DNA from: Methanosaeta sp. PtaB.Bin039 | GTDB lineage: Archaea > Halobacteriota > Methanosarcinia > Methanotrichales > Methanotrichaceae | Assembly (NCBI GenBank): GCA_002067795.1 | Contig: MVQI01000017.1 | Coordinates: 1-52,950, forward strand | Length of the DNA: 52,950 bases | Direction: 5' to 3' | Shown here: positions 1 through 52,950 of the stretch, in pieces | How the letters are laid out: each line of letters starts with the position of its first letter | How positions within the stretch are numbered: position 1 is the stretch's first letter | Made by a program: the position numbers and the translations under genes | Notes under the pieces: model-generated | Database searches by the model: none | Seen by the model: the letters and a program-made list of their open reading frames with translations, nothing else | What the model was told of the DNA's origin: nothing

Positions 1-207
1 AACTGGGGAGGGGCTCTGCATCCTCGGCCTAAAGACCGGGGTCTTTCGCCCCTCTCCGCTCCCCGTCGAGATAAAGCGAGCCCCCAGGCCGGATTTATCC
101 CACGCCCCGGAAATGCCTGGAAAAGTAATATATATAGTGGTATAGGCATCTCACTATCCCCTTTCACAGGAGTTGCGTTTGCACTCAATCACCAAGAGGA
201 TGATCAG
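1..207. promoter_or_regulatory. Leader of ppsA with TATA box; structured GC-rich left edge
   Basis: Positions 124-136 hold a strong TATA-like run (TAATATATATAG), which would place transcription start near 155. A purine-rich GAGGATGAT at 194-202 precedes the ATG at 208. The first 64 bases are GC-rich and can fold: GGGGAG (5-10) can pair with CTCCCC (59-64), and GGGGC with GCCCC inside it. This may be the 3' end of an RNA gene or a terminator of a gene left of the window. I could not match it to SRP RNA or RNase P RNA. Confidence 0.5.
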
Positions 208-2475
208 ATGTCTACTGTGGTTTGGCTGGAAGAGGTCGGAAAAGAGGACATTCCCGTAGTCGGCGGGAAGGGCGCAAGTCTCGGAGAGATGATCGGCATT
301 GGGGTTCCTGTGCCGGGTGGTTTTGCAGTAACTGCTCAGGCTTTTCGCGATTTCATAGAGCGAGCGGGCATTGCACAGCAGCTATTTGCTTCATTGAATG
401 TGAATGTCAGCAACCAGGAGTCGCTGCTTAAGGCGGAGGCCCAGGCAAAGAAGCTGATCATGGAGGCCAAAGTGCCTCATGACATAGAGGAGGCCATCAA
501 GTCCAGATATAACGAGCTGTGCGAGCGTGAGGGCGAGCAGGTCTTCGTGGCGGTCCGGTCCAGCGCCACAGCTGAGGACCTTCCGGATGCCAGCTTTGCT
601 GGCCAGCAGGAGACCTACCTCAACATGAGAGGTGCGGATGCAGTCTTCGACGCCGTCCGGAAGTGCTGGGCCTCGCTATATGGTGCGCGAGCCATCTTCT
701 ATCGGGTGGAGCAGGGATTCGATCACGAGAAGGTCAACCTCTCGGCTATCGTCCAGATCATGGTGGACTCCGAGAAGTCGGGTGTCATGTTCAGCTCTCA
801 GCCCAGCACAGGCCAGCCAGTTGTGGTGATCGAGGCTGCCTGGGGCCTGGGGGAGACTGTGGTCAGCGGTTCGGTCTCTCCTGACAACTATGAGGTGGAT
901 CGCTCCAGCCGCAAGATCGTCAACCGGTACATCGCAAGCAAGGAGATAATGACTGTTCGCGACAGAACCACCGGGGAGACTGTTACAATTCCAGTTCCGG
1001 CGGACAAGAAGGAAGCCGTGGTCCTCACAGACAGCGAGATACTGGATCTTGCCAGGTACGCCGAGGTTTTGGAGAAGCACTACGGCATGCCCCAGGACAT
1101 CGAGTTCGGTGTGCAGGGCGGAAAGATCTACATCCTCCAGTCCAGGCCTATCACAACCATAGCGTCAGGACAGAAGAAGGGAGAGCCTGCCTCCAGCGGA
1201 AAGATACTGATCAGCGGTCTTGGCGCCTCTCCTGGCGTGGCCACCGGAGAGGTCAGGCTGATCAGCAGCTCAAGAGACCTGGACAAGATCAAGCAGGGCG
1301 ACATCATGGTCACCGTCATGACCATGCCGGACATGGTTCCAGGCATGAGGCGGGCCGGAGCCATCGTCACCGATGAGGGCGGCATGGCCTGCCATGCGGC
1401 GATCGTCAGCCGCGAACTGGGCTGTCCTGCGGTGGTGGGCTCCAAGAAGGCCACCAAGGTGTTGAAGGAGGGCATGCTCGTCACCGTGGATGGCACCAAG
1501 GGCCAGGTCTATGAGGGCCGGGTGGTCACCGAAGCAGCCAAGGCGTCTGCTGCCCCGACAGCTGGCATGGCCGTATCTTACAAGCCCATAACTGCGACAG
1601 AGGTCAAGGTAAATATCAGCGAGCCATCCAGGGCCCAGGCGGCGGCCGCCACCCTGGCCGACGGCGTAGGCCTGCTGCGTATCGAGCACATGATACTGGA
1701 GATGGGGAAAACCCCCAACTACTACATACAAAACGGGCTTTCCGAACAGTATGTGGACGACCTGGTCAAGAACATCAAGGTGGTCGCAGACGCCTTCTTC
1801 CCTCGTCCGGTATGGGTGCGCACGCTCGACGCGCCGACCGATGAGTTCAGGGCCATGCAGGGAGGCGAGGGCGAACCGCACGAGCACAACCCGATGCTTG
1901 GCTGGCGTGGCATCCGCCGGGATCTGACAGAGACCGACCACTTCCGGCTGGAGGTATCCGCGTTTAAGAAGCTCCACCAGATGGGCCTTACCAATGTGGG
2001 CATCATGCTTCCTTTGGTCCAGCATTTCTCGGAGCTGCGCCGGGCAAAGGAGATAATGGTTCAGGAAGGGCTCGATCTGGAGAAGATCGATGTGGGAATA
2101 ATGGTCGAGACGCCGGCAGCGGCACTTACAATCGATGAATTCATCGATGAGGGACTGGACTTCGTATCCTTCGGCACAAACGACCTCACCCAGTACACCC
2201 TCGCTGTGGACCGCAATAACGAGAACGTGGCACCGCTCTTCACCGAACTCCATCCAGCTGTGATCAAGCTGATCGAGTACGTGGTGGAACGCTGCCGTGA
2301 TGCCGGTGTGGTCACCTCCATCTGCGGCCAGGCCGGGTCCTACCCGGAGATGGCCAAGCGACTGGTGGAGATAGGCATCAGCAGCATCTCGGCCAATATC
2401 GATGCCGTGGCGGTTGTCCGGGAGACTGTTGCCCGCTCTGAGCTTCGGATGATGCTTGAATCCCTGCGGGAGTGA
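208..2475 (+). CDS. ppsA: Phosphoenolpyruvate synthase (pyruvate, water dikinase)
   Basis: Converts pyruvate, ATP and water to PEP, AMP and phosphate, the entry to gluconeogenesis from acetate-derived pyruvate in methanogens. The 755-residue protein has the usual family length and order: an N-terminal ATP-grasp domain starting KGASLGEM (about residues 21-28), a swivelling phosphohistidine domain with GGMACHAAIVSREL carrying the predicted phosphorylated His near residue 396, and a C-terminal TIM barrel ending with SICGQAGS, where the Cys near residue 706 is the expected catalytic acid. The ATG at 208 follows a purine-rich site and lies about 50 bases after the predicted transcription start. 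The mfnA start follows only 7 bases after the stop, so the two are probably co-transcribed. Confidence 0.96.
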   Translation: MSTVVWLEEVGKEDIPVVGGKGASLGEMIGIGVPVPGGFAVTAQAFRDFIERAGIAQQLFASLNVNVSNQESLLKAEAQAKKLIMEAKVPHDIEEAIKSRYNELCEREGEQVFVAVRSSATAEDLPDASFAGQQETYLNMRGADAVFDAVRKCWASLYGARAIFYRVEQGFDHEKVNLSAIVQIMVDSEKSGVMFSSQPSTGQPVVVIEAAWGLGETVVSGSVSPDNYEVDRSSRKIVNRYIASKEIMTVRDRTTGETVTIPVPADKKEAVVLTDSEILDLARYAEVLEKHYGMPQDIEFGVQGGKIYILQSRPITTIASGQKKGEPASSGKILISGLGASPGVATGEVRLISSSRDLDKIKQGDIMVTVMTMPDMVPGMRRAGAIVTDEGGMACHAAIVSRELGCPAVVGSKKATKVLKEGMLVTVDGTKGQVYEGRVVTEAAKASAAPTAGMAVSYKPITATEVKVNISEPSRAQAAAATLADGVGLLRIEHMILEMGKTPNYYIQNGLSEQYVDDLVKNIKVVADAFFPRPVWVRTLDAPTDEFRAMQGGEGEPHEHNPMLGWRGIRRDLTETDHFRLEVSAFKKLHQMGLTNVGIMLPLVQHFSELRRAKEIMVQEGLDLEKIDVGIMVETPAAALTIDEFIDEGLDFVSFGTNDLTQYTLAVDRNNENVAPLFTELHPAVIKLIEYVVERCRDAGVVTSICGQAGSYPEMAKRLVEIGISSISANIDAVAVVRETVARSELRMMLESLRE

Positions 2476-2482
2476 TGCGCAG

Positions 2483-3616
2483 TTGAGGGAAGTGGGCCTA
2501 TCTGAGGATGAGGTCTTGCGGGAGCTGGCGGAGATCAGGGGCCGGGATCTCCCCTACGACCGGTTCTTCTCCACCATGTGTACCAGGCCTCATCACATAG
2601 CTGTCCAGGCTCACAACCTTTTCCTTGAGACCAACCTGGGCGATCCCGGCCTCTTCCCAGGTGTGGCAGAGCTGGAACAGCGGGCTGTCGGCATGATCGG
2701 CGAGATGCTGGGATGCCCGGACGCGGTCGGCTACATATCCACCGGAGGCACGGAATCGAATATCCAGGCTGCCAGGGCTGCCAGAAATGCCTGCGGAATA
2801 GAGGGTGCAAACATAGTGGTCCCTCAATCGGCCCACTTCTCCTTCGACAAGATCGGGGATCTGCTATGCCTTGAGGTGCGCAAAGCACCTCTGGATTCCC
2901 AGATGAGGGTCGACATGGGTGCCGTTCGGCGGCTTGTGGATGACCGTACCGTGGCCATTGTTGGGATAGCCGGGACCACCGAGTTCGGCCAGGTCGATCC
3001 GATCGAGGAGCTGGCTGCGCTGGCCAGATCGAAGGGGATCTTCCTGCATGTGGACGCTGCGTTCGGCGGTTTTGTCCTGCCTTTCCTGGGCGGCTTCAAC
3101 TGGGATTTCCGGGTGGATGGTGTCTCATCCATCACAGTTGATCCTCACAAGATGGGGCTTAGCGTCATTCCGGCAGGCGGACTGCTGTTTCGGAGTGCAG
3201 ATGCCATGCGAGGGCTTGAGACCGAGACGCATTACCTGACGGTTTCAAGACAGGTCTCCTTGACGGGGACCAGGGCAGGATCGGCAGCAGCAGCAACTTA
3301 CGCCGTCATGAACCACATGGGGCGGGATGGTTACACCAGGAGCGTCCAGTACTGTATGGGTCTCACAAAGCACCTGCTTGAGAGATCAGCCGAAATAGGA
3401 GTTCGGCCGGTCATCGAGCCTGTCATGAATGTGGTGGCCCTGGCGGTGAAGGATGCGCCGGCCGTCCGTTCGGGATTGATGGAGCTTGGCTGGCATGTAT
3501 CCATGACAAGGGAGCCGCGTGCCCTGCGCATAATACTCATGCCACATATGACAAAGGAGAACATCGACCTATTCGTCCGCGATCTGGACCAGGTGCTGAG
3601 GAGCCTTGGTCAATGA
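2483..3616 (+). CDS. mfnA: L-tyrosine/L-aspartate decarboxylase MfnA
   Basis: PLP-dependent decarboxylase. In methanogens MfnA makes tyramine for methanofuran, and related archaeal enzymes make beta-alanine from aspartate. The group II decarboxylase fold is clear: SMCTRPHHIAVQAH near the N-terminus, STGGTESN in the cofactor region, HVDAAFGG, and the PLP lysine in VDPHKMG at about residue 223. I place the start at TTG 2483 (protein begins REVGLSEDEV after Met), because this matches the short N-terminus typical of the family and a GGAG lies about 10 bases upstream. The frame stays open back to TTG 2456, inside ppsA. About 377 residues; second gene of a likely ppsA-mfnA operon. Confidence 0.9.
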   Translation: MREVGLSEDEVLRELAEIRGRDLPYDRFFSTMCTRPHHIAVQAHNLFLETNLGDPGLFPGVAELEQRAVGMIGEMLGCPDAVGYISTGGTESNIQAARAARNACGIEGANIVVPQSAHFSFDKIGDLLCLEVRKAPLDSQMRVDMGAVRRLVDDRTVAIVGIAGTTEFGQVDPIEELAALARSKGIFLHVDAAFGGFVLPFLGGFNWDFRVDGVSSITVDPHKMGLSVIPAGGLLFRSADAMRGLETETHYLTVSRQVSLTGTRAGSAAAATYAVMNHMGRDGYTRSVQYCMGLTKHLLERSAEIGVRPVIEPVMNVVALAVKDAPAVRSGLMELGWHVSMTREPRALRIILMPHMTKENIDLFVRDLDQVLRSLGQ

Positions 3617-3661
3617 TCCGATTTTTCCAGGACAATTCAGACTGGTTTTTGCGCCACCATA

Positions 3662-3808
3662 TCTTTATCCGGTGACCATTGGGTCTGTGAAGTGATTTGA
3701 GTCGATGGCTTGCGGCCATCAGCATCCGTTCCCAGGTTCGGCTAAAAAAGCTCTCAGGACATGGCCATCGGGGCCATCTGCGATGGTATAGGCGAAGGTT
3801 TTTTTTTT
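3662..3808 (+). ncRNA. Candidate small RNA (orphan promoter plus poly-T end)
   Basis: No protein gene covers this stretch. A TATA-like TCTTTATCC at 3662-3670 resembles the promoters before the genes at 8790 and 40467 and would start a transcript near 3690. The sequence then contains a perfect hairpin (GATGGC, short loop, GCCATC, about 3704-3720), a second possible hairpin built from ATGGCC and GGCCAT (about 3761-3777), and ends in a run of ten T at 3799-3808, a typical archaeal terminator. The implied RNA is about 115 nt. Family unknown; the strand follows from the promoter and poly-T. Confidence 0.35.
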
Positions 3809-4243
3809 CAGCGAGTCGCTATTCGAGGATACTGCCTGGCTGTGGTGATTGGCAGTCAGGTCGGATGATCGGCGCTAGGTAAGGTGCGGTTGTGACTGGC
3901 TGGGGATGGGTTCTTTTTTGCGCCTGGCTGGATCTCCAAGCGTTCTGGGGGCCAGTGGACGAGTTATTATTATCGAATTTGCGTTCAGGCCTTGGGATGG
4001 CGGCATCCTTCAAAATGAATTAAAAAAAATCGCTATTTAAAAATGAATCGTGATCCAAAAATAGGGTGGGATCTCAGAGAGAGCGATCCTGCGCAATATC
4101 CACCGGAGGGCATGCTAAGAAAAACGGCATAAATAAGTCCAATATCGGCATAAATAAGTCCAATATCTTGGGCGGGCTGAAATTCCAACCTACAAACGAT
4201 TCAATACCAAAAAATGAGAAGTCTCAATAAAAACGGAAAAGAT
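3809..4243. other. Gene-free stretch with AT-rich patches
   Basis: I see no supported gene here. The stretch has a second poly-T run near 3910-3916, A-rich patches around 4010-4045, and the 21-bp tandem repeat listed separately. Short open frames present do not look like proteins. Confidence 0.5.
4125..4166. repeat. Two perfect tandem copies of a 21-bp unit
   Basis: The unit CGGCATAAATAAGTCCAATA plus T occurs at 4125-4145 and again at 4146-4166 without mismatch. Each copy contains an AT-rich core (CATAAATAAG) that could act as a TATA-like element or a protein site. No function is assigned. Confidence 0.85.
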
Positions 4244-4265
4244 GGCCTGGTTCAAAGAACCAGCC
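4244..4265 (-). terminator. Terminator of the TRAM-domain gene
   Basis: Read on the minus strand, GGCTGGTTC, a TTTG loop and GAACCAGGCC form a strong stem. It is followed on that strand by T-rich sequence (ATCTTTTCCGTTTTTA, to about 4228). It lies about 50 bases past the stop of the TRAM gene. Confidence 0.7.
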
Positions 4266-4312
4266 TCTCTTTTATCCCCGGCCGCCTGGCTGGAGATTCA
4301 TCCTTTTTCCGC

Positions 4313-4543
4313 TCAAACCTTGTGCCCGATGGCAAAGCGGCGCATAACGCGGTCGATCTGGATCTTGACCTGTTCCCCAACCTGGGTCCCAGGTACGAAG
4401 ATAACGAAACCCTCAACCCTGGCGATGCCGTCCCCTTCACGAGCGATATCTTCGATCTTCACATCATATTCAGCACCGACGGCCACCGGGGCAGCGGGAG
4501 CAGAACCATGCATAGAAGACGAACCTTCCTCACGTCTGAACAA
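4313..4543 (-). CDS. Small TRAM-domain protein (archaeal RNA chaperone family)
   Basis: A single TRAM domain, the small RNA-binding beta-barrel also found in TrmA- and MiaB-type enzymes. Archaea carry many such stand-alone proteins, proposed to act as cold-shock-like RNA chaperones. The signature is GREGDG-like AREGDGIARVEGFVIFVP followed by GEQVKIQIDRVMRRFA. I choose TTG 4543 (about 76 residues, starting FRREEG after Met) because GGTGA lies just upstream and a TATA box (GTATTTAATAG, 4611-4621 on the minus strand) would start transcription near 4590. That is downstream of the earlier ATG at 4645, so the longer form would not be transcribed. Stand-alone gene with its own terminator. Confidence 0.85.
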   Translation of the reverse strand: MFRREEGSSSMHGSAPAAPVAVGAEYDVKIEDIAREGDGIARVEGFVIFVPGTQVGEQVKIQIDRVMRRFAIGHKV

Positions 4544-4610
4544 ATCTTCACCGTCCTTGGGCAAAAACCGTCTCCGGAATTTTGCGCGAGCCTTTCTTTT
4601 CAGTTGAACT

Positions 4611-4621
4611 ATTAAATACTT
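4611..4621 (-). promoter_or_regulatory. TATA box of the TRAM-domain gene
   Basis: The minus strand reads AAAAGTATTTAATAGTTC over this site. A start about 25 bases downstream gives a short leader ending at TTG 4543. Confidence 0.6.
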
Positions 4622-4821
4622 TTGCTTCATGACATCCTTGCGCAAGCCTCTATCGTGCAGACGCAGACATATTTGGCGTCGTCAAGAAAAGCTCAAGTCC
4701 GGCGCGATAGGCCTGTCTTTCTTTTCATCTGCTGCCCCCGGCCTCTCGAAGCGCCGGTTCGGGGCAATGTCTGCTTGGCAGGAAAGGAAGCTATTATACC
4801 ATGGGCTGGGAAGGCTGATCC

Positions 4822-5709
4822 ATGAATCCTCTGGAGAGATACCGGGAGATCATTCCCGATTACGATGCTTTTTGGGATGCTTTGCAGCGTCCGCTCCCGG
4901 TGGCTGCCAGGATCAATACCCTCAAGACCACTGTAGTGCGAGTGATGGCCAGATTGGCCCAGGCAGATGTGGTCTATCGCCCACTTGCCTGGTACCCATG
5001 GGGGATCCGGCTGGACCTGGAGAAGCCAGGCCGCCTAATGGAGCATCATATGGGTCACATTCACCTGCAGGAGGAGGTTTCCATGCTGCCGGTGACAGTC
5101 CTTGATCCGCGTCCTGGCGAGACCGTGCTTGACCTTTGCGCAGCTCCTGGCAGCAAGACTTCCCAGATTGCCCAGCATATGCAGAACAAGGGGCTTCTGG
5201 TTGCCAACGAGAGTTCTGGCAATCGAATTGTCCCTCTTCGCTCCAACCTGGAGCGTCTGGGTGTGCTCAACGTAGCTGTCACGAGTTACGATGGCCGCCG
5301 CTTCCCTGACCATTCTTTCGACCGCGTGCTGGTCGACGTTCCCTGTACAAGCGAGGGAACTGTCCGGCGGACAGCTTCGGTACTCGGCAGGTCTGGACAG
5401 CGGGCAAGCCTCGCTTTGCAGAGGCTTCAATCCGGGCTCCTGCAACGTGCGCTGGCCCTGACAAGGTCTGGCGGCATTGTGGTATATTCCACCTGTACAT
5501 ATGCGCCGGAGGAGAACGAGGGCGTGGTCAGCTCGGTCCTGGACCAGGCCGACCTGGTAGATTTCCGACTGCCTGGTTTTGAGAGCAGCCCTGGCCTCAC
5601 GGGCTTCGAAGGTTTCGATTTCGGATCCGAGCTCACCCGTTGCGCCCGTTACTACCCACATCAGAACGACACCGGAGGTTTCTTTGTCGCGAAGTTGGTC
5701 AAGAGGTGA
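4822..5709 (+). CDS. RNA (cytosine-5) methyltransferase, NOL1/NOP2/Sun family
   Basis: SAM-dependent enzyme that methylates C5 of cytosine in rRNA or tRNA. The SAM-binding motif is LDLCAAPGSKTSQ (about residues 104-116). The two family cysteines are present: VPCTSEGT (usual form PCSGEGT) holds the release Cys, and YSTCTYAPEENE the catalytic Cys. The 295 residues cover the catalytic core. The C-terminal RNA-binding part seems to be supplied by the overlapping next gene. A TATA-like CTATTATACC at 4791-4800 lies about 27 bases before the ATG, so the transcript may be leaderless. The target base cannot be told from sequence. Confidence 0.9.
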   Translation: MNPLERYREIIPDYDAFWDALQRPLPVAARINTLKTTVVRVMARLAQADVVYRPLAWYPWGIRLDLEKPGRLMEHHMGHIHLQEEVSMLPVTVLDPRPGETVLDLCAAPGSKTSQIAQHMQNKGLLVANESSGNRIVPLRSNLERLGVLNVAVTSYDGRRFPDHSFDRVLVDVPCTSEGTVRRTASVLGRSGQRASLALQRLQSGLLQRALALTRSGGIVVYSTCTYAPEENEGVVSSVLDQADLVDFRLPGFESSPGLTGFEGFDFGSELTRCARYYPHQNDTGGFFVAKLVKR

Positions 5710-6184
5710 GGGCTGGGCTCAACTGCCCAGGGAACAGGTAGCGGATATGTGGCATGAGCGTTTTGGGACACCTGAGGACCTGTTCATTGGACTCGGCCTG
5801 TTTCGGCGGGGCCGGATGGTCTGGGCTTTCAGCCAAAGCCAGATCCCGCCGTTTTGCTGCGAGACCGTCGGCCTGCGGATAATGTCGCTGCGGGACCCGC
5901 CCTGGAAACCCACGACATACGCCTTGCAGATGTGGGGTCATCTGGCCACCAGGAACGTCATCCGCCTGGACCGCCAGTCTGCAATGGCCTTCTTCGCAGG
6001 CCAGACCCAGTCGGTGGATCAGACGGCCGTAGAGGCGCCGCTGGAGAGCGGATATGTCGTTGTATGCCACGGGGAGGATGTGCTGGGATGCGGGCTTTAC
6101 TCCCAGGGCCGGCTTATCTGCCAGCTTCCCAAGGAGCGCAGGATTTTAGGGGATGATGAGGATAGCAGTGGAGGCGATCGATGA
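5684..6184 (+). CDS. PUA-like RNA-binding partner of the m5C methyltransferase
   Basis: About 166 residues of the type found as the C-terminal RNA-binding part of NOP2/RsmF-like methyltransferases. It contains a conserved block WKPTTYALQMWG, then NVIRLDRQSAMAFFAGQ, and a PUA-like end GYVVVCHGEDVLGCGLYSQGRLICQLPK. The start is taken as TTG 5684 because GGAGGT (5674-5679) sits 4 bases upstream, inside the end of the methyltransferase gene. The two genes overlap by 26 bases, which suggests translational coupling and a two-subunit enzyme split from one ancestral chain. Its stop overlaps the cofH start as ATGA. Function is inferred from context and similarity to that domain. Confidence 0.7.
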   Translation: MSRSWSRGEGWAQLPREQVADMWHERFGTPEDLFIGLGLFRRGRMVWAFSQSQIPPFCCETVGLRIMSLRDPPWKPTTYALQMWGHLATRNVIRLDRQSAMAFFAGQTQSVDQTAVEAPLESGYVVVCHGEDVLGCGLYSQGRLICQLPKERRILGDDEDSSGGDR

Positions 6185-7356
6185 TGCCACCCCCATTATG
6201 CACTGATCTCTCTGCAGGCCAAGTCCATTTTCTGCCCGGGCCAAAGGACCAGCCAAAGAAGTCGTCTGATCCCTTGGTCAGTGGATGGGCCGATCTCTCC
6301 GTCTCAGCGGTTGTGGAGGACGGCGAGATCGGGCCTTCTCTTGACCGGGATATGTTGAGGATGCTTTGGGGACGGCCGCTCCAGCTTTTCCGCCTTGCCG
6401 GGTTCATGGCCAGGCAGCGAGGAGCAGGGTGGGTGACCTATGTGGTGAACCGGAACATCAACTTCACGGACATCTGCGTTGGCTCGTGCAGTTTCTGCGC
6501 CTTTCGCAAAGACGTGGGATACAGGCTCTCGGATTCGGATATACTGTCACGCGTTGAGGAGGCGGAGGATCTGGGTGCGACAGAGGTATGCCTGCAGGGT
6601 GGATTGAATCCGGATCTGAGTCTGGAGGATTATTGCCGGATGCTGGAGTTGATAAAGGAAGGGCATCCGGCCATGCATCTGCATGCCTACTCGCCTATGG
6701 AGGTCTGGCATATGGCCAGGAGCTCCGGGGTCTCGGTGAAAGAGGCCATCGCCGACCTTAAGTCCGCTGGACTTGGTTCCATGCCAGGGACGGCAGCCGA
6801 GATCCTGGTGGACAGGGTGCGCCAGGAGATCTGTCCGGGAAAGCTCTCAGTATCCGAGTGGTGCTCGGTGATCCGGACCGCTCACAAGCTGGGGATTCGG
6901 ACCACCAGCACCATGCTGTACGGCCATATCGAGAGTCTGGAGGACCGACTGACCCACCTGGAGGTGCTGTTGCGCCTTCAGGCTGAGACTGGAGGCTTCA
7001 CGGAGTTCGTTCTGCTGCCATTTCTCCCTGAGAACTGCTCGCTTGGGCCGATGGCAAGGAAGCCCGACATTCTGGAGCACCTCAAGATGCATGCGCTCTC
7101 CAGGGTTGCCCTCCACAACTACATCCCTAATATCCAGGCCTCCTGGGTGAAGCTGGGGCCTGAGGTGGCGGGGGCTGCTATAGAGTGGGGCGTAAACGAT
7201 ATGGGCGGGACGCTCATGGAGGAGAACATATCCCGCAGCGCTGGCTCCACCAGCGGCCAGTACCTCTCGCCATCCCAGATCAGGGCAATCATAGCCGCTC
7301 ACGGTCGCAAGCCGGCACAGCGCGATACCCTGTACAGGGTCATCAAGACCTCATGA
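6181..7356 (+). CDS. cofH: FO synthase subunit 2 (5-amino-6-(D-ribitylamino)uracil--L-tyrosine 4-hydroxyphenyl transferase)
   Basis: Radical-SAM enzyme that, with CofG, builds 7,8-didemethyl-8-hydroxy-5-deazariboflavin (FO), the chromophore of F420. The radical-SAM cluster motif CVGSCSFC has Cys at about residues 99, 103 and 106. The CofH-type C-terminus GGTLMEENISRSAGS is present and separates it from CofG. A 391-residue chain has the expected size, with an N-terminal extension of about 60 residues before the core. ATG 6181 overlaps the preceding stop by 4 bases (ATGA), so it is coupled to the RNA-methylation pair. cofG is not in the window. Confidence 0.93.
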   Translation: MMPPPLCTDLSAGQVHFLPGPKDQPKKSSDPLVSGWADLSVSAVVEDGEIGPSLDRDMLRMLWGRPLQLFRLAGFMARQRGAGWVTYVVNRNINFTDICVGSCSFCAFRKDVGYRLSDSDILSRVEEAEDLGATEVCLQGGLNPDLSLEDYCRMLELIKEGHPAMHLHAYSPMEVWHMARSSGVSVKEAIADLKSAGLGSMPGTAAEILVDRVRQEICPGKLSVSEWCSVIRTAHKLGIRTTSTMLYGHIESLEDRLTHLEVLLRLQAETGGFTEFVLLPFLPENCSLGPMARKPDILEHLKMHALSRVALHNYIPNIQASWVKLGPEVAGAAIEWGVNDMGGTLMEENISRSAGSTSGQYLSPSQIRAIIAAHGRKPAQRDTLYRVIKTS

Positions 7357-7734
7357 TCCGGCAGGGCACGTCGGGCCAAGCCAGAATTTTCGGGCACGAG
7401 GTCGCCTTTCTCAGTTCTTCATGCAGCAAGGCCCCTGGAGAAGTGCCCCTCCTTTTCCCGGATGTGCATCAATCATATGCATATTGATGGCTGTGTGGGG
7501 TCGGGATTCCGGCATCTTCGCGTGGCTGGATTTGTCCCAATCCATGGGAGTCGCTGGTCTGTGTGGAATCTCAGAGGTATTGTTAATCTTTATTTGTGAT
7601 TATATTTTGCCGTTTCTCAATTTTGAATATAGATACTTTCAGGTATATTGATATCTATTTAGGTATTTCCTGAATGCATTTTATTTAGCCAATATCTATA
7701 TTCCATTCGTGACCTCTTGGCCGCCGGTGAACTG
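7357..7734 (+). promoter_or_regulatory. pstS upstream region with spaced AGGTAT repeats
   Basis: No gene is supported here. The last 160 bases are very AT-rich. AGGTAT occurs at 7641-7646 and 7661-7666, exactly 20 bp apart (two helical turns), with TATTGATATCTATT between, which looks like a dimer-binding operator. A TATA-like CATTTTATTTAG at 7678-7689 would start transcription near 7710, and GGTGA at 7725-7729 serves the ATG at 7735. Confidence 0.45.
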
Positions 7735-8553
7735 ATGAAGGCATTTATCATGCTCGGTTTGGCCCTGATACTGGGCCTGGTGGCGGTATCTTCTGCCGCC
7801 ACAATGGTTTCGGTCTCTGGATCGACCTCGCTTCTGCCGCTGGCTGAGAGGTGGGCAGAGGAGTTCAACCAGATGCAGAGCGACTACGAGGTTTCAGTTA
7901 GAGCCGGCGGGTCAGGTGTTGGCATCAAGGACGTGGCCTCCGGCAAGGTCGACATAGGTATGGCCTCACGGGAGGTCAAGCCAGAAGAGATCTCCTCTCT
8001 CGGCGACAAGTTCGTCGAGCATAAGGTGGCCATAGACTGCATCAGCCTGGTGGTGAGCGCCGCTGTCTATGACAGTGGTGTTACAGGTCTGACTTACGAT
8101 CAGGTTCGTGGCATATACGATGGAAGCATCGATAACTGGAAGGATATTGGAGGCGAGGACGCTGAGATATACACAATCTCCAGAGAGGTGGGTTCTGGCA
8201 CCAGGGATTACTTCAACGAGTTCTTCTTTGGCAGCAGCAAGGTTGAGCTGGAAGTTGGCTCAATCGAGGGCGGAAACGCAGGCATTGTAACGGCAGTTGG
8301 CCAGAATTCGGATGTGGGTATCGGCTACGTGAGCCTGAAGTTCATCAATGCCAAGGGCGTCCGGGCCGTGGCCTATGACGGAGTAACACCCTCGATGGAG
8401 AGCGCTATGGACGGCAGCTACCCAATATCCAGGCCGCTTTACATGTATACCTATGGCGAGACCTCGGATGGAGCTCAGGCCTTCTTGGACTTCATCTTAA
8501 GCCCGGAGGGACAGGAGATGGCAAAGGAGGAGGGCTACCCGCCGGCGGCCTGA
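7735..8553 (+). CDS. pstS: Phosphate-binding protein PstS (ABC substrate-binding)
   Basis: Exported phosphate-binding lipoprotein-like or secreted receptor. The N-terminal MKAFIMLGLALILGLVAVSS is a typical signal peptide. The mature part shows the PstS signature: VSGSTSLLPLAERWAEEF, RAGGSGVGIKDVASGKVDIGMASRE, and the phosphate-contacting loop SREVGSGTRDYFNEFF. At about 272 residues it has family length. ATG 7735 follows GGTGA at a 5-base spacing. No pstC, pstA, pstB or phoU is nearby: a terminator follows at once, so the receptor is an orphan here and must work with a transporter encoded elsewhere. Confidence 0.9.
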   Translation: MKAFIMLGLALILGLVAVSSAATMVSVSGSTSLLPLAERWAEEFNQMQSDYEVSVRAGGSGVGIKDVASGKVDIGMASREVKPEEISSLGDKFVEHKVAIDCISLVVSAAVYDSGVTGLTYDQVRGIYDGSIDNWKDIGGEDAEIYTISREVGSGTRDYFNEFFFGSSKVELEVGSIEGGNAGIVTAVGQNSDVGIGYVSLKFINAKGVRAVAYDGVTPSMESAMDGSYPISRPLYMYTYGETSDGAQAFLDFILSPEGQEMAKEEGYPPAA

Positions 8554-8576
8554 AAGCAGCTATCCGAAATATGCCT

Positions 8577-8606
8577 CTGGCCCTTGCGGCCAAAGTCCTT
8601 TTTTTC
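8577..8606 (+). terminator. Terminator of pstS
   Basis: TGGCC, a short loop and GGCCA (8578-8592), followed by seven T (8599-8605), about 25 bases after the stop. Confidence 0.7.
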
Positions 8607-8789
8607 AATTATGGGTATGCCGATTTGTCCATCGGCAGTGGCGCACGATGCGCGTCTATTCATCCCGGTCATTTTGGGACTGGCGGATATGCCTGGCTTG
8701 GATTCCTGGGTCTGAATCTATTGCGGGAGGTTTTTTGCGTCATGTCTTTATCTTATGCTCCTCTTAACACAAACAGGTGAAACGCAGGC

Positions 8790-9500
8790 ATGGCACTTCG
8801 TCCCGACTGGCTGTACGACGAGTTCTGTCAGATAGGCACGGACTACGAGGATGAGGATGAGGTTTGCGGCTATGACAGTAAGATGAGGCGGATCAGGGAT
8901 GTGGACCGGGAGGTGGAAGAGGTGCTGGCCTGCCTTCCCCTGGGACCGGATGAGCGCCTCCTGGAGATAGGCACCGGGACCGGCCAGCTGGCCATAGCTG
9001 CCTCCAGACGATGCCGGCGGGTATACGCGGCAGACGTCTCACTGGCCATGCTTCGATTCGCGAGGGATAGGGCGCAAAAAGCCGGAGCTGATAACGTGGA
9101 GTTCTGCCTGGGGGGTTTTCTCACTTACTGCCACAAAGGACCGCTTGTCGATGCCGCCGTCACCCAGTTGGCCCTGCATCATCTGCCTGATTTCTGGAAG
9201 CAAGTTGCCCTCCTGCGCCTGGCAGAGATGATCCGACCCGGCGGCCTCCTGTTCCTGAAGGACGTTATATACACATTTGATCCTGTAAATTACGCCACAT
9301 TCTTCCCCGAATACCTCGAGACGATCCGCAGAAAAGGAGGGGACCAGAGATCGGTGACCACGCATATCAGCAAAGAGCATTCCACAATGGGATGGATTGT
9401 CGAGGGGATGCTTGTTCGGGCAGGCTTTTCGGTGACGCAAAGCCATGTCCACAGCGGCTTTATGTCCTCATACCTCTGCCGTCTGACCGCGGGTCCATAA
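8790..9500 (+). CDS. Class I SAM-dependent methyltransferase
   Basis: A 236-residue Rossmann-fold methyltransferase. Motif I is LLEIGTGTGQLAIAAS (about residues 52-67), followed by the acidic VYAADVSLAMLRFA and the DAAVTQLALHHLPDFW post-motif, as in the UbiE/COQ5-like group. The substrate is unknown. An unusual acidic N-terminus (GTDYEDEDEVCGYDSKMRR) precedes the fold. A TATA-like GTCTTTATCTT at 8745-8755 and GGTGA at 8777-8781 support ATG 8790. It stands alone. Confidence 0.8.
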   Translation: MALRPDWLYDEFCQIGTDYEDEDEVCGYDSKMRRIRDVDREVEEVLACLPLGPDERLLEIGTGTGQLAIAASRRCRRVYAADVSLAMLRFARDRAQKAGADNVEFCLGGFLTYCHKGPLVDAAVTQLALHHLPDFWKQVALLRLAEMIRPGGLLFLKDVIYTFDPVNYATFFPEYLETIRRKGGDQRSVTTHISKEHSTMGWIVEGMLVRAGFSVTQSHVHSGFMSSYLCRLTAGP

Positions 9501-10020
9501 GCCTCATATCCCGTGGCTGTTTCATCGCCTGGACTTGAATCCTGGATGGATGGCAGAAAGATCTCGTCGGCCGCGCAGAAAGATAGCAAGATCGGAACGC
9601 TCCTGCCCTCTTTACGATGAGATCGATCTTGAAGGGGCAGCTTTTTTTCCGTGCTTTTCTCGCAAGCTGTCTCTTCTCGAATCGCCGCTTGGCTGCAGAT
9701 CTGACGGGCGTTGGGATATCTTTCCAGGGTGGAAGTGCCTGGCTTTGGTTTTTTTCCTCAAGGATCTGACGAAATCTCGCCGGATTGGATTTGGCAGTCG
9801 ATTTCAATCAGCTCGGATGGGAGGCATTGGCCCAACATAATTCGCTCATCTTAGATGGTCAGATATCGCGTCTCATGATCCCTGAGATGTGTCCAAAGGT
9901 CGGTCCATCCCCGGGCCCGAGGCCCAAATGACAGCATGCATGGGCTCGCAATCCTTTTATCCTTCGCTGAGTCAGGCCAGTGGCGGAGGGAGTATCGTTA
10001 AATTCTCCAATTGCGTGTGT
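9501..10020. other. Gene-free stretch with poly-T runs and the carbonic anhydrase promoter
   Basis: No gene is supported. Poly-T runs at about 9641-9648 and 9749-9756 may end transcripts. A TATA-like CCTTTTATCC at about 9953-9962, of the same type as other promoters in this window, probably drives the carbonic anhydrase gene. A strong GGAGGG lies at 9985-9990. Confidence 0.45.
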
Positions 10021-10656
10021 ATGGTAGCTGCAGCTCTGGCCATGATGCTGGTTGTGGCAGCCTCTGAGGAGATCTCAATGACGGCAGATCAGGCACTTAA
10101 GAACTTGATGGACGGCAATGCCAGGTTCGTTTCCGGACAGGCCATTCGTCCCAACCAGGGATCGGATCGGTTGGCTGAGGTTGTTGGAGGCCAGCACCCG
10201 TTTGCGGTATTGGTCGGCTGCTCCGACTCCCGAATTCCCCCGGAGATAATCTTTGATCAGGGGATCGGTGACATCTTCGTGATCAGGACAGCTGGGCAGG
10301 TGATCGACGATGTGGCCTTGGGCAGTATCGAGTATGCAGTAGAACACCTGGGAGTCAAACTGGTCATGGTTCTGGGACATGATTCATGCGGCGCTGTGAA
10401 GGCCACCGTGGATGGTGGCGAGGCTCCTGGCCATATCGGAAGCCTCGTGAAGTCCATCAGCCCGGCTGTTGAAGCGGCACGATCTGACGGCAACCTGTCG
10501 GTTCTGGACCAGGCGATAGACATCAACGTGAGGAACATCGTGGAGCAGATCAAGGGATCTGGACCTATACTCTCGCATGAGGTCGCGGACGGAAAGATCG
10601 GCGTAGTCGGTGCCCGCTACAACCTGTCCTCCGGGGCGGTCCATCTCGTCGATTAG
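10021..10656 (+). CDS. Exported beta-class carbonic anhydrase
   Basis: Zinc enzyme interconverting CO2 and bicarbonate. The zinc ligands are visible: Cys in VLVGCSDSRIPPE, and His and Cys in VLGHDSCGAV. The Asp-Arg dyad of CSDSR is intact. A hydrophobic MVAAALAMMLVVAAS stretch in front of the enzyme looks like a signal peptide, so it acts outside the membrane, where aceticlastic cells release CO2. The start is uncertain: ATG 10021 has no ribosome site, whereas GGAGGG (9985-9990) sits before IVKFSNC, which would supply the missing Lys of a signal peptide but has only ATC or GTT as candidate start codons. The frame is open to GTG 9889, upstream of the likely promoter. Confidence 0.88.
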   Translation: MVAAALAMMLVVAASEEISMTADQALKNLMDGNARFVSGQAIRPNQGSDRLAEVVGGQHPFAVLVGCSDSRIPPEIIFDQGIGDIFVIRTAGQVIDDVALGSIEYAVEHLGVKLVMVLGHDSCGAVKATVDGGEAPGHIGSLVKSISPAVEAARSDGNLSVLDQAIDINVRNIVEQIKGSGPILSHEVADGKIGVVGARYNLSSGAVHLVD

Positions 10657-10914
10657 TGGGGCAATGCAGGCGGCTTTTTCAGCTGCCGGAAAATCCCATG
10701 TCCCGGCATGTCTGGGCACAAATATCCCTTTTTTTATTTGAGATGGGCAGAGGGACTTTTTCTTGGCTGCTGCAACTCTCGAATCGATCGAAAGCTATTT
10801 CTGTTTGTGACCCGAAGGCGAAAAATAGCTACATACTTCTCATCGCAGAAAAGCTGGTCAGACGTTGTAGCGTGAGCCGATTCTTAAGAATCGAGATCAA
10901 GGTACGTGAATCCA
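10657..10914 (+). promoter_or_regulatory. Intergenic with inverted repeats before the zinc-ribbon gene
   Basis: A poly-T run near 10730-10736 probably ends the carbonic anhydrase transcript. AGCTATTT (10793-10800) and AAATAGCT (10823-10830) form 8-bp arms around a 22-base loop. A perfect 14-bp palindrome GATTCTTAAGAATC lies at 10879-10892, just before the ribosome site AAGGT. The palindrome is placed to bind a repressor or to fold in the leader. No known riboswitch is recognised. Confidence 0.45.
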
Positions 10915-11091
10915 ATGGAAAGATACGGCAGAGGCGGCTTCAACCGAGGCCCCAGAGAGATGCACGACGCTGTTTGTGCTGATTGCGGAAAGCAGACCCA
11001 GGTACCATTCAAGCCCAGCGGGTCCAGACCTGTATACTGCAACGACTGCTACCAGAAGCACAAGCCGGCCCGGCCACCCCGGAGATATTAG
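10915..11091 (+). CDS. Small CxxC zinc-ribbon protein
   Basis: A 58-residue basic protein with one treble-clef or ribbon-like zinc site: CADCGKQ near the middle and YCNDCYQKHKP near the end (two CxxC pairs), joined by TQVPFKPSGSRPVYC. Gly/Arg-rich N-terminus. This is the small zinc-ribbon family, common in methanogens, that contains the VPFKP..RPVYC motif; some members have been linked to nucleic-acid binding but the role here is unknown. ATG 10915 (MERYGRGG) is preferred because AAGGT is 11 bases upstream; GTG 10906 is too close to it. Monocistronic. Confidence 0.75.
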   Translation: MERYGRGGFNRGPREMHDAVCADCGKQTQVPFKPSGSRPVYCNDCYQKHKPARPPRRY

Positions 11092-11484
11092 ACCCGGCCT
11101 TGTTTTGAGAAAATTCCCGGCTGCGATCCGCCCAAGTTGAAGCGGATACGGGCCGGGAAATTGCCTGCAGGATCGATTTCGATCGATCTTTGCGGCATTT
11201 TTCCTGGGATCGGCCAGGGATCTGGAGTTCTCGGGCCGAAATCCATTCAGGATCTTTTTAGTCCTGTCCTGCTAATCGGCCGGCTCAATGGATCGCTGAC
11301 CCGCAAATCGATATTGCATGCATATGCAATTGCAGGCCACCTGTTATCGCCTCTCCAGAATCGATTCTGCCAGCTTAAGCGATCACTGTTGCTATCTGCC
11401 GTCGCAGGCACTCTGTCATATCGCTCCATCAATCGCATGGCTCCACGTCGGCCATCTTCTTTTCCCTTCAGATCACCGGCCTTT
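11092..11484. other. Convergent intergenic with a long stable hairpin
   Basis: No gene. It separates the plus-strand zinc-ribbon gene from the minus-strand flavoprotein. It holds the hairpin at 11114-11159, a second small hairpin (GATCG, ATTT, CGATC near 11170-11187), a T run near 11199-11203, and the near-palindrome ATTGCATGCATATGCAAT at about 11312-11329. Confidence 0.5.
11114..11159. ncRNA. Strong two-part hairpin, possible terminator or structured RNA
   Basis: TTCCCGGC (11114-11121) pairs perfectly with GCCGGGAA (11152-11159). Inside a 4x4 internal loop (TGCG/ACGG), ATCCGC (11126-11131) pairs with GCGGAT (11142-11147). Fourteen base pairs with a symmetric internal loop is more elaborate than a usual archaeal terminator, and no poly-T follows directly. 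The transcribed strand is unknown. Confidence 0.35.
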
Positions 11485-12060
11485 TCAATTCTGGACCTTT
11501 CGAAGCAGCCAGGCCATGTTCTTCCCCAGAGTCCACATGGTCCTGACCCCCTCCAGGTCGTGTTCTACAGAACCTTTCTCGAGGCCAATGCCTATGTTCC
11601 AGTAGCTGGAACCAACCACGATCATCTGGCTTATCAGGAAGAAATGGTTGATGCTGTCGAAAGCATGGATGGCCCCTGCCCGGCGAACAGCCACAACCGC
11701 AGCTCCTACCTTTCGGCGCAGCATGTCGTCGTTTGATTTGGCCACCATCCCTGCCCTGTCGATCAGCGCTTTGGTCTCGGGTGTCAGATCGGCAAAGTAG
11801 GTGGGCGATCCAAGCACTATGCCGTCTGCCTCCACCATCTTGGCGATGCACTCGTTGACCATATCCCCTTCGATGGCGCATCTGCCGTCAGCCCTCTCCA
11901 GGCACTTTCCGCAAGCAATGCAGCCATGAATTCCGTGCCCTCCCACCTGTACAAGCTCGGTCTCTATACCTTCCTTCTCCAGCTCCTGGAACAGGTGCAT
12001 GATCATGGCGGAGGTATTACCTTCCGCACGTGGGCTCCCATTGAAGGCTACCACTCTCAT
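11485..12060 (-). CDS. Flavodoxin-like iron-sulfur flavoprotein / NADPH-dependent FMN reductase family
   Basis: A 191-residue flavodoxin-fold protein. The FMN phosphate loop is GSPRAEGNTSAM near the N-terminus, a compact cluster motif CIACGKC lies at about residues 47-53, and GSPTYFADL is the flavin-contacting segment. Methanogen iron-sulfur flavoproteins of this group transfer electrons and have been linked to oxygen and peroxide reduction. The spacing of Cys here (CIACGKC plus GRCAIEGD) agrees with the NADPH-FMN reductase-like branch. GGTGAT directly upstream supports the start. Single gene. Confidence 0.85.
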   Translation of the reverse strand: MRVVAFNGSPRAEGNTSAMIMHLFQELEKEGIETELVQVGGHGIHGCIACGKCLERADGRCAIEGDMVNECIAKMVEADGIVLGSPTYFADLTPETKALIDRAGMVAKSNDDMLRRKVGAAVVAVRRAGAIHAFDSINHFFLISQMIVVGSSYWNIGIGLEKGSVEHDLEGVRTMWTLGKNMAWLLRKVQN

Positions 12061-12369
12061 CGTATCACCAGAACATAGCCGTACTATGGTCCGGGCTCTC
12101 TCATCCGCGGCAGATCTACCTTACCCTCCGACCACCATCTTCCAGGGGCAGATCCCCCGGTACACCAGGCCCAATCAGGCCCTGCATGGGACTGGCGAGG
12201 TCTTCCTGCAGATCTGGCATCAACCGCGATCATTCGATCCCCATAACCCAGAGCTTCGTATACTGTTTTCCAGATGACTGTCCTATGCAGGCCGGTTTTT
12301 GGGGACCGAAAGGCTGATCATCTCTGAAACAGATATGCGTGGCAGCCTTGTCTCCCGGAAGCCCACCCC
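12061..12369. other. Divergent intergenic between flavoprotein and CNNM genes
   Basis: No gene is supported. I see no strong TATA box or ribosome site. The divergent promoters of the two flanking genes must lie here. Confidence 0.4.
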
Positions 12370-13671
12370 ATGTATCCAGAGATGATCATAATACTGGCAT
12401 TGATCCTGGCCAACGGCGTCTTCGCAATGGCCGAGATCGCCATAGTCTCAGCCAGGAAGGCCCGGCTGAAGGTGCTCCATGATAAGGGGGACAGGGGTGC
12501 TGGACAGGCTCTGGAGCTGGCCAACTCGCCCAACCGCCTCCTCTCCACAGTCCAGATAGGGATCACCCTGATCAGCACCCTTGCCGGTGCCTATGGCGGT
12601 GCCACCATAGCTGAACAGCTGGCCGTCTTCTTCGGCGGCATTCCCTATATCTCAGATCAGGCGGAGCTGCTGGGAATCGCGGCAGTGGTTCTGGCAATAA
12701 CCTTTGTCAGCCTGTTGTTGGGAGAGCTGGTGCCAAAGCGCTTGGCGTTGCACAGTCCGGAGAGGATATCCTCGCTTGTGGCCGGACCGATGTACAGGAT
12801 CTCGATTTTGGCCGGGCCAATGGTCAGCTTCCTATCTGCATGCACCGAGATGGTGCTGCGTGTGTTGCGCGTGCGTCCTTCCCAGGAGCCGCCAGTGACG
12901 GAGGACGAGGTCAGGCTTCTCATCGATCTGGGGGTTAGGCATGGCGTCTTTGAGGAGGCAGAGAAGGATATTGTTGAGCGGGTATTCCTCCTGGGGGATC
13001 GCCGGGCCAGCTCTATCATGACACCACGATCCGAGATCATCTGGATCGATATGAATGATCCCATTGACCAGCTCAGCTCCAAGATCGCCGCGCATCCTCA
13101 TCTGGTCTTCCCGGTCGGCCGAGGCAGCCTGGACAACATACTGGGCGTGGTGGGGGCGGGGGATCTTCTGGCCTGCAGGCTGAGAGACCGACCGCTGGAT
13201 ATTCTCTCATGCCTGCGCAGCCCTCTGCTGGTGCCAGAGAACGAACGGGCTTTGGGGGTGCTGGAGCTATTCCGCAAGTCCGGATCTCATGTGGCCTTGC
13301 TTGTGGACGAGTACGGGTCGGCAGTGGGGATGGTCACCTTAACGGACATCCTGGAAGCCATGGTTGGAGACCTGCCCTTTCAAGGGGATCTGGCGGATCC
13401 CAAGGTGGTGCGCCGGCCGGATGGAAGCTTGCTTCTGGATGGCCTGATCAGCTCTGAGGAGTTCAAGGAGCTGCTTGGGGTAAGGGCGCTTCCCGACGAG
13501 CAGAGCGGGTACTACCAGACCCTTGGCGGATTCGTAATGAACCAGCTGGGTCGTGTTCCGAAGACAGGCGATTCTTTCTGGTGGGATGAATTCCATTTCG
13601 AGGTGGTGGACATGGATGAAAACCGAGTGGACCGTGTAATCGTATCCTTTGGGTTCGGCGCGAGGGAATGA
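12370..13671 (+). CDS. CNNM/CorC (hemolysin-C) family membrane protein with CBS pair
   Basis: Integral membrane protein of the CNNM transporter group, implicated in Mg2+ or Na+/Mg2+ transport. The N-terminal DUF21 domain (about residues 1-170) has the signature NGVFAMAEIAIVSARKARL and several membrane spans. Next come two CBS domains (about 200-330, ending VDEYGSAVGMVTLTDILE) that bind adenine nucleotides, and a C-terminal CorC/HlyC domain (about 350-430, LGGFVMNQLGRVPK). The 433-residue length is typical. The stop overlaps an ATG for the next frame, but the serB start is better placed further on. Confidence 0.88.
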   Translation: MYPEMIIILALILANGVFAMAEIAIVSARKARLKVLHDKGDRGAGQALELANSPNRLLSTVQIGITLISTLAGAYGGATIAEQLAVFFGGIPYISDQAELLGIAAVVLAITFVSLLLGELVPKRLALHSPERISSLVAGPMYRISILAGPMVSFLSACTEMVLRVLRVRPSQEPPVTEDEVRLLIDLGVRHGVFEEAEKDIVERVFLLGDRRASSIMTPRSEIIWIDMNDPIDQLSSKIAAHPHLVFPVGRGSLDNILGVVGAGDLLACRLRDRPLDILSCLRSPLLVPENERALGVLELFRKSGSHVALLVDEYGSAVGMVTLTDILEAMVGDLPFQGDLADPKVVRRPDGSLLLDGLISSEEFKELLGVRALPDEQSGYYQTLGGFVMNQLGRVPKTGDSFWWDEFHFEVVDMDENRVDRVIVSFGFGARE

Positions 13672-13705
13672 CCTTCTTCTCTGGCAGATCTACAGGTCGA
13701 AAGTG

Positions 13706-13764
13706 TATTATATTTCGCCGATTGAAGAGCGGGGCGTTGAGGCCATCATACATCGCGGAGGGAG
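13706..13764 (+). promoter_or_regulatory. serB promoter and ribosome binding site
   Basis: TATTATATTT at 13706-13715 is a good TATA box inside otherwise GC-rich sequence. A start near 13735 gives a short leader with GGAGGGAG at 13757-13764, five bases before TTG 13770. This decides the serB start against the upstream ATG at 13668. Confidence 0.6.
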
Positions 13765-13769
13765 CTGGC

Positions 13770-14951
13770 TTGGGCGGGCTTTGGGTGATCTCCTTCCTGG
13801 GAAGAGACCGGCCCGGACTCATCCGCGACCTTCTGGACCTGCCCGCCCGTACGGGCGTAAACATCGTCGACCTTGACCAGCGTGTGCTGCAGGGCCTCTT
13901 CGTCATGTCTGTTGTGGCCGACTTCTCCAAGGCCTCGCTGGGTCCGCAGGATCTGATAGGACAGCTGCAGGAACTGGCTCCTGCTCTGGGGGTACAGGTG
14001 AACTCGATTCCCCTAGAGCAGTATCAGGGGCGTCGCCGGTCCAGCAAGAGCCTGCATGTCGTGACCATACTTGCCAGGGATAGGGTGGGCATAATCAGGG
14101 ATGTAGCAGCGCTGGCCGCACGCCTGGATATAAACATCGAGCGTGCTGTAGTGACTGCTCGCGGTGAACTGATCTCGATTGAGTTCATCATGGATTTCGC
14201 TGACTGCGATTTTCGCCTGTGCCGGGAGCTGCTGCGTCAAGGCTGCGATCTGCTCGGTCTTGATGTGGTGATCCAGGATCTGGACCGCTACCGAAAGCAA
14301 AAACGCCTCATAATTTTCGATATGGACATGACCATCGTGGATTTCGAGATAATAAATCGCCTTGCCAGCGTCGCGGGGGTCCATGATGAGGTGCAGTCGA
14401 TCACGGAGAAGGCCATGAACGGTGAGATGGACTTCGAGGAGTCGCTGCGACGCCGGGTAAGATTGCTCAAGGGCATGCCGCTTCGCGATCTGGAGGCCAT
14501 AGCATCCGATTTGCAGCTCACCCCCGGCTCGGAGGAGCTGATCCATCACTTAAAGCAGGTGGGCTACAAAATTGCGCTGATCAGCGGGGGTTTCACCTAC
14601 TTCACCGATGTGCTGAAGGATCGGCTGGGATTCGATTATACCTTCGCCAACCAGCTGGAGATAAGAGACGGGGTTCTGACCGGCGAGATCATGGGCGAGG
14701 TTATAGATGCCAGGGCAAAGGGGGCCATAGTAAATCGCCTGGCTCAGCTGGAGGGCTTAAGCCCGGACAATGTGGTGGCTGTGGGTGATGGTGCAAACGA
14801 CTGTCTCATGATACAGAACGCTGGTCTCGGGGTGGCCTTCAACGCAAAGGAGATATTGAAGAAGGTATCCGACGGCTCAATCTCACGGGAGAACCTGCTC
14901 GGCCTGCTCAACGTCCTGGGGCTGGCAGAAGGCGGGGATGAGTTGCTCTGA
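13770..14951 (+). CDS. serB: Phosphoserine phosphatase SerB with two ACT domains
   Basis: Last step of serine synthesis, hydrolysing phosphoserine. Two N-terminal ACT domains (LWVISFLGRDRPGLIRDLL, then LHVVTILARDRVGIIRDV) probably sense serine or another amino acid. The HAD phosphatase core follows: IIFDMDMTIVD (nucleophile Asp and general acid Asp; the usual DxDxT), ALISGGFTYF, and VAVGDGANDCLMI. From TTG 13770 the protein has 393 residues and begins directly with the first ACT domain, as in relatives. An open frame back to ATG 13668 would add 34 residues of unlikely sequence. Own promoter between the CNNM gene and this one. Confidence 0.9.
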   Translation: MGGLWVISFLGRDRPGLIRDLLDLPARTGVNIVDLDQRVLQGLFVMSVVADFSKASLGPQDLIGQLQELAPALGVQVNSIPLEQYQGRRRSSKSLHVVTILARDRVGIIRDVAALAARLDINIERAVVTARGELISIEFIMDFADCDFRLCRELLRQGCDLLGLDVVIQDLDRYRKQKRLIIFDMDMTIVDFEIINRLASVAGVHDEVQSITEKAMNGEMDFEESLRRRVRLLKGMPLRDLEAIASDLQLTPGSEELIHHLKQVGYKIALISGGFTYFTDVLKDRLGFDYTFANQLEIRDGVLTGEIMGEVIDARAKGAIVNRLAQLEGLSPDNVVAVGDGANDCLMIQNAGLGVAFNAKEILKKVSDGSISRENLLGLLNVLGLAEGGDELL

Positions 14952-15444
14952 AAGTGGCAGTATCTCGGAAGCAATTCCTGGTGGGATGATGATATTTCCC
15001 CGTCGTCTTGGATCAGCCGGAAGAATGATGTCTCCGATTCATGGATAGATATATGGGTGACTTTCGGTATGCCTGAGGTCGTTTCAAGTCATTGTGATGC
15101 ATTGGCTGGAATCGGGCTATTGCATCAGGCACGCAGTTTGTCCAGCCGGGTGCAAAGCCCTTCCTGCTTCAGGTCTTTTCGATATGCCAATAGGTAAAAT
15201 CGGAAACACTCGGGCCTGGAGATCAGAACTGGCCATGACCATAGCGGAAAAGATGTGGGATCGGTTCTTGGATTCGCTTTTTTCGTATTGCAGCTTGACC
15301 GGGGCGAAGATTCATGGCGGACAGCGCTGGCATGGATTGGCGTCAGGTCTCGGGGCGCCTATTTTTCCTCGGAAAAAGCATTTATACTTGTTTTGTTTTT
15401 AAGTACCACCGTCCGTTCCTTATCATCTTGGAGGATTGAAGGAT
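14952..15444 (+). promoter_or_regulatory. Gene-free leader of the ribosomal cluster
   Basis: No gene is supported. TTTATACTT at 15381-15389, after an A-rich GGAAAAAGCA, is the probable TATA box of the S19e operon, giving a start near 15410. GGAGG at 15430-15434 lies 10 bases before TTG 15445. A T-rich run near 15281-15288 may terminate serB. Confidence 0.6.
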
Positions 15445-15894
15445 TTGACAACTGTTTATGATGTGCCTCCCTCTGATCTGATCAAAGGGCTGGCCCGGGA
15501 GTTGAAGGATAGCGGCAAGGTATCCCTTCCTGACTGGGCCGCCTTTGTGAAGACGGGAGCCAATAAGGATATGCCGCCCGATGATCCGGACTGGTGGTAC
15601 GTTAGATGTGCCTCGGTTCTCCGACACGTCTATGTCCACGGCCCGGTGGGCGTCTCCAGGCTTCGGAGCCACTACGGTGGCCGAACCCGCAACCGGGTAT
15701 CCACCGGCACCTTTGCCAAGGGGTCCGGCTCGGTGGTTCGGGAGGCCCTGCAGCAACTCGAGAAGGCTGGTTATGTGAAGAAATTCAAAAACGGCAGGCA
15801 GGTTACTCCTGAAGGGCAATCCTTTATGGACGGAGTGGCCTTCAAGGTCAAGGGCCTGCTGGTAGAGTCCACCCCGGGACTGGCCAAATACTAA
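15445..15894 (+). CDS. rps19e: Ribosomal protein S19e
   Basis: Small-subunit protein found only in archaea and eukaryotes. Diagnostic segments are TTVYDVPPSDLIKGLA at the N-terminus, WWYVRCASVLRHVYVHGPVGVSRLRSHYGG in the middle, and RQVTPEGQSFMDG near the end. I start at TTG 15445 (Met-TTVYDVP) because GGAGG is 10 bases upstream and this is the conserved N-terminus; TTG 15436 lies only one base from GGAGG. About 149 residues. First gene of the translation cluster that runs to ftsY. Confidence 0.95.
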   Translation: MTTVYDVPPSDLIKGLARELKDSGKVSLPDWAAFVKTGANKDMPPDDPDWWYVRCASVLRHVYVHGPVGVSRLRSHYGGRTRNRVSTGTFAKGSGSVVREALQQLEKAGYVKKFKNGRQVTPEGQSFMDGVAFKVKGLLVESTPGLAKY

Positions 15895-15939
15895 GAGCCT
15901 GGCCGGGTATGGACAGCAGTTGAAGAGGCGAGCGGTATT

Positions 15940-16278
15940 ATGGAAGATGAGCTTGGAGATCTGAGACGCAAGAGGCTTGAGCAGCTGCAGCGGCAGCAGA
16001 TGGAATCTCAGATGGTGGCTGCCCAGCAAGAGCAGATGCAGAGGGAGGCAGAGTCCCGGAAGCAAGAGGTTCTTAGAAGCATCTTGACCCCTGAGGCCAG
16101 GGAGCGCCTGAGCAGCATCCGCATGACGAAGCCCGAGTTCGTAGCCCAGATCGAGGCTCAGCTCATCATGCTGGCCCAGAGCGGCCGGCTCAAGTCCGTG
16201 ATTAACGACGAGCAGCTCAAGGCCATCCTCAGGCAGGCCCAGCCAAAGAAGCGGGAGATTAATATAAGACGGATTTGA
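15940..16278 (+). CDS. DNA-binding protein, PDCD5 family
   Basis: A 112-residue protein of the archaeal PDCD5/TFAR19 family. It has a charged helical N-terminus ([16 protein letters not shown]), a long Gln/Glu-rich coiled segment, and a three-helix core with [28 protein letters not shown] and the end KREINIRRI. Archaeal members bind DNA and the gene nearly always follows rps19e, as here. Its precise role is not settled; the location suggests a link with ribosome function. ATG 15940; its stop overlaps a TTG of the next gene. Confidence 0.93.
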
Positions 16279-16283
16279 ATGGG

Positions 16284-16883
16284 ATGAAGATCACCGTTCT
16301 GTTCAGCGGTGGCAAAGACAGCAGCCTTACAGCTCTCCTTCTGGAGCCCTTCTTCGATCAGATCGAGCTGGTTACCTTCAGCTTCGGTCAAGACGGGTCG
16401 TGGAAGGTGGCAAAGGAAGCTGCTGCCCAGATCGGCCATCCTCACAAGACCGTGATCTTCGATGAGGAGGTCCTGGACAGAGGGCTTGGCTTGCTGATGC
16501 GGGACGGCTATCCGAACCAGGCCCTGAATTACGTTCATCGCTGGGCTGTGGAGAAACTGGCGCAGCAAGGCGGATACGTGGCCGACGGCACCAGGCGAGA
16601 CGACCGGGCTCCGGTCATGACCAACAGCGCAATTCGAAGCCTGGAGGACCGATATCATGTCCAATATCTGCGGCCGCTGGCTGGCCTTGGCTGGAAGGCA
16701 ATACAGGAGATGGCCCAGCAGCATCTGGAGTACGAGGTGGTCCCAAGCTCCCTGTACCCTGCCTCGGACTTCGAGGTGGGCATGAGGTACGCCCTGGCCA
16801 CCAGGTACGGCCAGGCCCAGGTGGACCGGATATTCCCGGCCAATCATACGCATTCAAGGATAATCAGGAGGAAGTTGATTTGA
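16284..16883 (+). CDS. PP-loop ATPase-like protein of the ribosomal cluster
   Basis: About 199 residues with a clear N-type ATP pyrophosphatase loop, [15 protein letters not shown], right at the N-terminus. Family members of this size sit between the PDCD5 and L39e genes in many archaea and are predicted RNA-modifying or thiolating enzymes; no substrate is proven to my knowledge. Conserved patches include [12 protein letters not shown] and [16 protein letters not shown] 16284 ([10 protein letters not shown]) is preferred over TTG 16275, which overlaps the previous stop. The 3' end overlaps the L39e start by 4 bases. Confidence 0.8.
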
Positions 16884-17029
16884 GCAAGAAGCTTAAGGGC
16901 AAGAAGATCCGGCTGGCCAAGGCCCTGGGTCAGAACCGCAGGGTACCGGTATGGGTCATCATGAAAACCATGAGGAAGGTCATGACCCATCCAAAGAGGC
17001 GGCATTGGAGGAGAAGCTCTCTGGAGTAG
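16880..17029 (+). CDS. rpl39e: Ribosomal protein L39e
   Basis: Only 49 residues, so easily missed. Translation from TTG 16880 gives [20 protein letters not shown] after Met, then [13 protein letters not shown] and [13 protein letters not shown]. The conserved L39e features are all present: a highly basic chain, the PVWV segment and the RRHWRR end. AGGAGGAAG (16866-16874) is an excellent ribosome site. L39e lines the exit tunnel of the large subunit. Its start overlaps the end of the PP-loop gene, and L31e follows 42 bases later, the standard archaeal order. Confidence 0.95.
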
Positions 17030-17071
17030 TCCTCCAGAAAATCGTTTAATTATAATTATGAAGGTGACATT

Positions 17072-17335
17072 ATGGATATAGAGCATATCTACACAGTTCC
17101 CCTGGGCGGGGCAAAGGCGGTCCCCCGCTGGCGCCGGTCCAAACGCGCCATGGAGGAGCTGAAGGCTTTCCTGTCCCGCAACATGAAGGCCCCCGTGGAC
17201 AAGATCAAGATAGACAATGGGCTAAACGAGGTAATCTGGGCCCGAAGCAATGAGAAGCCTCCCCTTCAGGTACGCGTGAAGGCTGTTAAGTTCGAGGACG
17301 GCGGGGTAGAGGCGGAGTTCGCCGGTGACCGATAG
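17072..17335 (+). CDS. rpl31e: Ribosomal protein L31e
   Basis: An 87-residue large-subunit protein of archaea and eukaryotes located near the tunnel exit. The family pattern is IYTVPLGGAKAVPRWRRSKRAM, then FLSRNMKAPVDKIKIDNGLNEVIWAR. ATG 17072 follows AAGGTGAC. The spacer before it (17045-17060) is AT-rich. The 3' end overlaps the GTG start of the aIF6 gene, so the two are translationally coupled. Confidence 0.95.
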   Translation: MDIEHIYTVPLGGAKAVPRWRRSKRAMEELKAFLSRNMKAPVDKIKIDNGLNEVIWARSNEKPPLQVRVKAVKFEDGGVEAEFAGDR

Positions 17336-17990
17336 AAGGACCCAGATCGCCGGGAACTCCCTGCTGGGCGTCTTCGGGCGATCGACCGAGGCACTCGTAC
17401 TTGTGCCGCCAGAGACAGGGGAGAAGTCCCGTCAGGCGCTGGAGCTGGGACTCAATGTGCCCGTTCGGTCCGTATTCATGGCAGGAAGCTCGGTGCTTGG
17501 ATCCCTGATCGGCGGCAACTCCAATGGATTTGTCGTAACATCCTATGCCTCCGATGACGAGATACGGGCACTGGAGGCGAGCGGCCGGGTCTCGAGGCTG
17601 CCTGGAAAGATCAGCGCCGCCGGAAACGTCATTTTAGCCAACGATACCGCTGCACTGGTCCATCCGGGGCTTACAAGCAGGGCAGTGGAGCAGATCTCCG
17701 AGACACTGGGAGTGGATGTGCGCAAGGGCACAATTGGCGGCCTGCGTACCGTTGGGATGGCTGCAGTGGCGACCAACCGGGGGATCCTGGCCCATCCTCG
17801 AATCAGCGAAGCCGAGATCGCGGTTCTGGAAAACCTGTTCAGCCTCCCGGTCGACGTCGGCACGGTCAACTTCGGATCGCCTCTGGTGGGCTCCGGGATC
17901 CTGGCAAACAGCCATGGGTACATGGCTGGGGCAAAGACCACCGGGCCAGAGCTGGGCCGAATAGAGTCCGCACTGGGATTCCTGGCCTGA
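17325..17990 (+). CDS. eif6: Translation initiation factor aIF6
   Basis: Binds the large subunit at L14/L24e and blocks joining with the small subunit; a factor of ribosome biogenesis and anti-association. The 221 residues form the fivefold pseudosymmetric propeller: repeated GNS/GSSVLGSLIGGNSNGF, GNVILANDTAALVHPGL, VGMAAVATNRGILAHPR and GILANSHGYMAG segments. GTG 17325 overlaps the end of rpl31e by 11 bases. Followed by rplX. Confidence 0.95.
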   Translation: MTDRRTQIAGNSLLGVFGRSTEALVLVPPETGEKSRQALELGLNVPVRSVFMAGSSVLGSLIGGNSNGFVVTSYASDDEIRALEASGRVSRLPGKISAAGNVILANDTAALVHPGLTSRAVEQISETLGVDVRKGTIGGLRTVGMAAVATNRGILAHPRISEAEIAVLENLFSLPVDVGTVNFGSPLVGSGILANSHGYMAGAKTTGPELGRIESALGFLA

Positions 17991-18043
17991 TCAGATGCGG
18001 GTCTGAAAACCCGAGAAAGATATAGTCGTCGTGGGTGGATTTA

Positions 18044-18232
18044 ATGGGCAATTACGTCATCAAGGGCAGCTTCAAGGCTGGCACCATAGGCAACGTCTGG
18101 AAGAGCTTCACCAAGATCGTGGAGAGCAACAACGAGAAGAACGCCATAGAGAAAGGGTACTCCCTGATGGGCAGCGAACACGGCCTTTCCAGGGGCCTGA
18201 TCAAAATCGATGAGGTGAAGTCCGTTGAGTGA
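18044..18232 (+). CDS. rplX: Ribosomal protein LX (L18a/L20e family)
   Basis: A 62-residue archaeal LX protein, the short form of eukaryotic L18a/eL20. Seen: NYVIKGSFKAGTIGNVWKSF, ESNNEKNAIEKGYSLMGSEH and the end GLIKIDEVKSV. ATG 18044 follows GGTGGAT closely; GTG 18035 is an alternative start. AAGATATAG at about 18017-18025 could be an internal promoter. Its 3' end overlaps the TTG start of the prefoldin gene by 8 bases. Confidence 0.92.
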   Translation: MGNYVIKGSFKAGTIGNVWKSFTKIVESNNEKNAIEKGYSLMGSEHGLSRGLIKIDEVKSVE

Positions 18233-18683
18233 ACCGTCCGGAGGGCCTGTGACCGAGGATCAGGTCAGGCAGCTCCTTTCGGCCTACCAGCAATATCAGG
18301 CGGAAGCAGACGCCCTGGTCAGGCAGCTATCCCTGGCTCAGATGACCGAACAGGGCCTGGGCCGGGCGGTAACAGCAGTGGAGGCACTCTCCTCCGCTCA
18401 GGTGGACCAGGAGATCCTGGTGCCCATCGGGTCTGGCTCCTATGCCTACGCCAAGCTGGCCTCTACCGACAGGATAATCCTGAACGTGGGTGGCGGCGTC
18501 TCACTGGACAAGCCAGTGGACCAGGCACTCGAGACGCTGAAGAAGCGGCGGGCAGAGATCGGGGAAGGGGTGCGCAAGCTGGGCGAGGCAGTGTCCAAGG
18601 TGGAGGGGGAGATGGCCCAGATCCAGTCGGTCATAGAGCAGCTGGAGCACGCCGCCGCCGGGAGCGAGGGCGTTGTTCAATAA
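18225..18683 (+). CDS. pfdA: Prefoldin alpha subunit
   Basis: Chaperone subunit that forms, with four beta subunits, a jellyfish-like hexamer delivering unfolded proteins to the thermosome. The 152 residues have the expected layout: N-terminal coil (VRQLLSAYQQYQAEADALVRQL), a central beta-hairpin with EILVPIGSGSYAYAKL and VGGGVSLDKPVDQALE, and a C-terminal coil. TTG 18225 overlaps rplX and the 3' end overlaps ftsY, showing tight coupling. Order LX, prefoldin, FtsY is conserved in archaea. Confidence 0.94.
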   Translation: MSEPSGGPVTEDQVRQLLSAYQQYQAEADALVRQLSLAQMTEQGLGRAVTAVEALSSAQVDQEILVPIGSGSYAYAKLASTDRIILNVGGGVSLDKPVDQALETLKKRRAEIGEGVRKLGEAVSKVEGEMAQIQSVIEQLEHAAAGSEGVVQ

Positions 18684-19803
18684 GCTAAAGGAGAAGCTCT
18701 CCGGCTTCAAGGAGTCCCTGGCCGGCAAGATAAAGGAGAAGGCCAACAACATCGGCGAGACTGCAAAGTCAGTTGGCGGAGGAGGTCTTCCCTTCCAGGA
18801 GCCTCTGGAGGATGCTGCCTCCAGGGCGCAGACCGGTTCAAGCGCGACTGCCTCTGCCCCCCATTCTGAAAAGCCGGCTGTGGCCACCCAGGCCGGTGAG
18901 CCTTCGCGGTCCAGGATATCCTTTGCCGATCGAGCGCGGGCACTGATCTTTGAGCGCGAGGTCATCCTGGACGAAAAAGACCTCCAAGAGCCTCTGTGGG
19001 CACTGGAGATGGCCCTGCTTGAGAGCGACGTTGCCCTCCCGGTGGCAGAGGAGATCGTAACCTCCATCCGGCAGGAGCTCGTGGGCCAGAAGAAGAAGAT
19101 CGGCTCCGATACAGGCCAGCTGGCTGAAGGCGCTCTTAAAAACGCCATCCTCAAGGTTCTATCCAGGAACTTGATGGATTTCGACCAGTTCATGAAGGAG
19201 TCGAGCAAGCCTGTCAAGATACTGTTCGTCGGAGTCAACGGCACCGGCAAGACCACCAGCATAGCCAAGGTGGCCAAGTACCTGAAGGATCGGGGTTACT
19301 CGGTAGTCATGGCGGCAGGCGATACTTTCCGGGCCGGAGCGGTGGAACAGATGGAGGTGCATGGGGCTCGTCTTGACGTAAAAGTCGTCAAGCACAAGAC
19401 GGGTGGCGATCCCGCAGCCGTGATCTTCGATGCAGTGGAGTATGCCAAAGCCCATAACAAGGACGTGGTCCTGGCAGATACGGCTGGCCGGCTGCATACC
19501 AACATCAACCTCATGGACCAGATGCGAAAGATCGTACGGGTCACAAAGCCCGACCTGATGATCTTCGTTGATGAGGCCATCGCCGGAAACGATGCAGTGG
19601 AGCGTGCGAGGCTCTTCAACCAGTCCGTGCCGATAAGCGGGACGATTCTGACCAAGACCGATGCAGATGCCAAGGGCGGATCTGCAATATCCATCGCTCA
19701 CATCACCGGAAAGCCCATAATCTTCCTGGGCGTGGGCCAGGATTACCCAGATCTCGTCAAATTCGAGCCTGAATGGTTGCTCGATAGGCTATTTGGGGAG
19801 TAG
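18673..19803 (+). CDS. ftsY: Signal recognition particle receptor FtsY
   Basis: Membrane-associated GTPase that receives SRP-ribosome complexes. A charged N-terminal A domain (about residues 1-100, with LKEKLSGFKESLAGKIKEKA) is followed by the NG domain. The GTPase motifs are VNGTGKTTS (about 188-196), MAAGDTFRAGAVEQ (the SRP insertion box), DTAGRLH, TKTDADAKGG and GVGQDYPDL. Length 376 is normal. The TTG start overlaps pfdA by 11 bases. Last gene of the translation cluster; the next gene is on the other strand. Confidence 0.95.
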   Translation: MFNKLKEKLSGFKESLAGKIKEKANNIGETAKSVGGGGLPFQEPLEDAASRAQTGSSATASAPHSEKPAVATQAGEPSRSRISFADRARALIFEREVILDEKDLQEPLWALEMALLESDVALPVAEEIVTSIRQELVGQKKKIGSDTGQLAEGALKNAILKVLSRNLMDFDQFMKESSKPVKILFVGVNGTGKTTSIAKVAKYLKDRGYSVVMAAGDTFRAGAVEQMEVHGARLDVKVVKHKTGGDPAAVIFDAVEYAKAHNKDVVLADTAGRLHTNINLMDQMRKIVRVTKPDLMIFVDEAIAGNDAVERARLFNQSVPISGTILTKTDADAKGGSAISIAHITGKPIIFLGVGQDYPDLVKFEPEWLLDRLFGE

Positions 19804-20037
19804 CTCACCCATTTATTTGGGCCAGTCCTGCCATCCCTCGCCCTTCCAAGAAAAAAACCGGTTGCGATCAGAGGGATTAGGATATGTTCGCAAATAGAGC
19901 TGCGTGCAGGGCCAGGCAGGACGCCTCCGCACACTCGGTGCAACCGCGGGAGCGAGACGGCAATCAGCAGGCTTATGCGGCTCACGGTCTATGCGCGATC
20001 TCTCGGGATCTTATTGGGATCGCATGGAAAAGCCGGA

Positions 20038-20757
20038 TCATATCATCCTGTCCTCTTCCAGCTCCTCCTCGTGATCGTAGCGCAGCGGCACTGCCATCAT
20101 GTACTCTCGGATCATCAGGGGAAATGCGCGTGACTCCATGAAGCGCAATCCCAGCTGTTCCGACCACCTCTGAATCCCAAGATCCTGTGATACAACGGCA
20201 GCATCAAGATCCTTGGCCAGCAGGAGAACATCGATATCAGGCGCGCTGTCCAGTATGCCGTAACGAAGCGCTGACCTGTATTTCTCCCGGAACTTCCTGA
20301 CGATGCTTCCGATGACCTCCCTCTCTATCTCCTCCTTCATCTCAGGCAGGCTCTGATCGCCACCGCTTAGGGCAATGCAGCGCGATACCGCTTCCCAGAT
20401 GGCCTCCTCGGATACGTTCATCCCCTTGTTTATGCGGCCCCGCATGTAATCAACGTACTCGTAGAATATCTTGGATGGGATCTTGACCTTGTAGCGGTCG
20501 GGTGTCTTCTTAACCAGCCAGGTGTCCACCTTGCTCATGACCGATGAGTTGCAGTTGTTATTGCGGGCGAACTCCTTGATCTCGCTATAGACGGATGGAT
20601 ATGGGACGTAGCAGCTGATCCCCAGGTACAGCCTTGCCTGAGCCACCCGCTCCAAAATAGCGCTCATTCCATCGCAGATATTGCTGCAACCCTCGTTCTC
20701 CCAGGCCTGGGTATCGGTGAGGGCTGTTGTGTCAAGGACGAACCTCTGGCGAAGCAT
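20038..20757 (-). CDS. RNA-free ribonuclease P, HARP family (PIN domain; formerly 'RNA ligase partner')
   Basis: A 239-residue PIN-domain protein of the UPF0278 family, whose Aquifex member was shown to be the minimal protein-only RNase P (HARP); archaeal members often coexist with the RNA-based enzyme. The metal-site acids are visible: FVLDTTALTD at the N-terminus and APDIDVLLLAKDLDAAVVSQDLGIQRW near residues 190-216. A helical protrusion lies between. It would trim tRNA 5' leaders. The minus-strand TATA (TTTAATATAAG, 20774-20786) lies about 25 bases before the ATG, so the mRNA is probably leaderless. Name and function follow the family, not any experiment here. Confidence 0.87.
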   Translation of the reverse strand: MLRQRFVLDTTALTDTQAWENEGCSNICDGMSAILERVAQARLYLGISCYVPYPSVYSEIKEFARNNNCNSSVMSKVDTWLVKKTPDRYKVKIPSKIFYEYVDYMRGRINKGMNVSEEAIWEAVSRCIALSGGDQSLPEMKEEIEREVIGSIVRKFREKYRSALRYGILDSAPDIDVLLLAKDLDAAVVSQDLGIQRWSEQLGLRFMESRAFPLMIREYMMAVPLRYDHEEELEEDRMI

Positions 20758-20992
20758 CGCATTATGCTATGCTAATCTTATATTAAAACGCGAGTCATCC
20801 TGAATAATGCCGGACCAATCCGTCTTGATGCCAAAGACCGGTCTCTTTCTTGAACTGCAGTCCGCTTTATGATGACTGTTTCTGATAAAAGGAAGCGCCT
20901 GGTCAAGCAGGCACCTGATCCGAGGTCTCGAAATGAATGCAACATTTCGTGGATGATTATTAATATGCCTTGTCCAGATCAAATGCCTTTCT
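20758..20992. promoter_or_regulatory. Divergent promoters of HARP and NrpRII-like genes
   Basis: On the minus strand TTTAATATAAG (20774-20786) serves the HARP gene. On the plus strand ATTATTAATATG (20956-20967) would start transcription near 20985, close to GTG 20993. The centre shows no clear operator; a GGAA-N6-TTCC NrpR site was not seen. Confidence 0.5.
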
Positions 20993-21715
20993 GTGGCAGC
21001 GGACTTTCTGCTATTTACCCTGGCAAGGATTGAAAACCTGATGCATCAGGTCACTCTGGATCCTCGCACCCGTTCGGGCCGGATCATCACAAACTCCTCT
21101 TACGTACCACGCTCCGAGATCGACGCCGCTTTGGAGGTCTTCCACGATGCCGTGACATCCGGGCTGGCCGTCTGCCCGCTGATCAAGCTGGAGGACATGG
21201 GCAGTCGATTCCGAATTTACACCACATGCAGCATGACCATCGACGGCTATCTTCTCAAACACGGCATCCCTGTCCGCCCCAAGGGCGGCGGCATAATCGA
21301 GGTGGTGGACCGCCAGACCCTCCGCTTCACGGAGATGCTCATGTACTGGGCAACCACCATCGATCCCATCGATATCCTCATCTCTCAGGAGCTGACCGGA
21401 ATCCTCGGCATGATGCAGACCGGCAACGGCCGCATCCTCGGAAACCTCCACGAGGCCCCAATGCTTGCGAGGGACAGGATAGAGGAACTGCTGGATGAGC
21501 TTGCTGATGCGGAGTTTACCGGCGTGCTTGAGCTGGGAGAGCCGAATATGGATGTCCTCGGAGTGCCGGTTGAGCGTGACCACCTGGGCATCGCCCTGGT
21601 CGGTGGCACCAACCTGGCAGCGGCAGCCCTGGAATATGGGATAGACATCAAGACCGACTCGATATCAGGCTTAACCGACCTCTCTGAGATGCAGCCCATC
21701 GAAGACCTGATCTAG
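20993..21715 (+). CDS. NrpRII-like effector-binding protein (DUF128 only)
   Basis: A 240-residue protein made of a single DUF128 (NrpR regulatory) domain, without the winged helix of the full nitrogen repressor NrpR. Seen: VTLDPRTRSGRIITNSSYV, EVFHDAVTSGLAVCPLIKL, CSMTIDGYLLKHGIPVRPKGGGIIEV and VGGTNLAAAALEYGI. In Methanosarcina the repressor is split into NrpRI (DNA-binding) and NrpRII (effector-binding, 2-oxoglutarate responsive); this gene fits NrpRII, with NrpRI expected elsewhere. GTG 20993 is near the predicted transcription start; ATG 21041 (MHQVTLDP), preceded by AAGGA, is a credible alternative. Confidence 0.75.
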   Translation: MAADFLLFTLARIENLMHQVTLDPRTRSGRIITNSSYVPRSEIDAALEVFHDAVTSGLAVCPLIKLEDMGSRFRIYTTCSMTIDGYLLKHGIPVRPKGGGIIEVVDRQTLRFTEMLMYWATTIDPIDILISQELTGILGMMQTGNGRILGNLHEAPMLARDRIEELLDELADAEFTGVLELGEPNMDVLGVPVERDHLGIALVGGTNLAAAALEYGIDIKTDSISGLTDLSEMQPIEDLI

Positions 21716-21716
21716 G

Positions 21717-21949
21717 GCGGAACCTGATGTTTGGTCCATGAGGACGTATCCGAGGATAGGGCAGCCTCACTTCCCATCTCCAATTCCTCCTCGGACTTAA
21801 AACCATCCGCAGCAAACCACATCCTCTCACATTCGTCTGCATGTTGTCTGCCGGCTTAGGGCTACCATATGCCTGGCCATCCGTGAGTGTGCCTGGCATA
21901 AATCGCCTATGCGAAATCATTATAATTTTGAGATCTTTACCTACTTGTC
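21717..21949 (+). promoter_or_regulatory. polX promoter (probably leaderless mRNA)
   Basis: ATTATAATTTTG at about 21918-21929 is a TATA box about 26 bases before GTG 21950, and no ribosome site lies between. This fits a leaderless transcript. Confidence 0.5.
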
Positions 21950-23665
21950 GTGAAGAACAAGGAGATCGCTGAGCTGCTCTATGATATGGGGGAGCTCCTG
22001 GAGCTCAAGGGCGAGAACCGCTTCAAGATCATAGCTTACGGCAAGGCAGCCAGGGCTGTTGAGTCCCTCCAGGAGGACGTCGAGGCTGTCTGGCAGAGGG
22101 AGGAGCTGGACAGGATTCCGGGAGTTGGGCGGGCCATCGCCGAAAAGATCGCCGAGTACCTGCAGACTGGAAGGATGCGGGCTTACGACGATCTAGTCTC
22201 GGAGACTCCGGCTGGCCAAAGAGAGCTTCTTCAGGTTGCGGGGATCGGTCCCAAGACCGTTGCCCTCATTCATGAGAAGCTCGGCGTCTCAACGCTGGAC
22301 GAGCTTGAGGCAGCCGCCAGGCAGCATCGTATCCGACGACTGCCACGAATGGGGCCAACCCGGGAGGCCAACATACTGCGTGCAGTCGAGCGGTATCGCA
22401 AGCGTTCAAGCCGCATCCCGTTGAGCATCGCAGCTCCTCTGGTGGAGGAGATAGTCTCCTATCTGCGCCGCATAGACGGACTGGATAACATCACTCCTGC
22501 CGGCAGCTTTCGAAGGGGAAGAGAGACTGTCGGCGACATCGACATCCTGGCCACCTCATCCCGCCCACAGGAAGTCATAGCCTCTTTCGTTCGCATGCCA
22601 ATGGTCGAGGAGGTCCTCGGCAAAGGCCCCACCAAGGCGAGCGTTATCGTCAGGGAGACGGTTCAGGTCGATCTTCGGATCGTGGAGCCTCGTTCGTATG
22701 GGACGGTTGTCCAGTATTTCACGGGCTCCAAGGAGCATAATGTAAAGCTTCGTGGGATCGCCCTTCAAAGGGGCTACTCTCTGAGCGAGTACTCGCTCAA
22801 GAGGACATCCACCGGCGAAGAGCTTTACTTCGACCGGGAGGAGGACGTATATGCAGCCATTGGGATTCCCTACATACCTCCGGAGCTGCGGGAAGACCGG
22901 GGGGAGGTGGAAGCTGCCATGGCAGGCCGATTGCCTCATCTGGTTGAGCAGGCCGACATCCTCGGCGATCTGCACGTCCACAGCTCCTGGTCTGACGGCC
23001 GGGGCAGCATAGAGGACCTGGCCCTGGCAGCCGGAGACCTTGGCTATCATTACCTGGCACTCTGCGACCACTCGCCATCTGTGGGCATAGCCGGCGGGCT
23101 ATCAGAGGAGCGGCTGCAAGAGAAGATGGCAGCCATCGACAGGTTCAACGAGGCCGGCGAAGGGCCAACCATACTCAAGGGGACCGAGGTGGACATCAGG
23201 GCTGACGGCACGCTTGACTATCCAGACTCCCTGCTGGAGAAGTGCGATCTTGTGGTGGCTGCCATCCACATGGGATTCTCGCAGAAGGAGCGGGATATCA
23301 ACGGCCGTCTGATCGCGGCCATGGAGAACGAGCATGTGGATGTGATAGCACACCCCACAGGCAGGCTGATCGGGAGGCGGGAAGCTTACCAGGTGGATCT
23401 CCAGGCTGTATTGGAGGCGGCTGCCAGGACCGGGACGATCATGGAGATCAACTCCCATCCTTCCAGGCTCGATCTGGACGACCTGTGGTCCAGGAAGGCC
23501 AAGGAGCTGGGGGTGGATATAGCAATCAATACCGATTCTCATTCCCCAGACCAGCTCCGCCTGATGTCCTTTGGGGTGACCGTGGCGAGGCGTGGCTGGC
23601 TGGAGCCGCAAAACGTGGTGAACACCCTGACTCTTCCCAGTCTTCTGGATAGGCTTGGTCTATGA
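21950..23665 (+). CDS. polX: DNA polymerase X with PHP exonuclease domain
   Basis: Gap-filling repair polymerase. The 571 residues hold an N-terminal helix-hairpin-helix 8-kDa domain (LKGENRFKIIAYGKAARAVESL; two HhH: IPGVGRAIAEKI and VAGIGPKTVALI), the nucleotidyltransferase palm with GDIDILATS carrying the metal Asp pair (about residues 194-202), and a C-terminal PHP domain (from about 338) with DLHVHSSWSDG, LCDHS and NTDSHSPDQLRLM metal ligands, which gives 3'-5' exonuclease and end-processing activity. The fusion is the standard prokaryotic PolX layout. GTG start; the stop overlaps the next ATG (ATGA). Confidence 0.94.
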   Translation: MKNKEIAELLYDMGELLELKGENRFKIIAYGKAARAVESLQEDVEAVWQREELDRIPGVGRAIAEKIAEYLQTGRMRAYDDLVSETPAGQRELLQVAGIGPKTVALIHEKLGVSTLDELEAAARQHRIRRLPRMGPTREANILRAVERYRKRSSRIPLSIAAPLVEEIVSYLRRIDGLDNITPAGSFRRGRETVGDIDILATSSRPQEVIASFVRMPMVEEVLGKGPTKASVIVRETVQVDLRIVEPRSYGTVVQYFTGSKEHNVKLRGIALQRGYSLSEYSLKRTSTGEELYFDREEDVYAAIGIPYIPPELREDRGEVEAAMAGRLPHLVEQADILGDLHVHSSWSDGRGSIEDLALAAGDLGYHYLALCDHSPSVGIAGGLSEERLQEKMAAIDRFNEAGEGPTILKGTEVDIRADGTLDYPDSLLEKCDLVVAAIHMGFSQKERDINGRLIAAMENEHVDVIAHPTGRLIGRREAYQVDLQAVLEAAARTGTIMEINSHPSRLDLDDLWSRKAKELGVDIAINTDSHSPDQLRLMSFGVTVARRGWLEPQNVVNTLTLPSLLDRLGL

Positions 23666-24306
23666 TCGAGCATGGAGGATTTCGTGTGGCCGATCGAGAT
23701 GGCGTTGACGAAAGGATGAACAACACAGGCGATGGGCCGAGGTGGGTGGGCCACCGTCACGGCCGATGCACCGGCAGGGACGTACTGCCTCCTGATCGAG
23801 TCGTGGCCGAGCTCGATCTGCGGCCAGGCGATGTTCTCCTGGACGTTGGGTGTGGCGAGGGGGATATATCCCTGCCAGCATCAGACGACGCAGGCCTGAT
23901 CTATGCGATCGATCATGATGCAAGAGCCGTGGAACTGCTAGGGGCAGAGGCAATCCGTCGTGGCATCATGAACATAGTCCCCTTGAAGGCCGATCTCCTT
24001 GCAGCCTGGCCTATCCGGGAAGGAACCGTGGATATCGTGCTGATCGCAAACATCCTTCATGGATTTTCAGAAGGGGAGATGGGCCGGGTGATTCAGGAGG
24101 CTGTACGGGTGCTTCGCCCAACTGGTCGGGTGGCGGTCGTGGAGTTCAGGAGGGAAAAGAGCCCTGCTGGCCCGTCCCTGCGCATAAGGCTTGAACCTGA
24201 TCGGGTGATGGAGCTTCTCGAGGCGCGCGGGCTGCTGGTAAAGGCTCATGCAGATGTAGGGCCTCATCATTACATGATCAAGGCGATGAAGCGAAAAGAG
24301 ATCTGA
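23662..24306 (+). CDS. Class I SAM-dependent methyltransferase
   Basis: A 214-residue methyltransferase with motif I VLLDVGCGEGDISLPAS (about residues 58-74), acidic AIDHDARAVELL and a VDIVLIANILHGF segment, closest in form to the UbiE-like group. The first 40 residues (Arg/Asp-rich, GHRHGRCTGRDVLPPD) are not part of the fold. The substrate is unknown. ATG 23662 overlaps the polX stop by 4 bases, so it is co-transcribed with polX, though no functional tie is evident. Confidence 0.82.
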   Translation: MIEHGGFRVADRDGVDERMNNTGDGPRWVGHRHGRCTGRDVLPPDRVVAELDLRPGDVLLDVGCGEGDISLPASDDAGLIYAIDHDARAVELLGAEAIRRGIMNIVPLKADLLAAWPIREGTVDIVLIANILHGFSEGEMGRVIQEAVRVLRPTGRVAVVEFRREKSPAGPSLRIRLEPDRVMELLEARGLLVKAHADVGPHHYMIKAMKRKEI

Positions 24307-24830
24307 ACTCATTCTTTTGGCGTCTTTTTATGATTGCCGCCCAAACAGGCCTTGGGGTCCATGAAATCTTGGCATCGGAGGCGACCGGCATCTCAAAGCG
24401 ACGCTGGGTCAAGTCCGCCCGCGCCGGACCAGCAGATAGTCCATCTGCTATCCTATTCTCGCGGGGCCGGGCCCATAAGATATATCCTGTTCGGCCGGGT
24501 ATAGGTATCGATATCTTCTCTTTTACGTCTGACCTGCGAAGAATTCTATATAGAGTATTTTCTGTACTTATGGCTATTTAGTAAATTAAGATTAAGTATA
24601 TAAAAGGTGGTTCCAGTCTCTTGATAGATGAAACCGGAAATGGCAGACCTGATTGATTTGCCAGCAGCTTCATCCACTTGTAAAGGGATGAGCCAAGCTC
24701 GACCGGTCGCTCATCAACACTCTTATTCCGCTATCCGGGCGCCTCCCGGAGATCATCCAGTCTCTCCATCTTGTGGCCGGATGATATCTTGCGGCTTTGC
24801 ATGTGTAGGGCAGAAATCTTGGTGGTGGAG
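24307..24830 (+). promoter_or_regulatory. Long gene-free leader with strong TATA box
   Basis: AGTATATAAAAGG at about 24594-24606 is one of the best TATA boxes in the window; transcription would start near 24628. An ATG lies exactly there (24628) and opens a 69-codon frame to 24837 whose product does not look like a real protein. Upstream, AGCAGAT (24431-24437) and ATCTGCT (24443-24449) form a perfect short hairpin. A T run near 24323-24328 may terminate the previous operon. Confidence 0.45.
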
Positions 24831-25310
24831 ATGCTAACGTCTATTAATACCGGACTTTATTCAGCAGGCGATGATTTGCTGGGCGTTATCGATTACTATG
24901 AGTCTCTCTTTTCGAGAAGCGGGCTTGAGGCCAGGGGATCGGAGTTCCGGGCCTGGGAGTTGAGCATGATGGTAGATGTGGTAAAACTGCTGCATATTCC
25001 CGACTCCATGAAGGACGAATTGCTCACCTCCATCGTCCGAGCCTGGCGGTTGGACCTGGCAGAGCCTGCTGGAGATCAGATATCGGCTGCGCTGCAGAAG
25101 ATGGAGGAGATCCGTCAGGGAGTTGCCTGGATCAGAGCCAATCCTGGTCCGAACAGCCAGCACCTGTTGGATGCAACGGCACTGCTTTCCCTGCCGATGA
25201 GGAAGGTCGACCTCAAGGAGGATAGAGCCCAGGATGTGCAGGATCTGCTCAGAGCAGTTGTGGCCGACCTTAGGTCCCGAATGGTGGAGTGCTGCGGCCA
25301 GGCTCGCTAA
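24831..25310 (+). CDS. Unknown helical protein
   Basis: I do not recognise this family. The 159 residues from ATG 24831 (MLTSINTGLYSAGDDLLGVI) are predicted mostly helical, soluble and slightly acidic, with no signal peptide, metal motif or repeat. GGTGGTGGAG at 24821-24830 precedes the start. It is probably transcribed from the strong TATA box near 24600 with a 200-base leader. It stands alone between the polX unit and a decayed TnpB. Confidence 0.6.
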   Translation: MLTSINTGLYSAGDDLLGVIDYYESLFSRSGLEARGSEFRAWELSMMVDVVKLLHIPDSMKDELLTSIVRAWRLDLAEPAGDQISAALQKMEEIRQGVAWIRANPGPNSQHLLDATALLSLPMRKVDLKEDRAQDVQDLLRAVVADLRSRMVECCGQAR

Positions 25311-25484
25311 GGATATCCCGCGTCCTGCTCATTTCCTGCAGGCCATGTCTTGTCTCTGGTATCTCTGAGCCCACCGGTTCTCCTCAGTGGCGGTCTTAGG
25401 CTTGTCGCAGCTTCCTGAGGCGCCCGGGCGCGAGGATGGCGTCGCCTGTGTTTCTGTCCCTGCGGTGTCCTGCATCTTCCCATC

Positions 25485-25731
25485 TTGCCTATCTACAAAG
25501 CGTTAGGTGCTGGCAGGAATGTTGTACTTGTCAATCCCATGAATACATCTCAGATGTGTTTTTCAGTCCGTGGCCAGATAGTCAAAAAGGATCTCTCTAT
25601 CAGAGTCCATGATTGCCCTTACTGCGGCTTGACTCTGGTAGAGATCTTAATTCTTCGAGGAATACTCTGAGATCGGGATTACAATCTCTGGCGCAAGCCT
25701 AGATGCCCGCCAATTTATTGGCGGGAGTAGT
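25485..25731 (+). pseudogene. Decayed TnpB (IS200/IS605-type) C-terminus
   Basis: The frame reads YKALGAGRNVVLVNPMNTSQ and then IVKKDLSIRVHDCPYCGLTL, matching the C-terminal zinc-finger region of the TnpB at 52634-52950. The first zinc CxxC is destroyed (CFSVRG in place of CSGCG). Near 25638 one base is missing: shifting frame restores RDLNSSRNTLRSGLQSLAQA, the counterpart of the last RuvC motif, which normally carries the catalytic Asp (RDLNAAKNILRLGLQSL in the edge copy). The N-terminal part is absent. TnpB is an RNA-guided nuclease of transposons; this copy cannot be active. Confidence 0.85.
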
Positions 25732-25858
25732 CACCAGCTTTTGCTGCCTTCATCCCCGGAAAAAGTCGCCTGTTCTCCAGTCTACTGGCGAGGCCGATGG
25801 ATATGCCCTTCATCGGTTTTGGCAAACGCCAATCTCGCTTGCCAGGGTCTGCATATCC
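25711..25858 (+). mobile_element. Right end of the decayed IS605-type element
   Basis: GCCCGCCAATTTATTGGCGGG (about 25712-25732) is a hairpin directly followed by AGTAGTCAC; the edge element has the same arrangement with its own stem sequence. Further on, GGATATGC (25799-25806) and GCATATCC (25851-25858) form inverted arms also found at 52559-52608. In related elements this region encodes the guide (omega) RNA and ends at the transposition hairpin. Confidence 0.7.
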
Positions 25859-25899
25859 TGATCGTCAGTAAGAAATAGAAATGCAGGTAAGATTGAACC

Positions 25900-26166
25900 A
25901 TGAGATCGCCAATCCGGCTCAATATCATGACCAAGATGGCGCTGCTGACCTCCATCTGCCTTGTGACGCAGGGCTACATCTTCACACATGTCCTGGGGGT
26001 AAACCCAGGAGTTCTGATCACCATATCCCCGCTTCTCCTTTACCTGGCATTTTTTCTGGTCGCTGCTGCCAGGGGGGTATATGGTCGCCCTGGCTACTGG
26101 GCTGGGGCCATCGTTGCCCTGACTGCAGTTAACATATCGCTCTATGCTGTGGCACCTTCCCTATGA
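25900..26166 (+). CDS. Small membrane protein of unknown function
   Basis: I do not recognise the family. The 88 residues contain about three hydrophobic spans (KMALLTSICLVTQGYIFTHVLG; VLITISPLLLYLAFFLVAAA; GAIVALTAVNISLYAVA) with positively charged loops. The stop overlaps the ATG of the TPR gene (ATGA), so the two are coupled, and the pair may place a TPR scaffold at the membrane (inference). Confidence 0.6.
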   Translation: MRSPIRLNIMTKMALLTSICLVTQGYIFTHVLGVNPGVLITISPLLLYLAFFLVAAARGVYGRPGYWAGAIVALTAVNISLYAVAPSL

Positions 26167-28196
26167 GATCGTCGGACGGCGATCTCTATCCAGGACCTGG
26201 AGATACGCATCTCGATATTGTCCTGGCTTGTGCGCGTGTATCAGCAGACAGGGGATGTACGAAGGTGGCGAAGCTGGCAGATGAACTGAAGAGGTCTATA
26301 GATCTCTATCGGCGCATCCTAGCCCTGGACATGGATCAGCAGCAGCGAAGCGAGAAGCTCCGTCGGCTGGCGGAGGTCTATCTTAAACTCTCCTGCTGCC
26401 AGGACCGCGAGGACAACCTTTGTCAGGCTCTCGCATCTTTCCGGCAGGCATGGGATCTGGCCAGTCCCCGTGACTGCCACCACCGCCGGGCAGACATATC
26501 TCAGGGGATTGGCACAGTCCTGGCTGCATTGTGGGATATCACCGGCGAGAGGGAGCGCGCTCGCCAGGCGATCCTGGCATATCAGCAAGCACGGGAGATA
26601 TTCTTCGATGAGCAGCACTGGCCGTCCTTTCTGCAGGTTCAGATCAAGCGTGGCGCGCTCATCCGCCACCTTGCTCGAAAAGAGGGAGATCCTGCGATGG
26701 CCTCAGAAGCTGCCCTATCGATTTGGCAGACCATGAAGATGGTCCCGGACTTGGGACGGCAAGAGCGAGCCCTCCTTCACGTGCATCTCGGAAATGCCTG
26801 CCTCAATCTTGCAGAGATGGATGCGTCAATGGTTGATCGCTCCATCTTGGAGGGCTTTGAGACAGCCGGATTCATCCGGATCTCCGACTGCGAAGATGAG
26901 TTCCCAAATAGGACCAAAAGCTGTCTTCTGCTATTCAGCGTCTCATGCTACCAGCAGGCGATCGAGCTATCTCAGGGCACAGGTCCGGCCAGCATCGCCG
27001 CTCTAACCAATATGGGCGCAGCTTACCTGGCACTGGGGACTGACCACCCGGGCTGGGAGCAGGCCAGTTCCTTTGGTTGGCAGGCGGTTCAAGCCAGCCG
27101 GGAGTCACTGTTGCTTTCCGGTCCTGGGCCTGAGCAGGCGGCTGCCCTGATCAACCTTGGGCGCGCCTACCGTCTCCTGGCTGGAAGGCAGAGCCCTGAC
27201 CCGGTCATGGCAGCCGAGGCTGTGGAGGCCCACCGCCAGGCAGCCGATATGCCGGGACGTCATCGCCTGGCCTCTCTCGCAAATCTGGGGATCAGCTACA
27301 GGACTCTCGCAGAAGCGGAAGATGCGCTTGAAAAGGAGCATCTGCATATGGCCGTTCTCTCATGGGAGACGGCTCTGCGGGAAGAGGCGGATCCGGAGGA
27401 GCGCGTGGATATGCTGGCAGATCTCTGCTCGGTTCACCTCCATCTGTCATCCCTGGAGGAGAGAGATGACCATCTGGCGCAGGCTGTATCTTTCGGCCGC
27501 TCTGCCAAAAGCCTCGAAGGTTCCGTCCGATCCCAGCATAGGCGAGCTGGTGTCCTGGCAGATCTCTGCATGGCTTTATCCATGCAGGCTGCGTCGGACC
27601 ATCAATCCCGTCCGCTTCTGGAGGAGGCTTACCGCGCAGGCAGAGAGGCCCTCGATATCATCCCGCCCACCAGATCTTCGGAGCGTGCCGTGGTATGCCG
27701 CATCATGCTTCCGCTGTGCCAGGCATTGGCCGACCTCACCTCCGGCACACAGCGGACGTCCTTCTGGCAGGAGGCGGTTGATGCAGGCAGAGAGGCGCTG
27801 GCACAAGATGCGGATTTGGGCGTTGATGCCGCCCTCCTTCAGAAGTCCATGGCCGACGCCCTGATCGGGCTTTACCTGAGCCAGCAAGGGCCCTCTGATC
27901 TGCTCTTGGAGGCGGTATCCTGCTGCCAGATGGCACTTATGAACTGCTCTTCATCGGATCACCCATGGGAGATGGGCGCTGTATTGAAGGCGCTGGGATT
28001 TGCCCAGGCGTCACTGGGGGCTGTCGGCCACCCAGGGCGGTACAGGCTGGCCCTCAAGGCCTACAAGAGGGCTCTGCGAATATACCTGCAGCAAGAGCCT
28101 CATGACCGTGCCAGGTCCAGGTCAATGGCAGATAGCTGCCTCTCAGCAATACGGTGCTGTCGAGCTGGAATGAGGGGGGAGAAGGACCGGTCTTAG
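26163..28196 (+). CDS. Large TPR-like repeat protein
   Basis: A 677-residue, almost wholly helical, soluble protein. Repeated motifs of the TPR type are visible throughout: AILAYQQAREIF, NMGAAYLALGTDHPG, NLGRAYRLLAGRQSPDPVMA, ANLGISYRTLAEAEDAL, AYRAGREALDIIPP and ALKAYKRALRIYLQQ. No enzymatic domain is seen, so it is probably a protein-protein scaffold. The long array recalls the helical repeat regions of CHAT- or kinase-linked proteins, but no effector is attached. It overlaps the preceding small membrane gene and is followed after 2 bases by the DUF6125-like gene, making a three-gene unit. Confidence 0.75.
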   Translation: MRSSDGDLYPGPGDTHLDIVLACARVSADRGCTKVAKLADELKRSIDLYRRILALDMDQQQRSEKLRRLAEVYLKLSCCQDREDNLCQALASFRQAWDLASPRDCHHRRADISQGIGTVLAALWDITGERERARQAILAYQQAREIFFDEQHWPSFLQVQIKRGALIRHLARKEGDPAMASEAALSIWQTMKMVPDLGRQERALLHVHLGNACLNLAEMDASMVDRSILEGFETAGFIRISDCEDEFPNRTKSCLLLFSVSCYQQAIELSQGTGPASIAALTNMGAAYLALGTDHPGWEQASSFGWQAVQASRESLLLSGPGPEQAAALINLGRAYRLLAGRQSPDPVMAAEAVEAHRQAADMPGRHRLASLANLGISYRTLAEAEDALEKEHLHMAVLSWETALREEADPEERVDMLADLCSVHLHLSSLEERDDHLAQAVSFGRSAKSLEGSVRSQHRRAGVLADLCMALSMQAASDHQSRPLLEEAYRAGREALDIIPPTRSSERAVVCRIMLPLCQALADLTSGTQRTSFWQEAVDAGREALAQDADLGVDAALLQKSMADALIGLYLSQQGPSDLLLEAVSCCQMALMNCSSSDHPWEMGAVLKALGFAQASLGAVGHPGRYRLALKAYKRALRIYLQQEPHDRARSRSMADSCLSAIRCCRAGMRGEKDRS

Positions 28197-28198
28197 GC

Positions 28199-28813
28199 AT
28201 GGGTACGCAGACAGATGAGCATCATGAACAGGATACAATAGACGTGATTTGGGAGATAGAAGCGAAGATGTCAGAGAACACTGAGATTGGTGATGGGATC
28301 CCGGAGATGTCTGCAAAGCAGGCCAGGGACTATTTCCACCGTAGCTATACATCGGTTGACGGCCTATGGTTCATGAAGGTTGAGGAACGGTGGGGGTTTG
28401 AGGAAGCACTTGTGGTGGACCAGGAGGTGTGGAAGATCTTGCCCAAGATCCAGGCCCGTACGGTCAGATCCCTTCTGGGTCTGGGTGATGGCATGTCCAG
28501 CCTTCGGGCATGTCTGGGATCGAGGCTCCGTCTGGAGGGATTTGACTTTCAGATGGGTCTGGTGGATGCCAAAGATGGCGAGACTGTATTCGATCTTCTA
28601 ATAAGCATGTGCCCATGGCAAGAGCTGCTGCACAAATCTGGGCGGGGATGCCTGGGCCCGCAGATAGGTCCCCTCATATGCGGGACTGAGATGTCGGTAT
28701 GGGCAACGGAGTTCGGCGATATCGAGTGCCAGGCCCTCTCCAGGATATGCGGCGGCGATCGATATTGTCGACACCGTTTCGCAACGCGGGCTGGGCAGCC
28801 CCCGGCCCCATGA
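28199..28813 (+). CDS. DUF6125-like (V4R-like) cysteine-containing protein
   Basis: About 204 residues. The core reads YFHRSYTSVDGLWFMKVEERWGFEEAL, VWKILPKIQARTVRSLLGLGDG, CPWQELLHKSGR, GPLICGTEMSVWATEFG and ends RICGGDRYCRHRF. This matches an archaeal family annotated as DUF6125, sometimes likened to thiazoline-carboxylate hydrolase. The Cys pattern with a GGD..C end recalls V4R sensor domains; ligand or metal binding is likely but unproven. ATG 28199 lies 2 bases after the TPR stop; ATG 28268 (MSENTEIG) is an alternative. Third gene of the unit. Confidence 0.65.
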   Translation: MGTQTDEHHEQDTIDVIWEIEAKMSENTEIGDGIPEMSAKQARDYFHRSYTSVDGLWFMKVEERWGFEEALVVDQEVWKILPKIQARTVRSLLGLGDGMSSLRACLGSRLRLEGFDFQMGLVDAKDGETVFDLLISMCPWQELLHKSGRGCLGPQIGPLICGTEMSVWATEFGDIECQALSRICGGDRYCRHRFATRAGQPPAP

Positions 28814-28868
28814 TCCGAAAGGGCCTTGGGGGCGTTTCGTCCCATACCGTCGATATACCGTCGATATT

Positions 28869-30458
28869 TCAGCCTTTCTTCATTCCCCTGAAGCACAGGT
28901 CCAGGTGCCTCTCTGGCGGGGGCCGGGTGATCAGGCTGACCAGGACGGTCAGGACCAGGGATATTGGCAGGGCTATCAGCATCGGGTCAACAACTGGCCA
29001 GGGCATCTGGGTTATCAAGACGTCCCGGCCCAGAACCATCTTTGCTATGCCCAGCGGTGCAGACTCGGCCTTGTGCACGAAGAGGTACATGAAGACTGTG
29101 ACAAGGGTACCCCCGATCAGGCCGGCAGAGGCCCCTGCCCTGGTGGTCCGCCTCCAGAACAGTCCCAGGGTGTACATCGGCAGAAATGCCGCGGCACACA
29201 GTCCGAAGAATACCGCAGTCCCCCTGGCGATGACGTTTCCTGGCAGGTAGTAGCCAAGGATCACAGCCATTATCACGGCAGTGGAAACCCCTATTCTTGT
29301 CAGCAGTATGGACCGGCCTCCCTTCTGCCCGGTCAAAGTCTCGTAGATGTCCCGTCCGATTGCAGTTCCCTGGGTATGGAACTGAGAGGAGGATGTGGAC
29401 ATGGCCGCTGCCAGCAGGGTCAGCATGAATACGTAGATGAACCATTCCGGCATGGTCGCGTTGATATAGACTGGGATGATGCTGTCCACATTGCTCTCAA
29501 CTGCGGTCGCAATCATTCCTCTTGTGTTCAGGAAGAAGACGTTTGAGAGGGCGCCCACTGCAAAGGCCACGCCTGTCATCATGAGGATAAAGATGCCGCC
29601 TACCAGCACTCCTCTGTTAAGCTCACGGTTGGATTTGACGGTCATGAACCTGACCACCAGCTGTGGCATGGCCAGCACACCTATGCCTACACCCAGCACG
29701 ATCGTTGAGACCAGAGTCCACCACCATGGGCTTCCCAGTACAGGCATGCTGGTCCATCCGGTATGTCCCATTGCAGCCAGGTCGGCCGGCACAAGGGGGG
29801 CCATGTTCGTAAGTGCTTGATGGGCCAATGTTACCCCGCCCAGACGGCTGTACGTCTCAAAGAGCAGAACTGCCATGCCGAGGAACATGATGGTTCCCTG
29901 CATTGCGTCTGTATACATTACGCCCCTCAGGCCTCCCCAGATGACATAGGCGGCGATGATCACCGAGTAGACCAGGAGGGCAAGGTCGAAATTGATGGCC
30001 AGTGTGGTCTCCAGGAATCTGGCGGCTCCTATCAGTACCACTGATGCGTAAAGGGGCATTCCCAGGAAGATGACCAGCCCGCTGGCCACCTGGATGAACC
30101 GGCTCTCAAACCTCCTTCCAAGCAGCTCGGGAAACGTCATTGCATTCAGATTGTGCCCCATCTTGCGGGTGGCTTTCCCGTAGATCACGAAGGCGATGAA
30201 TATCCCAACGAAGATGTTAAGAAATGTCAGCCAGAGCAGACCCATCCCGAACTTGGCGGCAGTGCCCCCAAAACCCACTATGGCCGATGTGCTGATGAAT
30301 GTGGCACCATAGCTCATTGCCATGATGTAGGGGTGGGTCTTCCTGCCTGCCACCATGTATCCTTCGGAATCCTTGGTGGCTTTCCAGCCCCGATAGCCCA
30401 GGTAGAGCGTGGCCAGCAGGTAAACCAGTATGACCAGGTTCAATATCATCAGGTCCAT
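28869..30458 (-). CDS. Sodium:solute symporter (SSS family), candidate acetate transporter
   Basis: A 529-residue membrane protein with about 13 spans and the SSS hallmark features: YMVAGRKTHPYIMAMSYGATFISTSAIVGFGG near the N-terminus, GGLRGVMYTDAMQGTIMFLG in the core, and LAAAMSTSSSQFHTQGTAIGRDIYE for Na+ binding. It is nearest in form to the acetate and monocarboxylate (ActP-like) and pantothenate branches. In a cell living on acetate, import of acetate is a natural role (inference). GGGAGGGA just before the ATG is a strong ribosome site. Co-transcribed after the small gene at 30488-30676. Confidence 0.88.
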   Translation of the reverse strand: MDLMILNLVILVYLLATLYLGYRGWKATKDSEGYMVAGRKTHPYIMAMSYGATFISTSAIVGFGGTAAKFGMGLLWLTFLNIFVGIFIAFVIYGKATRKMGHNLNAMTFPELLGRRFESRFIQVASGLVIFLGMPLYASVVLIGAARFLETTLAINFDLALLVYSVIIAAYVIWGGLRGVMYTDAMQGTIMFLGMAVLLFETYSRLGGVTLAHQALTNMAPLVPADLAAMGHTGWTSMPVLGSPWWWTLVSTIVLGVGIGVLAMPQLVVRFMTVKSNRELNRGVLVGGIFILMMTGVAFAVGALSNVFFLNTRGMIATAVESNVDSIIPVYINATMPEWFIYVFMLTLLAAAMSTSSSQFHTQGTAIGRDIYETLTGQKGGRSILLTRIGVSTAVIMAVILGYYLPGNVIARGTAVFFGLCAAAFLPMYTLGLFWRRTTRAGASAGLIGGTLVTVFMYLFVHKAESAPLGIAKMVLGRDVLITQMPWPVVDPMLIALPISLVLTVLVSLITRPPPERHLDLCFRGMKKG

Positions 30459-30487
30459 CTAATCCCTCCCGTCCCTGCCGGAATCGT

Positions 30488-30676
30488 TCATAATCCCAGC
30501 TCCTCTGATTGCATCTTCTCCTCCTCCTCCTCCCAGGCCTCCTCCTCAGCGATCTCCTGTACCTCTGCTTCTTCGCCACGGTTCCAGTTTATCAGCCCGT
30601 AGACTACGCATAATATCATGCTCAGAATGCAGAGGATGTAGACGCCCCAGATCAGCGGATCATCTATGCCCAGCAT
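30488..30676 (-). CDS. Symporter small accessory protein
   Basis: A 62-residue protein with one transmembrane helix (DPLIWGVYILCILSMILCVVYGLINW), outside-in topology, and a very acidic Glu-rich cytoplasmic tail (EEEAWEEEEEK). Such single-span partners lie just before SSS transporters in methanogens and are thought to assist the symporter. AAGGAGGGC upstream is a strong ribosome site. The gap to the symporter start is about 30 bases. A minus-strand AT-rich stretch at about 30800-30835 (GTTAATATGTATC) is the likely promoter. Confidence 0.75.
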   Translation of the reverse strand: MLGIDDPLIWGVYILCILSMILCVVYGLINWNRGEEAEVQEIAEEEAWEEEEEKMQSEELGL

Positions 30677-31011
30677 CTTCTAAAGCCCTCCTTTCACATT
30701 GACCTTTCAGATGCCCGTGGGGGACCAGCTCCTCCGGATTTGTCCTGGGGGATCAAGTCCGTGGCCGCAGGCAATACTGCCTCCTCCTTCTTTTAATGCT
30801 AAATGACAACATGATACATATTAACATTTGATAAAGCTAACGGTCTTATGTGATGCGTCGGTGTGGCTGCGATAGCATCAACCTGCACGAATCAGCCAGC
30901 AAGACTCCTCTTTCAAGGTCTTTTCTGCTCCGCTAAAGAAAGGACCGGCCGGAGCTTCTCAGGTCTGTGCCTGCGATCAGCCGAAAATCCCCATCGGCTC
31001 TCCAAAGCAGC
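30677..31011 (-). promoter_or_regulatory. Upstream region of the symporter pair
   Basis: No gene. AT-rich sequence at about 30795-30835 contains minus-strand TATA-like elements (GTTAATATG), leaving a leader of roughly 120 bases. AGCCGA and TCGGCT (about 30980-31000) can pair across a short loop just past the thioredoxin stop and may end that transcript. Confidence 0.4.
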
Positions 31012-31413
31012 CTAGACGTATGCCATATCGTAGTTGATCAGGCTGGACCTCTCGGCGCAAGAAGGGCCATGGTCCAACGCATCCTTTATCAGCCGCTTGA
31101 GTATGGCTGGATGAACCTCCCCGACCAGTTCCTGCACAGGACGGCCACTGCAGAAGAACTTGAATGTGGGCGTGGATATGATCCCATAACGGTTGGTGGT
31201 ATACGCATTATCCAGCACGTTTATCTGGGCAAAGCGGATCTTTCCATGAAACACGTCTGCCAGCTCCCGGAAATGTGGCTGCATAGCCCTGCAGTGAGGA
31301 CAGGTCGGGCTATAGAACATCACGACCACCGGGGATTCGGATCTCTCCACCAGGCTTTCCCAGGTGCTGTCATCTATCTGCTGAACCCGCAATTCGGCCT
31401 TTATCTCTTTCAT
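31012..31413 (-). CDS. Thioredoxin-fold protein with CPHC active site
   Basis: A 133-residue thioredoxin-like protein. VVVMFYSPTCPHCRAMQPHF carries a CPHC redox centre (DsbA/glutaredoxin-like dipeptide instead of CGPC), and GIISTPTFKFFCSGRPV has the cis-Pro loop TPT. The C-terminal 20 residues (CAERSSLINYDMAYV) extend beyond the fold. No signal peptide, so it is cytoplasmic. Minus-strand TATA-like GGATAAATC (31445-31453) would give an almost leaderless mRNA. Redox partner unknown. Confidence 0.85.
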   Translation of the reverse strand: MKEIKAELRVQQIDDSTWESLVERSESPVVVMFYSPTCPHCRAMQPHFRELADVFHGKIRFAQINVLDNAYTTNRYGIISTPTFKFFCSGRPVQELVGEVHPAILKRLIKDALDHGPSCAERSSLINYDMAYV

Positions 31414-31831
31414 GATTGCTCAGTTCAATACTGATTTATCATGTGATTTATCCTTTCCGACGCCGCAATCGGTCTACATCGGTGCGAGGGGATGGGCGAT
31501 TCCTCCCGGGAGGCCGGACGGGAGATGGTGCACTGAAGCTCTGCGGCAGTGACTAATCGGCGTCCCTCGCTTCTCAGCAGTTCTATAGCTTCTCAGCAGG
31601 GTTCTAAAAAGCTGGGCGATGGTCCTTTCCAGACCCTTGTAGCCTCCGGCGACTGCCGCAAGACTCAGGCGCCTACCGCAAGAGCCCCTCTCAATAAGAT
31701 CTATATACTGGGTGATGGTGGCGGGGTGTGGAGGCCCCATTGTCCGGCTGACAAGACGGGGCAGCGATGAACGGGCTGAGCTTGGTAAACGTGTGGTCAT
31801 ATATGATCCATCAAGGACGATGCGGCTCTAG
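31414..31831. other. Gene-free stretch holding the structured-RNA candidate
   Basis: No protein gene is supported; open frames here give unlikely products. It contains the foldable segment at 31486-31690 and a TATA-like CTATATACT at 31701-31709 that could drive the transporter gene at 31832. Confidence 0.5.
31486..31690. ncRNA. Candidate structured RNA, about 205 nt
   Basis: Nested long-range pairing: GAGGGG (31486-31491) with CCCCTC (31685-31690) closes the segment, and TGCGGCAGT (31542-31550) pairs perfectly with ACTGCCGCA (31652-31660) inside it. Local hairpins are CCTCCCGGGAGG (31502-31513) and GGTC/GACC (31621-31635). GCTTCTCAGCAG occurs twice (31569-31580 and 31588-31599). Its strand is unclear: GATTTATCC (31445-31453) could be a plus promoter, AGTATATAG (31709-31701) a minus one. 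I could not match it to RNase P, SRP RNA or a known riboswitch. Confidence 0.35.
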
Positions 31832-33085
31832 ATGACATCTCTCGGCATGCCCTTATCGGTTCTGGTTCTTCTTGCGGTCCTGATCATGGTCGTCTGCCGC
31901 CAGGTGGCCGGGGTCAAGGTGAAGATCTGGCAGATCATGACCGCGGGTGCCATTGTCGTCCTGATATCCGGCGATATAAGCCTGCAGGATGCGGCCGCAG
32001 CAATAAATATCGATGTCATGCTATTCCTTTTGGGCATGTTCATCGTGGGTGAGGCCCTTCATATGTCCGGCTACCTCTTCTACCTGTCTCACCGTCTATT
32101 TCGGCACGCCCGCAGTTCGGATCAGCTCGTACTGTTGATCCTGTTCGGGATGGGCGGTCTCTCAGCGTTGCTGATGAACGATACCCTGGCCATAATCGGG
32201 ACTCCCCTGGTGCTATTTTTGGCCAGGGTCCACGCGCTCTCACCCCAGCTCCTGCTTCTGGCCCTGGCCTTTGGGGTGACGACCGGAAGCCTTGCAAGCC
32301 CAATAGGAAATCCACAAAACCTGCTCATAGCGCTGGATGGCGGTTTATCGAATCCATTCGCCGACTTCCTGAGCTATCTGCTGCTGCCAACAGCCCTGAA
32401 CCTCGTGCTGGCCTATCTGGTTCTGCGGATATTCTACCACGATCAGTTCGGCCGCTCCCGGCTAACCCATGTCCACCCTGATATAGCAGATCCGCATCTT
32501 GCCCGCATCGCCGCCCTCTCATTCGGGCTGGTGCTGATACTTGTCCTGGTCAAGGTGGCGGCTGTCTGCCTTGGGGTGGGCGAGGAGTTCAGGCTTACCT
32601 ATGTCGCGCTCCTCTCCGCCCTGCCGGTACTGGCAGCCAGCCGCCGCAGATGGGAGGTTGTCCGCCGGGTGGACTGGGAGACCCTGATTTTCTTCGCCTC
32701 AATGTTCGTACTGATGGAGAGCGTCTGGGACTCAGGATTCCTCCAGTCGGGCCTTGATGCAGGCAATCTTGAGCTGACCTCCATTCCGGTGATACTGGCT
32801 GTCAGCGTCGTGGTCAGCCAGTTGGTATCAAACGTGCCATTCGTGGCCCTCTATCTGCCAATTCTGGATAGTCTGGGCACCTCGGTTGCCGAGATGGCTG
32901 CCCTTGCTGCTGGAAGCACAATCGCAGGAAACCTGTTCATCCTGGGAGCAGCCAGCAATGTGATAATAATCCAGAACGCTGAGAAGAGCGGTCATACCGT
33001 GACGTTCATGGAGTTCGCCAGGGTCGGAGTCCCTCTCACCATGGCAAACCTGGCGGTTTACTGGGCTTTTCTGGTCTGGCTATAA
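31832..33085 (+). CDS. ArsB/CitM (ion transporter superfamily) permease
   Basis: A 417-residue protein with about 11 hydrophobic spans in two similar halves, the layout of the IT superfamily (ArsB, NhaD, DASS and citrate transporters). The helix-breaking signatures are GLSALLMNDTLAIIGTPLVL in the first half and VVSQLVSNVPFVALYLPIL in the second, with GSLASPIGNPQNLLI and AGNLFILGAASNVIIIQNAEK (the usual SPIGNPQN/GAASN motif). The substrate (anion, arsenite or Na+/H+) cannot be fixed. ATG 31832 follows TATA-like CTATATACT at 31701-31709. Confidence 0.85.
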   Translation: MTSLGMPLSVLVLLAVLIMVVCRQVAGVKVKIWQIMTAGAIVVLISGDISLQDAAAAINIDVMLFLLGMFIVGEALHMSGYLFYLSHRLFRHARSSDQLVLLILFGMGGLSALLMNDTLAIIGTPLVLFLARVHALSPQLLLLALAFGVTTGSLASPIGNPQNLLIALDGGLSNPFADFLSYLLLPTALNLVLAYLVLRIFYHDQFGRSRLTHVHPDIADPHLARIAALSFGLVLILVLVKVAAVCLGVGEEFRLTYVALLSALPVLAASRRRWEVVRRVDWETLIFFASMFVLMESVWDSGFLQSGLDAGNLELTSIPVILAVSVVVSQLVSNVPFVALYLPILDSLGTSVAEMAALAAGSTIAGNLFILGAASNVIIIQNAEKSGHTVTFMEFARVGVPLTMANLAVYWAFLVWL

Positions 33086-33185
33086 GCTGATTTTTGCGCC
33101 GGGACAAAGAAGCCCAGAGCTTTTCCGTTGAGCCTAATACAGGTGAGTGCCGCCAAGTTCGCAACCTATCCCAGCATTTCGGCAC

Positions 33186-33704
33186 CTATGATGATATCGT
33201 ATGAAGAAATAGCAATATGTTGCCCACAATATAAAGCAGGATCCCCAAGGCGCCAAGGGTCTTTCTCGGAGTGGAACGGGCGATGAATAAAATAACAAAC
33301 ATAATAAACAGCGGAACCAGAGATGCCAGAAGTATCCTGCGCAGAGGTACGAGGATGGTTTTCGCCATGCTATGGTAATAAACGAAGTAGTCCATTACGC
33401 TGGCATTATTGTTATATATCGCCTGATAAATCGCGATCGAGATAATCGCAGCTGTGATAATTAGAAATATCCATCGTTTCCATTTTGCATATAATTTAAC
33501 GATTTTAAGCGACCCGCTATACGCATTGGATATGCTAAGCTCCAGACGATCGTTCAGCTTATCGATTCTTTCCTTCATCACAAAATACTCAATAGCAAGG
33601 AATATGCCCGCAAAGAAGTTTGATATGATCCCGGCCTGTTCGAGACTCTTCTCATTTATGAGAGAAGAAATCCAGTGAAGATCGAATAATGGCACTATAT
33701 CCAC
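33186..33704 (-). CDS. AT-rich four-helix membrane protein, unknown
   Basis: I do not recognise the family. The 172 residues contain about four hydrophobic spans (IISNFFAGIFLAIEYFV, WIFLIITAAIISIAIYQAIY, ILLASLVPLFIMFVILFIA, LGILLYIVGNILLFL) with a charged loop (KERIDKLNDRLELS) between spans one and two. Its codons are strikingly AT-rich and Ile-rich compared with the GC-rich genes on both sides, which suggests acquisition from another source. It stands alone. Confidence 0.65.
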   Translation of the reverse strand: MDIVPLFDLHWISSLINEKSLEQAGIISNFFAGIFLAIEYFVMKERIDKLNDRLELSISNAYSGSLKIVKLYAKWKRWIFLIITAAIISIAIYQAIYNNNASVMDYFVYYHSMAKTILVPLRRILLASLVPLFIMFVILFIARSTPRKTLGALGILLYIVGNILLFLHTISS

Positions 33705-33875
33705 CTCAGAAAGCCTCTTGAAACAGCCGCTATAGTCCCGGATAAAGATTCATCTGAACTTTCTCAAATAGCCGGACAGTGTCTTAGACCATGGAGCGCT
33801 CGAATAGAGCCTCCATCAATAATATCATACTTCTGAATAAATACTTTCCCAGGACACTGCACTGCTCCACGGATC

Positions 33876-34352
33876 TTGGATAAATGGAAATATCATGCCT
33901 CACCAGCTATATCCATGCTTATCAGAGACGTGGCCGGGTCTCCACGGATAACCGCAGGCGACGGGACAGATCTCTGTGAGCTGCTGCATCCGTCTCGTGA
34001 AGGTCTGGACCTGCCATACAGCATTGCCCATGCTTCCCTCGCTCCCGGAAAGGCTTCTCATCCTCATCGCCTGCTGACCTCAACCGAGGTCTACTACATC
34101 CTTTCAGGGCAGGGCCTGATGGATGTCGATGGAGAAAGGGAGATCCTGGGGCCAGGCAATCTTGTGCTGATCCCGGCAGGCTCATGGCAGCATATAAGAA
34201 ATGTTGGCAGCGTCGATCTGATATTCCTGGCCGTGGTCCACCCTTACTGGCGGGCAGAGGACGAGATATCAAATCCGTTGCCCAGGCCCAGCAAGGAGGG
34301 CTTTGTGTCGATCCAGGAGAATGGAGTGGTCAAAGAGAACGGGCGCGTGTGA
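33876..34352 (+). CDS. Cupin-domain protein
   Basis: A 158-residue single-domain cupin. Motif 1 is ASHPHRLLTSTEVYYILSGQG with metal ligands His62, His64 and Glu71 (here six residues separate the second His and Glu, instead of the usual three or four). Motif 2 is GPGNLVLIPAGSWQHIRNVG with His106. Metal binding is likely; catalysis is unknown. A TATA-like ATAAATACTTT at about 33836-33846 lies some 30 bases before TTG 33876, so the mRNA may be almost leaderless; ATG 33915 is an alternative. Next to the HPPD-like gene. Confidence 0.8.
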   Translation: MDKWKYHASPAISMLIRDVAGSPRITAGDGTDLCELLHPSREGLDLPYSIAHASLAPGKASHPHRLLTSTEVYYILSGQGLMDVDGEREILGPGNLVLIPAGSWQHIRNVGSVDLIFLAVVHPYWRAEDEISNPLPRPSKEGFVSIQENGVVKENGRV

Positions 34353-34464
34353 GAGCTCCTGATCACCTGTTGGGTCTCATCTGAAAGACCACAGTTCAGG
34401 CAGAGATGGAGGGTCACTCTCCAAATAGCGATAGGATGGCGCCCCTGAACAAGGGTGAGCAAAT

Positions 34465-35577
34465 TTGAGCGAAAAAACCATCGTCTCCGAGCTGATCAAT
34501 AGCGATGAGCGCCTCCGTGAACAGGCCCCAAGGATTGTGGAGGCCAGAGAGGAGGCGGGTCTGGAAGGTCTGGTTGGCGGGCTGCAGGCAGTGATCATAA
34601 ACACCGAGCCCGATCGCTGGCATGCGGCGGCAGAGGAGCTCCTGCGTTTCACAGGCCTATCTCTTTCGGATGCCTTTGTATCCAAGGGATTTCGAACCTG
34701 TGTCTTCAAGACGCCTGGCCAAGGCCAGTTCCGGTCGGCTGATATAATTCTGCGTTGCCGCACATATGGCGAAAATCCTTTCCTCATCCAAGGTCCGGCT
34801 GCTCGAACCGCCGACAGGCCCAATACACGTCTGGAGACGTTCGTCTTCGAGACGCCGGATCTGTCCGAATACGTCTCAATCCAGAGGTCCAGGGGGCTCT
34901 CCTTCATGACCAGTGAGCCTGTGCGCACTGAGGCTTACTCGTTCATCCAGACCCTTCCATCGGCATATACCGGAAACTCACTCGGCATCATACAGTGGCA
35001 TGACGAGCCGGGCTGCTATGGGGACGGGGCCGAACCGATTGACCTCGGCCTGCGAAAGCCAAACTCCTCATACCTTGAGAACATACGCTGGCTGGACCAT
35101 GCCGCAACAAGGGTCAAGGCCCAGGATCGCGACTTGGCCATACTGGAGTTCATGCAGCTCACAAACTACCGTTTCGATTTCGCAGTCTACGTGGAGTCTT
35201 TGAACTCAATAACCAGCGTGGCCAGGCTCTCCCCAAGGGACTTCGCCATGGTCTTCACCTCAGGAATCCGCCCCTACGATGGGGGCCAGCAATCAGGTCC
35301 AACCGAGATGTTCATCCGCAACTACGGCACACGGGTTCACCATCTGGCCTTCCAGACCGAGGCGATTGAAGAGACATTTGCCGGTCTCAAGGAGGGCGGC
35401 CTAAAATTCCTGATAGGTCTGGTCGGCTCGCCGCAGGAAGGCCTCAAGCAGACCTTCTCACAGCCTTCTCCCAGCACATTGCTGGTAAATGAGTACATCC
35501 ACCGCTACGGCGGCTTTGACGGATTCTTCACCAAGTCGAATGTCACCCTGCTCACAGCGTCCACAGCGCGGCAGTGA
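34465..35577 (+). CDS. VOC-fold protein resembling 4-hydroxyphenylpyruvate dioxygenase
   Basis: A 370-residue protein with two vicinal-oxygen-chelate domains in HPPD arrangement. The C-terminal domain keeps the iron-ligand pattern: WLDHAATRV (first His), GTRVHHLAFQTEAIEETFAGL (second His) and LLVNEYIHRYGG (Glu). The family end GGFDGFFTKSNV resembles the GNFxxLF tail of HPPD. True HPPD needs O2, so in an apparent strict anaerobe the reaction is uncertain. GGTGA (34454-34458) six bases before TTG 34465 supports the start. Its neighbours are a cupin and a TspO relic. Confidence 0.7.
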   Translation: MSEKTIVSELINSDERLREQAPRIVEAREEAGLEGLVGGLQAVIINTEPDRWHAAAEELLRFTGLSLSDAFVSKGFRTCVFKTPGQGQFRSADIILRCRTYGENPFLIQGPAARTADRPNTRLETFVFETPDLSEYVSIQRSRGLSFMTSEPVRTEAYSFIQTLPSAYTGNSLGIIQWHDEPGCYGDGAEPIDLGLRKPNSSYLENIRWLDHAATRVKAQDRDLAILEFMQLTNYRFDFAVYVESLNSITSVARLSPRDFAMVFTSGIRPYDGGQQSGPTEMFIRNYGTRVHHLAFQTEAIEETFAGLKEGGLKFLIGLVGSPQEGLKQTFSQPSPSTLLVNEYIHRYGGFDGFFTKSNVTLLTASTARQ

Positions 35578-35610
35578 GCAGGCAAACGGCTGCTGCATCA
35601 AGGAGGAAAG

Positions 35611-36110
35611 ATGGGACCATTGAGGGAGAGGAGTTTGGTATCGCGGGATGCGGTTCGACTGTTGGTCAGCATATCGATCTGCCAGTTGGCAGGGTTATTG
35701 GGATCTGTGTTCACCAGCAGGTCGGTATCGTCCTGGTATCCTGCCCTGGCCAAGTCGGAATTCACCCCTCCCGGAATGGTGATCGGCATTGTGTGGACCG
35801 CTCTGTTCATAATGATGGGCCTGGCCCTGTTCCTGGTCTGGCGTCGATCTGGCCAGGCAGGCCAGCGGAAGGCTTTGACGGTGTTTCGCGGTTCAGCTGG
35901 TGGTGAATGTCTCGTGGTCTGCCGCCTTCTTCGGACTTGCGTTCACCTGCCCTGGCCATGGCGGCCATAGTGATTCTCTGGGTGCTGATCGTCCATACCA
36001 TACTGCGGTTCTGGGAGGTATCCAGGCCTGCGGCATCCCTGCTGCTGCCTTATCTATTGTGGGTCACCTTTGCCGCCTACCTGAATTTCTCTATCTGGCA
36101 GCTCAACTGA
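35611..36110 (+). pseudogene. TspO/MBR-like (tryptophan-rich sensory protein) with two frameshifts
   Basis: Three consecutive frames give one TspO: frame 1 reads ISICQLAGLLGSVFTSRSVSSWYPALAK and WTALFIMMGLALFLVW up to KALTVF; frame 2 continues AVQLVVNVSWSAAFFGL; frame 3 continues RSPALAMAAIVILWVLIVH and ends PYLLWVTFAAYLNFSIWQLN. An extra T near 35882-35885 and an extra base near 35938-35941 explain both shifts. With both removed, the reading frame is 498 nt and encodes 165 residues, the normal TspO size. GGAGGA just before ATG 35611 is intact. It is either a very young pseudogene or has two sequencing errors. Confidence 0.8.
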
Positions 36111-36271
36111 GGTCCGCCTGAAGATCGCCATTTCGGCAGATCCACATCATGATAGTGCAGGCTGCGCGATCTGCAAACATCCGTAAGAATTGTGCGGGCC
36201 GCGCCATTCGCATCCCTGGCGCAGCCGACGCATTTGAGTCCATCAGATATTTCTTGCTGTGGACTTGAGGC

Positions 36272-37414
36272 TCATTGCAGCCCCAGGCTTTCAGATCCTC
36301 CCTCGGAACCGAGGCCGGTGCAGAGGCACCTTCCGCCAGACCAGTGGCAAGATGGGTTATCCTCGCACTGCTCCTGTGGCGATGGAGATGGCTCAGGCAT
36401 AGGCTCGGGTCCAGGCATGGGCTCCGGCTCAGGGGGGTTGAGTCCTCGACAGTAACAGTGCCCGTTTGACCAGCTGCACTGTGGATTGGACTCGCACTGT
36501 GTCTTCTCCGGGTCCTCGGGGTTGAGCCCCCGACAGTAGCAGTGCCCGTTTGACCAGCTGCACTGTGGATTGGACTCGCACTGTGTCTTCTCCGGGTCCT
36601 CGGGGATCAAGCCACGGCAATAGCAATGGCCGTTGAACCAGTCGCATTCTGGATTGGACTCGCACTTCTCCTTTGGGGTTGGGGGTCGCAATCCTCGGCA
36701 GTAGCAGTGACCGTTCGACCAGCTGCACTGTGGGTTGGACTCGCATCTCTCCTTGGGAGTGGGCTGTGGCTGAGGCGGCGATACCTGGTAAACATCGACC
36801 ACCAGCATGTTGCTCTGCTGGTCCCCGATATAGAAGACCGACTTATGCCTTCCGGGGATATCCGCATAGAACCATAAGTAATAGTAGCCGGGAGCGACCG
36901 GCATCAGGCTATACAGCTTCACGTAGCCGCCAGGGTATATCTCGTAAAGGTCGATGGGGTCGTAGGTGGGCACGTAGATGAGCTCCCTGGCCCATCCGCC
37001 CAGCGGCAGGCTGGCATACCAGGACCATCCCATTGCCCTCTCGATCCAGAGCCCGGCAAAGCTATCCTGTATCAGAGTCGAGAAGGTATCCCAGCCGAGG
37101 TAGCTGCCCTGATAATATATGTAGTCCGGGGAAAATTCAGCCAGGTCGGTGGGCTGCGGACCAGTCAGCTGATCCGCTGACGGGGCCTGATCGGTATAGA
37201 CTGCCTGTTCAGTTCCAGCGTCTGATAGTGTCGTTGTCGGCGCACCTGTCTGAACCTCAGCGCTTAACCAGGCGCTGGGAGAGGATATGGACTCGAATTG
37301 GGACTGAGTAAGGTTCTCAGCCCCCACCTCCGCTGTGATATCGTACCCTCCCAGGGATGTGCCCATCAGGAGCAAATTCATCAACATTAAAGCGGCAATT
37401 TTGCTGCTATTCAC
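36272..37414 (-). CDS. Secreted protein with five cysteine-rich repeats
   Basis: A 380-residue exported protein. The signal peptide is MNSSKIAALMLMNLLLMGTS. Residues about 25-215 are a Thr/Ser- and Tyr-rich domain of unknown fold (YYYLWFYADIPGRHKSVFYIG). Then five repeats follow from about residue 224 to 365, each CESNPQCSWSNGHCYC or close (C-X5-C-X6-C-X-C), beginning at about 224, 251, 279, 307 and 350 and joined by Pro/Glu-rich linkers such as NPEDPEKTQ. Twenty Cys in a regular pattern point to disulfides or metal sites outside the cell. Minus-strand TATA TTAAATATATT (37484-37494) and an AGGAGAGAG ribosome site support expression. Confidence 0.8.
   Translation of the reverse strand: MNSSKIAALMLMNLLLMGTSLGGYDITAEVGAENLTQSQFESISSPSAWLSAEVQTGAPTTTLSDAGTEQAVYTDQAPSADQLTGPQPTDLAEFSPDYIYYQGSYLGWDTFSTLIQDSFAGLWIERAMGWSWYASLPLGGWARELIYVPTYDPIDLYEIYPGGYVKLYSLMPVAPGYYYLWFYADIPGRHKSVFYIGDQQSNMLVVDVYQVSPPQPQPTPKERCESNPQCSWSNGHCYCRGLRPPTPKEKCESNPECDWFNGHCYCRGLIPEDPEKTQCESNPQCSWSNGHCYCRGLNPEDPEKTQCESNPQCSWSNGHCYCRGLNPPEPEPMPGPEPMPEPSPSPQEQCEDNPSCHWSGGRCLCTGLGSEGGSESLGLQ
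36437..36745 (-). repeat. Direct repeats coding the Cys-rich units
   Basis: Repeats 3 and 4 are almost identical at the DNA level with an 84-bp period; for example CAGCTGCACTGTGGATTGG begins at 36471 and again at 36555. Repeats 1 and 2 have diverged more, and repeat 5 (36320-36367) lies outside this block after a longer Pro-rich linker. The near identity suggests recent unit duplication. Confidence 0.8.
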
Positions 37415-38070
37415 GTTTTCTCTCTCCTATCAAGCTCATTGTTTCTTAGATTATCCCTCGATATAGGTATACCCAACAGCTGAATATATTTAACTTCCAT
37501 CGATTCTGTAATATCGATCGCTCCTTCGGAACTCTCCCCAGCTGGACCGAAGAGATGCCAGCCCCATTAATTCATTTGAGTAAATCTATGTTTTGAGGCC
37601 GGAGGTCGCCTGGAAAAATAGATATTGTCGATTTTATATTATGCTCAAATCCGCGATTCAAGATCTGATCACTGAAGATTAATTGCGCAAGTTCGCGAAG
37701 AGGCAGCTGCGATGTCGATCTGAAGACGAATATCGCAGTCTAATATCGTCACCTGGCCGCTTGAGTCGGACCATTTAAAGGATGTGGCAAGGAAACACCG
37801 CCTCCGTTGTTGGGGATTTGCAGCTGCACATATCCCTCGTGGTCTTGGGGGTGCAGTCGACGGCAATCCCTGCCAATACAAATCGATTGGATTTGGCTGA
37901 AATATCAGCCCCTCATATGCCTTGAGATAGCCTTTTAGTCTCAGCTATGAGATTCGGTTTTCGGAGGCCCCGGTTACTGGCTTTGGCAGGATGCCGGGAA
38001 AAAAGAGGCGGAGGAGGCCGGATCCGGATTTTTTAGTCCTCTTTTTTTCGCCTCATCGGCAAACATGGTA
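37415..38070. other. Gene-free stretch between the Cys-repeat gene and hcp
   Basis: No gene is supported. The left part carries the AT-rich promoter of the Cys-repeat gene (minus-strand TTAAATATATT at 37484-37494). The right end has CCGGATCCGG (38018-38027) flanked by A6 on one side and T6/T7 on the other, a possible two-way terminator for hcp. The middle 37600-37960 shows nothing I can name. Confidence 0.5.
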
Positions 38071-39681
38071 TCAGGCCGGCACCATTCTCTTCAGATCAGC
38101 CTCCACCGTCGTCTGAGGTTTGATGTCGAAGCTTTCCACCAGGACCTTGAGAACCCCGGGGGAGACGAATGCAGGCAGGCTTGGGCCGAGGGTGATGTCC
38201 TTTACCCCCAGGCTGAGCAAGGCCAGCAATACCAGGACCGCTTTTTGCTCGAACCAGGCGATGTTGTATGATATCGGCAGCTCATTTATCCCCATGCCTA
38301 AGGCGCCTGCCAGGGCCTGGGCGACAGCCACCAGGGAGTAGCAGTCGTTGCACTGACCTGCATCCAGCAAGCGGGGGATGCCGCCTATCTCGCCCAAGGG
38401 CAGCCTGTTGTAGCGATACTTGGCGCACCCTGCAGTGAGGATGACAGTATCCGAGGGAAGGGCCTGGGCGAACCTGGCGTAGTAATCGCGGCTCTTGTGG
38501 CGGCCATCGCAGCCGGCCATGACTACAAACCTCCTTATGGCCCCGCCCTTTATCGCGCCGATCACCTCATCTGCCAGGGCAAGGACTGCGTCATGGGCGC
38601 AGCCGGTGATGACGGTTCCGTCCTCAAGGTTCTTTGGGGGCGCAGAGAGCCGGGCCTGCTCGATCACGGGGTTGAAGTCCTTATTGCCGTCAGGTCCTGT
38701 CGGGATGTGTTTGAGCCCTGGAAATCCAACCGGTCCGGTTGTATAGACCCGCGTGGCGTAGCTTTCCCGGGGCGGGACGAGGCAGTTGGTGGTCATGAGT
38801 ATGGGGCCGTTGAACTGCTCGAACTCTTCCCTCTGAAGGGGCCAGGAGCCCCCGTAGTTGCCCACCAGGTTGTCGTATCGCTTGAAGTAGGGGTAGGCAT
38901 GCGCAGGCAGCATCTCGCCGTGGGTATAGACGTCAACGCCAGATCCTTTTGTCTGCTCCAGGAGCATTGCCAGATCCTTCAGGTCGTGGCCGCTTATCAG
39001 GATGCCTGGCCTATCTCCTGCTTTGGTGCTCACTGATGTGATCTCCGGCTTTCCATATGCCTCGGTATTGGCCTGGTCAAGCAGGGCAAGGGCTCTGACT
39101 CCGGTGCTGCCGCATCTGAGCACCCAGGCTGTCATATCCTGTGCAGAGAGGTCTTGCAAGGTGGATGCCAGAGCCTCCTGTATGAACGTCTCGATCTCGG
39201 CATCCCGCTTACCAAGCACAGCTGCATGATGATAGTAAGCCCCAAGTCCTTTGAGGCCGCAAATCAGGATCTGTTGCAGGGAGCGCACGTCCTCATTTTC
39301 CGTGCTAAGAACTCCGACGGTGGCGGCCTTGCTGGCCAGGTCTTCAGCCGCCGCCGGCTTCCAGGTGCAGGCATCGGATTCATCAGTGCCGGCGGGCGGC
39401 AGAGAGTCCCGCAGCAGCAGCGTCTTGTATATGATATCCTGGAAATAGGCAGGATCGAAGTTCACATTGGTCAACGTCTCGAACAGCCGCTCTGCCACGA
39501 ATATGCCCACGTCGTCCCGGCCCTTGCCGGCCTTTGCAGCGCTGAGGTTTCTTATCGACAAGCCCTTCAGCAGGTATACCAGCAGATCCTGCAGCTCTGC
39601 CGTACTCGCGTCTTTCCCGCAAACTCCTGCCTTGGTACAGCCCTGGCCGCCGGCAGTCTCCTGACACTGGAAACAGAACAT
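38071..39681 (-). CDS. hcp: Hybrid cluster protein (Hcp)
   Basis: The 536-residue Fe-S protein historically called hydroxylamine reductase; Hcp proteins reduce NO or hydroxylamine and protect anaerobes from nitrosative stress. The N-terminal MFCFQCQETAGGQGCTKAGVC gives CX2CX8CX5C for the cubane cluster. Hybrid-cluster ligands are seen in GHDLKD, YTHGEMLPAHAY, TTNCLVPP, TAGCAKYRY and GQCNDCYS. ATG 39681 (MFCFQC) follows GGGAAGTGA; the frame extends to 39720, into the control region. Transcribed away from the HxlR-type gene, which probably controls it. Confidence 0.95.
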   Translation of the reverse strand: MFCFQCQETAGGQGCTKAGVCGKDASTAELQDLLVYLLKGLSIRNLSAAKAGKGRDDVGIFVAERLFETLTNVNFDPAYFQDIIYKTLLLRDSLPPAGTDESDACTWKPAAAEDLASKAATVGVLSTENEDVRSLQQILICGLKGLGAYYHHAAVLGKRDAEIETFIQEALASTLQDLSAQDMTAWVLRCGSTGVRALALLDQANTEAYGKPEITSVSTKAGDRPGILISGHDLKDLAMLLEQTKGSGVDVYTHGEMLPAHAYPYFKRYDNLVGNYGGSWPLQREEFEQFNGPILMTTNCLVPPRESYATRVYTTGPVGFPGLKHIPTGPDGNKDFNPVIEQARLSAPPKNLEDGTVITGCAHDAVLALADEVIGAIKGGAIRRFVVMAGCDGRHKSRDYYARFAQALPSDTVILTAGCAKYRYNRLPLGEIGGIPRLLDAGQCNDCYSLVAVAQALAGALGMGINELPISYNIAWFEQKAVLVLLALLSLGVKDITLGPSLPAFVSPGVLKVLVESFDIKPQTTVEADLKRMVPA

Positions 39682-39773
39682 ATGATCACTTCCCGGGAGG
39701 TGACAATCGTCACCTCTCATGGTATACTAAAGATACCAATCTATATATGCTATGAAGTTTCCGGAAGTATACC
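39682..39773. promoter_or_regulatory. hcp / HxlR divergent control region with paired operators
   Basis: In 92 bases there are a perfect inverted repeat GGTGACAATCGTCACC (39699-39714), the motif GGTATAC (39721-39727) with an inverted partner GATACC (39732-39737), and another inverted copy GTATACC (39767-39773) immediately before the regulator's ATG. CTATATATG (39741-39749) is a TATA box for the regulator. GTATAC-type half sites suit a dimeric HxlR repressor; the positions would block both genes. Confidence 0.65.
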
Positions 39774-40133
39774 ATGCAGGATGGATGCACCGTAAACCGG
39801 ACCGTCCAGTACGTTGCCCGCAAGTGGACCCTCTTGATACTGCTTGAGCTATACAAGGGAGTGAACCACACCAGGCGTTTCTCAGAGCTAAAAGCCTGTC
39901 TGTCAGGCATAACTCAGAAGGTGCTCTCCGCCAGGCTGAAGGAGCTCGAGCGGGAGGGGCTGGTTGAGAACCGGGTGGATGCCACCACCCGCCCGGTCAA
40001 GAGCGAGTACACGCTCACCGATAGCGGCCTGGAGATCATCGAGATTGTGAAAGCGATGAAGCGCTGGGCCCTGCGATGGAAGATCACCAACATCGAATGC
40101 AGCTGCCAGGATTGCAGCCAGTGCGTTCTGTGA
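39774..40133 (+). CDS. HxlR-family winged-helix regulator with Cys-rich tail
   Basis: A 119-residue HxlR-type transcription factor. It has the family's N-terminal Cys (MQDGCTVNRTVQYVARKWTL) and helix-turn-helix segments (RRFSELKACLSGITQKVLSARLKELEREGLVENR). Many HxlR proteins sense oxidants or electrophiles through that Cys. Here a second feature is an added C-terminal cluster, ECSCQDCSQCVL, with four Cys that could bind a metal or Fe-S centre. Divergent from hcp and preceded by GTATACC sites, so it probably controls hcp and itself. Near-leaderless start. Confidence 0.88.
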   Translation: MQDGCTVNRTVQYVARKWTLLILLELYKGVNHTRRFSELKACLSGITQKVLSARLKELEREGLVENRVDATTRPVKSEYTLTDSGLEIIEIVKAMKRWALRWKITNIECSCQDCSQCVL

Positions 40134-40466
40134 TCTGACAACCACTGAAAAGCGCAGAAGCCTGCCAGCATTGGCCCATCTTGACGAGGCCGATCCATCT
40201 CTTTGGGAGACGTATGGCGAGGTGCGCCCTCGGATTTAAGAGGTTCCTCTTCGCCCAAAACCAGGGCATCGCTTGGTCGGTTGGGATACGCCTGCCAGAG
40301 GCTCGCTCTGAAGGCAAGGAGTGCTCGATGTCGCAGACAGTTGTCAAGACACCGAGGGATGGTGGGCAGAACCAGGCAATTTCCGGACGGCTGCTTCCTG
40401 TGTGCCGTCTCTCTAAACCTGGATTACCTTTATCCGCCACCTCTCAGAGATCATCTCGGCCAGATA
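40134..40466 (+). promoter_or_regulatory. uvrA upstream region
   Basis: No gene is supported. ACCTTTATCC at about 40426-40435 is a TATA-like element of the window's common type, about 25-30 bases before ATG 40467, so the uvrA mRNA is probably nearly leaderless. Confidence 0.5.
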
Positions 40467-43307
<2,841 letters not shown>

Positions 43308-43548
43308 TCGGTGTCATGCGGGATATTCTCCCCATCTGACGTTCCAGTGAGTGCCCACATTGCCTGCCGCAAGTTTTCCGGCCGGGTCATTGGGACGATA
43401 CTCGCATGGAGCTGCCGTCTCTCTGGCTGGTCCCCGGCCATGATGCCGGATCCTAAACTATATTGTTGATATTATTAATTAATTCAAATATTCAAAGAAA
43501 ACGTTAAATAGTTTTATAACACTTAATTGTTATGAATTCTGGGGAGGT
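43308..43548 (+). promoter_or_regulatory. Strong promoter and ribosome site before small genes
   Basis: AT-rich from 43451. AGTTTTATAAC at about 43511-43521 is a TATA box; a start near 43540 is followed almost at once by GGGGAGGT (43540-43547) and ATG 43549. This is a complete expression signal in front of a gene I cannot name. Confidence 0.5.
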
Positions 43549-43758
43549 ATGACGAGCCAGATAAGGAAAAGAAGTATGACTAGAAACTCGATAATCGATG
43601 GATTGTTATGCCACGCCGTTCAGCCGCCATCATGCGGCGCGCTAGGGCGGGATTTGCTCCTGCGGCATCCGAATCGGTGTTATCGCTGTGATTGCGGGGT
43701 GGATTTTACAGGTTCCATCGAGGATGAAGGAGGTCTGTCGTTAGAATGGTGGGCTTAG
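43549..43758 (+). CDS. Small protein of unknown function
   Basis: A 69-residue frame with a strong TATA box and ribosome site directly upstream. It starts MTSQIRKRSMTRNSIIDG and contains a CYRCDCGVDFTG segment that might bind a metal. No family is recognised and base use is not decisive. It overlaps the following small gene by 13 bases. Confidence 0.4.
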   Translation: MTSQIRKRSMTRNSIIDGLLCHAVQPPSCGALGRDLLLRHPNRCYRCDCGVDFTGSIEDEGGLSLEWWA

Positions 43759-43985
43759 CGGAAAATGCACAGGACAGGTCCAGATCGTGGAGGTTCTTGC
43801 CTCAGGGCGAACACGACTGCGGGGCGGTTGATGAGCGTGAAGCCCGCATGCTCATGCATCAGATAATGGCTGAGATTCGAAGATCCAATGCTCCGGCCTG
43901 GGTGGCCGAGGAGCTGGAGAAGAAGCTGGACTGCCATGTCTGCTGCCTGTCTCTGCAAAGTCGCTTTCCGGTTACCTCTCATTAG
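43746..43985 (+). CDS. Small protein of unknown function, coupled to the preceding gene
   Basis: A 79-residue frame with GGAGG (43729-43733) 12 bases upstream. It has a helical, acidic middle (DEREARMLMHQIMAEIRRS, AWVAEELEKKL) that looks like a real folded segment, and ends CHVCCLSLQSRF with three Cys. No family is recognised. Confidence 0.4.
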   Translation: MVGLAENAQDRSRSWRFLPQGEHDCGAVDEREARMLMHQIMAEIRRSNAPAWVAEELEKKLDCHVCCLSLQSRFPVTSH

Positions 43986-44454
43986 ATTGGAATCAACTGG
44001 CCAATTGACCGCAGCATCGATCTTTTGGCATCTTTGCGTCAATTGACGGTGCCTGAGATCCGCAGATCAGGACGGAGGAGACGCGTCTCCTAGCTCGCGG
44101 TTTAGATGACCCTGGTCAGGATTGGTCTTCATGTACGCCGCTGCTCTTTCGGCGAATGGTTTCTTGAGTTATCGCTTCATACAGCAGGCGATTCTCTGAT
44201 CAGTTTTCCCGCATCAAGAAGCGCTTGATGGTTGTTGCGCTGATACGATCCAACGTTGGCCGGTCGTAACAGCTCTCTCTGGTCCTGCCCTTTCCTGAAG
44301 TGGCTGGTTTTTCCTGCTGAGCGATATAAAAAGCTAGTCGATCACGAGTATTAGGTATTTATTGATGTAGGATCAAGCCTCTCGACAGAACCTGCATCTG
44401 AGATATGGCAGCCTGATATTCCCTCAGACTGACAGGTCCGATGGGTGGATAATA
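43986..44454 (+). promoter_or_regulatory. Leader of the redox operon with palindromes
   Basis: No gene is supported. CAATTGAC (about 43999-44006) and GTCAATTG (about 44038-44045) form 8-bp inverted arms. A perfect 14-bp palindrome GGAGACGCGTCTCC lies at 44077-44090. GATATAAAAAG at 44323-44333 is a strong TATA box, giving a start near 44355 and a leader of about 100 bases that could carry control. Confidence 0.5.
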
Positions 44455-44910
44455 GTGGTCGACAGGGAGAAGGTTCTGGAGATAATCGAGGGCTACCGCG
44501 GCCAGGATGGCATCTTGATCCAGCTCCTGCTGGACCTGCAGGCCGAGTTCAACTGGATACCAAGAGAGGCCATATCGATAGTTAGCGAGCAGCTGCGGGT
44601 GCCCAAGAGCCAGATTTACCGGATAGCCAGCTTTTACAAGGCCATGAGCCTCTGTCCGGTTGGCAGACACTCAATTCAGGTTTGCATGGGCACCGCCTGC
44701 CAGGTTCGAGGAGCTCAAAAGGTCCTTGACCTGACCGGATCGAGGCTGATGATAAAGCCTGGCGAGACCACGCATGATATGTCATTCAGCCTTAGGAGGG
44801 TGAACTGCCTGGGATGCTGTGCCATGGGTCCGGTAATTGTTGTGGATAAGGATTATCATGGCAACGTGACCGCCGAAGGCGTGGATAGGATCATCGAGCG
44901 ATATGACTGA
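44455..44910 (+). CDS. NuoE/HydC-like [2Fe-2S] subunit
   Basis: A 151-residue thioredoxin-like ferredoxin subunit, as in NuoE of complex I, HoxE and HydC of electron-bifurcating hydrogenases. The [2Fe-2S] ligands are Cys77 and Cys82 in CMGTAC and Cys118 and Cys122 in NCLGCCAMGP. A helical N-terminal domain (EKVLEIIEGYRGQDGILIQLLLDLQ) and the QLRVPKSQIYRIASFYKA segment are typical. GTG 44455 follows GGGTGGA. First gene of a three-gene operon; it would pass electrons between the NuoF-like flavin and the other clusters. Confidence 0.92.
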   Translation: MVDREKVLEIIEGYRGQDGILIQLLLDLQAEFNWIPREAISIVSEQLRVPKSQIYRIASFYKAMSLCPVGRHSIQVCMGTACQVRGAQKVLDLTGSRLMIKPGETTHDMSFSLRRVNCLGCCAMGPVIVVDKDYHGNVTAEGVDRIIERYD

Positions 44911-45108
44911 CGGCTGCCTACCGCCTGCCTTCAACCTCGTCGAATGGGGAAGATCCCGTGGCAGCGGTGCGCCGAGGAGCAGGCCCCTGCGTCCGGTCGG
45001 ATGCTCTGCAGGACCGGCCCTGCCTTGCCATGGGGCAATGACTGGGTCCCCCGCCAGCAAGAACGCCAGGGAGAACCGAGCGTACAGCAGCAAGCGAGAG
45101 ATGAACCG

Positions 45109-47064
45109 ATGCCGAAGCTAACCTCAGTTCGTGATTTGGAGGAGCTGCGAAGGGAGATCCTTTCGGAGCGGGGAGGGGAAGATCCAAACAGGCTCTGGAT
45201 CGCCATTTGCGCGGGCACCGGATGCCTCGCGCTGGGTGCTGGAAGGGTCATCGATGCTTTTAAAGCTGAACTGGAAAAGAGGGGACTGGCGGAAGCTATC
45301 GAGATAAAGGAGACAGGATGCCCTGGCTTCTGCGAAAAGGGGACGATTGTCGTCGTCAATCCGGCCGGGATCTGTTATCTCCAGGTCCGGCCAGAGGATG
45401 TCCCCGAGATCGTGGAAGAGACCATCCAAAAAGGCAGACTGGTAGATCGCCTCCTGTACGAAGATCCCATCACAGCAGAGAAGGCGATATACGAGGATCA
45501 GATTCCGTTTTATAAGCATCAGATGAGGCTTCTCATCAAGGACAATATTAAAATAAATCCAAAAAATATAGATGATTATATTGCTCTGGGCGGTTACAGG
45601 GCGCTGGCTGAAGTTCTCTCTGGGATGTCTCCGGATGAGGTTATCGAGGTGATCAAGAGGTCCCACCTCCGCGGCAGAGGTGGAGGCGGCTTTCCAACGG
45701 GCGTCAAGTGGGAGGCCACGCGTAGCGCTTCGGGCCAGCCGAAATATATCATAATCAATTGCGACGAGGGAGATCCAGGGGCCTTCATGGACAGAGCACT
45801 TATGGAGGGCAATCCGCATAGCGTCCTCGAGGGGCTTATAATCGGCGCTTACGCCATTGGATCGAGCCAGGGGTACATCTACGTGAGAATGGAGTACCCT
45901 CTTGCAGTGGAGAACTCGCTTCTCGCCCTTGAGCAGGCCAGGGAATACGGACTGCTTGGCAAGGACATCCTCGGGTCGGGATTTGACTTCGATGTCAGGC
46001 TTCACCGCGGGGCAGGCGCTTTTGTCTCCGGAGAATCAACAGCCCTGATGAACGCGCTTGAAGGAAAGGTGGGAGAGCCCCGTCCCAAATACGTGCACAC
46101 CTCACAAAGCGGGGTCTGGAATCGCCCCAGCTGCTTGAACAACGTGGAGACCCTGGCTAACATCCCTCTCATAATAAACTCCGGGGCCGACTGGTTCTGT
46201 TCGATTGGCACCGAGCGCAGCAAGGGTACCAAGATCTTCTCCCTTGTGGGCAAGGTCAATAACACGGGCCTGGTGGAGGTTCCCATGGGGATGAGCCTGA
46301 ACGATATAATATTCAAGATCGGTGGGGGCATTCCTGGTGGCAAGAGGATCAAGGGGGCGCAGACCGGAGGCCCTTCGGGCGGAGTGATCCCGGAGGAATA
46401 TCTGGATACTGCAATCGATTTTGATGAGCTCACCAACCTGGGGTCCATGATGGGCTCAGGAAGCATCATAGTCCTCGATGAGGATACCTGTGCAATCGAC
46501 CTGGCCCGATACTTCGTGGATTTTCTGTGCGACGAGTCCTGCGGTAAATGCGTGCCTTGCCGGGAAGGCCTGAGACGAATGCGTGAGATTTTGAACGGTA
46601 TAGTCTCCGGCAAGGGGGAGGAGGGCGATTTGGACAAGCTGGAGGAGATTGCCCGTCTGATGAGGGCTGCATCGCTCTGCGCCCTGGGAAGGACAGCGGT
46701 CAACCCGTTCCTGAGCACACTGAACCATTTCAGAGATGAATACGAGGCTCACATCAGGGAGAAGAGATGTCCGGCGCTTGTATGCAAACCGCTTGTCTCT
46801 TATTTCATTCAGCCCGAGGTCTGTATCGGATGCAGGCTGTGCCAGAAGAGCTGTCCTCGGGCAGCGATATCTGGCGAGGAGAAGGAGGCCTCGGTCATAG
46901 ATCAATCCCTTTGCACAAGGTGCGGAGTCTGTCTCGATGTCTGCCCACCTAAAATCAGGGCTATCACCAAGACATCAGGGAAATCGAGCGACAGCCACTC
47001 ATCCGGGATGAGGAACGCAAATTCTGGGTCGTCCCACAAAGCGAGCCGAGGCGACCGATCTTGA
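45109..47064 (+). CDS. NuoF/HydB-like NAD(H)-binding flavoprotein with extra Fe-S domains
   Basis: A 651-residue diaphorase subunit with the domain order of HydB rather than plain NuoF. First a thioredoxin-like [2Fe-2S] domain (CAGTGC, Cys34/39; GCPGFC, Cys71/75). Then the FMN/NAD(H) core with SHLRGRGGGGFPTGVKWEA and INCDEGDPGAFMDRALME, an SLBB domain, and the N3-type cluster ESCGKCVPCREG with ASLCALGRTAVNP. Last a two-[4Fe-4S] ferredoxin tail (CIGCRLCQKSCP, CTRCGVCLDVCP). ATG 45109 (MPKLTSVRDLEELRRE) is the natural start; about 200 bases separate it from the NuoE-like gene without a convincing gene. Its stop overlaps the next start. Confidence 0.92.
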   Translation: MPKLTSVRDLEELRREILSERGGEDPNRLWIAICAGTGCLALGAGRVIDAFKAELEKRGLAEAIEIKETGCPGFCEKGTIVVVNPAGICYLQVRPEDVPEIVEETIQKGRLVDRLLYEDPITAEKAIYEDQIPFYKHQMRLLIKDNIKINPKNIDDYIALGGYRALAEVLSGMSPDEVIEVIKRSHLRGRGGGGFPTGVKWEATRSASGQPKYIIINCDEGDPGAFMDRALMEGNPHSVLEGLIIGAYAIGSSQGYIYVRMEYPLAVENSLLALEQAREYGLLGKDILGSGFDFDVRLHRGAGAFVSGESTALMNALEGKVGEPRPKYVHTSQSGVWNRPSCLNNVETLANIPLIINSGADWFCSIGTERSKGTKIFSLVGKVNNTGLVEVPMGMSLNDIIFKIGGGIPGGKRIKGAQTGGPSGGVIPEEYLDTAIDFDELTNLGSMMGSGSIIVLDEDTCAIDLARYFVDFLCDESCGKCVPCREGLRRMREILNGIVSGKGEEGDLDKLEEIARLMRAASLCALGRTAVNPFLSTLNHFRDEYEAHIREKRCPALVCKPLVSYFIQPEVCIGCRLCQKSCPRAAISGEEKEASVIDQSLCTRCGVCLDVCPPKIRAITKTSGKSSDSHSSGMRNANSGSSHKASRGDRS

Positions 47065-48458
47065 GGCTGACAATTGACGATCGTGTCGTAGAGGCTGATC
47101 GGTCCATTACAATTCTCGAGGTGGCGAGGCGCGCAGACATACATATCCCAACCCTGTGCTACCACCCGGCTCTTGAGCCCTATGGTGCCTGCCGGCTCTG
47201 CTCGGTGGAGATAGAGAAACGGGGAAGGAAGAAGATAGTCTCCGCCTGCAATTATCTCGCCGAGGATGGGCTTGTTGTGAGGACCAGATCCCCTGCGGTC
47301 ATCGATCTCAGAAAGATGATCCTTGAGCTGCTCTTAGCAAGGTGCCCGAAAGAGGGGCGAATCCTTGAGCTGGCCAGGGATTATGGGATCGAGGCTCCAA
47401 GATTTGAGCCCGACAACGAGAGATGCATACTGTGTGGCTTATGCACAAGGGTCTGCGCGGAGCTGGTGGGCGTCTCGGCGATAAATACGATCAACCGTGG
47501 CGTGGAGCGGGGGGTTGATGCGCCGTTTGGGGACCTGTCTGAGGATTGCATCGCATGCGGGTCGTGTGCTCTGGTATGTCCTACCAGCGCCATAACTGAG
47601 ATGAGGAACGTATTCCCGGTCACAACAGAGATGTCCAGGGAGATTGAAGATGAGTATCTTGATGGCGTGAGGGACGAAGATCTTGGTGTCCTTTTCCATC
47701 TGATTGCCGGCAGGACTTCTGTGGCCGGACAGGATGGGGGAGTGGCCACATCCATAATCAAGGCGGGGCTCGAGAAGGGAGTCCTCGATGCTGCTGTTGT
47801 CGTCGTAAAAAGAAGGGGAAGCAATCCGGAGGCTGTCCTGGTCGATGAGGCGACCGGGGCAATGCAGGCCAGGGGGACCAAGTATTCCAGGGTCTCCGTG
47901 ATATCTCAGCTCTGTCGGGCTTTGAGGGAGGGAAAGAAGAGGATCGCCGTTGTGGGAACCCCATGTCAGATCAGGTCGGTGCGCAGACTGCAGAAAGGAT
48001 ACCTTGATCGGGAATTTCCCGGTTCTGATATAGTGCTTATCGGCCTATTCTGCTTCGAGAGCTTCGATTACGCTGATCTTCGCTCCCGCATAAACGTGAT
48101 ATTGGGGATCGATCTTGAAGATGCGGACAGGATACAGATAAGCAAGGGGCGATATGAGGTCTCCATAGGCGAGGAGACATATTCTTGCAGCGTTAAGGAT
48201 CTGCAGGATGTGGTCAGGGAAGGATGCCAGATGTGTGGCGACTTTGTGTCCCGTCTGGCAGATATATCAATCGGCTCGGTGGGAAGCCCCGACGGCTACT
48301 CCACGGTGATCGTGAGATCCAGGCGGGGAAAGGTGCTCTTGGATGGCATCGAGTTCGAAGGTGTGCAGGTCAATAGGGATGAGGTGGCAAAGCTGGTGAG
48401 CATGAAGAGGAGAAGGGCGGAGAGGAGCTTCGCCAGGGTTCTTGAGGGCTTAGGCTGA
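47061..48458 (+). CDS. HydA/NuoG-like Fe-S front end fused to FrhB/FpoF-type F420 domain
   Basis: A 465-residue fusion. Residues 1-80 form a plant-type [2Fe-2S] domain (Cys33, 44, 47 and 63 in TLCYHPALEPYGACRLCSVE and SAC). The His-Cys cluster usual in NuoG is missing (LLLARCPKEGR). Two [4Fe-4S] motifs follow: CILCGLCTRVC (122-132) and CIACGSCALVC (163-173). From about 205 comes an F420 hydrogenase/dehydrogenase beta-subunit domain: AGQDGGVATSIIKAGL, VVGTPCQIRSVRRLQ, FCFESFDY and CQMCGDFVSRLADISIGSVG. So the catalytic hydrogenase domain of HydA is replaced by an F420 module. The start (TTG 47061, four-base TTGA overlap with the previous stop) shows tight coupling. Inferred role: F420 partner of the NAD(H) diaphorase. 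Confidence 0.9.
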   Translation: MRLTIDDRVVEADRSITILEVARRADIHIPTLCYHPALEPYGACRLCSVEIEKRGRKKIVSACNYLAEDGLVVRTRSPAVIDLRKMILELLLARCPKEGRILELARDYGIEAPRFEPDNERCILCGLCTRVCAELVGVSAINTINRGVERGVDAPFGDLSEDCIACGSCALVCPTSAITEMRNVFPVTTEMSREIEDEYLDGVRDEDLGVLFHLIAGRTSVAGQDGGVATSIIKAGLEKGVLDAAVVVVKRRGSNPEAVLVDEATGAMQARGTKYSRVSVISQLCRALREGKKRIAVVGTPCQIRSVRRLQKGYLDREFPGSDIVLIGLFCFESFDYADLRSRINVILGIDLEDADRIQISKGRYEVSIGEETYSCSVKDLQDVVREGCQMCGDFVSRLADISIGSVGSPDGYSTVIVRSRRGKVLLDGIEFEGVQVNRDEVAKLVSMKRRRAERSFARVLEGLG

Positions 48459-49044
48459 TCTCTGGATGGGTGGCCTGCAAGGGGGGTGGCTAAGTCCGGC
48501 AGGACCCTGAAAAGACAATCCCTTATGGATAATCTGCTGCAACCTGGGCCAAATGCCCGGATCTGGGTCGTCAGCAGAATCCGCGCACCATAAGATGCTG
48601 GAGTTTGGGCTATTGTTGGAGACATGATCTGGCAGTTCTTGTTGTTTGCACAGCCCGAAGCCCTGAGGTTTTCTTTGGGTTCTTGCTTGCCTCCAGCTCC
48701 AGCACGCAAAATGCGCATTGGCCCCTGGCAATATCGTCTTTTCCATCACACTATTCATGAACTATTCAGGATGCCTCGCATGCGTGAGATCTATTGAGTG
48801 CCTAGCACATTCCAACGCCATGCTATCCTCTTCACCATGCTATCCTCTTCACCATGCTATCCTCTTCACCATGCTATCCTCTTCACCATGCTATCCTCTT
48901 CACCATGCTATCTCTTCTCCATGCTATCCTCTTCTCCATATCCTGATTCGTCGATAAGCTCGGTGGAGATCAAGGTCGTGAGATGCAGCAGCCAAATTAC
49001 TTATACGATTGATCATTATAGTATCTGCAGAGTCGGTGGTTGAA
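48459..49044. other. Gene-free stretch with the 17-bp tandem repeat
   Basis: No gene is supported; frames over the repeat give repetitive SSSPCYPLHHAI-type peptides that are an effect of the repeat. TTACTTATACG at about 48996-49006 is the likely promoter of the next gene. Confidence 0.5.
48819..48936. repeat. Seven tandem copies of a 17-bp unit (minisatellite)
   Basis: CATGCTATCCTCTTCAC occurs five times without change at 48819-48903, followed by a 16-bp variant (48904-48919) and a variant ending CTC (48920-48936). The unit length is not a multiple of three. It lies about 80 bases before the crystallin-gene promoter. No dyad symmetry. Confidence 0.95.
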
Positions 49045-50277
49045 GTGGCCGATCCCGGCAATCAAAAGCCCTTGATAACATATCTGCTCCTGATATATTG
49101 CCTGAGTTCGGTAGCATCAGGCGTTGGACCAAACGAGGTGATCGTATGGAGGGAGGGCGATTTCAGCGGAGATTATTGGTCCTTTACGCTCGATCCTGAG
49201 ATGAGGCATCTGCTTGTCAGGTTTCTTGGCGGGTGGTATACCAACGGCATATCGTCCATTGAAATCGGATCAAACGTGAAGTTGGCAGTCTATCGTGAGC
49301 GCTATTTCGGTGGGCAGTCGAGAGTTTTCGAGAATTCCGTAAGACACGTCAGCGATCACTGGAAGATGCCGATAGATTCCATCATAGTATTTCCAAGGGC
49401 GCAGGCTGATCCGCTCGGTGTGGTATTGAGAGACCTTGCGTTCAACACTATAACAGGTACAGGCAATGCTCCGGCAATGCAATTCTTCCCACTTGCGGAG
49501 AGCATTCACGATGACGAAGCCCTTTATCCGGCGGTTGGCGGGTACATCAATGATAAAGCAGGATATGTGCTCCTTCAGGGAGCAGATATAGAAGCAGAGC
49601 TTTTTAAGGATCTCGATTTCGAGCCAGGATACTCCCTGGTGCTTCCGAAGGACCCTTCCTTGGCTACTCAAGCCGTTTGCTCTGCCAATGCAGAGAGCGA
49701 GTTTAACGGATACAGGGTCTTTCGGCTGAGCGGATGCATCTTAAACCTGGAGGGAGAGGTATCCTCACTAAAGGTGCGGTGGATCGGCCCGAAAGAGAAG
49801 AGCCCTTCTATGGGAACATCAGAAGGAGGATTCATCCCGGAAGTTGCCGGCGGTCAGACCGAAACGGCTGCGACATGGCCATCTGGCGGAGCCCCTCAGA
49901 TTGTCGATGTCTCATGGCAGCCGAAAAAAGAGGTGATTCTGGTAACCTTCGATCGATTTCCAGCCGAATTATGGAATGAGCGGTGGGAGATGTACATCGA
50001 TGACGATAAGATGCCCGTGGTCGCTCCGCAAGGATCGCCCAATATCCGCCCTGATGCAGAGCTGGATAATCACCCGAGTGGCGTATTTATCGGATCTCTT
50101 CCCTGGCCCAGCGGTCTGGCTGCAACAGATTTCCCTTGCTGCGGCACAATAAGATTCTGCATACCTGGTGCGGGATGCACCAATGAGGCGAATTACGATC
50201 TTTCAGGAGAGGGCTGCAGTACGATGTCTCAAAAGAACTGCAATTCTCCTTCTTCTTCACCTGGCGCTGGCAGCTGA
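49045..50277 (+). CDS. Secreted beta/gamma-crystallin-domain protein
   Basis: About 410 residues. A signal peptide (KPLITYLLLIYCLSSVASG) precedes a beta/gamma-crystallin domain at about residues 30-115, with two Greek-key motifs: VIVWREGDFSGDYWSF and LAVYRERYFGGQSRVF followed by DSIIVF. Such domains usually bind Ca2+; M-crystallin of Methanosarcina is the known archaeal case. The middle is beta-rich and unknown, then a Ser/Pro linker, and a C-terminal part with Cys (FPCCGTIRFCIPGAGC). GTG 49045 has GGTGG 5 bases upstream and lies just past the predicted transcription start; the frame extends to TTG 49009. A decayed PAN domain follows in the same frame. Confidence 0.75.
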   Translation: MADPGNQKPLITYLLLIYCLSSVASGVGPNEVIVWREGDFSGDYWSFTLDPEMRHLLVRFLGGWYTNGISSIEIGSNVKLAVYRERYFGGQSRVFENSVRHVSDHWKMPIDSIIVFPRAQADPLGVVLRDLAFNTITGTGNAPAMQFFPLAESIHDDEALYPAVGGYINDKAGYVLLQGADIEAELFKDLDFEPGYSLVLPKDPSLATQAVCSANAESEFNGYRVFRLSGCILNLEGEVSSLKVRWIGPKEKSPSMGTSEGGFIPEVAGGQTETAATWPSGGAPQIVDVSWQPKKEVILVTFDRFPAELWNERWEMYIDDDKMPVVAPQGSPNIRPDAELDNHPSGVFIGSLPWPSGLAATDFPCCGTIRFCIPGAGCTNEANYDLSGEGCSTMSQKNCNSPSSSPGAGS

Positions 50278-50295
50278 TCTGGGTGCATAATTTAG

Positions 50296-50559
50296 CTGGA
50301 GGATGATGTGGACCTGCCTGGTATGAACTACAGAAGCTAAGCTCTCACAAGGGCAGATCCGCAGCTATGCGCCGATGATTGCGCAAATGACACTGACTGC
50401 ATGGCTTTTACATATGTCAATCCAGGATTCAGATGGCCGGATTCACAACCCGAATGCTGGCTGAAATATGCAGCTGCAACTCCCGTCTCAGACGACTGCT
50501 GCATCTCGGGCAAAAGTAGGAAACGCAAAGATCGAATAGATATAGGCGCTATTCATTGA
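50296..50559 (+). pseudogene. PAN/Apple-domain remnant in frame with the crystallin gene
   Basis: The frame of the preceding gene continues past its TGA (50275), a TAG (50293) and a TAA (50338) to give VDLPGMNYRS, then ALTRADPQLCADDCANDTDC, then MAFTYVNPGFRWP, CWLKY and DDCCISGK, ending TGA 50559. This is a PAN domain with its six Cys; the TAA replaces the usual Phe of YRSF. The shared frame suggests either a former C-terminal domain of the crystallin protein or a separate gene that has decayed. Confidence 0.75.
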
Positions 50560-50981
50560 ATCATCCTGAACTGGATTATCCCTAATTCATACGCAGTCTA
50601 ATTGCGGAATTAGATTTACCATATATTGATCCTTCTATTCGGAGGCGAGAATATCTGCAGAGGAATAACTTAATTCTTGAAACAAGTAGCTGGTAAGATC
50701 GTGACAGGCATCTTTTGGGCAGTTTTAATTCGAGGGTCCCAGTCTCGATCGGGATCCGCAAATCCTTGCAGTGCTCGAAATGCAAGGCAGCTAACCGAAC
50801 GGATTCTGTCGGAGGATTTTATCTGGTATTCCCAAGATCGGGCGGGATAGGGCAATAGCCTTTACTATTATCATATTTGAAGGATCTGGTACGCTCCTTT
50901 TGGCATCAAGGCACCTCTACAGCCGAAATTTTTAAATAGATATTAATGATTATTTATTGTAAGGAGGAATATTATATCAAA
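50560..50981 (+). promoter_or_regulatory. Gene-free stretch with promoter of the large secreted protein
   Basis: No gene to about 50920. TTTTTAAATAG at about 50930-50940 is a TATA box, giving a start near 50960 followed at once by AAGGAGGA (50961-50968). This places the real start of translation after 50970, so ATG 50946 is not used. Confidence 0.55.
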
Positions 50982-52460
50982 GTGCATATATTACTGCCAG
51001 TCCTGTTCGCTATATCAATAGGAACTGGACTCGCAGTGAATGTTGATGTGGGTGATGTGGAGGCGTTCAAGCAGGCACTGGAAAATGACGGATTCACTGT
51101 ACAAGAAGGAGGTATAGTTCATTTTGATGCGATAAAAGTATATAATCTAGGCCTGCTGACCTCTGCACTTGGAAACAATCCCACGACAAAATACTTGGTT
51201 TATTTTGTGCCACCAGCGCCTGGCCATGAGATACCCGAACAGTTCGCCAAAATAGCCTCTGCGCTTGGAATGAGCCAGAACTTATCCGCTTTTTGGAATC
51301 TTGGCCCGGACGAAGCTGTTGTTTTCGTCGGGAGAACCCCTCCTGAGTGCAGATATTTCTGTTACGATGCAGAAATGCTGTTCACTGCGTTCAGAAACGA
51401 GACCAGTTGGATCTGGACCTGCTTGGGCGACCCATTAAACAACCTGGTCATCAGAACTGCTGGGACACCTGATGGGCAGCCCGGAAATCCCTTCAATCAG
51501 ACGACCTTGGTGATTACCACAGCCGATATGGGTATTGATCGACGTATCCGAGCAGCGGCTCAATCAGCAGGATATCCAGATAACATAGCCAATACCCAAG
51601 TGATCCCCTCGACCATGTTGAACATGGGATTAGAGAATAGTTCCGATACGTTTACTGTATTCATCCGTCCGGCTCTGTTCAAAGACCAGCAAGCTGGCGA
51701 AGATTACATTAATAAAACACCAGCGACTATTCTAAGGATTACTCCCAATGCATCTTTGCAGTTGGATCCTTATGACGTGCCCAAGCTAAGAGTCCGTGGA
51801 AATGGAGAAACGGAGTTTGGTCTCCTGGACGATCTCAATGAATTGCGGCAGGCTATCCTGTCAAAATACAGCGCATTGAATGCCACAGAGCTTCCAACAA
51901 GCAGATGGTTCACAGAACAGTATACTGGCCTTCAGACAGGAATCAATACATGGGGTCCCAACAACGATGCATGCTATCTCTGGACAGCGAATCAACCAGT
52001 CACTTCGCCAATGCCTCCGTTCAGTGATCTTTCACAGTACTACGAGTTCTCAAGAAATCCGCCGATTACTCTGGGCAACGATACCAATGAATTCATTATA
52101 GTATATGGGGTTAACCATGTTGCCACAGGAAAGTGTGCATACTCGAACTTCGCTCCATATGGGGCAGATATATGGAACGGAGTTGGGGCAATTCACGACA
52201 CAGAACTTGTCGGAACTGCTGAGGAGTATCTTCGCGATAATCCTAATGCGAAATACCTCTACGTCTATAAGATCGCAAGGAACTGTGAAGGTGACCCGCA
52301 CTGCTTTGAGCTTCCATATGGTCCGGGAGGCTACGGCATACGCGTGGACCAGCCACTCATAATCAGTTGGAGGCTCTACCTGGAAAACGCTACGAAGGTC
52401 GGTCCGGCTTACTCAGAGATCGTGTACGATAGGGCCATCAAGTTCGATCCAAAGGACTAG
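50982..52460 (+). CDS. Large secreted protein of uncharacterised family
   Basis: About 492 residues. The signal peptide MHILLPVLFAISIGTGLA begins at GTG 50982; ATC 50976 is better spaced from AAGGAGGA but is not a normal start. The mature protein is mixed alpha/beta with segments such as FKQALENDGFTVQEG, VFVGRTPPECRYFCYDAEML, CLGDPLNNLVIRT, TTLVITTADMGIDRRIRAAA and YDVPKLRVRGNGETEF. I recall similar secreted proteins of unknown function in other prokaryotes but no assigned role. Several N-X-S/T sites (NLS, NETS, NQTT, NSSD, NATE) suggest surface glycosylation. Monocistronic with its own promoter and terminator. Confidence 0.75.
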   Translation: MHILLPVLFAISIGTGLAVNVDVGDVEAFKQALENDGFTVQEGGIVHFDAIKVYNLGLLTSALGNNPTTKYLVYFVPPAPGHEIPEQFAKIASALGMSQNLSAFWNLGPDEAVVFVGRTPPECRYFCYDAEMLFTAFRNETSWIWTCLGDPLNNLVIRTAGTPDGQPGNPFNQTTLVITTADMGIDRRIRAAAQSAGYPDNIANTQVIPSTMLNMGLENSSDTFTVFIRPALFKDQQAGEDYINKTPATILRITPNASLQLDPYDVPKLRVRGNGETEFGLLDDLNELRQAILSKYSALNATELPTSRWFTEQYTGLQTGINTWGPNNDACYLWTANQPVTSPMPPFSDLSQYYEFSRNPPITLGNDTNEFIIVYGVNHVATGKCAYSNFAPYGADIWNGVGAIHDTELVGTAEEYLRDNPNAKYLYVYKIARNCEGDPHCFELPYGPGGYGIRVDQPLIISWRLYLENATKVGPAYSEIVYDRAIKFDPKD

Positions 52461-52472
52461 GGAAAGATGAAC

Positions 52473-52494
52473 AGGGGTATCGAATCATACCCCT
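52473..52494 (+). terminator. Terminator hairpin after the large secreted protein
   Basis: AGGGGTAT (52473-52480), a CGAATC loop and ATACCCCT (52487-52494) form a perfect 8-bp stem 12 bases after the stop. Confidence 0.7.
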
Positions 52495-52558
52495 CCTCCA
52501 TTTATTGAATCTATCTTTAAAAGACACCTTGGAGGTCCCAAACCGACCTGCTGCGCTC

Positions 52559-52665
52559 GGATATGCTTTCCTTTACCAGAGCCGAACGCTACAGGTCCCT
52601 GCATATCCATCCGATGTGGGCCACACAACGTGACTACTCCCCCGACTGAAGTCGGGGGCATCTGG
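52559..52665 (-). mobile_element. Right end of IS605-type element at the window edge
   Basis: On the minus strand, after the tnpB stop region, come CCCCCGACTTCAGTCGGGGG (a hairpin, about 52639-52658), AGTAGTCAC, and then GGATATGC/GCATATCC arms (52608-52601 and 52566-52559). The same order occurs at 25711-25858, showing one element family. This segment is where the guide (omega) RNA of TnpB is usually encoded. Confidence 0.75.
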
Positions 52666-52950
52666 GTTGTATCCCAACCAAGGACTGTAATCCCAGTCGA
52701 AGGATGTTCTTAGCAGCGTTGAGATCTCTATCCAGAGTCAATCCGCATGTAGGGCAACGATGAACTCTCTGGGAGAGATCCTTCTTTACAATGGTTCCAC
52801 AGCCAGAGCACATCTGAGATGTATAGGCAGGATTAATCCGCACTACATTGCGACCAGCACTTGCAGCCTTGTACGTAACGTAATTTCGGAATCGATCCCA
52901 ACTGGCATCCAGGATGCTCTTGGCTATGTATGGCTTCATCTCTATAATGT
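52634..52950 (-). CDS. tnpB: TnpB RNA-guided nuclease, C-terminal part (runs off the window)
   Basis: About 105 residues of the TnpB C-terminus, with the frame still open at the window edge. Seen: SWDRFRNYVTYKAASAGRNV, the zinc finger with CSGCG and CPTCG (TSQMCSGCGTIVKKDLSQRV), and the last RuvC motif LDRDLNAAKNIL with its catalytic Asp. The ATG at 52939 is internal. TnpB cleaves DNA under guidance of an RNA from the element's right end and helps keep IS200/IS605 transposons. The visible part looks intact, unlike the copy at 25485. Whether a tnpA is present cannot be seen. Confidence 0.9.
   Translation of the reverse strand, partial: IIEMKPYIAKSILDASWDRFRNYVTYKAASAGRNVVRINPAYTSQMCSGCGTIVKKDLSQRVHRCPTCGLTLDRDLNAAKNILRLGLQSLVGIQPRCPRLQSGE

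Follow-up and report, generated by a model that had tools for sequence, protein, structure and literature searches.

The hcp–hxlR locus and its relatives

The window, by which we mean the whole stretch of 52,950 bases analysed, carries a gene for hybrid cluster protein (hcp, 38071–39681, minus strand, with its coding part at 38074–39681 and its stop at 38071) and, divergent from it, a gene for an HxlR/DUF24-family regulator (hxlR, 39774–40133, plus strand). A gap of 92 bases (39682–39773) lies between the two. The 119-aa regulator matches Pfam PF01638 with an E-value of 5.8e-24 and 84.2 bits, compared with a curated cut-off of 20.8. HxlR, HTH_34, PadR and HTH_63 are the only Pfam profiles found in it at E ≤ 0.001; the Rrf2 and CRP/FNR profiles are absent at this threshold, and its own genome holds no second match to the regulator at E ≤ 1e-3. 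The 536-aa Hcp matches NF003658 (hydroxylamine reductase) and TIGR01703, both well over the cut-offs (for TIGR01703, 693 bits versus 360.8). Its N-terminus shows the arrangement C-x2-C-x8-C-x5-C and its N-terminal domain is full-length, which places it in the class I type by the criteria for classes I and III taken from PMC10210160 (in excerpt). A second ATG at 39720, upstream of the annotated start and adding 13 residues, would be an alternative start of hcp; the neighbours' Hcp proteins begin at or near MFCxQC. Elsewhere in the window lies a 380-aa ORF (36272–37414) in which a Cys-rich unit resembling CESNPQCSWSNGHCYCRGL occurs five times.

Orthologues of the regulator are present in 32 of the 50 genomes of the window's order and are 72–100% identical along the full 119 residues. 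When 237 genomes of the class were searched with a profile, further matches came up in family f7, which we take to be Methanosarcinaceae, at E-values of about 1e-36 to 1e-45. At the level of the phylum, a cut-off of E ≤ 1e-22 yields matches in 116 of 392 genomes. The lowest-ranking of these, a partial match, still reaches 4e-41, and nothing lies between this value and the cut-off. Five further families have orthologues (f9, f17, f20, f27 and f28), which are presumably Methanomicrobiales, and G454 is presumably Methanocorpusculum labreanum. The 72 loci read comprise 32 from Methanotrichaceae, i.e. every orthologue-bearing one among the 50 genomes of the order, and two hand-picked sets, 20 from Methanosarcinaceae and 20 from the five further families (19 genomes, two loci being from G403). 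In a tree of 75 sequences, with 119 columns and long outgroup branches, the Methanotrichaceae form one clade (100/99), which joins a Methanomicrobiales-like set (99/96).

Within the order, 22 of the 50 genomes have both hcp and hxlR, 10 have hxlR only, one has hcp only and 17 have neither. In the five families, with cut-offs of 1e-22 and 1e-40 and among the matches listed, both genes are found in 47 genomes, hxlR only in one, hcp only in none and neither in 31; Fisher values on such co-occurrence ignore the relatedness of the genomes. The hxlR-only exception G357 keeps the start of hcp beside hxlR (L220), with no hcp match at the cut-off among those listed. Among the matches listed for other families of the phylum, 22 hcp-bearing genomes are without an orthologue at the cut-off. 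Judged from sequence, the locus is part of a conserved archaeal module.

The divergent neighbours of hxlR were ranked with seven query proteins only, and a nearer gene of another family may be passed over (L169, L176). On this basis, the nearest divergent match in the 72 loci is Hcp in 40, NIR_SIR in 14, DUF166 in 8, an unknown protein in 3, a ferredoxin-type protein in 2 and a cupin in 1, with none within 900 bp in 4. Hcp holds this place in 19 of 32 Methanotrichaceae loci, 4 of 20 Methanosarcinaceae loci and 17 of 20 loci of the five further families. DUF166, NIR_SIR or others take it in 13/32 Methanotrichaceae and 16/20 Methanosarcinaceae loci, and NIR_SIR, ferredoxin, cupin and DUF166 genes are recurrent in the hxlR clusters. 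Because of these other divergent partners, and because no hcp was found in 10 of the 32 Methanotrichaceae genomes with hxlR, the regulator is probably not for hcp alone. In L059, L061, L063 and L079, a DUF166 gene and then one for a 218-aa NIR_SIR protein are divergent from hxlR, and a functional link for DUF166 through the hxlR clusters appears possible. At L158 and L162 (Methanosarcinaceae), a second NIR_SIR-like gene lies between two copies of hxlR, both of which keep the Cys tail described below. A protein of about 280–294 aa adjoins hxlR or hxlR-type leaders in L060, L069, L073, L125 and L385; it is found with hcp and a copy of the operator in L060, L069 and L125, and the L125 copy is without a Pfam match.

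The window Hcp shares 60–68% identity with 15 of the 16 Hcp proteins read from the five families (55% with L222), 55–59% with the four hxlR-neighbour Hcp proteins of Methanosarcinaceae and 42–45% with the 17 short class III-type Methanotrichaceae Hcp proteins that are long enough to compare. Hcp proteins elsewhere in Methanosarcinaceae reach up to 62% full-length identity with it, among the matches listed. Since different Hcp proteins (class I versus class III type, about 43% identity) stand behind the same operators, regulator and Hcp would be functionally coupled. Where the other Methanotrichaceae loci read that have hcp (L049–L079) carry a short Hcp of class III type, the window carries one of class I type; the hxlR leader is of the same kind, and the window hcp may represent a gene swap under one promoter. 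Three further arrangements were seen. L047 (G047:C60) has a broken hxlR near a class III-type hcp; L125 (G001:C20) has an hxlR-type leader with both operators near a class III-type hcp and is without hxlR; and in G238 (L216 and L239) a transposase-like ORF separates hcp from hxlR, the hcp side having two GTAT-N7-ATAC sites.

Candidate operators at hxlR and at distal hcp genes

Two candidate operators are found in the control region. O2 (39721–39737, GGTATACTAAAGATACC, core GTAT-N7-ATAC) includes GTATACTAAAGATAC at 39722–39736 and lies at the expected transcription start of hcp, upstream of the hxlR TATA box. This TATA-box element (39741–39748, plus strand, CTATATAT) is assigned by position and consensus, and its complement can probably serve hcp, which would give a two-way promoter common to hcp and hxlR. 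O3 (39757–39772, plus strand, GTTTC-N6-TATAC) ends one base before the hxlR ATG, across the expected hxlR transcription start, with the motif GTATACC abutting the ATG; the hxlR transcript is predicted to be leaderless. With one mismatch allowed, GTATACTNNNGATAC has no further match in the window (0.04 expected). The hcp leader also contains a palindrome, GGTGACAATCGTCACC (39699–39714), which is probably not an operator of the HxlR regulator and was rejected as such: its exact form GGTGAC-N4-GTCACC is found in 13 of the 50 genomes of the order and, of their hxlR loci, solely at that of the window's genome. The sequence around it, GAGGTGAC-AATC-GTCACCTC (39697–39716), is a perfect 8-bp inverted repeat that does not occur at the other hxlR loci of the order and may fold into a hairpin in the hcp mRNA.

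The order GTAT-N7-ATAC (O2), TATA box, GTTTC-N6-[GT]ATAC (O3) and ATG recurs in the hxlR leaders, which were anchored on the ATG without gaps and pooled to 71, L210 being omitted as the expected form of its start was not found. In this pool, GTTTC at −17 to −13 and ATAC at −5 to −2 reach 90%, the O3 form is present in 63 of 71 leaders and an exact GTAT-N7-ATAC lies upstream of the TATA box in 53 (30/32 in Methanotrichaceae, 11/20 in Methanosarcinaceae and 12/19 in the others). The 32 Methanotrichaceae leaders, 31 of them distinct, align on the ATG without gaps. The mean pairwise identity of the distinct ones is 0.79 from −53 to −1 versus 0.31 from −90 to −54, and the third codon positions of hxlR, at 0.59, fall below the proximal value; the conservation of these leaders exceeds chance. 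The corresponding values for the other two groups are 0.60 and 0.59 versus 0.41 and 0.43. The exact sequence GTATACTNNNGATACNA has 20 sites in the 50 genomes of the order and none in a reversed control; 17 of the sites are at hxlR, and the other three belong to copies of the hxlR leader that lie close to hcp genes of class III type.

Sites of the same two forms are also found away from hxlR. Forty distal hcp regions were hand-picked among the matches listed (39 from Methanosarcinaceae and one other). Within 350 bp, GTAT-N7-ATAC is present in 14 of them, with a Markov expectation of 0.26 and a background of 5 in 585 tiles. GTATC-N6-GAAAC, which is O3 reversed, is likewise present in 14 of 40, and O3 in either direction in 1 of 585 tiles. 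Either operator is found in 22 of the 40 regions, or in 18 of 36 when the four that had prompted the test are excluded; in G188, G203 and G221 these prompting sites, which are matches to GTATMTTTWKGATAC, lie 27, 95 and 131 bp before the distal hcp, and in G132 about 0.8 kb before it. Neither exact form is found in 18 of 40, and where hcp has a second paralogue, that copy may lack the operator. Control of hxlR by its own product alone beside an incidental neighbourhood would account for the conserved leaders through auto-sites, but it seems very improbable against the sites at distal hcp promoters, the near-perfect co-occurrence in five families and the two Hcp types in one slot.

The composite GTATC-N6-GAAAC-N6..12-TATAT occurs at 127 distinct places in 236 genomes of the class, counted after merging, compared with a raw count of 16 for the reversed control. 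As its half-site is GTATA and not GTATC, the window's own O3 stands outside this count. Of the composite sites, 62 are at hxlR starts and 41 precede hcp genes in one orientation, mostly far from hxlR. Already listed hcp genes follow 26 of the sites, with the same orientation in 26/26; a remainder of 39 includes 15 before hcp (match starting within 900 bp), two more with hcp 0.9–1.3 kb on, two that precede an unknown gene (about 290 codons), and 20 without such a gene ahead, close to the control count. These numbers bear on whether O3 is a site of the regulator at all. It could belong to another factor, because its spacer has six bases compared with five in GTATA-N5-GATAC, and its left half-site is different as well; O3 (GTTTC-N6-KATAC) would then be that factor's site or a core-promoter element, with HxlR binding GTAT-N7-ATAC only. 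We regard this as quite unlikely, since general promoter elements are expected everywhere and O3 with its TATA-like stretch is concentrated at hxlR and hcp (103/127), the other 24 places being near the control of 16.

The position of the sites concerns the direction of control. At distal hcp genes, reversed O3 equals GTAT-N7-ATAC in frequency. It precedes a TATA-like stretch there and is 88–136 bp upstream of the hcp start. The B. subtilis HxlR is moreover called an activator in PDB entries 7bzd and 7bze. The HxlR protein could thus be an activator or dual regulator of hcp, with O3 upstream of the hcp TATA and O2 only tuning hxlR. We consider this rather unlikely, as the distal GTAT-N7-ATAC is placed past the TATA-like stretch and over the expected start, which suits repression, and as O3 covers the expected start in the hxlR leader. 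We infer binding by a dimer, and repression over activation.

A wide regulon was rejected: with two mismatches, the loose palindrome GTATNCTNNGNATAC is no commoner in the window's genome (206 + 187) than in a reversed control (224 + 231). In a scan of 392 genomes with GTATMTTTWKGATAC, there are 50 sites versus 9 in the reversed control, among the sites listed; 18 of the 50 are at hxlR loci and 32, above the control of 9, are elsewhere. Of 17 such non-hxlR sites read, 12 fall inside an ORF of at least 70 codons.

At the sequence level, the regulation of hcp by the HxlR protein is strongly supported. The first-pass annotation had proposed such control through GTATAC/GATACC sites, and the divergent pair with its 92 bases, these sites and the GTATACC at the ATG were all confirmed; the conservation of the leaders and the sites at distal hcp genes agree with its proposal. 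The GGTGAC palindrome that it had included in the control was not borne out, being without conservation at the hxlR loci of the order.

Conserved cysteines and fold of the regulator

The regulator has Cys5 and a C-terminal tail, ECSCQDCSQCVL. In an alignment of the 32 Methanotrichaceae sequences, Cys5, Cys42, Cys109, Cys114 and Cys117 are invariant, and Cys111 is variable, being Cys in 25 sequences and Ser or Asn in 7. When Methanotrichaceae and Methanosarcinaceae are taken together (29 sequences), the invariant Cys are reduced to Cys5, Cys109, Cys114 and Cys117, with Cys42 invariant only within Methanotrichaceae. The C-x4-C-x2-C tail is present in all 72 orthologues read, across seven families. 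It does not occur within the last 40 residues of any of 20 HxlR paralogues taken from these and related genomes. An N-terminal Cys was found by script in 71 of the 72 orthologues, and the remaining one (L170, whose start is outside the slice) also has it. A ligand set of four Cys confined to the tail, as the first-pass annotation had supposed, was rejected, position 111 never being Cys in 21 aligned Methanosarcinaceae sequences. The conservation of the tail Cys in orthologues, a test set beforehand, held for C-x4-C-x2-C and failed for Cys111. By their conservation, the four-Cys set is Cys5 plus the three tail Cys, and it would be large enough for a cluster as in [4Fe-4S] NO sensors with three or four invariant Cys; the more general idea of a Cys-based sensor gains support from this set.

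The AlphaFold2 model of the regulator shows a winged-helix core with a mean pLDDT of 77. Residues 1–5 and 108–113 are below 50, and the model was dropped as proof of a ligand site, the tail being modelled without confidence. The best Foldseek matches are 4hqe (QsrR, from a QsrR–DNA complex, in first place), 2fsw, 1z7u and 7bzg (HxlR), and the top 25 include HxlR, YodB and HypR. QsrR, YodB, HypR and HxlR share with the regulator the Pfam family and the winged-helix fold, and have palindromic operators of the GTAT..ATAC type like its candidate sites; the QsrR motif is GTATA-N5-TATAC. Unlike these four, the regulator is archaeal, linked to hcp and equipped with the invariant C-x4-C-x2-C tail.

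The closeness to the thiol switches HypR, YodB and QsrR fits a different use of the same Cys. The regulator and regulon would be the same, and the four Cys would bind Zn, either structurally or in a way that redox chemistry can undo, or would act purely as a thiol-disulfide or persulfide switch, with no Fe-S and with an oxidant, electrophile or sulfur stress as the signal. Cys5 aligns with HypR Cys14, and Cys42 of Methanotrichaceae is one residue off the HypR Cys49 column (HypR numbering according to the printed alignment); HypR Cys49 has a role in a disulfide, and YodB pairs an N- and a C-terminal Cys across the dimer. HypR Cys14, CatR Cys7 and YodB Cys101 were found modified, and YodB Cys6 is termed redox-sensitive, its peptide not being detected (PMC6943732, in excerpt). 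The nitrite/sulfite-reductase-like protein as an alternative partner also fits sulfite. A disulfide switch needs two Cys, however, and four that are invariant across the loci of seven families suit a four-ligand set better. We rate the thiol or Zn reading as a serious possibility that stays somewhat short of probable; whether the ligand state is Fe-S, Zn or a disulfide, we can only infer.

Proposed mechanism and its meaning

As O2 and O3 flank the TATA region and each lies over one expected start, the simplest model is that the same dimer represses both genes. In the resting state, an HxlR/DUF24 winged-helix dimer would sit on O2 and O3 on either side of one two-way TATA region, and its binding over the expected hcp start (O2) and the expected hxlR start (O3) would silence both genes. 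The four-Cys centre, Cys5 with C109-x4-C114-x2-C117, would most likely draw on two subunits, as the cross-dimer Cys pairing of YodB and the NsrR cluster, with its N-terminal ligand from the partner monomer, suggest. It would report NO, nitrite-derived or redox stress, and the DNA would be released when the centre is lost or oxidised. Hcp, or in relatives the small nitrite/sulfite-reductase-like protein, would then clear oxidised nitrogen (or sulfur) species. Hcp acts on NO and hydroxylamine, and NIR_SIR proteins act on nitrite, sulfite and hydroxylamine. Because the two share oxidised-nitrogen substrates, a nitrosative signal is somewhat likelier than a purely oxidative one; sulfite is possible as the signal. 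Against a role of NO, a methanogen Hcp elsewhere is abundant and its NO source is not known (PMC10210160, in excerpt). On balance, we think it reasonably probable that the HxlR protein is a dedicated hcp regulator and autorepressor that senses nitrosative or redox stress through its four-Cys centre.

As regulators of hcp in bacteria, PMC1274295 (in excerpt) names HcpR, NsrR, NorR and DNR, and it offers no archaeal one. HcpR, a CRP/FNR protein of anaerobic bacteria, controls hcp and ferredoxin-like genes and is often beside or divergent from hcp; it differs from the regulator in protein family and operators (PMC1274295, in excerpt), and its signal is the binding of NO to haem (PMC12750200, in excerpt). 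NsrR (Rrf2 family) likewise controls hcp, in enterobacteria (PMC1274295, in excerpt), and its [4Fe-4S] cluster is held by three Cys and Asp8 of the other monomer (PMC5411485, in excerpt). As a working analogy, this ligand set may be compared with Cys5 and the three-Cys tail, the fourth ligand being Asp in NsrR and Cys in the regulator, and the protein families being different. ArnR of Corynebacteria is a winged-helix repressor of hmp with three conserved Cys and an NO-responsive [4Fe-4S] cluster (PMC12343034, in excerpt). Unlike the regulator, it has a separate C-terminal sensory domain, and the term 'HxlR' is absent from its text. The Hcp of Methanothermococcus thermolithotrophicus is, like that of the window, a methanogen Hcp of class I (PMC10210160, in excerpt); 'HxlR' is absent from the text of that paper too. 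Among the titles and abstracts listed from the openly licensed literature, with subscription journals mostly outside, no description of an HxlR-type hcp regulator was found, and within this scope the first-pass annotation's 'not yet described' is not contradicted.

We tentatively suggest a new archaeal class of Fe-S nitrosative-stress sensor in the HxlR family, in which a [4Fe-4S] or similar cluster would link the N-terminal Cys of one subunit to the partner's C-x4-C-x2-C tail. Such a sensor would act on a two-operator two-way hcp promoter conserved from Methanothrix to Methanosarcinaceae to Methanomicrobiales; this is conceivable and still rather doubtful. A dedicated hcp sensor would in any case bring a Cys4-type member into a family known for thiol switches, and would supply archaeal genetics with a promoter that responds to redox conditions or NO. 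The role of Hcp in methanogens, and whether methanogens face NO, are stated to be open, and part of the question is said to be approachable with the genetics of Methanosarcina acetivorans and Methanococcus maripaludis (PMC10210160, in excerpt). A conserved switch would be a direct handle on what Hcp is for in methanogens, and with a sensor of defined operators, finding what releases the regulator would point to the physiological signal for Hcp. If the Fe-S nitrosative sensor is true, encounters with reactive nitrogen species, and a response to them, would be routine for these methanogens.
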